A DNA stretch of 35,167 nucleotides from Pyrinomonadaceae bacterium (lineage in GTDB: Bacteria > Acidobacteriota > Blastocatellia > Pyrinomonadales > Pyrinomonadaceae). Numbering within the stretch: the first letter of the stretch is position 1; the number at the start of each line of letters is the position of its first letter. This document shows, one piece after another, positions 1 through 35,167 of the stretch. The stretch is from contig JAUZFQ010000082.1 in assembly GCA_030838445.1 (NCBI GenBank), forward strand, positions 1-35,167, read 5' to 3'. The notes below the pieces were generated by a model. The model saw nothing but the letters and a program-made list of their open reading frames with translations. It searched no databases and had not been told where the DNA came from. The position numbers were made by a program, and so were the translations under genes.

Positions 1-551
1 ACGATTCGTTCACCTACAACCTCGTGCAGTATCTCGGCGAGTTGGGGGCGGAGATGGCCGTGCGCCGCAACGACGAGGTGACGTTGGAGGAGATCGAGCG
101 TGAGTTTCGTCCCGACAAGATACTGATCTCGCCCGGCCCCGGCGAGCCGAAGGACGCGGGGATCACTTGCGCGGCCGTCAAACATTTCGCGGGGCGCGTG
201 CCCGTCTTCGGCGTCTGTCTGGGGCATCAGGCCATCGGCGAGGTGTTCGGCGGGCGGGTCGTGCGCGCGCCCGTGCCCGTCCACGGCAAACCGGCCGAGA
301 TCGAGCACGACGGGCGCACGCTGTTCGCGGGGCTGCCCCAGAAGTTCAAGGCCGGACGTTACCACTCGCTCGTCGTCGAGCGCGAGACGCTACCCGCATG
401 CCTCGAAGTCTCGGCGACAACCGGCGACAATCTGATCATGGGCTTGCGCCACCGCGAGTTGAACGTCGAAGGCGTGCAGTTTCACCCCGAATCAATCTTG
501 ACGTCGGAAGGGAAGCGACTGCTAGCGAATTTTTTGAACGGTGGTCAGTAG
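1..551 (+). CDS. trpG: Anthranilate synthase component II, glutamine amidotransferase (5' partial)
   Basis: This subunit hydrolyses glutamine to supply ammonia to TrpE for anthranilate synthesis, the first step of tryptophan biosynthesis. The reading frame is open to the left edge: codons from position 3 read DSFTYNLVQYL, the conserved start of TrpG/PabA, so only a few N-terminal residues are missing. The class I amidotransferase nucleophile region VFGVCLGHQAIG and the His-Glu region GVQFHPES are both present. An internal GTG at 24 is not the real start. The stop codon (549-551) lies inside a 14-bp repeat (TCAGTAGTCCGTTG). trpD follows after about 115 bp. trpE would be expected upstream. TrpG and PabA cannot be separated by sequence alone; the trp neighbours favour TrpG, possibly serving both pathways. 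Confidence 0.95.
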   Translation, partial: DSFTYNLVQYLGELGAEMAVRRNDEVTLEEIEREFRPDKILISPGPGEPKDAGITCAAVKHFAGRVPVFGVCLGHQAIGEVFGGRVVRAPVPVHGKPAEIEHDGRTLFAGLPQKFKAGRYHSLVVERETLPACLEVSATTGDNLIMGLRHRELNVEGVQFHPESILTSEGKRLLANFLNGGQ

Positions 552-650
552 TCCGTTGTCAGTAGTCCGTTGTTTTCGCTTTGATGTCTTGAGTGCAATC
601 TTTGTAGGTTATGCTGACGTGACTAAAAACAACGGACAACGGACTACTGA
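545..650. repeat. Tandem and inverted intergenic repeat between trpG and trpD
   Basis: TCAGTAGTCCGTTG occurs twice in tandem at 545-558 and 559-572. Its exact reverse complement lies at 637-650, preceded by a partial copy at 630-636. An 11-bp inner stem (TCCGTTGTTTT at 566-576 with AAAACAACGGA at 626-636) could close a hairpin with a loop of about 49 nt. The left copy overlaps the end of trpG and supplies its TAG stop. It looks like a simple-word intergenic repeat family; whether it acts as an attenuator is unknown. Confidence 0.8.
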
Positions 651-666
651 CTGCTGACTAAATTCT

Positions 667-1749
667 ATGAGCAACGAAAGGCCAGCCTGGCTTTTGCCGA
701 CGCCCGCGCGGAGGGATGAACCCGCGGCGGGCGCGGGCTTGCGCGCGCTGTTGCTGCGTTTGATGCGCGGCGAGAATTTGAACCGTGCGGAGGCCGCCTC
801 GTTGCTCGACGCCTTGCTCGACGAGAGTGCGACGGACGCACAGATCGCGGGCGCACTCGTCGCGCTGGCCTTGAAGGGCGCGACGGTCGAAGAGTTGACG
901 GGCATGGCCGGGGCAATGCGCGCGCGCGCCGTGCGGATCACGACGCGGCACGAGCGTTTCATAGACACGGCCGGGACGGGATCGAGCGCGGCGAAGACCT
1001 TCAATGTTTCGACGGCCGCCGCCTTCGTCATCGCGGGCGCGGGGTTGCCCGTGGCGAAGCACGGCAGTCGCGCCGCGACGAGTCGTTCGGGGAGCGCGGA
1101 CGTGTTGACTGCGCTCGGCGTCGGCGTCACGGCCGCGCCCGCCGTCTCCGAAACGTGTCTCAACGAACTCGGCATCTGCTTCATGTTCGCGCCGCTGTAT
1201 CACGGCGCGACGGCGCGCGTGGCGGGCGTGCGCCGCGAACTCGGCGTCCACACGACGTTCAACCTGCTCGGCCCTTTGACGAACCCGGCGGGTGCGCCGC
1301 GACAGATCATCGGTGTCTGGCACGCGTCGCTTGTCGAACCGCTCGCGCGCACCCTCGCCGCGCTCGGCACGGGGCGCGCGTGGGTCGTCCACGGACGCGA
1401 CGGGCTGGACGAGATCACCATCAGCGACAAGACCATTGTGGCCGAAGCGTCTGACGGCAACGTGAGCACTTTCGAGATCGCGCCCGACGACTTCGGCATC
1501 ACGCGCGCGCCGCTCGAAGAGTTGCGCGGCGGCGACGCGGAGGTGAACGCGGGGCTTATCCGTAGCGTGCTGGCGGGCGAGCGGCGCGACGCGGCGCGTG
1601 CGCTCGTCGTCGCCAACGCGGCGGGCGCGCTCTACGTCGGCGGCGCGGCGGAGAGTCTGCTTGAGGCCGCTGCACTCGCCGCCGAGAGCATTGACAGCGG
1701 CGCGGCGCTCGACAAACTACGCCGACTCGCGGAAGCGACCAACGCATGA
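667..1749 (+). CDS. trpD: Anthranilate phosphoribosyltransferase
   Basis: This enzyme joins anthranilate to PRPP, giving phosphoribosyl-anthranilate, the second committed step of tryptophan synthesis. The 360-residue protein has the family N-terminal helical domain (about residues 24-90) and the nucleoside phosphorylase-like domain. PRPP- and anthranilate-binding segments are visible: GTG at 103-105, FNVSTAAAFV, KHGSR at 131-135 and SGSADVL, with DGLDE further on. The first glycine-rich loop reads GTGSS, whereas most homologues have GTGGD, a mild deviation. The first 20 or so residues are a non-conserved extension. The stop overlaps the trpC start by 4 bp (ATGA), implying translational coupling. 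No clear Shine-Dalgarno sequence precedes the ATG. Confidence 0.96.
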   Translation: MSNERPAWLLPTPARRDEPAAGAGLRALLLRLMRGENLNRAEAASLLDALLDESATDAQIAGALVALALKGATVEELTGMAGAMRARAVRITTRHERFIDTAGTGSSAAKTFNVSTAAAFVIAGAGLPVAKHGSRAATSRSGSADVLTALGVGVTAAPAVSETCLNELGICFMFAPLYHGATARVAGVRRELGVHTTFNLLGPLTNPAGAPRQIIGVWHASLVEPLARTLAALGTGRAWVVHGRDGLDEITISDKTIVAEASDGNVSTFEIAPDDFGITRAPLEELRGGDAEVNAGLIRSVLAGERRDAARALVVANAAGALYVGGAAESLLEAAALAAESIDSGAALDKLRRLAEATNA

Positions 1750-2564
1750 CAGGCACGCCTGATTTTCTCACACGCATCATCGAGCAGAAGCGCGTGCGGC
1801 TCGCCCGCGCGTCGAATCTACGCCCGCTCGCGGAGTTGCGCGAGGAAGCCTTGAGCGTGCGCGGCGAAGCGAACGCGCACGCGTTGCGCGCCGCGCTCGG
1901 ACGCGAGCGGGGCTTCAACGTCATCGCCGAAATCAAACGCGCCTCGCCCTCGCTCGGCGACATCCGCCGCGACGCGTCGCCCGCCGGTATCGCGCTTGAG
2001 TACGAGGCCGGGGGCGCGGCCGCGATCTCCGTCCTGACCGAAGAAGATCATTTTCGTGGGTCGCTCGCAGACTTGCGCGAGGTGCGCGCCGCGACGACGC
2101 TCCCGCTGCTGCGCAAGGATTTCATCGTTGACGAGTGGCAACTGTACGAGGCGGCCGCGGCACGCGCCGACGCGCTGCTGCTCATCGTCGCCGCGCTCGA
2201 CGACGCGACGCTCGCGCGCCTCAGGCGCATCACCGAAGACGAACTCGGCATGGACGCGCTGGTCGAAGTTCACACGCTCGAAGAGTTGCGACGCGCGGCC
2301 GTTTGCGGCGCGCAGATCATCGGCGTCAACAATCGCAACCTGCACACGTTTGAAGTGTCGCTCGAAACTTCCGTGGAACTCGCGCGGCACGTGCCGCCGG
2401 GCGCGCTTCTCGTCAGCGAAAGCGGCCTGCGCACGCACGCCGACCTGCGACGCCTCAAGCAACTCGGCTATCAAGGCTTTCTCGTCGGCGAGACCTTGAT
2501 GCGCGCGGGCGATCCGGCCATAGCGCTGCGCGCGTTGATGATGGAAGAGACCCTGGTTGAGTGA
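1746..2564 (+). CDS. trpC: Indole-3-glycerol phosphate synthase
   Basis: This enzyme closes the indole ring, converting the carboxyphenylamino-deoxyribulose phosphate made by TrpF to indole-3-glycerol phosphate. The 272-residue single-domain beta/alpha barrel shows the family motifs in order: VIAEIKRASPSLG (catalytic Lys, substrate binding), LRKDFIVDEWQ (second catalytic Lys), GVNNRNLHTFEV, and the phosphate-binding ESGLRTHADLRRL. The length is normal for a monofunctional enzyme, and TrpF is encoded separately downstream. The ATG overlaps the trpD stop, so the two are co-translated. The next gene, trpF, is separated by an AT-rich 152-bp spacer with hairpins. Confidence 0.96.
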   Translation: MTGTPDFLTRIIEQKRVRLARASNLRPLAELREEALSVRGEANAHALRAALGRERGFNVIAEIKRASPSLGDIRRDASPAGIALEYEAGGAAAISVLTEEDHFRGSLADLREVRAATTLPLLRKDFIVDEWQLYEAAAARADALLLIVAALDDATLARLRRITEDELGMDALVEVHTLEELRRAAVCGAQIIGVNNRNLHTFEVSLETSVELARHVPPGALLVSESGLRTHADLRRLKQLGYQGFLVGETLMRAGDPAIALRALMMEETLVE

Positions 2565-2633
2565 GCGCGAATTTGCGAGTGTGCTTCTCAGTCATTTGCG
2601 AATTTACCTATCAGACATCTGCGAGGATGAATG

Positions 2634-2687
2634 TCAAATGCATCATTTGATATTCGTAATTTGAAATTTCAGATGAGATTTCAAATT
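2634..2687. repeat. Two AT-rich hairpins in the trpC-trpF spacer
   Basis: A 7-bp stem (TCAAATG at 2634-2640, CATTTGA at 2644-2650) is followed by a 10-bp stem (AATTTGAAAT at 2658-2667, ATTTCAAATT at 2678-2687, 10-nt loop). The spacer is AT-rich, in sharp contrast to the flanking genes. It resembles the other simple-word palindromes in this window. No T-tract suited to a terminator follows, so readthrough into trpF is expected. Confidence 0.6.
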
Positions 2688-2716
2688 TGAGGATGTGTAG
2701 GTGAGTCGGCGGCGGT

Positions 2717-3367
2717 ATGGTGAAAGTTAAACTCTGCGGCATTACAAATCTGTCTGACGCGCTCGACGCGGTTGGGGCGGGGGCGGACGCGCTCGGCTTC
2801 AACTTTTACGCGCGCAGCCCGCGTTACGTCGCGCCGGAAGATGCGCGGCGGATCGTCTCGGAGTTGCCCGCGTCGGTGCTGTGCGTCGGCGTGTTCGTCA
2901 ACGAGGATAGTGCGGCGATTGTGGAGCGGATGGCGTCGGAGTCGGGCGTGGAGGCGGTGCAGTTGCACGGCGACGAGTCGCCGGAGTATTGCGCGTCGCT
3001 CGGCGGTCTTGAAGTGATTAAAGCCCTGCGTGTGGGGAAAGGTTTTGCGCCGGAAGAGGCGAGGCGGTATCCGGTGAAATCAATTTTGCTCGACGCCTAC
3101 AACGCACACGCTCGCGGCGGGACGGGCGAGACGTTCGACTGGACGCTGGCGCGTCGGACGCGCGAAGTGGTCGCGCAGTTGTATCTCGCGGGCGGGCTGA
3201 CGCCGGACAACGTCGCGGGCGCGATTGCCGCCGTCGCGCCTTACGCGGTTGACGTGTGCAGCGGCGTGGAACTCGCGCCGGGGCGGAAAGACCTGGCGCG
3301 CGTGCGTGCGTTCGTGGCGGCGGTGCGCGCGTGCGAGAAAAACCTTGACGCCGAGCCGCCCCGTTAA
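2717..3367 (+). CDS. trpF: Phosphoribosylanthranilate isomerase
   Basis: This enzyme performs the Amadori rearrangement of phosphoribosyl-anthranilate, the third step from anthranilate. The 216-residue barrel has both catalytic residues at the positions usual for the family: Cys7 in VKLCGIT and Asp126 in LLDAY. The phosphate-binding loops LAGGLTPDNV and VDVCSGVE are present near the C terminus. It continues the trp order G-D-C-F. Downstream, the operon is interrupted by a GGDEF gene and a membrane protein gene before trpB and trpA. A promoter-like site overlaps its 3' end. Confidence 0.96.
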   Translation: MVKVKLCGITNLSDALDAVGAGADALGFNFYARSPRYVAPEDARRIVSELPASVLCVGVFVNEDSAAIVERMASESGVEAVQLHGDESPEYCASLGGLEVIKALRVGKGFAPEEARRYPVKSILLDAYNAHARGGTGETFDWTLARRTREVVAQLYLAGGLTPDNVAGAIAAVAPYAVDVCSGVELAPGRKDLARVRAFVAAVRACEKNLDAEPPR

Positions 3368-3375
3368 GGTATCCT
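3345..3375 (+). promoter_or_regulatory. Promoter-like site with TATCCT -10, upstream of the GGDEF gene
   Basis: TTGACG (3345-3350) and TATCCT (3370-3375) are separated by 19 bp at the end of trpF. The core CCCGTT, three bases, then GTATCCTGTCG recurs upstream of recA at 7631-7650. The long spacer makes it a weak sigma-70 candidate, but the repetition of the block at the start of two transcription units supports a function. Confidence 0.35.
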
Positions 3376-3492
3376 GTCGGCGTACCTTTTGTGAGACGCG
3401 CGCCGCTGCTCTAAAGCGTCCGCGCGGCCGGTGACAGCCCCAGAACCTCCTGCTTAGTTGTTCAATAAAGAACTTGCCCAGCACTGAAATCC

Positions 3493-4446
3493 ATGAGCGC
3501 CGGAACTGCGCGAGAGACTAGCAATCAGGCGAACTCGCGCGAGCAGGGACGCGTGCTCGTCGTGACGGACGAGCCACAGCGCGTCGCTTCGCTCGACGCA
3601 TTGGTGCGCGCGGGGTTGGTCGTCGTCGGCGTTGAGAGCGGCGCGGCGGCCATCGTCGCGCTGCGTAAGTCGCGCCCGCACGTCGTCATCGCCGACACGA
3701 ACCTCAGAGGCATCAGCGCAGACGAGTTGACGCGCCACATTGTGCGCGAGCAAGAAGGCGTGCCCCTCATCCTCTTCGGCGACATGGAGGCCACCGCCGA
3801 ACGCCGCCACGCGACGCTCGCGGCCGGAGCGTTCGACTATTTCCGTCTGCCCGCCGAACTCGCGCTGCTCCTCGCGCGCACCGAGCAACTCGTCAAACTC
3901 AAACGCGAGATGGATCGTCTGCGCGCCGAGGCCGACCGCGACTACCTGACCGGGCTTGCCAACCGTCGCCGCTTTCGCACCGCGCTCGGTCAGGAACTTG
4001 AACGCTGGCGGCGTTACAAAGTCTCCTGCTCGCTCCTGCTCGTGGATATAGATTTCCTCAAGCGCGTCAACGACACGCACGGTCACTCGGCGGGCGATTC
4101 GGTCATCCGCCACGTCGCCGCCGCGCTCGCCGAACACTCGCGCGACAACGACACGGCGGCGCGTCTGGGCGGCGAGGAATTCGCGTTGCTGCTGGCGGGC
4201 GCGACCGAGCCGAGCGCGTTTGCCGCCGCCGAGCGACTGCGCGAAGCCGTGTGCGCGCACGAGGTCGAGAAGGTCGGCGTCTGTACCATCAGCATCGGCG
4301 TCGCCTCCTGCCCCGCGCACGCCACGTCCGAGCGCACGCTCTATGCCGCCAGCGACGCAGCCCTCTACTGCGCCAAGGGCGAAGGGCGCAACCGCTCGAC
4401 CCTCGCGCCCGCCCTCAGTCCGGCGGCCGCTGCCCCGGTGTTATAA
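3493..4446 (+). CDS. Receiver-like domain plus GGDEF diguanylate cyclase
   Basis: The 317-residue cytoplasmic protein probably makes the second messenger c-di-GMP from GTP. Residues 20-130 form a response-regulator-like domain with the phospho-acceptor candidate Asp68 (VVIADTN). The usual conserved Lys near the end of the receiver is replaced (DYFRLP), so phosphorelay signalling may be altered. A short helix links to the GGDEF domain: DYLTGLANRRRF at about 150-161, the active site GGEEF at 226-230, and an inhibitory I-site RDND at 217-220, exactly five residues upstream. Active catalysis and product feedback are therefore expected. It is embedded in the trp operon but has no obvious link to tryptophan. 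The first ATG is used; no clear ribosome-binding site is seen. Confidence 0.9.
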   Translation: MSAGTARETSNQANSREQGRVLVVTDEPQRVASLDALVRAGLVVVGVESGAAAIVALRKSRPHVVIADTNLRGISADELTRHIVREQEGVPLILFGDMEATAERRHATLAAGAFDYFRLPAELALLLARTEQLVKLKREMDRLRAEADRDYLTGLANRRRFRTALGQELERWRRYKVSCSLLLVDIDFLKRVNDTHGHSAGDSVIRHVAAALAEHSRDNDTAARLGGEEFALLLAGATEPSAFAAAERLREAVCAHEVEKVGVCTISIGVASCPAHATSERTLYAASDAALYCAKGEGRNRSTLAPALSPAAAAPVL

Positions 4447-4536
4447 TCCCCAAACGTCGTTAACGTTGGTGAGTTGGCAAGCTGCTTAAGAGTTTGTGGA
4501 GTTGTCTCGGTTTGTTTACCGTCAAGAGGTTCAGAT

Positions 4537-5436
4537 ATGGAAGACTGTGAAATTAAAGAGCGGGAGGCTATACGCGAACTGAAGTGGAGAGAGGTCATGA
4601 GTCGCGTTGACGCCTACAGGTTCTATATCAAATTATGTTTGGAGGCGAGCGCGTTTTTCTTCGCGACGACAGGCGTCATTCTCGGCTTCTATTTGAACCA
4701 ACCTATCGCGCCACTCCAACCCAACGCGCAGCCCCAAGTTACCGCGCCACCTAACCACAATCAAACCTTCTTCTTGTTACTGCCGATTCTCATGGGCACT
4801 ATCTTGGGGTGCATTTGTATTTATGCGACCAAGTTACAGAAGGAGGGTTCCAGAATCATTGAGGACATTCGGAACGATCTAAAAAGCAAAGATTTAATAA
4901 CGGAAGAAGTCCCCGACGTTGATCTCCTAGATAAACTGCTGCGGATTTTCGGATGTATATTCATCTTAGTAGCGGTATCGCTAATCTTCGTACCCTTTCT
5001 AAAGGAAGCTGGATTCTTAAAACATTTTAATTTGTTTGCCGCAATAGCATATTTTATTTTAGCCGGAGGAGGACTCTGGACGTTTCATGCTATGCGTGTA
5101 TATGAGCATAAGAAAAGCGAGGGACAGCCAGTAACGGCAAATTCGAACCGCTCATATACCGTCGCACTACTATTAGCAGGCCTCTTTATTGTTTCTACTG
5201 CAATCCTACTCGGAGGCGATGGCAGCGTCTTTCGGCCAACTTCCGACACATCAACTCTGGTCACTGTTGTCACCGCCATCGTCTCCGCGGTTGGTACTAT
5301 CCTGGCAACTATCTTTGCTTGGAGAAACGACAGGCGAGTTACGCGAGAGAACGAACTTAAAATCGAGCAGTTAAAGCAGGAATTGGAAACGCTAAAGGAA
5401 AAGTCTGCTCCTCCTAATCCGGAGAGCCGCAAATAG
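4537..5436 (+). CDS. Unrecognised six-helix membrane protein with C-terminal coiled coil
   Basis: The 299-residue product is not recognised as a named family. I chose the ATG at 4537 because AGAGG lies 8 bp upstream; an in-frame ATG at 4474 would add 21 residues without a site. Hydrophobic segments lie at about 33-53, 77-97, 136-154, 164-183, 207-226 and 240-261, giving six predicted membrane helices. They are followed by a charged heptad-like helix (about 268-289) and a short proline-rich end. Base composition and codon use are clearly more AT-rich than the flanking trp genes, suggesting recent acquisition. It sits between the GGDEF gene and trpB. Possible roles (sensor, membrane scaffold) are not supported by any motif. 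Confidence 0.75.
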   Translation: MEDCEIKEREAIRELKWREVMSRVDAYRFYIKLCLEASAFFFATTGVILGFYLNQPIAPLQPNAQPQVTAPPNHNQTFFLLLPILMGTILGCICIYATKLQKEGSRIIEDIRNDLKSKDLITEEVPDVDLLDKLLRIFGCIFILVAVSLIFVPFLKEAGFLKHFNLFAAIAYFILAGGGLWTFHAMRVYEHKKSEGQPVTANSNRSYTVALLLAGLFIVSTAILLGGDGSVFRPTSDTSTLVTVVTAIVSAVGTILATIFAWRNDRRVTRENELKIEQLKQELETLKEKSAPPNPESRK

Positions 5437-5487
5437 CTTCGCCAAGTTTATCTCTTGGGGTGGTTAAAGGTATTAGCTCCTAATGAT

Positions 5488-6801
5488 ATGCCTGAAAACT
5501 TTTTAACCCAGCCCGATGAGCAAGGCCACTGGGGTGTGTACGGCGGCCGCTACGTGCCGGAGACTCTGATGGCTCCGCTCGAAGAGTTGAACGCGGCCTA
5601 CGCGGCCGTGCGCGACGACGAGGAGTTTCAAGCGGAGTACGCCGCGTTGCTGCGCGACTTCTCCGGCCGCCCGACGCCTTTGCATTACGCCGCGCGCCTG
5701 ACCTCGCTCGCGAATGGTGCGCGCATCTTCCTCAAACGCGAAGACCTCTCGCACACCGGCTCGCACAAGATCAACAACGCGCTCGGTCAAGTGCTGCTCG
5801 CGCGGCGCATGGGCAAGCGGCGCATCATCGCCGAGACCGGCGCGGGGCAGCACGGCGTGGCGACGGCCACCGTCTGCGCGCTCTTCGGGTTGCAGTGCGT
5901 CGTCTACATGGGCGCGGAGGACGTGCGGCGGCAACGCCTCAACGTCTTCCGCATGGAGTTGCTCGGCGCGGAGGTGCGCGAGGTACACGCGGGCGCGCGC
6001 ACGTTGAAGGACGCCATCAACGAAGCCCTGCGCGATTGGGTGACGAACGTGGCCGACACTTACTACCTGCTCGGCAGCGCGCTCGGCCCGCACCCGTACC
6101 CGCTGATGGTGCGCGATTTTCAAAGCGTCATCGGGCGCGAGGCGCGCGCGCAGTTTACAGAGCGCGAAGGCGGTCGCCTGCCGGACGTGCTCGTCGCGTG
6201 CGTCGGCGGCGGGTCGAACTCAATCGGGTTGTTTCACCCGTTTCTCAAAGATGCGGGCGTGCGGATGGTGGGCGTCGAGGCGGGCGGAAGCGGCGATAAA
6301 CTCGGCCAGCACGCCGCGCGTTTCAACGAGCGGGGCGGCGGGCGTCCCGGCGTGTTGCAGGGGACGATGAGTTACGTCTTGCAGGACGAGCGCGGGCAGA
6401 TCGCCGCGACTCATTCCATCTCCGCCGGACTCGATTATCCTTCCATCGGGCCTGAGCACGCGTTTCTGCACGACGTGGGGCGCGTCGAATACGTCGCCGC
6501 TTCGGACGCCGAGGCGCTCGCGGCGTTCCGCACTTTGTCGGAGCAGGAAGGCATCATCCCCGCGCTAGAGTCGGCGCACGCCGTCGCCTACGCGTTGAAG
6601 CTGGCGCGCGAATTGAAGCCGGAGCAGACGATCCTCTTGAACCTTTCGGGGCGCGGCGACAAGGACGTGCAGGGCGTGGCCGACACCGTTGCGACGAAGG
6701 ACGCAGCCGGGGGCGCGGGCGACGAAACGACGGAGCAGTCGGGCGACGAAACGACGGAGCGCGCGCACGGCGAAACGGTGGGAGGCGTCGAACTGCCTTG
6801 A
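5488..6801 (+). CDS. trpB: Tryptophan synthase beta chain
   Basis: This PLP enzyme condenses indole with L-serine to give tryptophan, in an alpha2-beta2 complex with TrpA. The start is taken at the ATG at 5488 ([16 protein letters not shown]) rather than an upstream in-frame TTG at 5455, because conserved similarity begins there; no strong ribosome-binding site is seen for either. The PLP Lys94 lies in [13 protein letters not shown], and the PLP phosphate loop [10 protein letters not shown] is intact. The body ends at [14 protein letters not shown]. It is then extended by about 35 residues rich in Gly, Glu and Thr, with a duplicated GDETTE unit arising from a repeated 20-bp DNA block; this tail is absent from typical TrpB. 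The stop overlaps the trpA start by 3 bp. Confidence 0.96.
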
Positions 6802-7586
6802 GTCGCATCGCGGAAACTTTCGCGCGCCAGAGGGAAGAGAACCGGCGCGGCTTCATCCCCTTCATCACGGCGGGCGACCCCACGCTCGACGCGACGCGCG
6901 AACTGATCGTGGAACTCGCGCGCGCCGGGGCGACGCTGATCGAAGTCGGCGTCCCCTTTAGCGATCCGATGGCCGACGGGCCTGTCATCCAGCGAGCCTC
7001 CGAGCGCGCGCTCAAGAATGGCGTGGGCGTCGCCGAGGTGCTGGCAGTGGTCGCAGACGCGCGGCGCGAGACGGACGTGCCCGTCGTGCTGTTCAGTTAT
7101 TACAACCCGCTGCTGCAATTCGGCGCGGAGCGTCTGTGCGCGGAGGCGCGGCGCGCCGGGGTGGACGGGATGCTCGTGACAGACCTCGCGCCGGAAGAGT
7201 CCGCCGAGTTTGCCGCGACGCTCTCGCGGCACGAACTCGACCTCATCTTCCTCGTCGCCCCGACTTCGACCGGCGTGCGACTCGAACGCATCGCCGAACG
7301 CGCGAGCGGGTTCATCTACGCGGTTTCGCGCGCGGGCGTGACCGGCATCCAAAGTTCGCTCAGCGCGTCGGCCGAACGTCTCGTCACGCGCGTGCGAGAC
7401 ACGACGAAGCTGCCCGTCGCCGTCGGCTTCGGCATCTCGACGCGCGAGCAGGTGGCCGACGTGTGGCGTTACGCGGACGCCGCCGACGTCGGCTCGGCCA
7501 TCGTCGCGGAGAACGAAAAACACGCCGACGCGCCCGATCTCGACGCGCGCGTCGGCCGGTTCGCGCGCGGCCTGTTGCCCACTTAA
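6798..7586 (+). CDS. trpA: Tryptophan synthase alpha chain
   Basis: This subunit cleaves indole-3-glycerol phosphate to indole and glyceraldehyde 3-phosphate and channels indole to TrpB. The start is TTG at 6798, overlapping the trpB stop (TTGA), so the subunits are translationally coupled. Counting from that TTG puts the two catalytic acids at Glu49 ([11 protein letters not shown]) and Asp60 (MADGP), the same numbers as in the Salmonella enzyme, which supports the start. The 262-residue barrel continues with the expected [41 protein letters not shown] and VGFGIS segments. It is the last trp gene; recA follows after about 260 bp. Confidence 0.96.
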
Positions 7587-7616
7587 ACGGCGGCGGCGAA
7601 AACCGCTCAAGCACGC

Positions 7617-7646
7617 TCGACTTGGGCGCGCCCGTTGGCGTATCCT
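7617..7646 (+). promoter_or_regulatory. Promoter-like site with TATCCT -10, distal upstream of recA
   Basis: TCGACT (7617-7622) and TATCCT (7641-7646) are 18 bp apart. CCCGTT, four bases, then TATCCTGTCG repeats the arrangement at 3360-3379. It could be a second, distal recA promoter. The evidence is the shared sequence only. Confidence 0.3.
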
Positions 7647-7750
7647 GTCGCGGCATTGAAACTCGGAGACACCGTCGCGCGGCCGAAAAACCGCGTGGCG
7701 GTCGGGTTCTCAAACCCCTCCCACAGTGAAAATAAATTTGTTGCATACAT

Positions 7751-7788
7751 GAAACAGTGTTCCATTCTTGCGTTGTCTGTGCTATACT
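7751..7788 (+). promoter_or_regulatory. recA promoter with possible SOS-type operator
   Basis: A good -10 (TATACT, 7783-7788) is preceded at 17 bp by a weak -35 (TTCCAT, 7760-7765). An imperfect dyad, GAAACA-G-TGTTCC (7751-7763), with five of six arm positions matching, overlaps the -35. It resembles a LexA-type operator of the GAAC/GTTC class, but with a different centre from the Bacillus consensus. Position at the recA promoter supports an SOS role; the binding protein is unknown. Confidence 0.45.
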
Positions 7789-7846
7789 GCCTCCCGGTTC
7801 GCTGGTCGGACGCACAAACTAAAAGTAAGAAGAGGGGACAGAAAGA

Positions 7847-8941
7847 GTGATTACCACAATGGCTGATAGCAAACAGAGCGAGCGCGGCAAGGCCGTTGAG
7901 GCGGCGCTGCTCAATATCGAAAAGAAATTCGGCAAAGGTTCGATCATGCGTCTCGGCGAGCGGGAAGTCGCGGACATTCTGGCGATTTCGACCACCGCGA
8001 TCTCGATTGACGCGGCCATCGGCATCGGCGGCGTCCCGCGCGGGCGCGTCGTGGAAATTTACGGCCCGGAGTCTTCGGGCAAGACCACGCTTGCACTCCA
8101 CATCGTCTCGGAAGCGCAGCGCGTCGGCGGCATCGCCGCCTACATTGACGCCGAGCACGCGATGGACGCGGAGTATGCAGGGAAACTCGGCGTGAACGTT
8201 GACGACCTGTTGATCTCGCAGCCGGATTCGGGCGAGCAGGCGTTGGAGATTTGCGAGGCGCTCGTGCGCTCGAACGGCGTGGACGTGATCGTCATTGACT
8301 CGGTGGCCGCGCTCGTGCCGCGCGCGGAGTTGGACGGCGACATGGGCGACAGCCTGCCGGGCTTGCACGCGCGCTTGATGTCGCAGGCATTGCGCAAGCT
8401 GACGGCCGTCGTTTCTTCGTCGAACACGACCTTGATCTTCATCAACCAGATTCGCGAGAAGATCGGCGTCATGTTCGGCTCGCCTGAGACGACGACAGGC
8501 GGGCGCGCGTTGAAGTTCTACGCCTCCTTGCGTCTCGACATCCGCCGCATCGGCGCGATCAAGGACGGCGACCGCGTGGTGGGCAACCGCACGAAGGTCA
8601 AGGTGGTGAAGAACAAGATTGCGCCGCCGTTCCGCGAGTGCGAGTTCGACATCATGTACGGCGAGGGCATTTCGCGCGAGGGCGACTTGATCGATCTCGG
8701 CGTGTTGCACAAGATCGTTGACAAGTCGGGCGCGTGGTTCTCCTACAAGGGCGAGCGGCTCGGGCAGGGGCGCGACAACTCGAAGCAGACCTTGAAGGAC
8801 AACTTGGAACTGCGCCAGCGGATCGAGAGCGACGTGCGCGGCGCGCTCGGCATCCCCGTCAGCGAGACGGCCGACGAGAAAGCGGAGAAGGCGGAGTCGG
8901 CCGCGAAGTCGAAGAAGGCAGAGTCGGCCGCGAACAACTAA
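7847..8941 (+). CDS. recA: Recombinase RecA
   Basis: RecA forms filaments on single-stranded DNA, drives homologous strand exchange and triggers LexA-type self-cleavage. Either GTG at 7847 (AGAGGGG 9 bp upstream) or ATG at 7859 can be the start; the latter gives the classic N terminus MADSKQ. From that ATG, Walker A GPESSGKT is at 69-76, the acidic IDAEHAMD segment follows, Walker B-like [10 protein letters not shown] is at about 143-152, and the DNA-binding L2 loop [12 protein letters not shown] is near 204-215. The C-terminal tail is short, charged and repetitive in Lys, Glu and Ala. It is monocistronic, with a promoter upstream and a terminator downstream. Confidence 0.98.
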
Positions 8942-8969
8942 AAGCCGTCCGCGTTCAAGCCGGACATTC

Positions 8970-9037
8970 AGCCGTCGTCGGGTCGTCCCACCGTCAATTG
9001 GAGGGCGACCCGGCGGCGGCTCGACTTTTGTCTCTTT
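8970..9037 (+). terminator. recA intrinsic terminator
   Basis: A 19-bp stem pairs 8970-8988 with 9003-9021 (G-U wobbles, one mismatch). It is followed by the T-rich stretch CGACTTTTGTCTCTTT. It lies about 30 bp after the recA stop and before the amidohydrolase gene. Confidence 0.8.
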
Positions 9038-9095
9038 ACAGGGTGCGCCCGCCAAAGCATAATCGTCGCCGTTTGACACGGCCGACGACACACGC

Positions 9096-10433
9096 ATGAC
9101 CAACTCCATTCTCATCAAAGGCGGCGCGCTCATCACGCTGGACGCGGGCGACCGAATCCTGACGGGCGACGTGTTGATCCGCGACGGCCGCATCGCGTCA
9201 ATCGGTGAGACGGCGGACGGCGCGGCCGACGAAGTGATTGACGCGCGCGGCGCGGTCGTCCTCCCCGGCTTCGTGCAGACGCATATCCACCTTTGCCAGA
9301 CACTCTTTCGCGGCGCGGCCGACGACCTGCCGCTCATAGATTGGTTGAAGCGTCGCGTGTGGCCTTTGGAAGCCGCGCACACCGTCGCCTCCGTGCGCGC
9401 GTCGGCGCGACTCGGCATCGCGGAGATGATCAAGGGCGGCACGACCTCTGCCCTGACGATGGAGACGGTGAATCATACGGCCGAAGTTTTTCGCGTGGTC
9501 GAAGAGACCGGATTCCGCGCCACCGTCGGCAAGTGCATGATGGACGCGGGCGACGACGTGCCCGCGGAGTTGTTCGAGCAGACGGACGACTCCATTCGCG
9601 AATCGCTAGCGCTGTTGGAAGAGTGGCACGGGCGCGCGAATGGTCGCGTGCGCGCCTGCTTCGCGCCGCGCTTCGCCGTGAGTTGCACGCGCGAGTTGCT
9701 CGAACAGGTCGCACGCCTGTCGCGCGAACGCGGCGTGCTCGTCCACACGCACGCCTCCGAGAACCGCACCGAGATCGAGATGGTCGAGCGCGCGACCGGT
9801 CAGCGCAACATCGCCTATCTCTCCTCGCTCGGCCTCGCCGCGCCGCACGTCGCGCTCGCGCACTGCGTCCACCTGAACGCAGACGAACTCGACATCCTCG
9901 CGCGCACCGGCACGCACGTCCTGCATTGTCCCTCTTCAAATCTCAAACTCGGTTCGGGCGTCGCGCCCATCTTGGAGATGCTCGCGCGCGGCATCTCCGT
10001 CTCGCTCGGCGCGGACGGCGCGCCCTGCAACAACCGCCTCGACATGTTCACGGAGATGCGCACGGCCGCGCTGCTGCAAAAGGTGACGCACGGCGCGGAC
10101 GCGCTGCCCGCGCGGCGCGTGCTGCGCATGGCGACGATTGACGGCGCGCGCGCGCTCGGACTTGAAGCGGAGACTGGGACGCTTGAGGTGGGCAAGCGCG
10201 CCGACGTGATCGTCGTCGCGCTCGACCGCCTGCACCTGACACCGCGCCCGGACATCGTGTCGGCCGTCGTCTACGCGGCTGAGGCGGCCGACGTGAGGAC
10301 GGTCGTCATAGATGGTCAGGTCGTCATGCGCGAGAGGGAACTGACGACCGTCAGCGAGCGGGAAGTGATCGAGGAAGCGACCGAGCAAGCGCGACAGCTA
10401 TTTCAACGCGCGCAACTCGACGTAGAGTTTTGA
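9096..10433 (+). CDS. Amidohydrolase, 5'-deoxyadenosine / SAH-MTA deaminase type
   Basis: This is a metal-dependent deaminase of the Atz/Trz (SsnA/MtaD) amidohydrolase family, 445 residues. Metal and catalytic residues are all present: HxH at His63 and His65 ([13 protein letters not shown]), His219 with Glu222 (VHTHASEN), His256 (ALAHCVHL) and Asp307 ([10 protein letters not shown]). The segment [16 protein letters not shown] and the METVNHTAE region closely resemble bacterial 5'-deoxyadenosine deaminases, which deaminate 5'-deoxyadenosine, S-adenosylhomocysteine and methylthioadenosine in nucleoside salvage. Exact substrate preference cannot be read from sequence. No Shine-Dalgarno sequence is evident before the ATG. 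It follows the recA terminator and is probably its own transcription unit. Confidence 0.88.
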
Positions 10434-10511
10434 TGAGATAAAGCTGCGCCCGTCATCTGCCTGGAACGCGCGGGCAACGGATGCCGTTAACCAACAGAGG
10501 CGACTAGGACG

Positions 10512-11948
10512 ATGGTCTCAAAAGAGGACGAACTGGGGCGGAAGCTGCCCGCCGGTAAGACCCTTGAGTTCGGCACGCAGCGCGGCATGAGGTTGTTGCT
10601 CGATGCGTTCAAACTAAAAGGGCTGGCCGATGGCGCACCTCTGCAACGCTGGCCTGACCTGTCGGGCGAAGGCAACGACGGCGTGACCGCCGACGCGGCT
10701 TACCGTCTGACTTATCACGCGGCCGAGTGGGAAGACGGATTGCCCTACGTGTCGGCCGACGACACGACGAAGCAAATGACGGTCGCCGCCCCGCCGGGCG
10801 CAGAGAGAACGTTCTTCGTCGTCGCACGCCAGCAGTCGCCCTTCCCCTTCGCCTACCTGTTGAAGTTCAACATCAACAACCACATTTTTTCCGGCCCCCA
10901 TCCGGGCACGGGCTGGGGCTTGTATAAAAAGTCGGGCGCGCAGGGAACTCTGCCGACGGGCTACAGCACGGAGTGGACAATTCTCTGCATGCGCCAGAAC
11001 GCGCCCAACAGCATCACGTTCTTCGTTGACGGCGTGGCGGCCGAAACCATCACGCCCGCGGAGTCGCCTGCGTCGTTCACGGAATTCACGTTGGGGCCGG
11101 GGGCGGGTCGCGTGCGGCAAGTCTGCATGTTCGACCGCGCGCTGACGGACGCGGAGGTCGTGCGGCTGACGAACCGGCTGCGCAGTTACAACCGCCTGTC
11201 GTACCGTTACGAATACATTGACTTCCTGACCACGCCTGCGCTCGTCGTGCGCAAAGAAGGCTTCAAGGGCGCGCGCCCGCTCGTCATCTTGAACCACGCC
11301 GCCGGGTTCACCGAACGCCAGTTCCACGACCTACAGGTTTACCGCACGCTGCTCACCGCGCTTCTCGACGAAGGCTACGTCGTCGCTGCCTCGCGCCTGA
11401 CGGACAACCCCGCGACCGGGGCTAACAACTGGGGCAATCAGGGCGCTGTTAACGCGAACGCGGAGATGTTCGGCTACGTCAGGGATCACTTCCGCGTGAA
11501 CCCGAATCAGGTGGCGATGATCGGCAGTTCGATGGGTGGGCTGGCGACGATGCTCGCCTTCGCCGACGGGCGCATCCCGTTGCGCGGCGCGGCCTTGTAC
11601 AACGCGGTCTTAAACCTGCGCTATCAGTACGACACGCGCCGTGACATGGCGCAGGCGATCAGAGTCGCTTACGGCATTGCGGCCGACGGCTCGGACTACA
11701 ACCTCAAAACCGCTGGTCACGATCCCGTGCTGCGCCCGCCCGCGAACTACGCCGGTCGCCGTTTCCGCTTTTACTCCGCACCCACCGACATGCTCGTCTC
11801 ACACGACGCGAACAGCGAAACCATGTCGGCCTTAATCGGGGCACTGACGACCGAGGCGGGCGTCGTGGAGTTGGCGGGCGGGCACGACGCGAACGTACAG
11901 ATAACGATTCCCGACCTGCTCGCCTTCCTCCGTCGCTGCTTCGCCTGA
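10512..11948 (+). CDS. LamG/concanavalin-like domain fused to alpha/beta hydrolase
   Basis: This 478-residue protein has no signal peptide. Residues about 25-225 look like a concanavalin A-like (LamG) jelly roll: WPDLSGEGNDG, an aromatic-rich middle, FFVDG, and a terminal VCMFDRALTDAEV segment typical of this fold. Residues about 240-478 form an alpha/beta hydrolase: oxyanion region LVILNHAAGF, nucleophile elbow GSSMGG with Ser340, and candidate acid and base Asp426 (SAPTD) and His458 (AGGHD). It could be a carbohydrate- or polyester-directed esterase, the first domain binding the substrate. A start at 10512 is supported by AGAGG 11 bp upstream. The fusion with no export signal is unusual. 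Substrate and localisation remain unknown. Confidence 0.7.
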   Translation: MVSKEDELGRKLPAGKTLEFGTQRGMRLLLDAFKLKGLADGAPLQRWPDLSGEGNDGVTADAAYRLTYHAAEWEDGLPYVSADDTTKQMTVAAPPGAERTFFVVARQQSPFPFAYLLKFNINNHIFSGPHPGTGWGLYKKSGAQGTLPTGYSTEWTILCMRQNAPNSITFFVDGVAAETITPAESPASFTEFTLGPGAGRVRQVCMFDRALTDAEVVRLTNRLRSYNRLSYRYEYIDFLTTPALVVRKEGFKGARPLVILNHAAGFTERQFHDLQVYRTLLTALLDEGYVVAASRLTDNPATGANNWGNQGAVNANAEMFGYVRDHFRVNPNQVAMIGSSMGGLATMLAFADGRIPLRGAALYNAVLNLRYQYDTRRDMAQAIRVAYGIAADGSDYNLKTAGHDPVLRPPANYAGRRFRFYSAPTDMLVSHDANSETMSALIGALTTEAGVVELAGGHDANVQITIPDLLAFLRRCFA

Positions 11949-12064
11949 GACGCGATCCTTGTCCGTCACTTTTACTCCACCCGAACGCAGTACCAGCGTC
12001 CCCGGCATCACGAAGTGTGCTGTCAGGTTTATCAGAGGCGTTAAACTTTTCGGATAAATTAAGG

Positions 12065-12211
12065 ATGCTCAGAAAAGAGCTGTGCCAGCTCGAATGGAGC
12101 GAAACCGGGGGGCGGTTCGGCGTCCGAGCTGGCACGGGCGGGCGTCTAATTATACGTTTCGGATGTTGTCTTGCGACTGACCGGCTTGTGGTAACCGGCT
12201 CACCCCAAACA
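12065..12211 (-). ncRNA. Candidate small RNA divergent from tRNA-Phe
   Basis: Transcription from the full-consensus leftward promoter at 12218-12245 would start near 12211. The RNA contains a direct repeat GCCGGT. It ends in a long hairpin with an 11-bp perfect stem (GTGCCAGCTCG at 12125-12135 and CGAGCTGGCAC at 12082-12092, minus-strand reading), a nested inner stem, then AGCTCTTTTCT, as in an intrinsic terminator. No convincing reading frame lies in it, and the next gene on that side faces the other way. I do not recognise 6S, SRP, RNase P or tmRNA signatures. Confidence 0.5.
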
Positions 12212-12217
12212 GGTGGG

Positions 12218-12245
12218 ATTATACACGTCTTCACAAAACTGTCAA
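12218..12245 (-). promoter_or_regulatory. Full-consensus sigma-70 promoter (leftward)
   Basis: On the minus strand TTGACA (12240-12245) and TATAAT (12218-12223) match the consensus at all twelve positions, with a 16-bp spacer. In this GC-rich genome that is unlikely by chance. There is no protein gene in its path, pointing to a non-coding transcript. Confidence 0.75.
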
Positions 12246-12293
12246 CGCTTTTTTGTGACTAATTCGACAAAATTCGTAAACCGCGGCGCAAAG

Positions 12294-12323
12294 TTGACAG
12301 CCGACTCTGAGTCTCCCTATACT
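12294..12323 (+). promoter_or_regulatory. tRNA-Phe promoter
   Basis: TTGACA (12294-12299) and TATACT (12318-12323) have an 18-bp spacer and lie about 30 bp upstream of the tRNA. It is arranged back to back with the leftward promoter at 12218-12245. Confidence 0.85.
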
Positions 12324-12353
12324 TGCGCCCTTCGTCGCAGCAGATGAAGTCGA

Positions 12354-12426
12354 GGCCAGGTAGCTCAGTTGGTAGAGCACCTGACTGAAAATCAGGGTGT
12401 CGGCGGTTCGACTCCGTCCCTGGCCA
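12354..12426 (+). tRNA. tRNA-Phe (anticodon GAA)
   Basis: The 73-nt cloverleaf is complete: acceptor GGCCAGG pairs with CCTGGCC, D-arm GCTC/GAGC, anticodon stem CCTGA/TCAGG with loop CTGAAAA (anticodon GAA), variable GTGTC, and T-arm GGCGG/CCGTC (one G-U pair) with loop TTCGACT. The discriminator base is A. The 3' CCA is not encoded, as TCA follows. Confidence 0.97.
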
Positions 12427-12446
12427 TCAAACAATGCAATAAGTGA

Positions 12447-12473
12447 CGGGCAGCCGCTTGGCTGCCCGTTTCT
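12447..12473 (+). terminator. tRNA-Phe terminator, possibly bidirectional
   Basis: A perfect 9-bp stem (CGGGCAGCC at 12447-12455, GGCTGCCCG at 12460-12468) with a GCTT loop is followed by TTTCTGCTT. The leftward gene remnant ends at 12476, so the hairpin may serve both directions. Confidence 0.8.
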
Positions 12474-12475
12474 GC

Positions 12476-12670
12476 TTAAGTATCGCCTTTCATAAATTGA
12501 ATTAAGTGTTCAACCTCGTGAGCGATAATCCCTAAAAGCTTACTTTTATCAACTGTCGGTTTTATTACTCCTTGCTTAACATCTCCGGTTGACAGTGCCC
12601 CGCCTAAAAGCCGTTTTTCCTCACACCCATCTCCAATAATCAATGTCCCACGGTTAAAGCCGCCCGGGGT
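12476..12670 (-). pseudogene. AT-rich gene remnant with HExxH metallopeptidase-like motif
   Basis: Reading leftward from 12670 to the TAA at 12476 gives 64 residues that look protein-like, including GTLIIGDGCEEKRLL and LGIIAHEVEHLIQF. The HEVEH motif in a hydrophobic helix is the classic zinc-protease pattern. There is no ATG; an in-frame stop (12671-12673) precedes it, and a one-base shift at the C/G run near 12665 would extend it by about ten residues (RQIDPGG). It is therefore best seen as the decayed C-terminal end of a lost gene, or a short gene starting at an internal TTG. Low GC compared with neighbours suggests foreign origin. The parent family is not identified. Confidence 0.45.
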
Positions 12671-12691
12671 CTATCTGTCTAATAAAGGCCA

Positions 12692-12719
12692 CGCAAAAAA
12701 AAACTGCTCTGTGGTAATA
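12692..12719 (+). promoter_or_regulatory. ECF-type promoter-like element, copy 1
   Basis: CGC followed by nine A (12695-12703), TGCTC, then GGTAATA (12713-12719). The CGC to GGTAATA distance is 21 bp, identical to copy 2 at 20010-20037. It lies about 190 bp upstream of the secreted protein gene at 12909. It is the probable target of the sigma factor at 18802-19923. Confidence 0.6.
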
Positions 12720-12759
12720 AGCCGCGCCGCTCGCCCTCTACACCGGTAAGGCAGTCAAG

Positions 12760-12798
12760 TGCGACGCGCGAACCTCTTGAGAGGAACGGACGGTCGCA
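12760..12798 (+). other. Structured 5' leader of the secreted-protein gene
   Basis: In the inferred leader, TGCGAC (12760-12765) can pair with GTCGCA (12793-12798), enclosing a hairpin CCTC-TTGA-GAGG (12773-12784). Another small stem, GAAGC/GCTTC, lies at about 12835-12852. A regulatory role is possible; it does not fit a riboswitch class I know. Confidence 0.3.
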
Positions 12799-12908
12799 AG
12801 CCTGATCGCAAAATTTTCGGGGCGTCGGCCTTCGGAAGCATGACACGGCTTCTCGTCCACGCTTCAAATTAATAACCGTTCATTCTTTGCTAAAGGAGAC
12901 TTCAAGCC

Positions 12909-13904
12909 ATGCGTTACCTCACCCAACTCTCTCGCGCTATCGTCGCCGCGCTCGTCCTCGCCGTCGCTCTCTCCGCGTCCATCACCGCGTCGGCACAGAC
13001 GGTCGTCTACGATGCGGTTAACGACTTCTCAACCGAAATCTCAACCGGCGTCTGGTCATACGGCATGACGACCACGCGCGGCTCACAATTTTCTAATTAC
13101 ACACATCCGTATCTGGATTTCTACCATCCCCCGCTTGCTCGCGGCCTCACCATGTGGAACATGCAGGGGTTCCCCGTAGAGTCCGCGGCGTATGTCGTTC
13201 ATAACGGGACGGGCGCTGGAGTCCAGTATTACCAGACGGTCGCGCACTCGGTCGGGATACTGAACTTGCATCCCGGCGCGGCAGGCGAGAACAGCGTTGT
13301 GCGCTGGACTGCACCGGCCGCCGGGATGTATCAGATCAAGGGTCGCTTCGTCAGCATTGACCGCGGCGTACCGATTCAAGGCCCCTCGGCCGATGTCGCC
13401 GTGCTGCACAACTCCGGCATCAATATCTTTAGCAGCGAACTCGACCACTACGGCGATCAAAGGGTGTTCACCCTCTACGTCAACGTCGCGGTGGGCGACA
13501 CAATTGATTTCTCCGTCGGCTACGGCACAAGCGCGCACTGGGACAATATCTTCGACAGCACGGGCTTGTCCGCTACGATCAAGCCGTTTGAAATCAACGG
13601 GCGGCTCACGGACGATTTTGGAAACGGCGTCGCCGGCAGGGAGATCAGGTTAGAGTTCGGCACGCAATGGATTTCGACGATGACCGACTCTGATGGTAGA
13701 TACAGCTTCAACGGCCCGATGGTCGGGACTAGCTACATCGTCAGGGCGGTAATCACGGATTGCGAGCGCAGGCGCTTCCGGTTTACTCCTGAGACCTACT
13801 CCTTCCCGTCCCTCAACGAACCGCAGACCGCCAACTTCGGCATGACTACCATCAAGTGTCCGCCGAGAACGATTTGCCGGGAAGAGCCGCCCTGCCCGCT
13901 GTAA
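12909..13904 (+). CDS. Secreted protein with carboxypeptidase regulatory-like domain
   Basis: The 331-residue product starts with a clear signal peptide (about 1-29, hydrophobic core AALVLAVALSASITA, cleavage near ASA-Q). The middle (about 35-220) is a beta-rich domain of unknown function beginning VYDAVNDFST. The end (about 225-315) reads GRLTDDFGNGVAGREIRL, then SDGRYSFNGPMVGTSYIV, a carboxypeptidase regulatory-like (transthyretin-type) beta sandwich often found in secreted surface proteins. The short tail is Cys- and Pro-rich. AAGGAG lies about 10 bp upstream of the ATG. The gene has an ECF-type promoter-like element and a long leader, and ends at a strong terminator. The role is probably extracellular or envelope; no enzyme motif is seen. 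Confidence 0.75.
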   Translation: MRYLTQLSRAIVAALVLAVALSASITASAQTVVYDAVNDFSTEISTGVWSYGMTTTRGSQFSNYTHPYLDFYHPPLARGLTMWNMQGFPVESAAYVVHNGTGAGVQYYQTVAHSVGILNLHPGAAGENSVVRWTAPAAGMYQIKGRFVSIDRGVPIQGPSADVAVLHNSGINIFSSELDHYGDQRVFTLYVNVAVGDTIDFSVGYGTSAHWDNIFDSTGLSATIKPFEINGRLTDDFGNGVAGREIRLEFGTQWISTMTDSDGRYSFNGPMVGTSYIVRAVITDCERRRFRFTPETYSFPSLNEPQTANFGMTTIKCPPRTICREEPPCPL

Positions 13905-13972
13905 AATGCGCTAGTCCGATGTGAGTCGCATTCGGCGCGGCAGCAAGAATAGTTCATCGTTTAATCATCGAG

Positions 13973-14021
13973 CGAGGCAGTTGTCTTGAAAAATCTTCTT
14001 CAAGACAACTGCCTCGTTTAA
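13973..14021 (+). terminator. Strong intrinsic terminator with 18-bp perfect stem
   Basis: CGAGGCAGTTGTCTTGAA (13973-13990) is perfectly inverted at 13999-14016 around an 8-nt loop, followed by TTTAA. It separates the secreted protein gene from the CHAT-TPR gene. Confidence 0.85.
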
Positions 14022-14115
14022 TGTTTCCGAGCGCGAAGTGGCAAGCGGCGCTTTAATTGCAAATGTGTTACCGGAAACATACAATCCACGCGTTCCCAAG
14101 TGGAGGTTTCCTCTA

Positions 14116-17097
14116 ATGCCTCGCCTTAACATCAAACTCACTACGGCGTTGATCCTCGCGCTCTATCTCGTTCCTGCCTGTTGCTTCGCACAACAACCGA
14201 CCATCTCTCCGCCGCCTGCGGCGTCCACTCCTGCTGCTGCTGTCTCCTCGTCGTCTTCGCAAACGCCGCCCGCTAATGTTCAGTCAAAAGCTATCGAAGA
14301 TTTCGCGTCGGCTCTCATCTCGGCGTCCACGGAAGAAGAACGCCAAACTCTCCTGCGCGACAAAAAAGAGTTAGTCACAATAGAACTCCGACAGGTTGTG
14401 CACGCGCGCGGCGACCGCGAGCGAGAGGCAGGGCATGCGGCGCAATCGTTTCTCATTTATCAACTCGCCCGACAGATTGCCGGGCGGATTAAAGACATGG
14501 CCGGAGAGGCGCACGCGCTCGAAGAGATCGCGCTGGCCTATTACGAACGCGACGAATATGACGCGGCGATGAGCGCCTTTGAGGAGACGCTGCGCCTTGA
14601 GTCGCAACTGAGGAACGTCCGCAAAGTGGCGGGCACGCTCAACCAGATCGGCATGGTGCATCGCGCCCGTGGCGAATACCCGCAGGCGATTGAGAGTTAT
14701 GCGAAAGCGCAGGCGGTCAACGAGCCGTTGGGCGATCAGAAAGTTTTGATCCAGACGCTCATCAACCTTGGGATCGTCTATCGCCAGAAGGGCGATTACG
14801 AAGCGGCGTTGAACAGTTACCAGCAGGCTTTGAAAGTGCAGGAGGCTCTGGGCGACAAAGGCAGTCTCGCCCGTCTGTTCAACAGCATCGGCAACGTCTA
14901 CTGGTCGCAGGGCAACTACGCGCAGGCGATAGAACATTTTCAAAAGGGACTCAAGCTGGCGGAAGAGATAAAACAAACGCGCACCGTCTCCACTCTGCTC
15001 AATAATCTCGGCGAGTCTTACGCGCTGGCGGGCGACCCGGAAACCGCGCTCTCCTACATGCGCCGGAGCATGGACATCTCCGCAGCCAATCAAGACAAGC
15101 GGCAACTGGCCAGCGTGCTCGACGCGATGGGAAGCGTCGAGCGTCGGCGGGGCGCGACGGCGCGTGCGCTTGAGTCTTATCAGAAGAGTTTGCAGTTGCG
15201 CGAAGAGTTGAAGGACAAGGCCGGTATCTCGGAAGCATTGGGACGCATCGCGCTGGTGCGTCACATGCAGGGCGAAGAGGCGGAGGCGTTGCGGTCGGCT
15301 GAACGCGCGGCGGCCATCGCCAAAGAGATCGGGAAGCGAGAGGTCTTCTGGCGGGCGCGTGCGGTGGCCGGTGAAGCTCATCGTGCGCTTGATCAGACGA
15401 CGGAGGCTCGACTCGCTTTCGACGAAGCCATCGCCGCGATAGAAGATTTGCGCCGACAGGTCGCGGGCGGGGAAGAGAGCCAGCAACGTTATTTTGAAGA
15501 CAAAGTTTCGCCTTACTACGACATGATCGAGTTGCTCGTGCAGGTCGGGAAACCCCACGACGCGCTCGTCTATGCCGAACGCGCCAAGGCGCGCGTGCTC
15601 TTAGACGTGCTGGGGCGCGGGCGGCGCGACGTGAACAAGCACATGACCGCCCCGGAGCGCGAGCGGGAGTTGAAGTTAAGGAGCGAGCTATTCGCGCTCA
15701 ACGCGCAGGTGCAGCGGGAAGGCGCGCGCTCTGAAGTTGATCCGGCGCGTCTCTCCGCCTTGCAGGCGCGGCTGGAAGCGGTGCGGTTGGACTACGACGG
15801 ATTCCAGACGAGCCTGTATGCCGCACACCCCGAGCTGAAAGTGCAGAGGGGCGAAGCGCAGCCTCTCACCACCGAACAACTCTCTGCACTCCTGCCCGAC
15901 ACGGACACAGCCTTCGTTGAATTTGCGGTGACGAAAGAACAAACGTTCGTCTTTGTTCTGACGGCTCGCGCGGTGAAAAGTTCCGCGCGTCAAATCAATG
16001 CTTCAACACGCGTCTCGCCCCAAGTGATGCGGCCGCCGGACGTAGACTTGAACGTGTACCGGCTGCCTGTCACTGCCGCCGCGCTGGCTGAGCGAGTCGA
16101 ACGCTTTCGCACGCAGTTGGCGCGCAGAGACATCTTGTTCGGCGTAGAAGCGCGCACCCTCTACGACCTCTTGCTGAAACCCGCCGAGGGGCAACTGCGC
16201 GGTAAAAAAACGCTGGTCATCGTGCCGGACGGAGAATTGTGGGAGCTACCCTTTCAGGCTTTGCAGCCCGCCCCCGCGCGTTACCTCGTCGAAGATCAAG
16301 CCATCTCTTATGCGCCTTCCTTGAGCGTGCTGCGGGAAATGACGAGGCGCGGGCGCAGCTTAACGGCGACCGCCGCGAAATCTTTACTGGCTATCGGTAA
16401 CCCCGCGCTCGTTGAAGCGACGGTCGCGCCTGCCCGCGTCGCTTTGCTCGGCGACGCTGTTGCGCCGTCGCTGCCCGAAGCGGAACTTCAAGTCAAAGCT
16501 CTGGGACAACTCTACGGCGCGAGCCGGAGCAAGATTTACGTGGGCGCGGAAGCGCGTGAGGAGCGTGTCAAGACCGAGGCGGGCAACTATCAAGTTATTC
16601 ATCTCGCCACGCACGGCGTCTTGAACGACGCCAGCCCGATGTATTCATACGTCATGCTCGCGCGCGAACCACGCATGCGCGCCGGTGGGGAAACAATCGA
16701 GGATGGGTTGCTCGAAGCGTGGGAGTTGATGAACATGGACTTGAAGGCCGAGATGGTTGTGCTGTCCGCGTGCGAAACGGCGCGCGGGCGCGTCTCGTCC
16801 GGCGAAGGCATGATCGGGCTGGCGTGGGCGCTCTTCGTCGCAGGCAGCCCGGTGACGGTCGTCAGCCAGTGGAAAGTCGAATCCGCTGGCACGACCGAAC
16901 TGATGCTCGTCTTTCATCGCAACTTGCAGGCGCAACCGCCCCGCGGACGCGAAGCAACCACGCCTCACATGTCGAAAGCCGAAGCACTGCGCCGCGCCGC
17001 TCTCTCTCTGCTCCGCAGCGAGAAATACTCGCATCCGTTTTACTGGGCAGGGTTCGTGATGATCGGCGACGGCGGCATCAAGTCAGGGATGAAATAG
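14116..17097 (+). CDS. Secreted CHAT-TPR (caspase-fold) protein
   Basis: The 993-residue product starts at ATG 14116 (GGAGG 9 bp upstream) with a signal peptide ending near CFAQQ; a GTG at 14038 in frame is rejected because it would bury that signal. A Pro/Ser/Thr-rich stretch precedes at least six tetratricopeptide repeats (about residues 105-430, for example GEYPQAIESYAKA and GDYEAALNSYQQA), then a helical linker. The C-terminal CHAT domain (about 640-990) has both caspase-clan catalytic residues: His833 in HLATHG and Cys886 in LSACETARG. CHAT proteins are caspase-like cysteine peptidases or scaffolds regulated by their repeats. Export to the periplasm is predicted, which is unusual for a cell-death-type protease. 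It converges on the anti-sigma gene with a 28-bp gap. Confidence 0.9.
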   Translation: MPRLNIKLTTALILALYLVPACCFAQQPTISPPPAASTPAAAVSSSSSQTPPANVQSKAIEDFASALISASTEEERQTLLRDKKELVTIELRQVVHARGDREREAGHAAQSFLIYQLARQIAGRIKDMAGEAHALEEIALAYYERDEYDAAMSAFEETLRLESQLRNVRKVAGTLNQIGMVHRARGEYPQAIESYAKAQAVNEPLGDQKVLIQTLINLGIVYRQKGDYEAALNSYQQALKVQEALGDKGSLARLFNSIGNVYWSQGNYAQAIEHFQKGLKLAEEIKQTRTVSTLLNNLGESYALAGDPETALSYMRRSMDISAANQDKRQLASVLDAMGSVERRRGATARALESYQKSLQLREELKDKAGISEALGRIALVRHMQGEEAEALRSAERAAAIAKEIGKREVFWRARAVAGEAHRALDQTTEARLAFDEAIAAIEDLRRQVAGGEESQQRYFEDKVSPYYDMIELLVQVGKPHDALVYAERAKARVLLDVLGRGRRDVNKHMTAPERERELKLRSELFALNAQVQREGARSEVDPARLSALQARLEAVRLDYDGFQTSLYAAHPELKVQRGEAQPLTTEQLSALLPDTDTAFVEFAVTKEQTFVFVLTARAVKSSARQINASTRVSPQVMRPPDVDLNVYRLPVTAAALAERVERFRTQLARRDILFGVEARTLYDLLLKPAEGQLRGKKTLVIVPDGELWELPFQALQPAPARYLVEDQAISYAPSLSVLREMTRRGRSLTATAAKSLLAIGNPALVEATVAPARVALLGDAVAPSLPEAELQVKALGQLYGASRSKIYVGAEAREERVKTEAGNYQVIHLATHGVLNDASPMYSYVMLAREPRMRAGGETIEDGLLEAWELMNMDLKAEMVVLSACETARGRVSSGEGMIGLAWALFVAGSPVTVVSQWKVESAGTTELMLVFHRNLQAQPPRGREATTPHMSKAEALRRAALSLLRSEKYSHPFYWAGFVMIGDGGIKSGMK

Positions 17098-17125
17098 GAA
17101 GCCGGAAACTGCATTTGCCTCAAAC

Positions 17126-18601
17126 CTAGCGAACACTCTTTAACAACTTGCGTGCGACGGGCGAGCGCGGATTTTGTTTGACCAATTTCTCTAACTCGTC
17201 TCCGGCTTCGTCCAACAGTCCCGCTTTGGCATAGAGCACGCCGAGCGCGAGATGCGAGTTCGGGTTAAGTGCGGCAAACGATTTCAACTCGTCGAACGTC
17301 CGCGCGTCGAGCACTCGAAACTTCGCTTGCGGTGCGGTCGGCGTGGGCGAAGTGATCTCGCGCCCGTCAGGTTCGACGGCGGTCACTTGCCAGAAGTAAG
17401 TCGCGCCGCGCTCAAGCGCGATTGGCGGCGTCCATTCGGTCGCCGTCAGTTTCTCGCTCTGCGCTACCTGTTTGAAATCGGCGTTGACGATGGCAACGGT
17501 ATAGGAAGCCGCACCCGCCAGCGCGTGCCAGCGCAGCACGGGTCGCTGTTCGCGCAAGATTTTGCCGACGGGCGAGACGAGCGCAAAGGGCACGTCGCCC
17601 GCGCCGCCGTCGCCGCCCATCAACACGCCGCCCGCGCCGTTCCTGAGCGAGTCGAGCGAGCGCGGCGTCTGCACGCTCCCGGTTCGCAGCGTTTGCCCGA
17701 CGAGATTCCGCACCGCGGGCGGCAATTCTTCGAGGCCGCGCACATTGCCGCGCCGGTCAAACGCCACTTCCACACCACCGTCGAGGAGCGCGAAGTCGAA
17801 CGTCGCAGGCGCAGTTGAAGGACGCGTTGTTGACGACGGTGGACGCCGCGACGCGGGCGGCGTGATGATAGACTTGGAAGAGTTTCTTGTTGACGAAGCT
17901 ACGTCCTCTTGCGCCGACGTTGATGTGGAATTTTCTACCGCAACTTTATTCTCAACCGCCACGTTACCCGGTGCTGCTCCGGTCGCTTGCGCGGGCGCGT
18001 TCAGGTTCTCGTCGCGCCCGTTCGGTTTGACCTGCGCAAGTTGATCTTGACCCGCGCCGTTGTCCGGCCGCGTCGCAAACCAAGCTCCCAATAAGACGAC
18101 GGCGACCACGACGGCAGCCGCAATCGCATTGGGGAGCGACAATCCGAAAGAGGCGACGGGGTTGAAGGACGCCACCCTTTGCCAGAGTGACTTTGACACG
18201 GCGGCGCGGGCAGGCGCGGTTGCGTTGGCAGGCGTCGTTTCTGAGACTGCGGCAATCGTTTGATAGCGTCGCAAGTCAACTGCGTCACCAGCGCACGCGC
18301 GGCAGACGGCGAGATGGCTCTCGGCGATTTCGCGTTCAACGTCGTCTAAGCTGTCGTCAACGAAGGCTGCGAGTTGCGCGTAAGGCAAGTGCTCCTGCTC
18401 ATCTTCGGGGGCATTGAAATTATTGAAACCGGCGAGCAGGTTGGCGAACGCACCTTGCACATCAACCGCGCGTTCGAGCCGCGCGCGGCACTCGGCACAC
18501 TCGTCGGCATGCGCGTGCGCGGAGAGAAGTTCCTCGCCGCTCAGCCGCCGCCGGCGGTAGCGTTCAATCGCCTCCGCCGAAATGTGCTCGAAAGTTCGCA
18601 T
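17126..18601 (-). CDS. Anti-sigma factor with two zinc motifs, membrane helix and periplasmic TPR end
   Basis: The 491-residue protein has two cytoplasmic zinc-binding anti-sigma motifs of HxxxCxxC type, at His31-Cys35-Cys38 and His96-Cys100-Cys103, so it likely holds a sigma factor inactive. A single membrane helix lies at about 158-177. It is followed by a low-complexity Ser/Thr/Ala/Pro stretch and an outer beta-sandwich-like segment (LVSPVGKILREQRPVLRWHALAGA and FWQVTAVEPDG, fibronectin III-like). The C terminus (about 430-491) is a TPR-like pair of helices. The gene is just downstream of the sigma gene on the same strand, so they probably form a switch that senses an envelope signal. An ECF-type promoter-like element lies about 100 bp upstream of its start. 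Confidence 0.85.
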   Translation of the reverse strand: MRTFEHISAEAIERYRRRRLSGEELLSAHAHADECAECRARLERAVDVQGAFANLLAGFNNFNAPEDEQEHLPYAQLAAFVDDSLDDVEREIAESHLAVCRACAGDAVDLRRYQTIAAVSETTPANATAPARAAVSKSLWQRVASFNPVASFGLSLPNAIAAAVVVAVVLLGAWFATRPDNGAGQDQLAQVKPNGRDENLNAPAQATGAAPGNVAVENKVAVENSTSTSAQEDVASSTRNSSKSIITPPASRRPPSSTTRPSTAPATFDFALLDGGVEVAFDRRGNVRGLEELPPAVRNLVGQTLRTGSVQTPRSLDSLRNGAGGVLMGGDGGAGDVPFALVSPVGKILREQRPVLRWHALAGAASYTVAIVNADFKQVAQSEKLTATEWTPPIALERGATYFWQVTAVEPDGREITSPTPTAPQAKFRVLDARTFDELKSFAALNPNSHLALGVLYAKAGLLDEAGDELEKLVKQNPRSPVARKLLKSVR

Positions 18602-18700
18602 TTCTCCGTTCTTAATCTTTCATGTAGAGGGCTGTGGCGTCCGGGCAAAGGGCAAATGACACCTCTCCCGTCAGTGTTGTAGAAGCGGATTGACGGCTGA

Positions 18701-18728
18701 TATTACCACTGCGCCGAATAATTTTTTG
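18701..18728 (-). promoter_or_regulatory. ECF-type promoter-like element, copy 3 (leftward)
   Basis: On the minus strand a run of six A (18722-18727) and TTATT is followed by GGTAATA (18701-18707), matching copies 1 and 2 in order and approximate spacing (A-tract shifted by about two bases). It would drive the anti-sigma gene, starting about 100 bp upstream of its ATG. Confidence 0.5.
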
Positions 18729-18801
18729 TCGTTCCGTTCTCTCATTGCTCTCTCGTTTCTCACTTTGCGCCATCAAACTTCGACCGGCGCGGCAAGCATC
18801 T

Positions 18802-19923
18802 TCAATATCCCTTCATGCGTCGCATCAGGCGTTCACGCGCCGACTTACGCAGGTTGATAACTTGCTGCCGCGCCAGTCCGAGCAAGGCGGCGATGCGTTT
18901 GTCGTCCAGCGGAAGTTCAGCCCACAATGCAGCGAACGCCTGCGCCGTCATGTTCAATGCGTCGGCCACTGCCTGTAACGTGGCGACGCCCGTCACCGTC
19001 CACAATTCAATGATGCCGTTGCCGTGTTCGTCGCGCATGTTGAGCAGGAGCGCGGCACGCTGGCGCGGCGGCAATTCGATGATCTCATCCCACAGACGCT
19101 TGAGGTAGAGCCGCCGCTCGGTTTCGACGGCGGGGTTGGGGCGCGCGTCGGCCAACTGCGCGTCAGGTTTGTCTTCGCGCCCGCCCGTATCGTCAATCTC
19201 CAACGCCTCGTCCGTGATGCCCCACCAATTGGCGACGACACTCGTCAAGAGATCAATTTCAATCGCGCCGCCCGTCCAAGTGAAGATAGCGTGCAACAGT
19301 TCGACCGCTCGCTTGGGGTCGCGCAGGTCGCCCGACGCTCCGGCTTCGCGCTCGAACACACGCGGGTCTTGGCGCAACTGTTGGAGACGCCGCTCCGCTC
19401 CGGTCGCTCTGACGGAAGCTGTGACGGAAGCAGTCACGTCGCCGACGCGCACCGCCGTCGAAGACGCGTCGCCGCGCCAAGCCTTCAAGCCGCCAAGCCA
19501 CGCGCCGTTCTCCGCCTCCCACAAGGCGAAGTCCGGGCGATGCGTTAAGAGATAGCGCAGGCCGTTCTTCAGACGACGGCGTTGCGGATACTTGCGACTG
19601 GTGTAGCGGTCGAAGGTGTTGAAAGCGGCGGCGGCGACGTAGGCGTTGAAATCTTTGATGGGACGCGAGGCAGAATCTTTGCGAAGGCTGTGCAATCTCT
19701 GCATCAACTGCACCATCACCTCGCCGTAAACGTCTTCGGCCTCTGCACGCGTATCGGTGTGCCGTGAGTTTCCAGACCAGCCCTGACTCTTGTAGCCGAC
19801 AATTTTCTTGACGGTCGGCGCGGCGTAGTCGGCGATGAGCGAGGCGAGCGCGCGCTCGCCTTCGGCCTCGCTCGCAGCGTGCACGAAGGGAACTAACAGC
19901 GGATCAATCTGCTCACTTTCCAT
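18802..19923 (-). CDS. ECF-like sigma-70 family factor with large insert
   Basis: The 373-residue protein has a sigma-2-like region near residues 28-120 (AEDVYGEVMVQLMQRL, then FNAYVAAAAFNTFDRYTSRKYPQ) and a sigma-4-like region at the end (LWDEIIELPPRQRAALLLNMRD; then WAELPLDDKRIAALLGLARQQVINLRKSARERL, a helix-turn-helix). Between them are about 150 residues of unrelated sequence, much more than in ordinary ECF factors (about 190 residues total). The insert may be a regulatory domain. It faces the binding-protein gene divergently and is followed by the anti-sigma gene, so it is probably the regulator of the GGTAATA elements in this window. Sigma assignment rests on the two conserved regions. 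Confidence 0.82.
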   Translation of the reverse strand: MESEQIDPLLVPFVHAASEAEGERALASLIADYAAPTVKKIVGYKSQGWSGNSRHTDTRAEAEDVYGEVMVQLMQRLHSLRKDSASRPIKDFNAYVAAAAFNTFDRYTSRKYPQRRRLKNGLRYLLTHRPDFALWEAENGAWLGGLKAWRGDASSTAVRVGDVTASVTASVRATGAERRLQQLRQDPRVFEREAGASGDLRDPKRAVELLHAIFTWTGGAIEIDLLTSVVANWWGITDEALEIDDTGGREDKPDAQLADARPNPAVETERRLYLKRLWDEIIELPPRQRAALLLNMRDEHGNGIIELWTVTGVATLQAVADALNMTAQAFAALWAELPLDDKRIAALLGLARQQVINLRKSARERLMRRMKGY

Positions 19924-20009
19924 CGCGCTCGCCGTAAAGAAGTGTCGTTTGCTGAACTACTAACTTCTTCCCATCTTCCATAACTGAACCGGCCGGACTT
20001 TTGCACCTC

Positions 20010-20037
20010 CGCAAAAAAAATTGCTCCCCCGGTAATA
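20010..20037 (+). promoter_or_regulatory. ECF-type promoter-like element, copy 2
   Basis: CGC, eight A (20013-20020), TTGCTC, then GGTAATA (20031-20037). It shares the 21-bp CGC to GGTAATA spacing with copy 1. It lies about 190 bp upstream of the binding-protein gene and between it and the divergent sigma gene. Confidence 0.6.
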
Positions 20038-20048
20038 TTCTCCCTCCA

Positions 20049-20164
20049 CACGCCTCTTCTCAAACAGTTGCCGACAAACCGCCCGGCACACAGGTCGGAT
20101 ACCGGTAGCCGTTTGAATGTGAGGCGTGCGCGTCCGAGACTAATTGTGAGCGGGCGGTTTTGTC
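20049..20164 (+). other. Pseudoknot- or switch-like 5' leader RNA
   Basis: Helix 1: CACGCCTC (20049-20056) plus TCAAAC (20060-20065) pairs with GTTTGA (20111-20116) plus GAGGCGTG (20121-20128), 14 pairs with a small internal loop. Helix 2: GACAAACCGCCCG (20073-20085) pairs with CGGGCGGTTTTGTC (20151-20164), 13 pairs with one bulge. The helices cross, so they form a pseudoknot or are mutually exclusive. A third stem, CCGAC (20071-20075)/GTCGG (20094-20098), competes inside. It resembles a riboswitch architecture of no class I recognise. Confidence 0.5.
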
Positions 20165-20224
20165 AGGCGAGCTTTCAAGTAACTATGGATTTCTACTCAA
20201 ACCAGTAAAGGAAAATTAAAGACC

Positions 20225-21280
20225 ATGCGACGACACTCTTACCTCCCCAGCCTGCTTTCGCTTCTCGTTTGCTTCTTCTTCACCGGAGTTGTCTCCCCTG
20301 ACAACGCCCGCGCAGCCGTTCAGAGTTCTTGCGTCCAATATGGAGCGTTCAGCAAAAACGTCTCCTACATCGTTGCCAAGCATGAAGGCTTCTTCGAACG
20401 CGAGGGGCTGACGGTTTGCTACAATCAGGTCAGGTCTTCAGACCAGCAGTACGCCGACCTCTTCGCAGGCCGCTACGACATTATCTCCGCCGCGTCCGAC
20501 ACCGTCATCACGCGCAAGGTCAACCTGAATCTTCCGCTCTCGATGATCGCCGGGCTGGAAATGAATAACGATCAGGTGCTCGCCGTCAACAAGGCGCGCG
20601 GCATCAACTCCTTTGAAGACCTGCGCGGCAAACCAATCGCGGTTGACGCGCCCGACACGGGCTTCTCCTTCCTTCTGCGAAAGATTCTCGCCGAGCACGG
20701 ACTGCTGCTAGAGAACGGCGATTATACGCTTCAACCCATCGGCGGGGTCGCGCTCCGCTACGCCGCGTTGCAAGCCGGACAGACGGCGAGCGGCCAGCCG
20801 GTCTATGCCTCGATGATCAATTACCCGTTCGCGGCGCAACTGCACGAACCCGTCACGGTTCTGGCGCGCGCCGAAGATTACGTCTTCCCGTATCAGGGCG
20901 GCGCGTTCGCCGTCCGGCACGACTATTCGGCCAGCCACCCCGACACGATCACACACTTCCTGCGCGCGATGATTGATGGCGGCGAGTTTGCGCGTCGCCC
21001 GCGTAACCGCGCGCTCGTCATCGGCTACATCGCCGCCGAGTTGGGTGTGACCAACGACATCGCCGAACGCGAGTTGAGTGCGTCGCTCGACCGTCAAACC
21101 GGCGAGAACCACAAGGCTAAAATTGACAAGCAAGCACTCATCGGCACAATCGAACTCCGGCAGGAGTTCAACGGCTTCACCGCGCCGCTCGGCGACATCA
21201 ACCAACTCGTCCAGCCCTGTGAGAATTGTCTCTACGACGACCGATTCTGGAAGGCGGCGATAGGCAATTCAAACAATTGA
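20225..21280 (+). CDS. Secreted NMT1/THI5-type substrate-binding protein
   Basis: The 351-residue product has an N-terminal signal peptide (about 1-31, core LLSLLVCFFFTGVV). The rest resembles periplasmic NMT1/THI5-like solute-binding proteins (SsuA/ThiY type): SYIVAKHEGFFEREGL, DLFAGRYDIISAASDTVI, and the domain hinge SFEDLRGKPIAVDAPDTG. Such proteins deliver pyrimidine, sulfonate or similar ligands to an ABC transporter, but no permease or ATPase gene is nearby, so a lone sensor or an orphan binding role is possible. AAAGGAAAATTAAAGACC precedes the ATG, with AAAGGA about 12 bp away. The gene has an ECF-type promoter-like site, a structured leader, and a strong terminator. Confidence 0.8.
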   Translation: MRRHSYLPSLLSLLVCFFFTGVVSPDNARAAVQSSCVQYGAFSKNVSYIVAKHEGFFEREGLTVCYNQVRSSDQQYADLFAGRYDIISAASDTVITRKVNLNLPLSMIAGLEMNNDQVLAVNKARGINSFEDLRGKPIAVDAPDTGFSFLLRKILAEHGLLLENGDYTLQPIGGVALRYAALQAGQTASGQPVYASMINYPFAAQLHEPVTVLARAEDYVFPYQGGAFAVRHDYSASHPDTITHFLRAMIDGGEFARRPRNRALVIGYIAAELGVTNDIAERELSASLDRQTGENHKAKIDKQALIGTIELRQEFNGFTAPLGDINQLVQPCENCLYDDRFWKAAIGNSNN

Positions 21281-21301
21281 CATCCGCTAAACCAACTTCC
21301 G

Positions 21302-21334
21302 AAGGGCGTGCGGCAACGTTGCCGCCGCCCTTTT
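21302..21334 (+). terminator. Intrinsic terminator after the binding-protein gene
   Basis: AAGGGCG plus GCGGCAAC pairs with GTTGCCGC plus CGCCCTT with one bulged T, followed by TTTT. It lies about 20 bp after the stop and ahead of the convergent caspase-like gene. Confidence 0.8.
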
Positions 21335-21390
21335 GAGCCGCCCCGGCGTCAGCGTGGGCTTCGTCTCTCAGACCGTGCCGCACTATCACG

Positions 21391-22713
21391 CTAGCGAATG
21401 ACGGAGACTTCGAGGCCGGAACTGAGTCCGGGCAGGGCGCGTGGGTTCTGTTTGTTACGGGTTTCTTTACGGACGCGGTTACTGACGTAATCGAACAGTT
21501 CGCCCGCTGTGACGACTTTGTCCGTGTTCGTGTCCGCCAGACCGCGCAAGCCTTCGAGCAAAGCCCAGGTGAAGACGCCGTGACCGCCGCCCCAGAGCGT
21601 GCTTTCGGCGGAGGTTTCGTTGACATCCGAAGAAGTCAAAACGGCGCGACCTTCCTGGTTGAAAAGCTCTTTGGCGAGAAAGTCGTTGGCGTTGTTGCCG
21701 CCGAGCACGAGTTGACCCGCGTCGCTTACCTGAGCCGGTTTTTTGCTGCCGCCTGGGCTGGCGGGCTTTTCGTTGAGGAGGAGTCCGCGTTGTCCGGCGG
21801 CATCGGGGGATGGTTTGGGAAGGATTTTCGTCCCGCTCACCCCCGCGCTGTGACAGGTGTCGAGCAGGAACACGGCGCGTTTCGCCAGCAGCTTTTGGTC
21901 AATCATCTGTTTCAGTTCGATCATCGGCAGCGCGGTGTTTTTCAAATCCGCAACTTTAGAATCGTGAACCAGATAATATAGATTTCGCTTGTCGTAAGGG
22001 TCAGGCGAACCGTGACCGGCGAGAAAAAACAGAATCATGTCCGTCGAGGCCGCACGGGTCAGAAACCGCGCCAGCGAATCGCGCACCGCGCTGAGAGTGG
22101 CGCGTTCGTTGGTCAGAAACAAGATGTCGTTCGAGTTGAAACCGCCCTGCGTCAGCAGTTGAAAGAGAGCCTCCGCGTCTTTGTCGGCAAACGCCAGATC
22201 GGTCAAGCCCGCGTCGTTGTTTTTGTATTCGGAAACGCCGATGATGACGGCGAATTTGCGCCCTGAAAATTTCAGCGGGTCTTTGACGGCGACTTGCTTC
22301 GCGTCGGTCAGCATCACAAACGAAGCGAAATAACGTGTGCCGTCTTTAGTTTTGGCTTCGATCTCAAAGACGTTTTTGTTGCCGTCGAGTTTGAAACCGA
22401 CGAGACGGTTCAAGTCGCAGAGCAGCATTTTGCCAGACGAAGCAGCGCGTTGATGACAGACGGTTGTGGCCGCTTTGGTGTTGACGACGACTTTGATGTC
22501 GCTCCAATTCATCATGGCGGCATACGGGTCTGCGATCCAGAATTTGACGATGTTGACGTCCGTGCGGGCGATATAATTATTGACTTTGCGAAGCTGTCCT
22601 GTGTTCAGTTCGGGCAGTTCGAGCGCAAACGGAGTCCGGTCTTGCCCGAACGCCGCCGTCGAAATAAACATCAACGCTGACAGCGCGAAAATTTTAGTTA
22701 AGTTATGACACAT
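21391..22713 (-). CDS. Secreted caspase-like (C14) protein
   Basis: I start at the ATG at 22713, giving 440 residues beginning with a signal peptide (hydrophobic segment to about residue 24, AFGQ); a longer in-frame start at 22770 only reads through simple repeat DNA. An N-terminal domain (about 25-145) precedes the caspase fold: KFAVIIGVSEYKNNDAGL at 153-170, catalytic His234 in LAGHGSPD and catalytic Cys287 in FLLDTCHSAG. Both dyad residues are intact, so protease activity is plausible. The C-terminal part (TSSDVNETSAES, HGVFTWALLEGL) is also typical of prokaryotic caspase homologues. No Shine-Dalgarno sequence is clear. It converges on the binding-protein gene and lies near a second caspase-clan protein (CHAT), so the neighbourhood is rich in this class. 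Confidence 0.88.
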   Translation of the reverse strand: MCHNLTKIFALSALMFISTAAFGQDRTPFALELPELNTGQLRKVNNYIARTDVNIVKFWIADPYAAMMNWSDIKVVVNTKAATTVCHQRAASSGKMLLCDLNRLVGFKLDGNKNVFEIEAKTKDGTRYFASFVMLTDAKQVAVKDPLKFSGRKFAVIIGVSEYKNNDAGLTDLAFADKDAEALFQLLTQGGFNSNDILFLTNERATLSAVRDSLARFLTRAASTDMILFFLAGHGSPDPYDKRNLYYLVHDSKVADLKNTALPMIELKQMIDQKLLAKRAVFLLDTCHSAGVSGTKILPKPSPDAAGQRGLLLNEKPASPGGSKKPAQVSDAGQLVLGGNNANDFLAKELFNQEGRAVLTSSDVNETSAESTLWGGGHGVFTWALLEGLRGLADTNTDKVVTAGELFDYVSNRVRKETRNKQNPRALPGLSSGLEVSVIR

Positions 22714-22730
22714 CGGATTTGAGGGATGAA

Positions 22731-22783
22731 GGATGAGGGATGGATGAAAGACATTGCTTGTTGTTTTCATTCATCCCTCATCC
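22731..22783. repeat. Simple-word inverted repeat between M48 and caspase genes
   Basis: The 19-base arm at 22731-22749 (GGATGAGGGATGGATGAAA) is inverted at 22765-22783 with one mismatch and a 15-base loop. It is built from GGATGA words, like the other intergenic repeats here. It may form a hairpin in the transcript between the genes. Confidence 0.7.
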
Positions 22784-22789
22784 GTTGTT

Positions 22790-24571
22790 TCACTGTTTCC
22801 CGCGCGGCCGCGCCGGAGTGGCGGCGGGTTGCGGGACGTTTTGCGCGGTGGGTTGCGAACTGCCGCCCGCGACGCGAATCGGGTCAATGTCTCTGGTGGC
22901 GACGTTCATCGCCGGAGTGGCGCGGTAAGTCGTCGCGCCCATGTCTTGCATGAAGTCGTAGATGAACTCCATGTTCGGCGGCAACGTACCGGCGTTTTCG
23001 CGTTGGTAGATCGTCACGTAGGTTTTCAGATCGTTGATGATCGAGTTGATCTCGTTTGGGTTGCGTTCGGTCAGGCGCAACATGGCGCGATAGAGATACG
23101 GCTCGGCGATGGTTTGGCGTTGGTCGAGCGCGACGGCCTGCGACAGATTTTCCAGCGCCTTGGAAACTTCCGTCGGATTGCGTGCGGTCTGTTTCAAGAC
23201 CTTGCCGTAATAATAGTAAGCCGACGGGTCGCTGCTGCGGTTGGCAATCGAATCTTCCAAATTGGTGCGAGCCATCTGGAACATATCGAACTGAAACGCG
23301 CGGATTCCGTTGTCGCGTTTGATGAGAGCCATGACGTTGGAGAACTCCGGCTCACCGGCGATGAGTTCGCCCGCATCGAGTTTTTTCTGAATCTCAGGCG
23401 CAAGCGTTTCGTTCAGCATGCGGGCGATGCCGCGTGCGCCGGTCGCCGGCATATTTTTGCCTTTGTCACCTCCACCGCCGGTGAAGGCTTTGCGGTTTTC
23501 CGCCACGTTCACCGAACCGGCAAGCGCACCGTTTTTGATGAACTGCGCCGAAGCCGAGCCATAAGCCGCGAGACGTTCCTTGACACGGTCGGGCGCGGCG
23601 ATAAATCCGGTTTGTGTACGCGGGTCGGCGGTCATCGTCGCCATTCGTTCGTAAAATTTCGGGACTTCGCGGACGTCGTAATTGCGGTTGAACATGTAAC
23701 GCATAGACTCGATGTCTGCTTCGTCTTCCTGCGCTTTTTCCCAGTTGACGACGCCGGGCGAGAAAAGTTTGCTGACGGTCGGGGCGAGCGCGATTGCCAG
23801 ATATGCGCCGTTCACCGCACCGTCACCGCCGCCCGCGATGCCGCCGATGACGCCGCCGACGATGCTGCCGATGATGGCGGCTTTGCGGGCTTTGGATTCC
23901 TGGTAAGCCTGCGCGCCGAGCGAAACCAGCGCGTCTTCAAACCAGTGTTCCTTTTCGACGTGAGAGATTTCGTGACCCAGAATATAGGCAAGCTGTGCTT
24001 CATTATCGACGGCGGCGAGATAGCCCGTCGAGATGTAAACCGTGCCCGTGGACATCGAACGCGCTTCGGGAACGGGGTTTTGCAGGATGCGGAAGGCGTA
24101 CAAGTTTTTCGAGCTGGCGGGAACGAGCGACTGCCCGACGCGGTTGATGTAATCCTGCGCCAGAGGGTTGTCGTAGAGCGTGTCTTCAAAAATCAACTTT
24201 TCGCCATCGCGGTTAACGAGTTTGGCGTTTGAGGGACGCATGTTGATGCTGTAGGCGGATTCGATATGACTGCGCCGGATGTCGCGGTAGCGATTATCAA
24301 CTGCATCTTTAAAAACCGGATCGGTGTTGTACTTGTTCCGCGAATACGACTTGATCTCTTGATAGAGACGTTCGTTTTTCGCATCTATCTTCGCGGCTTT
24401 TTCTTCTTGTTTATCAGCTTTCTCCTGACGCTTTTGTTCATCTTTGCGTTGCTTCTCGGCTTGTTTGTCATCCTGCGCCGCCGCAGGTAAAGCGATTGCC
24501 AACACTGCGGCGAAAATTAGAATCGTCAGGCGGAAGGTTTTGAAAAGTTGTTTGAGATTCGCTGCCAACAT
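22790..24571 (-). CDS. M48-family metallopeptidase with TPR-like C terminus
   Basis: The 593-residue protein starts with a signal peptide or anchor (about 11-32, ILIFAAVLAIALPAAA) followed by a highly charged Lys/Glu/Asp/Gln helix to about residue 66. The protease domain has the zinc motif HEISH at 200-204, with a third ligand candidate Glu284 (EDEADIESM). Small-residue helices at about 230-262 (IGSIVGGVIGGIAGG) likely insert in a membrane. The C-terminal half carries helical repeats reading like TPRs (AYYYYGKVLKQTARNPTEVSKALENLSQAV). The arrangement resembles BepA/YfgC-type periplasmic M48 quality-control proteases, which also end in TPRs. AGGAG about 9 bp upstream supports the ATG at 24571. 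The very end (PARPRGKQ) is proline-rich. Confidence 0.88.
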   Translation of the reverse strand: MLAANLKQLFKTFRLTILIFAAVLAIALPAAAQDDKQAEKQRKDEQKRQEKADKQEEKAAKIDAKNERLYQEIKSYSRNKYNTDPVFKDAVDNRYRDIRRSHIESAYSINMRPSNAKLVNRDGEKLIFEDTLYDNPLAQDYINRVGQSLVPASSKNLYAFRILQNPVPEARSMSTGTVYISTGYLAAVDNEAQLAYILGHEISHVEKEHWFEDALVSLGAQAYQESKARKAAIIGSIVGGVIGGIAGGGDGAVNGAYLAIALAPTVSKLFSPGVVNWEKAQEDEADIESMRYMFNRNYDVREVPKFYERMATMTADPRTQTGFIAAPDRVKERLAAYGSASAQFIKNGALAGSVNVAENRKAFTGGGGDKGKNMPATGARGIARMLNETLAPEIQKKLDAGELIAGEPEFSNVMALIKRDNGIRAFQFDMFQMARTNLEDSIANRSSDPSAYYYYGKVLKQTARNPTEVSKALENLSQAVALDQRQTIAEPYLYRAMLRLTERNPNEINSIINDLKTYVTIYQRENAGTLPPNMEFIYDFMQDMGATTYRATPAMNVATRDIDPIRVAGGSSQPTAQNVPQPAATPARPRGKQ

Positions 24572-24633
24572 GATTCTTTCTCCTAAATTTGGAAGGGCGG
24601 GGCGGATGGTACTTAGGTTGACACGCCCGACGA

Positions 24634-24807
24634 TCAGAGGGTCGGGCTTGCCGTGGATGACGGGCTGGCGTGCCGCATGAGTTGCCTGCCGGTGGATTTG
24701 GCCGGGGCGTTCGCGCCTTTGGTTGGAGAGGCTCTCCGGCTGAATGCCGGGCTACTGAGGTAGAGAGGGAGAACGAATGACCAAAGGGTGGTAAAACTCT
24801 TGTTCAT
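24634..24807 (-). CDS. Possible short exported peptide (uncertain)
   Basis: Leftward frame of 57 residues starting MNKSFTTLWSFVLPLYLSSPAFS, like a signal peptide followed by a basic, Ser/Pro-rich tail. GGAG lies 7 bp before the ATG. It ends about 60 bp before the M48 start, so it could be a leader gene in the same transcript. The middle overlaps a small palindrome (CCGG at both ends) typical of intergenic repeats, so it may be chance. Confidence 0.25.
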   Translation of the reverse strand: MNKSFTTLWSFVLPLYLSSPAFSRRASPTKGANAPAKSTGRQLMRHASPSSTASPTL

Positions 24808-25017
24808 GGGGAGACTCCGAGTTAACCGTCGAGTGTGAGAGGTTAGTCAAGTATTGCTTTGACCACTGAGCGATAGCGATTCGCAGGCACGATCCAACTG
24901 GGTTATGAGGTTAACCAAAGCTGAGAACGCGCACATACTATGCCACTCGTCTTGTGAATTCAAGAGTAATGTTGAGTATCGTAAGTGATCGGAACAACGA
25001 GCGAAGAAGGGAATGAA

Positions 25018-25047
25018 AAAGCGGCTACTGTAGAAAGTAGCCGCTTT
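25018..25047 (-). terminator. Hairpin with 12-bp stem, terminator-like leftward
   Basis: AAAGCGGCTACT (25018-25029) is inverted at 25036-25047 with loop GTAGAA. Read leftward it is followed by TTTTT-like sequence, suiting a second terminator downstream of the DUF4214 gene. It could instead act in both directions. Confidence 0.6.
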
Positions 25048-25132
25048 CCCATTCAGCACTGCGAGGTGAGTGTGTCTAGAGGATCGTGAACACGGTCGAG
25101 GCCGCGCACGCGTTGTGCGTCGGTAGTCAAAG

Positions 25133-25168
25133 TAAAAAAAGAGGCGTTGACTTTTGGGTCAACGCCTC
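25133..25168 (-). terminator. Intrinsic terminator of the DUF4214 gene
   Basis: GAGGCGTTGAC (25141-25151) pairs with GTCAACGCCTC (25158-25168). On the minus strand it is followed by a run of seven T, a standard intrinsic terminator about 50 bp after the stop of the gene at 25218-27572. Confidence 0.9.
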
Positions 25169-25217
25169 CGGATGATTTCAGCTTTAGCTGAACAGCCGCA
25201 ACTTCTCCGCCGACAAT

Positions 25218-27572
25218 TTACGGTTGACCGAAACGGTTGCGGTATTCAAAGGAGTGCAGGAAGCCGTGGATGAGCGTGCGGTAGTCACCGGTCTGGACGT
25301 TCGGCGCGCCGTTGGTCAGCACGTTCACCCACGCCTCGAAGCCGGCCTGTTCCGGGTCGCGGCGCAGGTAGCCGAAGTACTGCATCGCAACGAACCCGCG
25401 GTAGAAGAAGCGCGTCTGCACTTCCGGCGACTCGATGAAGGCGCGGAGCGTCTGCGCCGCCGTCTTCGTGCCGTTGCCCATCTCGGCGATGAGTTGCGCG
25501 CGGGAGGCCAACGTGACGCCAGCGGTTCTCTCCAACTTCGAGACGAACGCCTCGGCGTTGGCCGCGCCAGTCAACCCGTTGTAGATGTTGTTGAACTCAG
25601 GCCGCGCGATGATCTCGGCGGCGAAAGCATCCTTGCTCGCTTCCAGTTCGGCGGCGGTTTGCGGCGTGCCGAGGCGAGCCATGTCAGGCATGAACTCCGC
25701 GTAGCGCGGCATGCGGCCGAGCGCGGCGTCGTAGAGGCGATAGACGAAGTAGCCGCGCCCGCTGAACTCGGCCGAGCGGTAGAAGCCCGAAGAGATTTGC
25801 ACGCGGTCGCAGTTGGGGTTGGTCGTGCCGTAGCCGTTGTTCGGGCACTTGCCCAGCACGCCGAGCCACGCGTCGAGGCCGCCCTGTTCCGGCGCGCGGT
25901 TGAGGAAGTCGAGATACTGCTGGCGCACGAAGAAGTTGCCGTCTTCGAGCGGGTTGGCCGACGGGACTATCGCGCCGAAGATACCCGCCACGATGGTCGC
26001 GCCCGTCGCGTTGTTCACGACGGCGACCGTCGTGCCGTTCGTGACGACGGGAACGCTGTGGCCGTCGTTCGTGTTCAACTCAAGTTCGCCGCGGAAGAAA
26101 GTGTTGAGGACGATCTGGCCGATGCTGACGTTGTTGACCAGCACGCGGAACGTCGTCCCTGCGGGCAAGTTCACGTCCTGAATTTCGACGTTCAAACGGC
26201 GGCTGTCGGGGCGTTGGCGGAAGTCTGCGTGACCTTGCGGCATCATGCCGCTGATGCTCGCGCCCGTGAGCTGGATGCGCACGCGCACTTCACCGCCGGG
26301 GCCGGGTGTCGCGACGGGCGTCGGACTTGGCGACGGGCCGGGGTTCGGCAACGACTGCGAGAACGTGCCCGCGATGACGGTCGTCCCCGTGCTGTTCGAG
26401 ATGACGATGCTCGTGCCGTTGACGACGGGCGGGGTCGTCTGCCCGTGGTCGGTTCTCAGTTCGATCTCGCCCTTGAGCGAGTTGATGACGATCTGGCCGA
26501 CGCGCACGTTATCAACGAGCACGTTCAGCGTCGTGCCGTTCGGCAAGTTCACGTTCTCGATCTTGATTTTCAGGCGACGGCTACCCTCGGCCTCGCGGCG
26601 GAACTCCGCCTCACCGAACGGCGTCGCGCCGTTCAGGCTCGCGCCGACGAGCCGGATCTCCATCCTCGCCTCCAAGCCTTGACCGGGCGACGGGCTGGGC
26701 GAAGGACTCGGCGAAGGATTGGGACTCGGCGTTGCCGTCGGGCTAGGTGAAGGCGTCGGCGTCGCGGATGGCGACGGACTCGGCGTCGCGGTCGGACTCG
26801 GCGACGGACTGGGCGTGGGCGTCGGCTCCGCGCCGCTCGTCGAACAGGGGGCGGTGAGAGGCTCAACCGCGTCCTCGCCCGTCACCATGCCCATGCGCCC
26901 GCCGGACTGTATCTGCCAGCGCGAAACTTTCGTGCCGACGATGGCGTTGCCGACGGGGAACGTGCGCGTCGCCAGTTCGGGACTCTCGCGCCCGACGAAA
27001 GGATTGCTCCCGCTGATGACGAGGACGCGACCGAGAGAGTCCACGCAGTAGACGAACAACGCCCCCAGTTCATGCACGACTTCGGCCGCAGGCTCCGGCT
27101 CCATCTGGAAGATGCCGCCCTCGCTGCAATCCTTCGACTGAATCTTCATGCTCTGGCCGCCGCCCGAACGTTGCAACACGCCCTGCTCGCTGCTCAATTC
27201 AATGCTCAGGCCGCTCGTTAAAATCTTCCCGTGCAGCGGCTCTTTGCGCGTGAAGATGACGGCCGGTTGGTTGGCCGTGATGTCGCTTTGCAGGGTGTAG
27301 TTCGTCACCCGGAAGGTGTCGAGGTCAACCGTGTAGTTGACGAATTTGCCGCTCACCTGCGCGGTAACGCCCGCGCCGACGGCGACGGTGGTTTTGGTCG
27401 CGCCGCTGAACACGCGCCCGTCCGAGAGCCGCACGGTGAACGCGCCGCTACAATCTTTGCCCGCGGCGTAGGCCGTGGAATTATTCAAGACGAACAGGGT
27501 GAGAAGAAGAATGATCCCCGCCGCTCCTCTCCGCAAATTAAATGAATGCATCTCGCCTGTCAGAAAACTCAT
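25218..27572 (-). CDS. Secreted DUF4214 protein with duplicated beta domain and Pro/Ser/Thr linker
   Basis: The 784-residue product begins with a signal peptide (about 1-36, LLLTLFVLNNSTAYA). GAGAGGA lies about 7 bp upstream of the ATG at 27572. Residues 37-240 form a beta-rich domain with four Cys; about 249-297 is a strict Pro-Ser/Thr repeat linker. Two homologous domains follow (about 301-404 and 428-532), sharing VNLPNGTTLNVLVDNVRVGQIV and VNLPAGTTFRVLVNNVSIGQIV, an internal duplication. The C terminus (about 547-780) is DUF4214: FVRQQYLDFLNRAPEQGG and FVAMQYFGYLRRDPEQAG, a helical repeat domain common in secreted proteins. Its role is likely extracellular adhesion or matrix, inferred only. 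A sigma-54 promoter-like site lies about 125 bp upstream. Confidence 0.8.
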   Translation of the reverse strand: MSFLTGEMHSFNLRRGAAGIILLLTLFVLNNSTAYAAGKDCSGAFTVRLSDGRVFSGATKTTVAVGAGVTAQVSGKFVNYTVDLDTFRVTNYTLQSDITANQPAVIFTRKEPLHGKILTSGLSIELSSEQGVLQRSGGGQSMKIQSKDCSEGGIFQMEPEPAAEVVHELGALFVYCVDSLGRVLVISGSNPFVGRESPELATRTFPVGNAIVGTKVSRWQIQSGGRMGMVTGEDAVEPLTAPCSTSGAEPTPTPSPSPSPTATPSPSPSATPTPSPSPTATPSPNPSPSPSPSPSPGQGLEARMEIRLVGASLNGATPFGEAEFRREAEGSRRLKIKIENVNLPNGTTLNVLVDNVRVGQIVINSLKGEIELRTDHGQTTPPVVNGTSIVISNSTGTTVIAGTFSQSLPNPGPSPSPTPVATPGPGGEVRVRIQLTGASISGMMPQGHADFRQRPDSRRLNVEIQDVNLPAGTTFRVLVNNVSIGQIVLNTFFRGELELNTNDGHSVPVVTNGTTVAVVNNATGATIVAGIFGAIVPSANPLEDGNFFVRQQYLDFLNRAPEQGGLDAWLGVLGKCPNNGYGTTNPNCDRVQISSGFYRSAEFSGRGYFVYRLYDAALGRMPRYAEFMPDMARLGTPQTAAELEASKDAFAAEIIARPEFNNIYNGLTGAANAEAFVSKLERTAGVTLASRAQLIAEMGNGTKTAAQTLRAFIESPEVQTRFFYRGFVAMQYFGYLRRDPEQAGFEAWVNVLTNGAPNVQTGDYRTLIHGFLHSFEYRNRFGQP

Positions 27573-27693
27573 CGTTCTTTCCTCTCAGCTACAAAAAAAT
27601 CGCGCCCCTTGATGCGCCTGTTGTTGTGAACTTTGCGAGCCGCCGCCTCTTCGGTAAAACTGCGGCCGCGATTTACCACGTACACGTCGCTTA

Positions 27694-27708
27694 ACAAGCA
27701 CCGTGCCA
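27694..27708 (-). promoter_or_regulatory. Sigma-54 promoter-like site (leftward)
   Basis: Minus strand reads TGGCACG-GTGC-TTGT. The -24 element is perfect; the -12 has TTGT instead of TTGC. Spacing is correct. The predicted start is near 27682, about 110 bp from the DUF4214 gene start. Confidence 0.55.
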
Positions 27709-28095
27709 GTTCGGCGAAACAACAGAAAGGGAGATGGTTGGCAGCAAAAGGAGATCGGCGGGCGGCTTTTGAATTGGCGGAGAAAATTCTTTCGTTCGGT
27801 TAAAGGTGATACTTGGTTCGCACGACCACACGGACATGCCGCCTTGACGCCATCAAAGCCGCATGAACATTGGGTTATCAGTAAAACTGCGAATCAAGTA
27901 TGCGATGCGAAAGAGGTATACAGCGATTGGAGTTGATATTAAGGGCAGCGGGAGACCGAACGGTTAGTTCTTTTGGGTTTAAATTTGTCCGGTGTTTCTG
28001 AGCAAGTTCAATTTACCGGGGATTTCGGCATAATCTCGAATAAGCTGAGGTACGTTGACGTTTGTCGCCGTCGGCGATGACTTGTTGATCGTAGC

Positions 28096-28110
28096 TGGCA
28101 CGATTGTTGC
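28096..28110 (+). promoter_or_regulatory. Sigma-54 promoter-like site (rightward)
   Basis: Reads TGGCACG-ATTG-TTGC, matching the consensus -24/-12 site at every conserved position, with ten bases between GG and GC. Predicted start near 28122, about 170 bp before the subtilase ATG. Confidence 0.75.
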
Positions 28111-28293
28111 CCTATAGTTGATCGCGCGAGTCGAACGGAAAGGGCTTGGAACGAGGTGTTTGAGCGACGTTTGTAGCAACGTTTCGGTGTTCTGAAACCT
28201 CAAACCTTGCGCCATCCGATTCAATCCTGTGCAGGTCAATATATCCCCCGGTCGTTTTTACAGAAAAGTTTACGAGTCATACGCGATACTGAA

Positions 28294-30381
28294 ATGAACA
28301 TTAGCAACCGCCCCGCCCGCAAAAGTTTTATCGTCGCTCTCGTCCTCGCGTCGCTGTGCCTCGGCAACTTCGGCGGGTTGACGGCGCGCGGGCAATTTGT
28401 GCCGGGCGGGAAGCGCGACGCGGCTGCTAGAAAGTCGGGCGCGCAGACGACAAGCGCGACGGGCGGCAAAGTCAAAACCCCCGGCGCGCCGCTGACGAAG
28501 TTCGGCGCGCGTCTCGACAAACTCTCGCCCGACCTCGCGCAACAGTTAGTTCGTTCCGTCAGCAACAAGAAAATCTTTCGCGTCATCTGCCGGTTCAACG
28601 CTCCGGCCGGGAGCGGCGTCCAAGCCGTCTACACGCACCCGCGCGTGCGCGTCAACTACGCCTTCCAAAACTCCAGCTTTGTGAGCGCGGAGATGCCCGC
28701 GAGCGACGTGTTCGAGTTGACGAGGTTCGCGGAGATTTCTTACATCACGCCCGACCGCGAGGTGCGCACGCTCGGCCACGTCTCGGCGACGACCGGCGCA
28801 GACCTCGTGCGCACACAGGCGACCGGCGGACTCGACGGCACGGGCATCGGCATCGCCGTGCTTGATTCGGGCATCAAGCGCAGCCACAAATCTTTCCGCG
28901 ACGGGCGCACGACCGACAGCGACGTGCGCGTCGTGGCCGAAGAGGATTTCGTCAACTACGGCAACGCCTCCGACCAGTACGGGCACGGCACGCACGTCGC
29001 CTCGCTCGCGGGCGGCAACGGGCGCATCGCCAACGCCGCTTACGTCGGCATCGCGCCGAACGCCAACATCGTCAACCTCCGCGTGCTGGACAACGAGGGG
29101 CGCGGCTCGGTCTCGTCCGTGTTGCGCGCGCTCGATTGGGTGATGACGAATCGCGCGCTCTACAACATCCGCGTCGTCAACATGAGCCTCGGCATGCCCG
29201 CGGTTGACTCTTACAAGAACGATCCCGTCTGTCTTGCGGTGCGGCGTCTGGTGGACGCAGGGATCGTCGTCGTCGCGGCGGCGGGCAACGACGGCAAGTC
29301 CGACGACGGGCAAAAAGTTTACGGGCAGATACACTCGCCGGGCATAGAGCCTTCCGCGATCACCGTCGGCGCGACGAACACCTTCGGCACGAACGAGCGC
29401 GGCGACGATTCGGTCGCCACCTACAGTTCGCGCGGCCCCACACGCGGCAGCTACTTGGACGCGGCGGGCGAACGCCATTTCGACAACCTGATCAAACCCG
29501 AACTCGTCGCCCCCGGCAACAAGTTGATCGCGGCGCAGGCCGAGGGCGAGTGCCCCGCGGGCGTGGATGATTGCGGCGCGAAGAATTACCTGCTCACGCG
29601 GAATCCGCAGATGGAGGCGGGCGTGAGCGCGGACGACAGCCGCGCGATGATGTTCATGAGCGGCACTTCGATGGCCGCCCCGCAGGTGGCAGGCGCGGCT
29701 GCGCTGCTCCTGCAAGTCAACCCGCGACTTACGCCAAACTTGATCAAAACGATCTTGATGTACACGGCGCAGCCGCTCTCCGGCTTCAACATGTTCGAGC
29801 AGGGCGCGGGGCAACTCAACATCGAGGGCGCAGTCCGTCTCGCCAAACTCGTGCGCCGCGACCTGACGAGCGGCACTCCGCTCGGCGCGCCGTTGCTCAC
29901 GGGCGCAGCCCCGACGCCGCGCACCACCATCGCCGGGCACACGTTCACATGGGCGCAAGGCGTCGTCCTCAACTACACATTCGCCACCGGACTTGACCTC
30001 ATCACCGATTACCAGCGCATCTACGACCTCGGCGTGATCATCAGCGACGGCGTGATCATTAGTGACGGCGTGATTATCAGCGATAACATCCTGCGGCGAA
30101 ACCCGGCCTTCCTCGGCGACGGCGTGATCATCAGCGATAACATCCTGACGAGCGACGGCGGCATGCTCGGCGGCGGGACGCCTTACGTCGCCGTCGGCGT
30201 GATCATCAGCGACGGCGTGATCATCAGTGACGGGCTGCTGCGCGACGATGGCGTTATTATCAGCGACGGCGTTATTATCAGCGACGTTTTATTGAAGGCT
30301 CTCAGGACGATGGCCGACGGTGACCGCACGAGTTACGCGCCCGTGGTGGTTGACACCGGCCAGGACTATCGAGGCTACTAA
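28294..30381 (+). CDS. Secreted subtilisin-like (S8) peptidase with GVIISD repeats
   Basis: The 695-residue serine protease starts at ATG 28294; the upstream in-frame extension (from 28207) lies before the signal peptide. That peptide (about 1-32, FIVALVLASLCLGNFGGL) is followed by an inhibitor-like prodomain (about 85-160, ending near ISYITPDREVRTLG). The catalytic triad is intact: Asp191 (IAVLDSGIKRSH), His231 (YGHGTHVASLAG), Ser459 (MSGTSMAAPQVAG), with the oxyanion Asn in AAGNDG at 331. The last 115 residues carry eight copies of a short unit GVIISD in clusters, encoded by nearly identical DNA. This type of tail is recognised in acidobacterial S8 proteins but of unknown role. A GNAT gene follows with about 70 bp gap. 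Confidence 0.93.
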   Translation: MNISNRPARKSFIVALVLASLCLGNFGGLTARGQFVPGGKRDAAARKSGAQTTSATGGKVKTPGAPLTKFGARLDKLSPDLAQQLVRSVSNKKIFRVICRFNAPAGSGVQAVYTHPRVRVNYAFQNSSFVSAEMPASDVFELTRFAEISYITPDREVRTLGHVSATTGADLVRTQATGGLDGTGIGIAVLDSGIKRSHKSFRDGRTTDSDVRVVAEEDFVNYGNASDQYGHGTHVASLAGGNGRIANAAYVGIAPNANIVNLRVLDNEGRGSVSSVLRALDWVMTNRALYNIRVVNMSLGMPAVDSYKNDPVCLAVRRLVDAGIVVVAAAGNDGKSDDGQKVYGQIHSPGIEPSAITVGATNTFGTNERGDDSVATYSSRGPTRGSYLDAAGERHFDNLIKPELVAPGNKLIAAQAEGECPAGVDDCGAKNYLLTRNPQMEAGVSADDSRAMMFMSGTSMAAPQVAGAAALLLQVNPRLTPNLIKTILMYTAQPLSGFNMFEQGAGQLNIEGAVRLAKLVRRDLTSGTPLGAPLLTGAAPTPRTTIAGHTFTWAQGVVLNYTFATGLDLITDYQRIYDLGVIISDGVIISDGVIISDNILRRNPAFLGDGVIISDNILTSDGGMLGGGTPYVAVGVIISDGVIISDGLLRDDGVIISDGVIISDVLLKALRTMADGDRTSYAPVVVDTGQDYRGY
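30031..30288 (+). repeat. GVIISD repeat array in subtilase C terminus
   Basis: Eight copies of the codon block for GVIISD (consensus DNA GGCGTGATCATCAGCGAC) occur as 3+1+2+2, separated by short spacers such as NILRRNPAFLG. Copies differ mostly at third bases, implying recent slippage or selection on the protein sequence. Confidence 0.9.
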
Positions 30382-30454
30382 AGATGTGTGCGGCAACACC
30401 CGCGCAAAAATGTTCTGCGAACCTGACCCTATCTCGCTACACACGCTAATCGTC

Positions 30455-31363
30455 ATGTCTCGAACGTTTAAGCCAGCCATCACGACGCCGCGCCCGCGCG
30501 CGCAAACCGCTCCGGCCGTCGCACACCGAGCGCCGCAACTTCTCGCCCACGGCGAGGAAGGAGAGGTGTTGAACTTTCTCGCCGCGAGTCCCGTGCGGAA
30601 CGTCATCTTGTCGAGCTTGATCCGCGACAACGGCTTCGAGCGCAGTTTGAATCGCGGCGACTTCTATGCGTGCCGCGACGCGCGGGGCGAGATCACGGGC
30701 GTCGCTTTGATCGGGCATCACATTCTTTTTGCGAGCCGGTGTATCGAGACGGTCGAGGCGTTTGCGCGAAGGGCGCGCGCGTCGGCCGACGCGCACCTGA
30801 TTCTCGGCGAGCGTGAATGGGCCGGGCGTTTCTGGTCTGCTTACGCGCGCGAGGGCGAGTCGCCGTTGCTCGTGCGGCGTGAATTATTGCTCGAACAGAA
30901 GTGGCCGGTCGCGGTGCGCGAGTCCGTGCCGAATCTGCGCCCGGCGACGCTCGAAGATTTATCGCTGGTCGCCGCGGTTCACGCGCAGTTGGCTTTTGAG
31001 GAAAGTTTGGTCAACCCGCTGGAAGTTGACCCGGAAGGGTTTCGCGCGCGGCTGGCGCGGCGCATCGAGACGGGGCGCGTCTGGGTGTGGATCGAAGAGG
31101 GGCGTCTGATCTTCAAGGCCGACACTGTGTGCAGCACGCCCGAAGTGATCTATCTGGAAGGCGTGTACGTGGATTCCGGCGAGCGGGGCAAGGGCTACGG
31201 GCTGCGCTGCCTGTCGCAGTTGAGCCGCGAGTTGTTGATGCGCGCCAAGTCGCTCTGCCTGCTCGTCAACGAAGAGAACGAACCGGCGCGCGCCTTCTAC
31301 CGGCGCGCGGGTTACAAGCTGCATAGCCACTACGACACCATTTATCTCCCGCCACAAATTTGA
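30455..31363 (+). CDS. GNAT acetyltransferase with DUF4081-type N-terminal domain
   Basis: The 302-residue protein is assigned the ATG at 30455 (MSRTFKPAITT); the longer in-frame start at 30320 would overlap the subtilase gene. Its N-terminal half resembles DUF4081 domains (LNFLAASPVRNVILSSLIRDNG). The C-terminal half is a GNAT fold: YLEGVYVDSGERGKGYGLRCL, with the acetyl-CoA loop RGKGYG, then NEENEPARAFYRRAGYKLHSHYDTIYL. It probably acetylates a small molecule or a peptide/protein amine, with unknown substrate. It follows the subtilase on the same strand and may share its sigma-54 promoter. It is not the MdnD-type GNAT of microviridin clusters by domain layout, but the idea cannot be dismissed. 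Confidence 0.85.
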   Translation: MSRTFKPAITTPRPRAQTAPAVAHRAPQLLAHGEEGEVLNFLAASPVRNVILSSLIRDNGFERSLNRGDFYACRDARGEITGVALIGHHILFASRCIETVEAFARRARASADAHLILGEREWAGRFWSAYAREGESPLLVRRELLLEQKWPVAVRESVPNLRPATLEDLSLVAAVHAQLAFEESLVNPLEVDPEGFRARLARRIETGRVWVWIEEGRLIFKADTVCSTPEVIYLEGVYVDSGERGKGYGLRCLSQLSRELLMRAKSLCLLVNEENEPARAFYRRAGYKLHSHYDTIYLPPQI

Positions 31364-31585
31364 CGCGCGCCGTTCCCCGTCACGCGCCGCAAAACTCCCA
31401 ATTTGTGATTTAACAAGGCAGCAACTATATTTAAAGTCAACTAATCGCTCGTCACCCTCTGTCGTCAGCCTCCAAGGTGTTTACAGCCGACGTGTGGGCG
31501 AGAGAGGTGCGATGCCGACCGCCGCGACGATTGACCCGCGGGTGTCGTTTCGGGGCGCGTAGATTTTTGTGGAGGCCGGGGGAGC

Positions 31586-34500
31586 ATGAGCAAGGACAGG
31601 GGCGGGGAGGAGCACGGGATTGCGAGTTTGAGCGAAGCGCGCACCCGCGCGCAGGCCGCGCGCGAGTCGCTTGAGCGCGAGTTGGAAAACGTGCGCCTGC
31701 TGCTCGATCAGGGTCTCACCTCCGAAGTCTTGAAGCGGGCGGCCGTGCTCACACGCGCCGCGCGGCAGGACGCGACGCTCCTAGCGCGCACGCGCTGTCT
31801 GCTCTCGGCGGCGTTGGAGATGCAGGGGCGTTACCGCGAGTCGCTCGAAGCGGTGCAGATGTACGAGCGGCCGGAGGAGCGCGCCAGGTGCGACCCCGCC
31901 TCCTCGATTTATCTCGGCGTCCAACTCGGCCTCGCCTACAACTACACGGGCGACCACCCGAAGGCCGTCGCGATCCTGAACGGCACGTTGCGCGAGGCGA
32001 CGGAGCACGGCGGCGGCGCGCAGGTCGGCTCGGTCTACGTCGCGTTGGCGCGCGTCTATCGCACCATCAACGAGTACACCATCGCGCGCGACCACGCGCA
32101 GAAGGCGCTCGAACATTTTCGCGGCACGGGCGACTGGCGCGGGCTGGCCGAAGCCTACTTCGCCATCGCGCTCGCCGAACTTTTTGAAGGCAGCTACGAG
32201 CCTGCCCTGAACAACCTTGAGCAGTCTCTAAAACTCGTCGGCGATCATCCCGCGCCCTATCTCCTCGGCAAAATCTACACCAACATGGCGGGCGTCTGCT
32301 GGTTTCTCAAGCGGCCGCACGACGGCATCAAATATTTAGAGACCGCGATCAGTTACTACGAGCGCACCGAGCACAAGGCCAACGCCGCCGACGGCTACAA
32401 CAACCTCGGCATCCACCTGATCCTCGTCGGCGAATGGGATCGCGCGCAGGAGTCGCTCGAACGTGCTCTCACGCTCGCCTCCGAGACGGACAAGCGCGGC
32501 GAGCAGACGATGATCCTCGACTCGCTCGGCGAGTTGTTGATGTTGCGCGGCGATCTGGAAGAGGCCGAGAAGTATCTCGAACACGCCGTCGAACTCTCGC
32601 TCGAACACGGCAACAAATGGTATGTCGGTCAAGCCCTGCGCACGCTCGGTCGTTGTCATCTCGCGATGAACGAGTTGGAACGCGCGCTCGCCGACGGCAC
32701 GCGCTCGCTCGAATACGCCGAACGCATCGGTGATCGACAGGCCATCTGCGACTCGCGCCTGTTGCTCGGCGAGACGCACCTGCGGCGCGACGACCTCGCC
32801 CGCTGCGAGGAGCAACTCAACCCGGTGCTCGGCGAGACGGCGGACACGTCGGCCGACCTCGCCGTCTCGGGCGAGGCGCAGCGTCTCCACGGTCTGCTCT
32901 CGCTCGCGCGCGGCCAGGCCGTGCCCGCCGCGCAACACTTCGGCCGCAGCGTCTCCATCTACGAAATGCTCGGCGACCGTTATCGCAGCGCGCGCTCGCG
33001 CTACGACCTCGGCCGCGCCTACGCCGCCGCGCAGCCCGAACGCGCGCACGAATGTCTCACGCGCGCCGCCGAGACTTTTCGTGAACTCGGCGCACGTCTC
33101 GATATCACCCGCGCCGAAGTTGCTTTAAGCGCGCTCGACCAAACTCACGTTGACGACGATGACAGCGGCGCGACTGACGCGACCGAGTCGCGCTTCGACG
33201 ACCTCACACATTTGATCCTGCTGCGACTGACCGACGCCGTTGCGTCGCGCGAATTGCTCCTGCGCGAACTCGCCGCCGTCATCTATCAGGAGACGGGCGC
33301 GCGCCAGATTTTGATCGCCGAGCCGGGTGAAGAGGAGCGCGACCGCGTGGTTGTGGCACACGGTTGGGCGGAGGGCGAGGGCGGGGAACTGCTGGAGCGT
33401 CTGCGGCGCGCGGAAGGCGCGGAAGAGAAGGAGCGCGTCGCGGGCGAACACCGTGCGGAGATCATCGAACTGCGCGCGACGAACGCACCGCCCGCCACTT
33501 TGCTCGTCTCACCGCCGGGGTCGGCCGCGTTGCCGGGCGGCGTCTCGCTCGCTCCGCTGCTGCGGATGGTCGAACTCGCACTGGACGTGTGCGCGTTTCG
33601 TGAGAAGTCGCGCGAAGGTCTCGACGGCGCGGAGCAATCCACGCTCGCCAGCCAGAGTTTCATGCCGGGTTTCATCCACTCGTCGCCTGCGATGACACGC
33701 CTTGTCGAAGAAGTCCACAAGATACGCTCCTCCGACGTGACCGTGTTGGTGACAGGCGAGTCGGGCACGGGCAAGGAACTCGTCGCCCGCGCCATCCACG
33801 CCCTCTCGTCGCGTCGCGCCAAAGTCTTCGTCCCCTTCAACTGTACGGCCGTCCCCAAGGAGTTGAGTGACGCTTACCTGTTCGGCTACCGGCGCGGCGC
33901 GTTCACGGGCGCGGTCTCGGACTCGCCCGGCGTCATTCGCTCGGCGGCGGGCGGGACGTTGTTTCTGGATGAGATCGGCGACTTGCCGCTGGACGTGCAG
34001 CCGAAGCTGTTGCGCTTCCTTCAAGAGGGTGAGATACAGCCACTCGGCGAGCAACGTCCGGCCAAGGTGGATGTGAGAATCATCGCCGCCACCAACAGCG
34101 ACCTCGAAGACATGTTGAAAGACGGACGCTTCCGCGAAGACTTATACTACCGTCTCAACGTCATCCGCCTGCGCGTCCCGCCGCTCAGGGAACGTCGTTC
34201 GGAAATCCCGACGCTCGTCAATCACTACATCGGCCACTACGCGCAGAAGTTCGGGCGCAGCGACATCCGCATCACGCCGGAGACGATAGACCTCCTGATG
34301 GTCTGCGACTGGCCGGGCAATATCCGCCAACTCGTAAACGAAATCCAACGCATCGTTGCCCGCGCCGAAGACGGCACTCTGATCACGCCAGACCACCTCT
34401 CGCCCGAACTCAAACGCACCTCCGCGCCCGTCTCCACGACGAACACGAACCTCGCCGCGTTCGGTTCGCCAACTCAGCACGCGGGGGAAAATCTCTCGCT

Positions 34501-34654
34501 CCCCGAAGCCGTGGAAGACCTCGAACGCCGCATGATCGCCGACGCCCTGCGCCGCCACAAATGCAACATCTCCCGCGCCGCACGCGAACTCGGAATCACG
34601 CGTCGCGGTCTCCAACTCAAACTCGGCCGCTACGCCATGAGCGCGACTTCCTGA
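31586..34654 (+). CDS. Sigma-54-dependent activator with N-terminal TPRs
   Basis: The 1022-residue regulator has TPR repeats over about residues 100-520, a GAF-like segment at about 545-680, then a sigma-54 AAA+ domain with Walker A GESGTGKE (Lys730), the sigma-54 contact loop GAFTGA (771-776) and Walker [11 protein letters not shown] (Asp795, Glu796). The C terminus is a Fis-type helix-turn-helix ([22 protein letters not shown]). GAFTGA intact means it can activate sigma-54 holoenzyme. The TPR sensor, rather than a receiver, suggests a protein or peptide signal. The sigma-54-like promoters at 27694 and 28096 lie in the same region, making their genes plausible targets. The start is ATG 31586, behind a G-rich ribosome-binding site. 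Confidence 0.95.
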
Positions 34655-34684
34655 GTTGAAACCTTTCGCCGGATCATCGCGTAA

Positions 34685-34720
34685 TTGTCATTGACCCGCC
34701 TCGCCGTTTGTAATAAAACT
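34685..34720 (+). promoter_or_regulatory. Possible promoter of the microviridin-type precursor (weak)
   Basis: TTGACC (34691-34696) and TAAAAC (34714-34719), 17 bp apart, precede the precursor ATG by about 50 bp; the region includes TAATAAAA. Matches are modest. Readthrough from the upstream regulator gene is also possible, since no terminator is seen between them. Confidence 0.25.
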
Positions 34721-34767
34721 CCGTGTGTTTCACCGGCCTCGCTTTGACAAAATAAGGAGACCCCAGT

Positions 34768-34968
34768 ATGAAACAGCAAGAGAAAACCAACCCCGACACC
34801 TCGCACGACGACACACCTAAGGCCAGCGAAACTCCATTCTTCGCGCGCTTCCTCGAAGGCCAGCACGCCGAAGCCACACCGGGCGCGGCGAACGACGAGG
34901 CCATTTTTCAAACCTTGAAATACCCCTCCGACCGCGACGAAGATTGGAAGCCCTTGTCTCATGTCTAA
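34768..34968 (+). CDS. Microviridin-type graspetide (omega-ester peptide) precursor
   Basis: The 66-residue peptide has AAGGAG 8 bp upstream of its ATG. It carries the leader helix PFFARFLEGQ (23-32), the ligase recognition motif of microviridin precursors. The C-terminal core TLKYPSDRDEDW (49-60) matches microviridin TxKYPSDxEE. By analogy, Thr49-Asp55 and Ser54-Asp57 esters and a Lys51-Glu58 amide would be formed by ATP-grasp ligases, giving a tricyclic protease-inhibitor-like peptide. The first 22 residues are hydrophilic. The ligase, acetyltransferase and exporter genes are not in the window; they would lie to the right. Asp at the first acidic ring position and Arg before it vary from cyanobacterial cores. 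A 42-bp palindrome follows. Ring pattern is inferred from the family. Confidence 0.9.
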   Translation: MKQQEKTNPDTSHDDTPKASETPFFARFLEGQHAEATPGAANDEAIFQTLKYPSDRDEDWKPLSHV

Positions 34969-35103
34969 ACGGCGCGTGCGGCGTCGTGCGGCGCTCGTAA
35001 CTCCGAAGTTCAGAGAGGCCGGGTTGCGCGCCCGCCGCACACGACTTTAACGTGAGTCGAAACTCTAAACACTAAACCAAGACGCTCTCTCGCAAGAGCG
35101 CCA

Positions 35104-35145
35104 CAGGCGAGAAGGGCATCCCGCGCGGGATGCCCTTCTCGCCTG
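35104..35145. terminator. Perfect 42-bp palindrome (terminator or attenuator)
   Basis: CAGGCGAGAAGGGCATCCCGC (21 bases) followed immediately by its exact reverse complement. A T-tract is absent; TGACTTGTAAAAC follows. It lies about 135 bp after the precursor stop, where partial termination would let a short precursor mRNA accumulate over downstream enzyme mRNA. It could also be a protein-binding or recombination site. A smaller stem, CGCTCT/AGAGCG (35083-35100), precedes it. Confidence 0.65.
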
Positions 35146-35167
35146 ACTTGTAAAACTTCCCATACCT

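Follow-up and report, generated by a model that had tools for sequence, protein, structure and literature searches.

The window, by which we mean the whole 35,167-nt stretch of Pyrinomonadaceae DNA analysed here, carries a group of genes arranged around an ECF-like sigma factor (Table 1). Just downstream of the sigma gene, in the same orientation, is the gene for an anti-sigma factor, and convergent with these is the gene for a CHAT-TPR protein. An exported protein is encoded ahead of the CHAT-TPR protein, and a binding protein on the other side of the sigma gene. The CHAT domain is well recognized (PF12770, 3e-71); 21 homologues all keep His859 and Cys912, the His/Cys pair of a CHAT peptidase, and an N-terminal hydrophobic signal is found as well. 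Among 29 homologues of the anti-sigma factor the two His/Cys clusters vary little or not at all, and all 29 have a single central transmembrane segment. In 82 of 97 loci, a count that includes some duplicates, the anti-sigma gene adjoins the sigma gene in the same orientation, so that gene order provides the adjacent anti-sigma factor that is a hallmark of ECF systems. The order sigma, anti-sigma, convergent CHAT is repeated in many loci of the class. Judged from gene order and predicted topology, sigma factor, double-zinc-finger membrane anti-sigma factor and convergent exported CHAT-TPR protein are a module that recurs across the Acidobacteriota. A PADLOC search for known defence systems gave generic TPR and caspase matches only. 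A tRNA gene at 12354-12426, the only match when Rfam was searched for known structured RNA at the promoters, lies just upstream of the module and is a possible integration point.

Table 1. Features of the sigma factor locus, in window coordinates; promoter elements and transcription starts are predicted.
Feature	Position	Strand	Basis
Promoter site 1, CGC-A9-CTGCTCTGT-GGTAATA	12692-12719	+	read off window sequence
A9 tract at about -52 to -44, UP-element-like, promoter 1	12695-12703	+	A-then-T tract at fixed offset in relatives
-35 element GGTAATA, promoter 1	12713-12719	+	alignment of relatives, profile search
-10 element CCTCTA, promoter 1; start about 12747	12735-12740	+	same +22 offset from GGTAATA in relatives
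Exported protein of 331 aa with a weak CarboxypepD_reg match, nearest gene downstream of promoter 1	12909-13904	+	domain search
CHAT-TPR protein, N-terminal signal sequence	14038-17097	+	domain search, homologue alignment
Anti-sigma factor, two zf-HC2-like zinc-finger motifs, single TM (near residues 159-180), C-terminal part periplasmic	17126-18601	-	domain search, alignment
Promoter site 3, CAAAAAATTATTCGGCGCAGT-GGTAATA	18701-18728	-	read off window sequence
-10 element CTTCTA, promoter 3; start about 18673	18680-18685	-	profile and full-pattern searches
-35 element GGTAATA, promoter 3, serving anti-sigma gene	18701-18707	-	window sequence, profile searches
A6 tract (AAAAAATTATT), promoter 3, UP-element-like	18722-18727	-	window sequence, profile search
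ECF-like sigma factor, 373 aa, recognition helix RQQVINLRKSARERL	18802-19923	-	domain searches
Promoter site 2, CGC-A8-TTGCTCCCCC-GGTAATA	20010-20037	+	read off window sequence
A8 tract, promoter 2, UP-element-like	20013-20020	+	window sequence
-35 element GGTAATA, promoter 2	20031-20037	+	window sequence, profile search
-10 element CCTCTT, promoter 2; start about 20065	20053-20058	+	profile and full-pattern searches
Exported binding protein of NMT1/SsuA type, served by promoter 2	20225-21280	+	domain search

An A-tract followed by GGTAATA is found at three places in the window, all of them where the original prediction had put them. The three sites are real and far beyond chance. Four copies of GGTAATA are observed in the window for 0.35 expected, and A6-N5-16-GGTAATA has three occurrences there, against none in 100 shuffles. 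In the organism's own genome (a 4.56 Mb assembly, 84% complete) this pattern is found at the same three places only, with none in the control; the full three-part pattern is likewise confined to the window's three places, the control giving 1 match. The sites resemble each other less closely than had been claimed. A TGC-type middle is present at the same place in sites 1 and 2 and is missing from site 3, and the spacing, described as near-identical, is looser, with 9, 10 and 14 nt between the end of the A-run and GGTAATA. The window gene map agrees that the sites precede the secreted-protein, binding-protein and anti-sigma genes. The site at 20010 does lie in the divergent intergenic region of the sigma gene, but it faces the binding-protein gene and not the sigma gene. 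A small local regulon, also part of the original prediction, is supported by a pattern present only at this locus in the own genome and by targets that are anti-sigma and exported-protein genes.

The anatomy of the promoters was read from 21 intergenic sites (18 from relatives and the three of the window) anchored on GGTAATA without realignment. Upstream of GGTAATA there is A at -18 to -15 and T at -13 to -9. Downstream, C is found at +22 in 19 of the 21 sites, C at +25 in 20 and T at +26 in 18, and T also recurs at +18. This register is kept in loci outside the model (T+18 in 12/16, C+22 in 13/16, C+25 in 12/16). Variants of the -10 element run from CGTC to CAAC, those of the window being CNTCT, and the sigma/anti-sigma gap in relatives often contains an identical GGTAATA. 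Promoters of Mtb sigma-H have a -35 element from -34 and a -10 element at -11 to -9 (PMC6411747). Because GGTAATA and CNWCT fit this published ECF spacing, GGTAATA is in all likelihood a -35 element, with a -10 element, CNWCT(T/A), after a fixed 15-nt gap; this confidence covers the whole promoter assignment. Starts are therefore predicted about 34 nt downstream of the G that opens GGTAATA (Table 1). With GGTAATA as the -35 element, the A-tract occupies about -52 to -43 relative to the start, the usual place of UP elements, which suggests that it is UP-element-like. The original prediction, in which the A-tract is an upstream element and GGTAATA a -10-like box with the start 6-8 nt after it, was right that the pair is real and confined to the locus within the own genome, but is very improbable as a promoter model: bases at +22, +25 and +26 are conserved in fixed register past GGTAATA, this fixed -10 element 15 nt further on being the reason to reject GGTAATA as the -10 box, GGTAATA itself lands at canonical -35 spacing (PMC6411747), and the A-tract shifts and merges into the T-tract as a UP element would.

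The motif follows the sigma factor from genome to genome. A sequence-only profile, R1, was made from the sites of 20 relatives, among them some of the sites aligned above, with those of the window left out. In the window it finds the three sites and no others at E<=1, and in the own genome window sites 3 and 1 rank first and second. Site 2, at 10.8 bits, is a weak match and absent from the R1 whole-genome match list. Thirty genomes with the sigma factor have 16 R1 matches at E<0.01 that had no part in the training, and 20 relatives without it have none at this threshold (best 0.017). Two other candidates in the own genome were set aside. One (C279:983), apparently within coding sequence, keeps the -35/-10 register without an A-tract, and the other (C138:1633) has no GGTAATA box.

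The -35 letters are also associated with the recognition helix. The sigma/anti-sigma gap has [AG]GTAAT in 28 of 38 distinct pairs with a QQVIN helix versus 1 of 10 others (Fisher P=4e-4, kinship ignored). For GGTAAT the reverse strand of the gap served as a control and gave 0, with about 1.5 expected. Ten of the 38 QQVIN pairs are without an exact [AG]GTAAT, at least two of them having the close variant GCTAATA, and several non-QQVIN pairs have GGAATTTT and CGTCT instead of GGTAATA and CNWCT. R1 matches at E<0.01 found only in genomes with the sigma factor, together with this helix association, support the proposal that the motif is the recognition sequence of the adjacent sigma factor, and it is very probably the promoter read by that ECF-like protein. 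An operator for a separate DNA-binding regulator would be an improbable alternative. Co-occurrence of the motif alone does not distinguish the sigma factor from a linked regulator, but an operator accounts poorly for two elements at rigid ECF spacing, for -35 letters that change with the sigma factor's recognition helix, and for a conserved module that, by gene order in the relatives' loci, has no other regulator gene.

The sigma factor read as the partner of these promoters has an uncommon layout, with sigma-2, a long middle segment (weak RNAP-delta-like match) and an interrupted sigma-4. The window protein alone gives a weak match to TIGR02937 (sigma-70 ECF superfamily, 3e-9), under the curated cut-off. 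For 30 relatives, Sigma70_r2 is matched in 22 (best 1.2e-6) and Sigma70_r4_2 in 14, and the best Sigma70_r4 match is 2.3e-6; the sigma-2 plus sigma-4 of an ECF factor are thus seen across the relatives, the window protein being weak by itself. An early ECF hallmark was a linker of <50 residues between sigma-2 and sigma-4, whereas a later, narrower definition names sigma-2 plus sigma-4 (PMC8103513). In the window protein the match to sigma-2 stops near residue 85, with a conserved block reaching about 150, and sigma-4 starts near 270, so the middle segment, roughly 150 aa, exceeds that linker length. Within this segment, at residues about 205-245 of the sigma factor, a family profile matches the N-terminal domain of RNA polymerase delta (E 0.0014, five delta chains); a Pfam search gives no confirmation of it. 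At residues about 297-340 sigma-4 looks split, with about 40 residues separating the recognition helix from the LPPRQRAALLLN helix. The sigma factor occurs across the Acidobacteriota; a few records carry the labels Armatimonadota, Abditibacteriales or Acidimicrobiia. Regulons are larger in genomes that have several sigma paralogues or several motif copies (L121 and L127 in G078; L122-L124 and L134 in G088), where as many as 10 profile matches are seen at E<=1.

Which genes the motif serves was counted at a threshold of 1e-5 and within 1.6 kb, some of the sites having trained the profile. Of 69 anti-sigma genes, 30 have a site in front of them; for sigma genes the figure is 2 of 80 and for CHAT genes 3 of 46. 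Positive autoregulation of the sigma gene, an early though not universal ECF hallmark, is not seen in these counts. The expectation that the sigma factor would regulate its own gene failed, since the sigma gene seldom has a site and the feedback target is the anti-sigma gene; simple sigma-gene autoregulation was rejected. With the motif in front of the anti-sigma gene and rarely the sigma gene, the circuit looks like negative feedback via the anti-sigma factor joined to an exported-protein response. In relatives, many additional matches lie in front of genes whose products seem to begin with a signal peptide. For example, TolB-like, FG-GAP-like, subtilase-like, metallopeptidase-like and other targets were found, named by eye without a family search. 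The leaders of targets 1 and 2 gave no clear alignment to each other. The predicted leader of the binding protein (20065-20224) has a strong fold (-51 kcal/mol), and its inverted repeat, AACCGCCCG...CGGGCGGTTTT, is terminator- or attenuator-like.

Zinc-finger anti-sigma domains are common among ECF systems. E. coli RpoE-RseA and Mtb sigma-H share with the window system sigma-2 and sigma-4, an adjacent membrane-anchored anti-sigma factor and the -35/-10 spacing. Unlike canonical ECF factors, the window system has a -35 GGTAATA, a -10 CNWCT and a strong A-tract, along with the middle segment of about 150 aa, the interrupted sigma-4 and a motif that serves the anti-sigma and not the sigma gene. 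Early ECF hallmarks included an AAC-type -35 and a CGT-type -10 (PMC8103513). GGTAATA and CNWCT are different letters at canonical spacing; the claim that the motif does not match classical AAC/CGTC promoters is therefore right for the -35 letters, which depart from AAC, while the geometry is that of an ordinary ECF promoter.

ECF54 has carboxypeptidase, subtilase and CHAT proteins nearby and is described without an anti-sigma factor (PMC8999054). The window system is like it in the CHAT neighbour, to which the window adds a CarboxypepD_reg protein and a subtilase. Only CHAT is conserved as a neighbour, subtilase and CarboxypepD_reg being found in the window only, except for a subtilase in L064. 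The double-zinc-finger anti-sigma factor is conserved here, and because ECF54 is described without one, the window sigma factor is not filed under ECF54. In Type III-E CRISPR systems the Craspase TPR-CHAT protease (Csx29) cuts Csx30, the inhibitor of an ECF sigma factor, CASP-sigma (PMC10028731). Here too a TPR-CHAT protease, a sigma inhibitor and an ECF sigma factor are in one locus, with three copies of a motif in the locus. Unlike the cytoplasmic protease of Craspase, the window CHAT protein is exported, as the signal sequences of the CHAT proteins indicate, and the inhibitor is a membrane zinc-finger anti-sigma factor. Craspase systems have Cas7-11 and Csx30; no CRISPR genes were found among the large window ORFs examined. 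No description of the module or motif was found in the open-access papers searched; the sigma group may already be catalogued in the 2021 ECF reclassification.

A mechanism can be proposed for the module. The sigma factor would read the three promoters, those of the anti-sigma gene, the exported-protein/CHAT-TPR pair and the exported binding protein, and the membrane anti-sigma factor would hold it through a cytoplasmic zinc-finger domain. The exported CHAT-TPR protease might sense an envelope or extracellular cue and cut the periplasmic part of the anti-sigma factor, releasing sigma. The freed sigma factor would then transcribe the exported proteins and more anti-sigma factor, shutting off the response. 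That the CHAT-TPR protein is the site-1 protease of the anti-sigma factor is a tentative suggestion, made because of the shared compartment, conserved gene order, topology and the analogy to Craspase (PMC10028731). The promoters could equally belong to this sigma factor with the CHAT-TPR protein as an output or effector and not the releasing protease, for which the chance is not far below even. Promoter 1 precedes the exported protein and CHAT-TPR gene pair, and the site in L071 is likewise upstream of a CHAT-containing pair, as an effector would require; a site before only 3 of 46 CHAT genes goes against it, and the CHAT gene still adjoins the anti-sigma gene, with its product in the same compartment.

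What the comparison of sequences does support is the promoter structure, the restriction to genomes with the sigma factor, the helix match and the preference for anti-sigma and exported-protein genes, together with the gene order, the topology and an intact His/Cys pair in CHAT. The wider reading with the CHAT-TPR protein as protease would be an Acidobacteriota-wide system in which an exported caspase-like CHAT-TPR protein is the site-1 protease and a three-part sigma factor (sigma-2, delta-like winged helix, split sigma-4) reads GGTAATA, an envelope counterpart of Craspase/CASP-sigma; we consider it possible rather than probable. For an unusual sigma family, in a phylum where transcription has had little experimental study, the analysis provides a promoter code and a regulon that can be tested. 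The family is linked with a membrane anti-sigma factor and a conserved CHAT protease, so one can ask directly about a caspase-like envelope-to-transcription relay outside CRISPR.

Several other genes lie downstream in the window. The product of 21391-22770, near the module, has a caspase domain (Peptidase_C14) and a signal-like N-terminus, and is not conserved beside the sigma gene in relatives. The subtilase at 28207-30381 has a C-terminal run of GVIISDGVIISDG repeats. A TPR protein at 31586-34654, as read from the translation, has an apparent sigma-54-activator AAA+ domain and a C-terminal HTH.

Follow-up and report, generated by a model that had tools for sequence, protein, structure and literature searches.

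Upstream of a gene for an NMT1/THI5-like solute-binding protein, in the 35,167-nucleotide stretch of soil Acidobacteriota DNA analysed here (the window), two long helices were proposed to interlock, which raises the question whether the leader of this gene is a pseudoknot or a two-state RNA switch. The sequence-only reading had described one helix of 14 bp and a second of 13 bp with a bulge, and both were found, crossing in the way it had described (Table 1). The 14 bp of helix 1 are composed of P1 and P2 (8 + 6 bp), and the helix runs on for 7 bp more (GTTGCCG 20067-20073 with CGGTAGC 20103-20109, including two G-U pairs). The 5′ strand of helix 2 (P3) lies inside the loop of helix 1, so that the two helices cross. 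Helix 2 is in turn the core of hairpin B, which is imperfect and ~32 bp long, with 32 pairs listed between 20066-20100 and 20132-20173. The whole picture is thus one of two long overlapping hairpins, A (20049-20128) and B (20066-20173); the 7-bp extension of helix 1 and the part of hairpin B beyond the core of helix 2 had been missed before, when the cores were seen. An origin of the arms by tandem duplication was considered and rejected, as 121 and 74 of 1000 shuffles aligned as well as X-Y and X′-Y′, respectively, which leaves neither alignment significant. The best single reading, to which we assign a probability of roughly 0.4, is that positions 20045-20175 form a structured 5′ leader, which acts in cis on the solute-binding-protein gene as a bistable RNA.

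Table 1: Features of the leader and of the gene downstream (positions in the window).
Feature	Position	Strand	Remarks
TAATAT, candidate -10 element	20033-20038	+	read from sequence; no good -35 hexamer
P1 5′ strand, CACGCCTC	20049-20056	+	partner GAGGCGTG 20121-20128, 8 bp
P2 5′ strand, UCAAAC (DNA TCAAAC)	20060-20065	+	partner GTTTGA 20111-20116, 6 bp
Hairpin B 5′ arm, long imperfect	20066-20100	+	duplex energy ~-42 to -43 kcal/mol
P2 extension 5′ strand (state A), also in hairpin B base	20067-20073	+	segment contested by both full folds
Crossing helix P3 5′ strand, hairpin B core, GACAAACCGCCCG	20073-20085	+	partner CGGGCGGTTTTGTC 20151-20164, 13 bp, U161 bulged
Hairpin A 3′ side	20103-20128	+	P2 extension 20103-20109, P2 20111-20116, P1 20121-20128
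Hairpin B 3′ arm	20132-20173	+	includes CGGGCGGUUUUGUC 20151-20164
UCUACUCAAAC, 10/11 copy of 20055-20065	20192-20202	+	just upstream of ribosome site
AAAGGAAA, likely Shine-Dalgarno region	20206-20213	+	outside both hairpins
Orphan NMT1/THI5-like (SsuA-like) solute-binding protein	20225-21280	+	351 aa, apparent signal peptide; Pfam PF09084, E 3.5e-17

Comparison with shuffled and real sequence demonstrated that both hairpins are stronger than expected by chance. Hairpin A alone gave a z score of -4.85 and hairpin B alone one of -3.39, each equalled by 1 of 1000 dinucleotide shuffles. The crossing-duplex score with internal loops allowed was -65.3, compared to a shuffle mean of -40.6 (sd 3.9), and was reached by none of 400 shuffles. 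With ungapped stems only, the summed strength of the best crossing pair was reached by 4 of 1000 dinucleotide shuffles and in 134 of 2804 overlapping real windows. When a coarser version of the crossing score was applied to both strands of the 35-kb contig, the total strength was matched by 25 of 1062 windows, and no GC-matched window of the same contig (0 of 252) equalled the crossing score. Scanning the contig with a 90-nt window yielded z ≤ -4.8 in 15 of 1560 cases, the strongest being other intergenic inverted repeats. The feature exceeds local chance, yet it is not unique among the strong inverted repeats of the 35 kb. Nearly as probable as the bistable leader is an explanation that assigns no RNA function to this DNA: overlapping inverted repeats that arose fortuitously in GC-rich intergenic DNA between divergent genes, neutral and picked out by a pattern scan of 35 kb. 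The contig windows with equally strong crossing duplexes, for ungapped stems as well, speak for this explanation, whereas the GC-matched windows, the 400 shuffles and the presence of two overlapping hairpins, each at the 1 in 1000 level, speak against it.

A further argument against neutral repeats is the strand specificity of the pairing. All four non-Watson-Crick pairs of the two hairpins are G-U on the plus strand and A-C mismatches on the minus strand, and the plus strand scored better (-65.3 compared to -59.6). The G-U bias together with the stronger fold points to an RNA of the same sense as the downstream gene, and the structure probably acts at the level of RNA. The start of such a transcript might lie at ~20045, just before hairpin A, judging from the candidate -10 element ~10 nt upstream of P1. 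A consensus promoter scan listed no plus-strand promoter; its sole promoter-like match was on the minus strand (TTGAGA 20063-20058 / AATATT 20039-20034).

To what extent the two hairpins compete was judged from predicted energies. For 20045-20175 the best fold containing P1 was calculated at -49.1 kcal/mol and the best fold containing P3 at -49.3 kcal/mol, equal predicted energies that carry an uncertainty of a few kcal/mol. Ensemble shares of A and B were 0.25 and 0.75 for this segment at 37°C and shifted to 0.61 and 0.39 once the leader was folded up to 20224; lower temperature was predicted to favour P1 and higher temperature P3. Both full folds need 20067-20073 and they are isoenergetic, which makes a two-state leader RNA the most fitting mechanical interpretation. 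A bistable leader RNA is characterized by two folds that exclude each other, lie close in energy and each exceed chance, and such folds are predicted here. Fold predictions for the growing transcript kept hairpin A at every length tested, consistent with hairpin A forming first. The cores of P1 + P2 and of P3 share no bases, the P2 extension alone touching P3 at 20073, and a pseudoknot of the cores is thus sterically conceivable. Its parts were estimated at -32.0 kcal/mol for the P1/P2 state in which the P3 strands were kept unpaired and -19.5 kcal/mol for the P3 duplex, before any loop penalty, so that a pseudoknot of both cores is possible at comparable estimated energy. The earlier proposal of a pseudoknot or a two-state topology has thermodynamic support only, from two hairpins that exclude each other and are predicted to be equally stable.

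If the leader is bistable, hairpin A would be complete first during transcription, and hairpin B, which is longer and of the same stability, could displace it once the 3′ arm of B has been made; alternatively, the cores of A and B may coexist as a pseudoknot. The choice between A and B, on which some trigger might act, would then set gene expression, possibly by changing how accessible the region in front of the ribosome site is. Paired within A, GUUUGA (20111-20116) would be released in B and could there pair with UCAAAC 20197-20202, part of the repeat that precedes the likely Shine-Dalgarno region; this pairing is weak, and the repeat might be due to chance. RNA stability or pausing are other conceivable routes from the A/B choice to expression. 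Short open reading frames such as MDFYSNQ (ATG 20185) lack a convincing ribosome site and were rejected as leader peptides.

No standard expression platform is evident, because the terminator scan found no intrinsic terminator and neither hairpin covers the ribosome site. This bears directly on a transcription attenuator, in which hairpin B (AAACCGCCCG/CGGGCGGUUUU) would halt transcription and hairpin A would prevent it. The GC-rich core of B is followed by UUUUGUC and competition between A and B would fit, but besides the negative terminator scan the core stem closes a loop of 65 nt, and the only four U residues lie within the stem rather than after it. The GC-rich stem with a subsequent U run that defines an intrinsic terminator or attenuator is thus not present, and we regard attenuation as very improbable. 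The leader resembles bistable leader RNAs and riboswitch expression platforms in having two strong, exclusive and nearly isoenergetic hairpins in front of a gene, the 5′ one formed first; it differs from them in that neither a sensor domain nor a terminator nor sequestration of the ribosome site was identified and in being a single example without covariation. With HDV-like and other pseudoknotted small ribozymes it shares the H-type topology, a first helix crossed by a second one downstream, but not the short spacers between helices, the compact core geometry or a match in Rfam.

The sequence-only reading had further suggested a ligand-sensing riboswitch, with no known class evident. In agreement with the latter point, Rfam cmscan matched no family in the whole window at the gathering threshold and none in 19924-20300 at E values up to 5, so that the leader contains no recognisable Rfam riboswitch aptamer. 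The TPP riboswitch (Rfam THI element) is the class expected before NMT1/THI5 genes of the thiamine pathway. Our leader likewise precedes the gene of a periplasmic binding protein of the NMT1/THI5-like type, but unlike a TPP riboswitch it gave no Rfam match even at the relaxed threshold. The link to thiamine is weak in any case, as the protein also resembles SsuA-like sulfonate-binding proteins; in NCBIfam the nearest family is SsuA_fam (E 5e-19), yet the score is far below the family cut-off.

Relatives of the leader were searched for at several levels. BLAST showed that it is single-copy in its own genome, and in this and 119 genomes of the family only fragments of ≤25 nt were found elsewhere; one such fragment match (L016) lies inside an unrelated gene according to the open reading frame list and was discarded. 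With one copy and none in the 119 family genomes, the leader is not a dispersed palindromic repeat or MITE. Covariance models were built from one sequence each, R1 for hairpin A and R2 for hairpin B. They yielded only chance-level matches in 118 family genomes (best E 0.009 for A and 0.08 for B) and no match at E 0.01-0.02 in 396 genomes of the phylum, results that may miss diverged relatives because a single-sequence model is insensitive. Collections of plasmid, phage and viral sequences contained no match to the leader. The leaders of NMT1 genes with ~21-30% identity (L012-L015, L022-L026) contained neither an R1 match worth following nor an Rfam match. As no second leader copy was found in any of the sets searched, there is no covariation to draw on.

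That conservation could not be shown in the family and phylum searches also favours functionless repeats, and it counts against a riboswitch of a new class, whose pseudoknotted state would bind a metabolite that the solute-binding protein helps to import. The crossing-helix topology immediately upstream of a transport-type gene, the plausible combined energy of the pseudoknot and the absence of an Rfam match speak for such a riboswitch. Established riboswitch classes recur across genomes, whereas this leader is single-copy, with no relative detected by the covariance models in ~500 Acidobacteriota genomes. Its gene is an orphan, with no recognisable permease or ATPase among the neighbouring open reading frames scanned that would hint at a ligand, and the expression platform of a riboswitch, a terminator or a sequestered ribosome site, is not evident. 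We found no positive evidence for ligand sensing and consider a new riboswitch class very unlikely. Slimmer still are the prospects of a lineage-restricted, pseudoknotted two-state riboswitch, unrelated to known classes, that controls the orphan solute-binding protein. None of the papers searched joined NMT1, riboswitch and Acidobacteria.

Analysis of the gene itself gave two close relatives only, both of them remnants without leader, while the remaining homologues have ~30% identity or less. In the genome G001 of the same genus (L020), only residues 226-351 remain (~92% identical), joined directly to the 3′ region of a tRNA-Phe gene, and the counterpart of window positions 12478-20905, leader included, is missing. 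The second remnant (G006, L021) is a fragment of approximately residues 189-276 at a contig start, followed by unrelated sequence. Comparison of G001 contig C14 (L020/L072) with window positions 12382-12477 and 20906-24281 shows the 3′ part of tRNA-Phe directly followed by the last third of the NMT1 gene, its 3′ portion. The tRNA gene of G001 is incomplete and adjoins a segment with TIR-like/pentapeptide and HNH-like open reading frames, named from their translations only. This arrangement suggests an integration/deletion hotspot at tRNA-Phe.

Such a hotspot next to the region would suit an element that acts as DNA, either an operator or the ends of a mobile element in a promoter region common to the binding-protein gene and the divergently oriented ECF-sigma-like gene (18802-19923, minus strand). 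Its location between two divergent genes, where it overlaps the minus-strand promoter-like match, points in the same direction. However, the single genomic copy means that there is no repeat family, a short symmetric operator-like dyad is absent, and the long imperfect arms contain pairs of the G-U type that are possible only in a plus-strand RNA. A DNA-level element thus appears unlikely, though less so than an attenuator or a new riboswitch class.

Should the bistable leader switch as the energetics suggest, it would be an acidobacterial example of a two-state regulatory RNA, placed in front of the gene of an orphan binding protein. At present it is a single candidate, of value mainly as a clearly defined case for testing when related leaders turn up in metagenomes.

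Among the open reading frames scanned around the binding-protein gene, no permease, ATPase or other transporter partner was recognisable; besides the ECF-sigma-like gene, its neighbours are a caspase-domain gene and an M48 peptidase. The surrounding region (14038-24571) comprises a cluster of TPR-CHAT protease-like, zf-HC2, ECF-sigma-like, caspase-domain (C14) and M48 peptidase genes. Two further inverted repeats were observed in the contig. A near-perfect 21-bp hairpin (CGAGGCAGTTGTCTTGAA...TTCAAGACAACTGCCTCG, 13970-14020) precedes the CHAT/TPR gene and has no other copy in the genome. The second, GGGATGAAGGATGAGGGATGGATGAA...TTCATTCATCCCTCATCC at 22720-22783, occurs in many copies on both strands of this genome and its relatives and is a dispersed REP-like palindrome; it overlaps the listed start of the caspase-domain open reading frame.

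Follow-up and report, generated by a model that had tools for sequence, protein, structure and literature searches.

Does a short open reading frame at the right-hand end of an acidobacterial contig encode a genuine microviridin precursor and, if so, where are its two ATP-grasp ligases, what would the peptide act on, and how unusual is it? The window analyzed here (the whole stretch of DNA) is an entire contig, G000:C143, of 35167 bp, from a genome of 4.56 Mb in 282 contigs (84% complete). Its host belongs to the Pyrinomonadaceae (class Blastocatellia, phylum Acidobacteriota), as an earlier note, made from the sequence itself, had supposed in naming an acidobacterium.

The precursor gene and its core

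The features of the locus are the following.

28207-30381, same strand as the precursor and about 4.4 kb away: S8 subtilase
30320-31363, 3.4 kb upstream of the precursor: GNAT, 347 aa
31586..34654, + strand: TPR / sigma-54-activator / Fis-HTH regulator, 113 bp 5' of the precursor (domains; synteny in G001 and G002)
34691..34719, + strand: candidate promoter TTGACC-17-TAAAAC (conserved in the genus by alignment, with TAGAAC in the relatives; below the threshold of the consensus scanner)
34754..34759, + strand: ribosome-binding site AAGGAG, 8 nt 5' of the ATG (identical in 3 genomes)
34768..34968, + strand: microviridin precursor peptide gene, 66 aa (ORF; NF033738; PF12559; dN/dS about 0.2)
34834..34863, + strand: PFFARFLEGQ motif of the leader (residues 23-32), corresponding to the helix by which microviridin leaders dock to the ligases (sequence; role of PFFARFL from PMC8939145)
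34912..34941, + strand: core TLKYPSDRDE, residues 49-58, fitting the consensus TX1KYPSDX2(D/E)(E/D)
34942..34965, + strand: variable C-terminal tail DWKPLSHV (genus variants DGKPLSHV and DPLYHI)
35082..35145, + strand: two stem-loops between the precursor and ligase genes (fold; genome-wide pattern search; alignment)

The precursor ORF (34768-34968, + strand; full translation MKQQEKTNPDTSHDDTPKASETPFFARFLEGQHAEATPGAANDEAIFQTLKYPSDRDEDWKPLSHV) matches the NCBIfam microviridin/marinostatin model NF033738 with 46.4 bits (E=5.1e-12; cut-off 26) and the Pfam family PF12559 (Inhibitor_I10) with 36.2 bits (E=7.1e-9; cut-off 21), which places the family match far beyond chance. Together with the AAGGAG site, these matches confirm the microviridin-type precursor, the leader and core signatures and the good ribosome-binding site that had been read from the DNA. 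PFFARFL (residues 23-29) is unchanged throughout the genus. The precursor has a single core and no double-glycine motif, and thus belongs to class I as defined in PMC13039773. For the core with its tail, TLKYPSDRDEDWKPLSHV, the computed mass is 2185.08 Da, or 2131.05 Da minus three waters; for the whole precursor it is 7469.52 Da, or 7415.49 Da minus three waters. Neither a sigma-70 promoter nor an intrinsic terminator was detected by the consensus scan of the + strand.

The precursor was compared codon by codon (dN/dS by NG86) with its two same-genus orthologs, from G001 (Pyrinomonadaceae bacterium BP_17) and G002. Of the codon changes against G001, 5 are synonymous and 3 nonsynonymous (dN/dS 0.19); against G002 (residues 1-59) the corresponding counts are 12 and 19 (dN/dS 0.24). 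Among the three genomes, the leader motif (residues 22-32) and the core (residues 49-59) differ exclusively by synonymous changes. By these codon counts, the precursor gene is under purifying selection. The nonsynonymous differences from G001 fall at residues 46, 48 and 60, all flanking the core; three such changes are not enough to argue for diversifying selection there.

The earlier note had taken the core for a new variant, on account of Asp at the Ser-linked position and Arg between the SD and the acid pair. This does not stand up: the published consensus (PMC5934393) leaves X2 free and accepts either acid, D or E, at each of the two acid positions, so that the window core lies within the known range, and both substitutions occur in cyanobacteria. 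Among 150 sampled cyanobacterial cores the acid pair was ED in 75, DE in 29, DD in 25 and EE in 21; Asp occupied the Ser-linked position in 54, and Arg followed SD at X2 in 3. The exact core TLKYPSDRDE was present in none of these 150 and in 9 of the 22 acidobacterial cores, all from the window's family; Leu at X1 was found in 19 of the 22. As it stands, TLKYPSDRDE offers itself for in vitro cyclization by known ligases.

The neighbouring subtilase, GNAT and regulator

Subtilase, GNAT and the TPR/sigma-54/Fis regulator are all conserved at the locus in the genus, and the regulator gene occupies this place in the window's genus only. It is possible that this regulator controls the precursor.

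From the subtilase, the earlier note had derived an endogenous protease-inhibitor pair, in which the peptide would be the dedicated inhibitor of the S8 enzyme encoded at 28207-30381. The two genes are indeed close (about 4.4 kb apart), on one strand and syntenic in the genus, and a Leu or Met residue in P1 fits enzymes of the subtilisin type (PMC7823629). According to the same source, the choice of target depends on position 5 (Leu here), where Leu gave better elastase inhibition in one series and also subtilisin inhibition in another. Distribution and synteny argue against such a specific pair. Subtilase homologs (E<=1e-60) were found in 34 of 37 family genomes, with up to 11 per genome, versus microviridin precursors in 5 of the 37. 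The subtilase-GNAT pair persists in genera without microviridin; of 9 subtilase loci from other genera, 7 have a GNAT homolog after the subtilase. The microviridin loci of other genera had no such subtilase within the 6-20 kb of DNA examined. We therefore regard a dedicated subtilase inhibitor as unsupported and very unlikely; it would be compatible with the biosynthesis proposed below. Within this one genus, subtilase and peptide may conceivably form a co-regulated pair.

The GNAT gene (30320-31363) was considered as MdnD and not assigned to it, as in other genera the orthologous genes come after subtilases. As side observations, the S8 family is expanded in the window's bacterial family (34/37 genomes), and the subtilase at 28207-30381 carries the motif GVIISD eight times in its C-terminal part. 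GVIISD occurs 8 times in G001, once in G002 and 0 times in the other genera examined.

The ligase pair, the assembly gap and the proposed product

The contig ends 199 bp past the precursor. As the window is a whole contig, this edge is the end of an assembled piece and not an arbitrary cut. No ligase was found in the window's own assembly (84% complete) with TIGR04184 or with the G001 MvdC as query, the latter having matches in 16 of 97 relatives. The earlier note had placed two ATP-grasp ligases to the right and held that a lack of homologous precursors beside ligases in related genomes would speak against this; such precursor-ligase neighbours were indeed present (G001, G002 and others). In both G001 and G002, the orthologous precursor is followed by two ATP-grasp genes, the first encoding MvdC (TIGR04185: 436.5 and 436.8 bits, respectively; equivalog cut-off 425) and the second MvdD (TIGR04184: 480.4 and 484.4 bits; equivalog cut-off 475). 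The closest solved structures are 5ig8 for the MvdC-like and 5ig9 for the MvdD-like protein, which we take to be the microviridin J ligases MdnB and MdnC, respectively.

Sigma-54 gene, precursor and intergenic hairpin come in the same order in G001, and synteny therefore crosses the window edge. Contig C143 stops at G001 position 1223, and contig C213 of the same genome picks up at 3333 with 95% identity. About 2.1 kb of G001 are uncovered between the two contigs; the ligases occupy 1251-3208, and both flanks of the gap are 92-95% identical to G001. Since the uncovered stretch matches the extent of the ligase pair, the gap fits mvdC plus mvdD. From the relatives we infer that both genes lie inside this assembly gap of ~2.1 kb, immediately to the right of the window. 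The left flank of the gap contains a strong palindrome, and the right flank in G001 an inverted repeat of the GGGGAAAGGG type, similar to one on the window genome's own contig C6; the contig break is plausibly due to these repeats.

In G072 (C117/C89), G077 (C208) and L046, too, contig ends coincide with the precursor-mvdC junction or lie close to it. Clusters split at contig ends would escape genome mining that proceeds contig by contig. A 418-aa protein is conserved 3' of the ligases on the opposite strand (L011 4033-5286 in G001; L137 756-2009 on the own contig C213); it looks ATP-grasp-like by eye and has no Pfam match. No transporter was recognized by eye among the ORFs adjoining the ligases in G001 and G002.

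Of the two stem-loops that separate precursor and ligase genes, the second (35104-35145) has a perfect 19-bp stem and a fold z-score of -8.3. It was found at one site in its own genome by pattern search; G001 and G002 have it in the corresponding position, and in G002 its pairing is kept by compensatory changes on both sides. These data support a maintained palindrome, for which an RNA attenuator and a DNA operator are indistinguishable with three sequences; the element is a candidate attenuator or RNA-stability element. A dispersed repeat was rejected in view of the single site in the own genome (G002 has one extra, weaker match), and an Rfam search of the hairpin returned sub-threshold microRNA look-alikes only.

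Together, the above observations make it very probable that this is a class I microviridin locus whose product is a tricyclic serine-protease inhibitor, and that its ligase pair lies in the gap. That the ligases were lost in this strain, leaving the precursor as a remnant or as a substrate modified in trans, we consider highly unlikely. The own-genome assembly does lack a ligase and the genome G157 (see below) shows that orphan precursors can occur, but the extent of the gap and the high identity of its flanks to G001 fit the ligase pair, and the precursor retains an intact ORF and ribosome-binding site and is under purifying selection.

In the biosynthesis that we propose for the class I locus, MvdD would bind the 66-aa precursor via the PFFARFL helix and esterify Thr49-Asp55 and Ser54-Asp57, giving two lactones. 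MvdC would next form a Lys51-Glu58 lactam, yielding a tricyclic cage. These three rings are predicted by analogy with microviridin J, and reaction order and target class likewise follow from homology. Lactonization by MvdD, lactamization by MvdC and the PFFARFL helix as guide are described in PMC13039773 and PMC8939145. The leader would be cleaved by a protease encoded outside the locus: none was recognized at the locus, and a cluster-encoded leader protease is usually absent from class I (PMC13039773). The cyclized peptide would act as a serine-protease inhibitor in the subtilisin/elastase range, its P1-type residue being Leu50. A bicyclic, marinostatin-like product with both lactones and no lactam would suit the inclusion of marinostatin in NF033738, but is highly unlikely, as the lactam position is Lys and not Arg in 22 of 22 acidobacterial cores and an MvdC equivalog adjoins the orthologs; judged from the genes alone, the locus lacks the marinostatin character (bicyclic, without the Lys lactam).

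Distribution and comparison with known systems

NF033738 matches were found in 10 of 162 genomes of the class and in 2 of 396 genomes sampled evenly across the phylum, both from the window's family. In the class, a precursor together with mvdC and/or mvdD was also present in G003, G004, G072 (on split contigs), G086, G090 and G152; the precursors of G003, G004:C23, G072, G086 and G090 have 2-4 cores. A precursor is no guarantee of a full ligase pair, as two genomes illustrate. In G157 (7% contamination), neither MvdC nor MvdD was found; its orphan precursor with the core TLKYPSDRDE (C605; L141 2608-5750) lies on the opposite strand to an astacin (M12A) protease gene, behind which comes a divergent ATP-grasp gene of the graspetide type. 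In G004:C24 (L014, about 9670-11034), the precursor is followed by MvdC alone; MvdD is encoded at the separate locus C23 and may act in trans on the C24 precursor.

Two further arrangements were observed. G086 (Blastocatellia AA13; L143 8585-18653) has two precursors with two cores each, with mvdC/mvdD, and close by on the opposite strand are genes for a C39-peptidase ABC transporter, HlyD and ThiF. The class-level relative G042 (C159:63362-67849; L023, L038, L041) has three consecutive graspetide-type ATP-grasp genes.

In an MvdC tree (quick ML, rooted on MvdD, no bootstrap), the 69 cyanobacterial rows and an unranked cyanobacterium (aff. Roholtiella) formed one clade (SH-aLRT 97), and the acidobacterial, planctomycetal and myxococcal rows fell outside it. 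This position argues against a recent cyanobacterial gift; recent transfer from cyanobacteria is unsupported by this quick tree, which has long branches and a sample gathered by an acidobacterial query.

In the part of the open literature on microviridin and Acidobacteria that was accessible we found no description of an acidobacterial microviridin locus, and we do not claim priority; for microviridin and Blastocatellia the open literature gave nothing. Judged by synteny, the locus is complete, and it is a genuine, conventional microviridin locus in an under-described phylum. The present data thus document complete microviridin loci in Acidobacteriota (Blastocatellia) and leave the accepted view of how microviridins work unaffected. 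A broader scenario would combine a blastocatellial branch not derived within the sampled cyanobacteria, a fixed core TLKYPSDRDE with varying flanks, a precursor:ligase output set by the hairpin, and a peptide restraining the bacterium's own expanded S8 subtilases; as a whole, we consider it highly improbable.

The closest known systems are the class I microviridins (B, J and L; mdnA/mvdE with mdnB/mvdC and mdnC/mvdD). Common to both are the PFFARFL leader, the lack of a GG motif and a single core of the form TXKYPSDX(D/E)(E/D), and MvdC and MvdD equivalogs adjoin the window's orthologs. The window locus differs in being acidobacterial, in the Arg that precedes its Asp-Glu acid pair, in the 8-residue C-terminal tail of its precursor and in having two hairpins after the precursor gene, ahead of mvdC; neither MdnD nor MdnE, both optional, was recognized among its neighbours. 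The multi-core class II microviridins (AMdnA type) resemble the related acidobacterial precursors with 2-4 cores, whereas the window precursor is single-core and has no GG motif. Marinostatin, a bicyclic relative (PMC7823629), shares the NCBIfam family and the PFFARFL leader. Unlike in marinostatin, a third ring is expected here, since the window core keeps its Lys and the orthologs are accompanied by MvdC.
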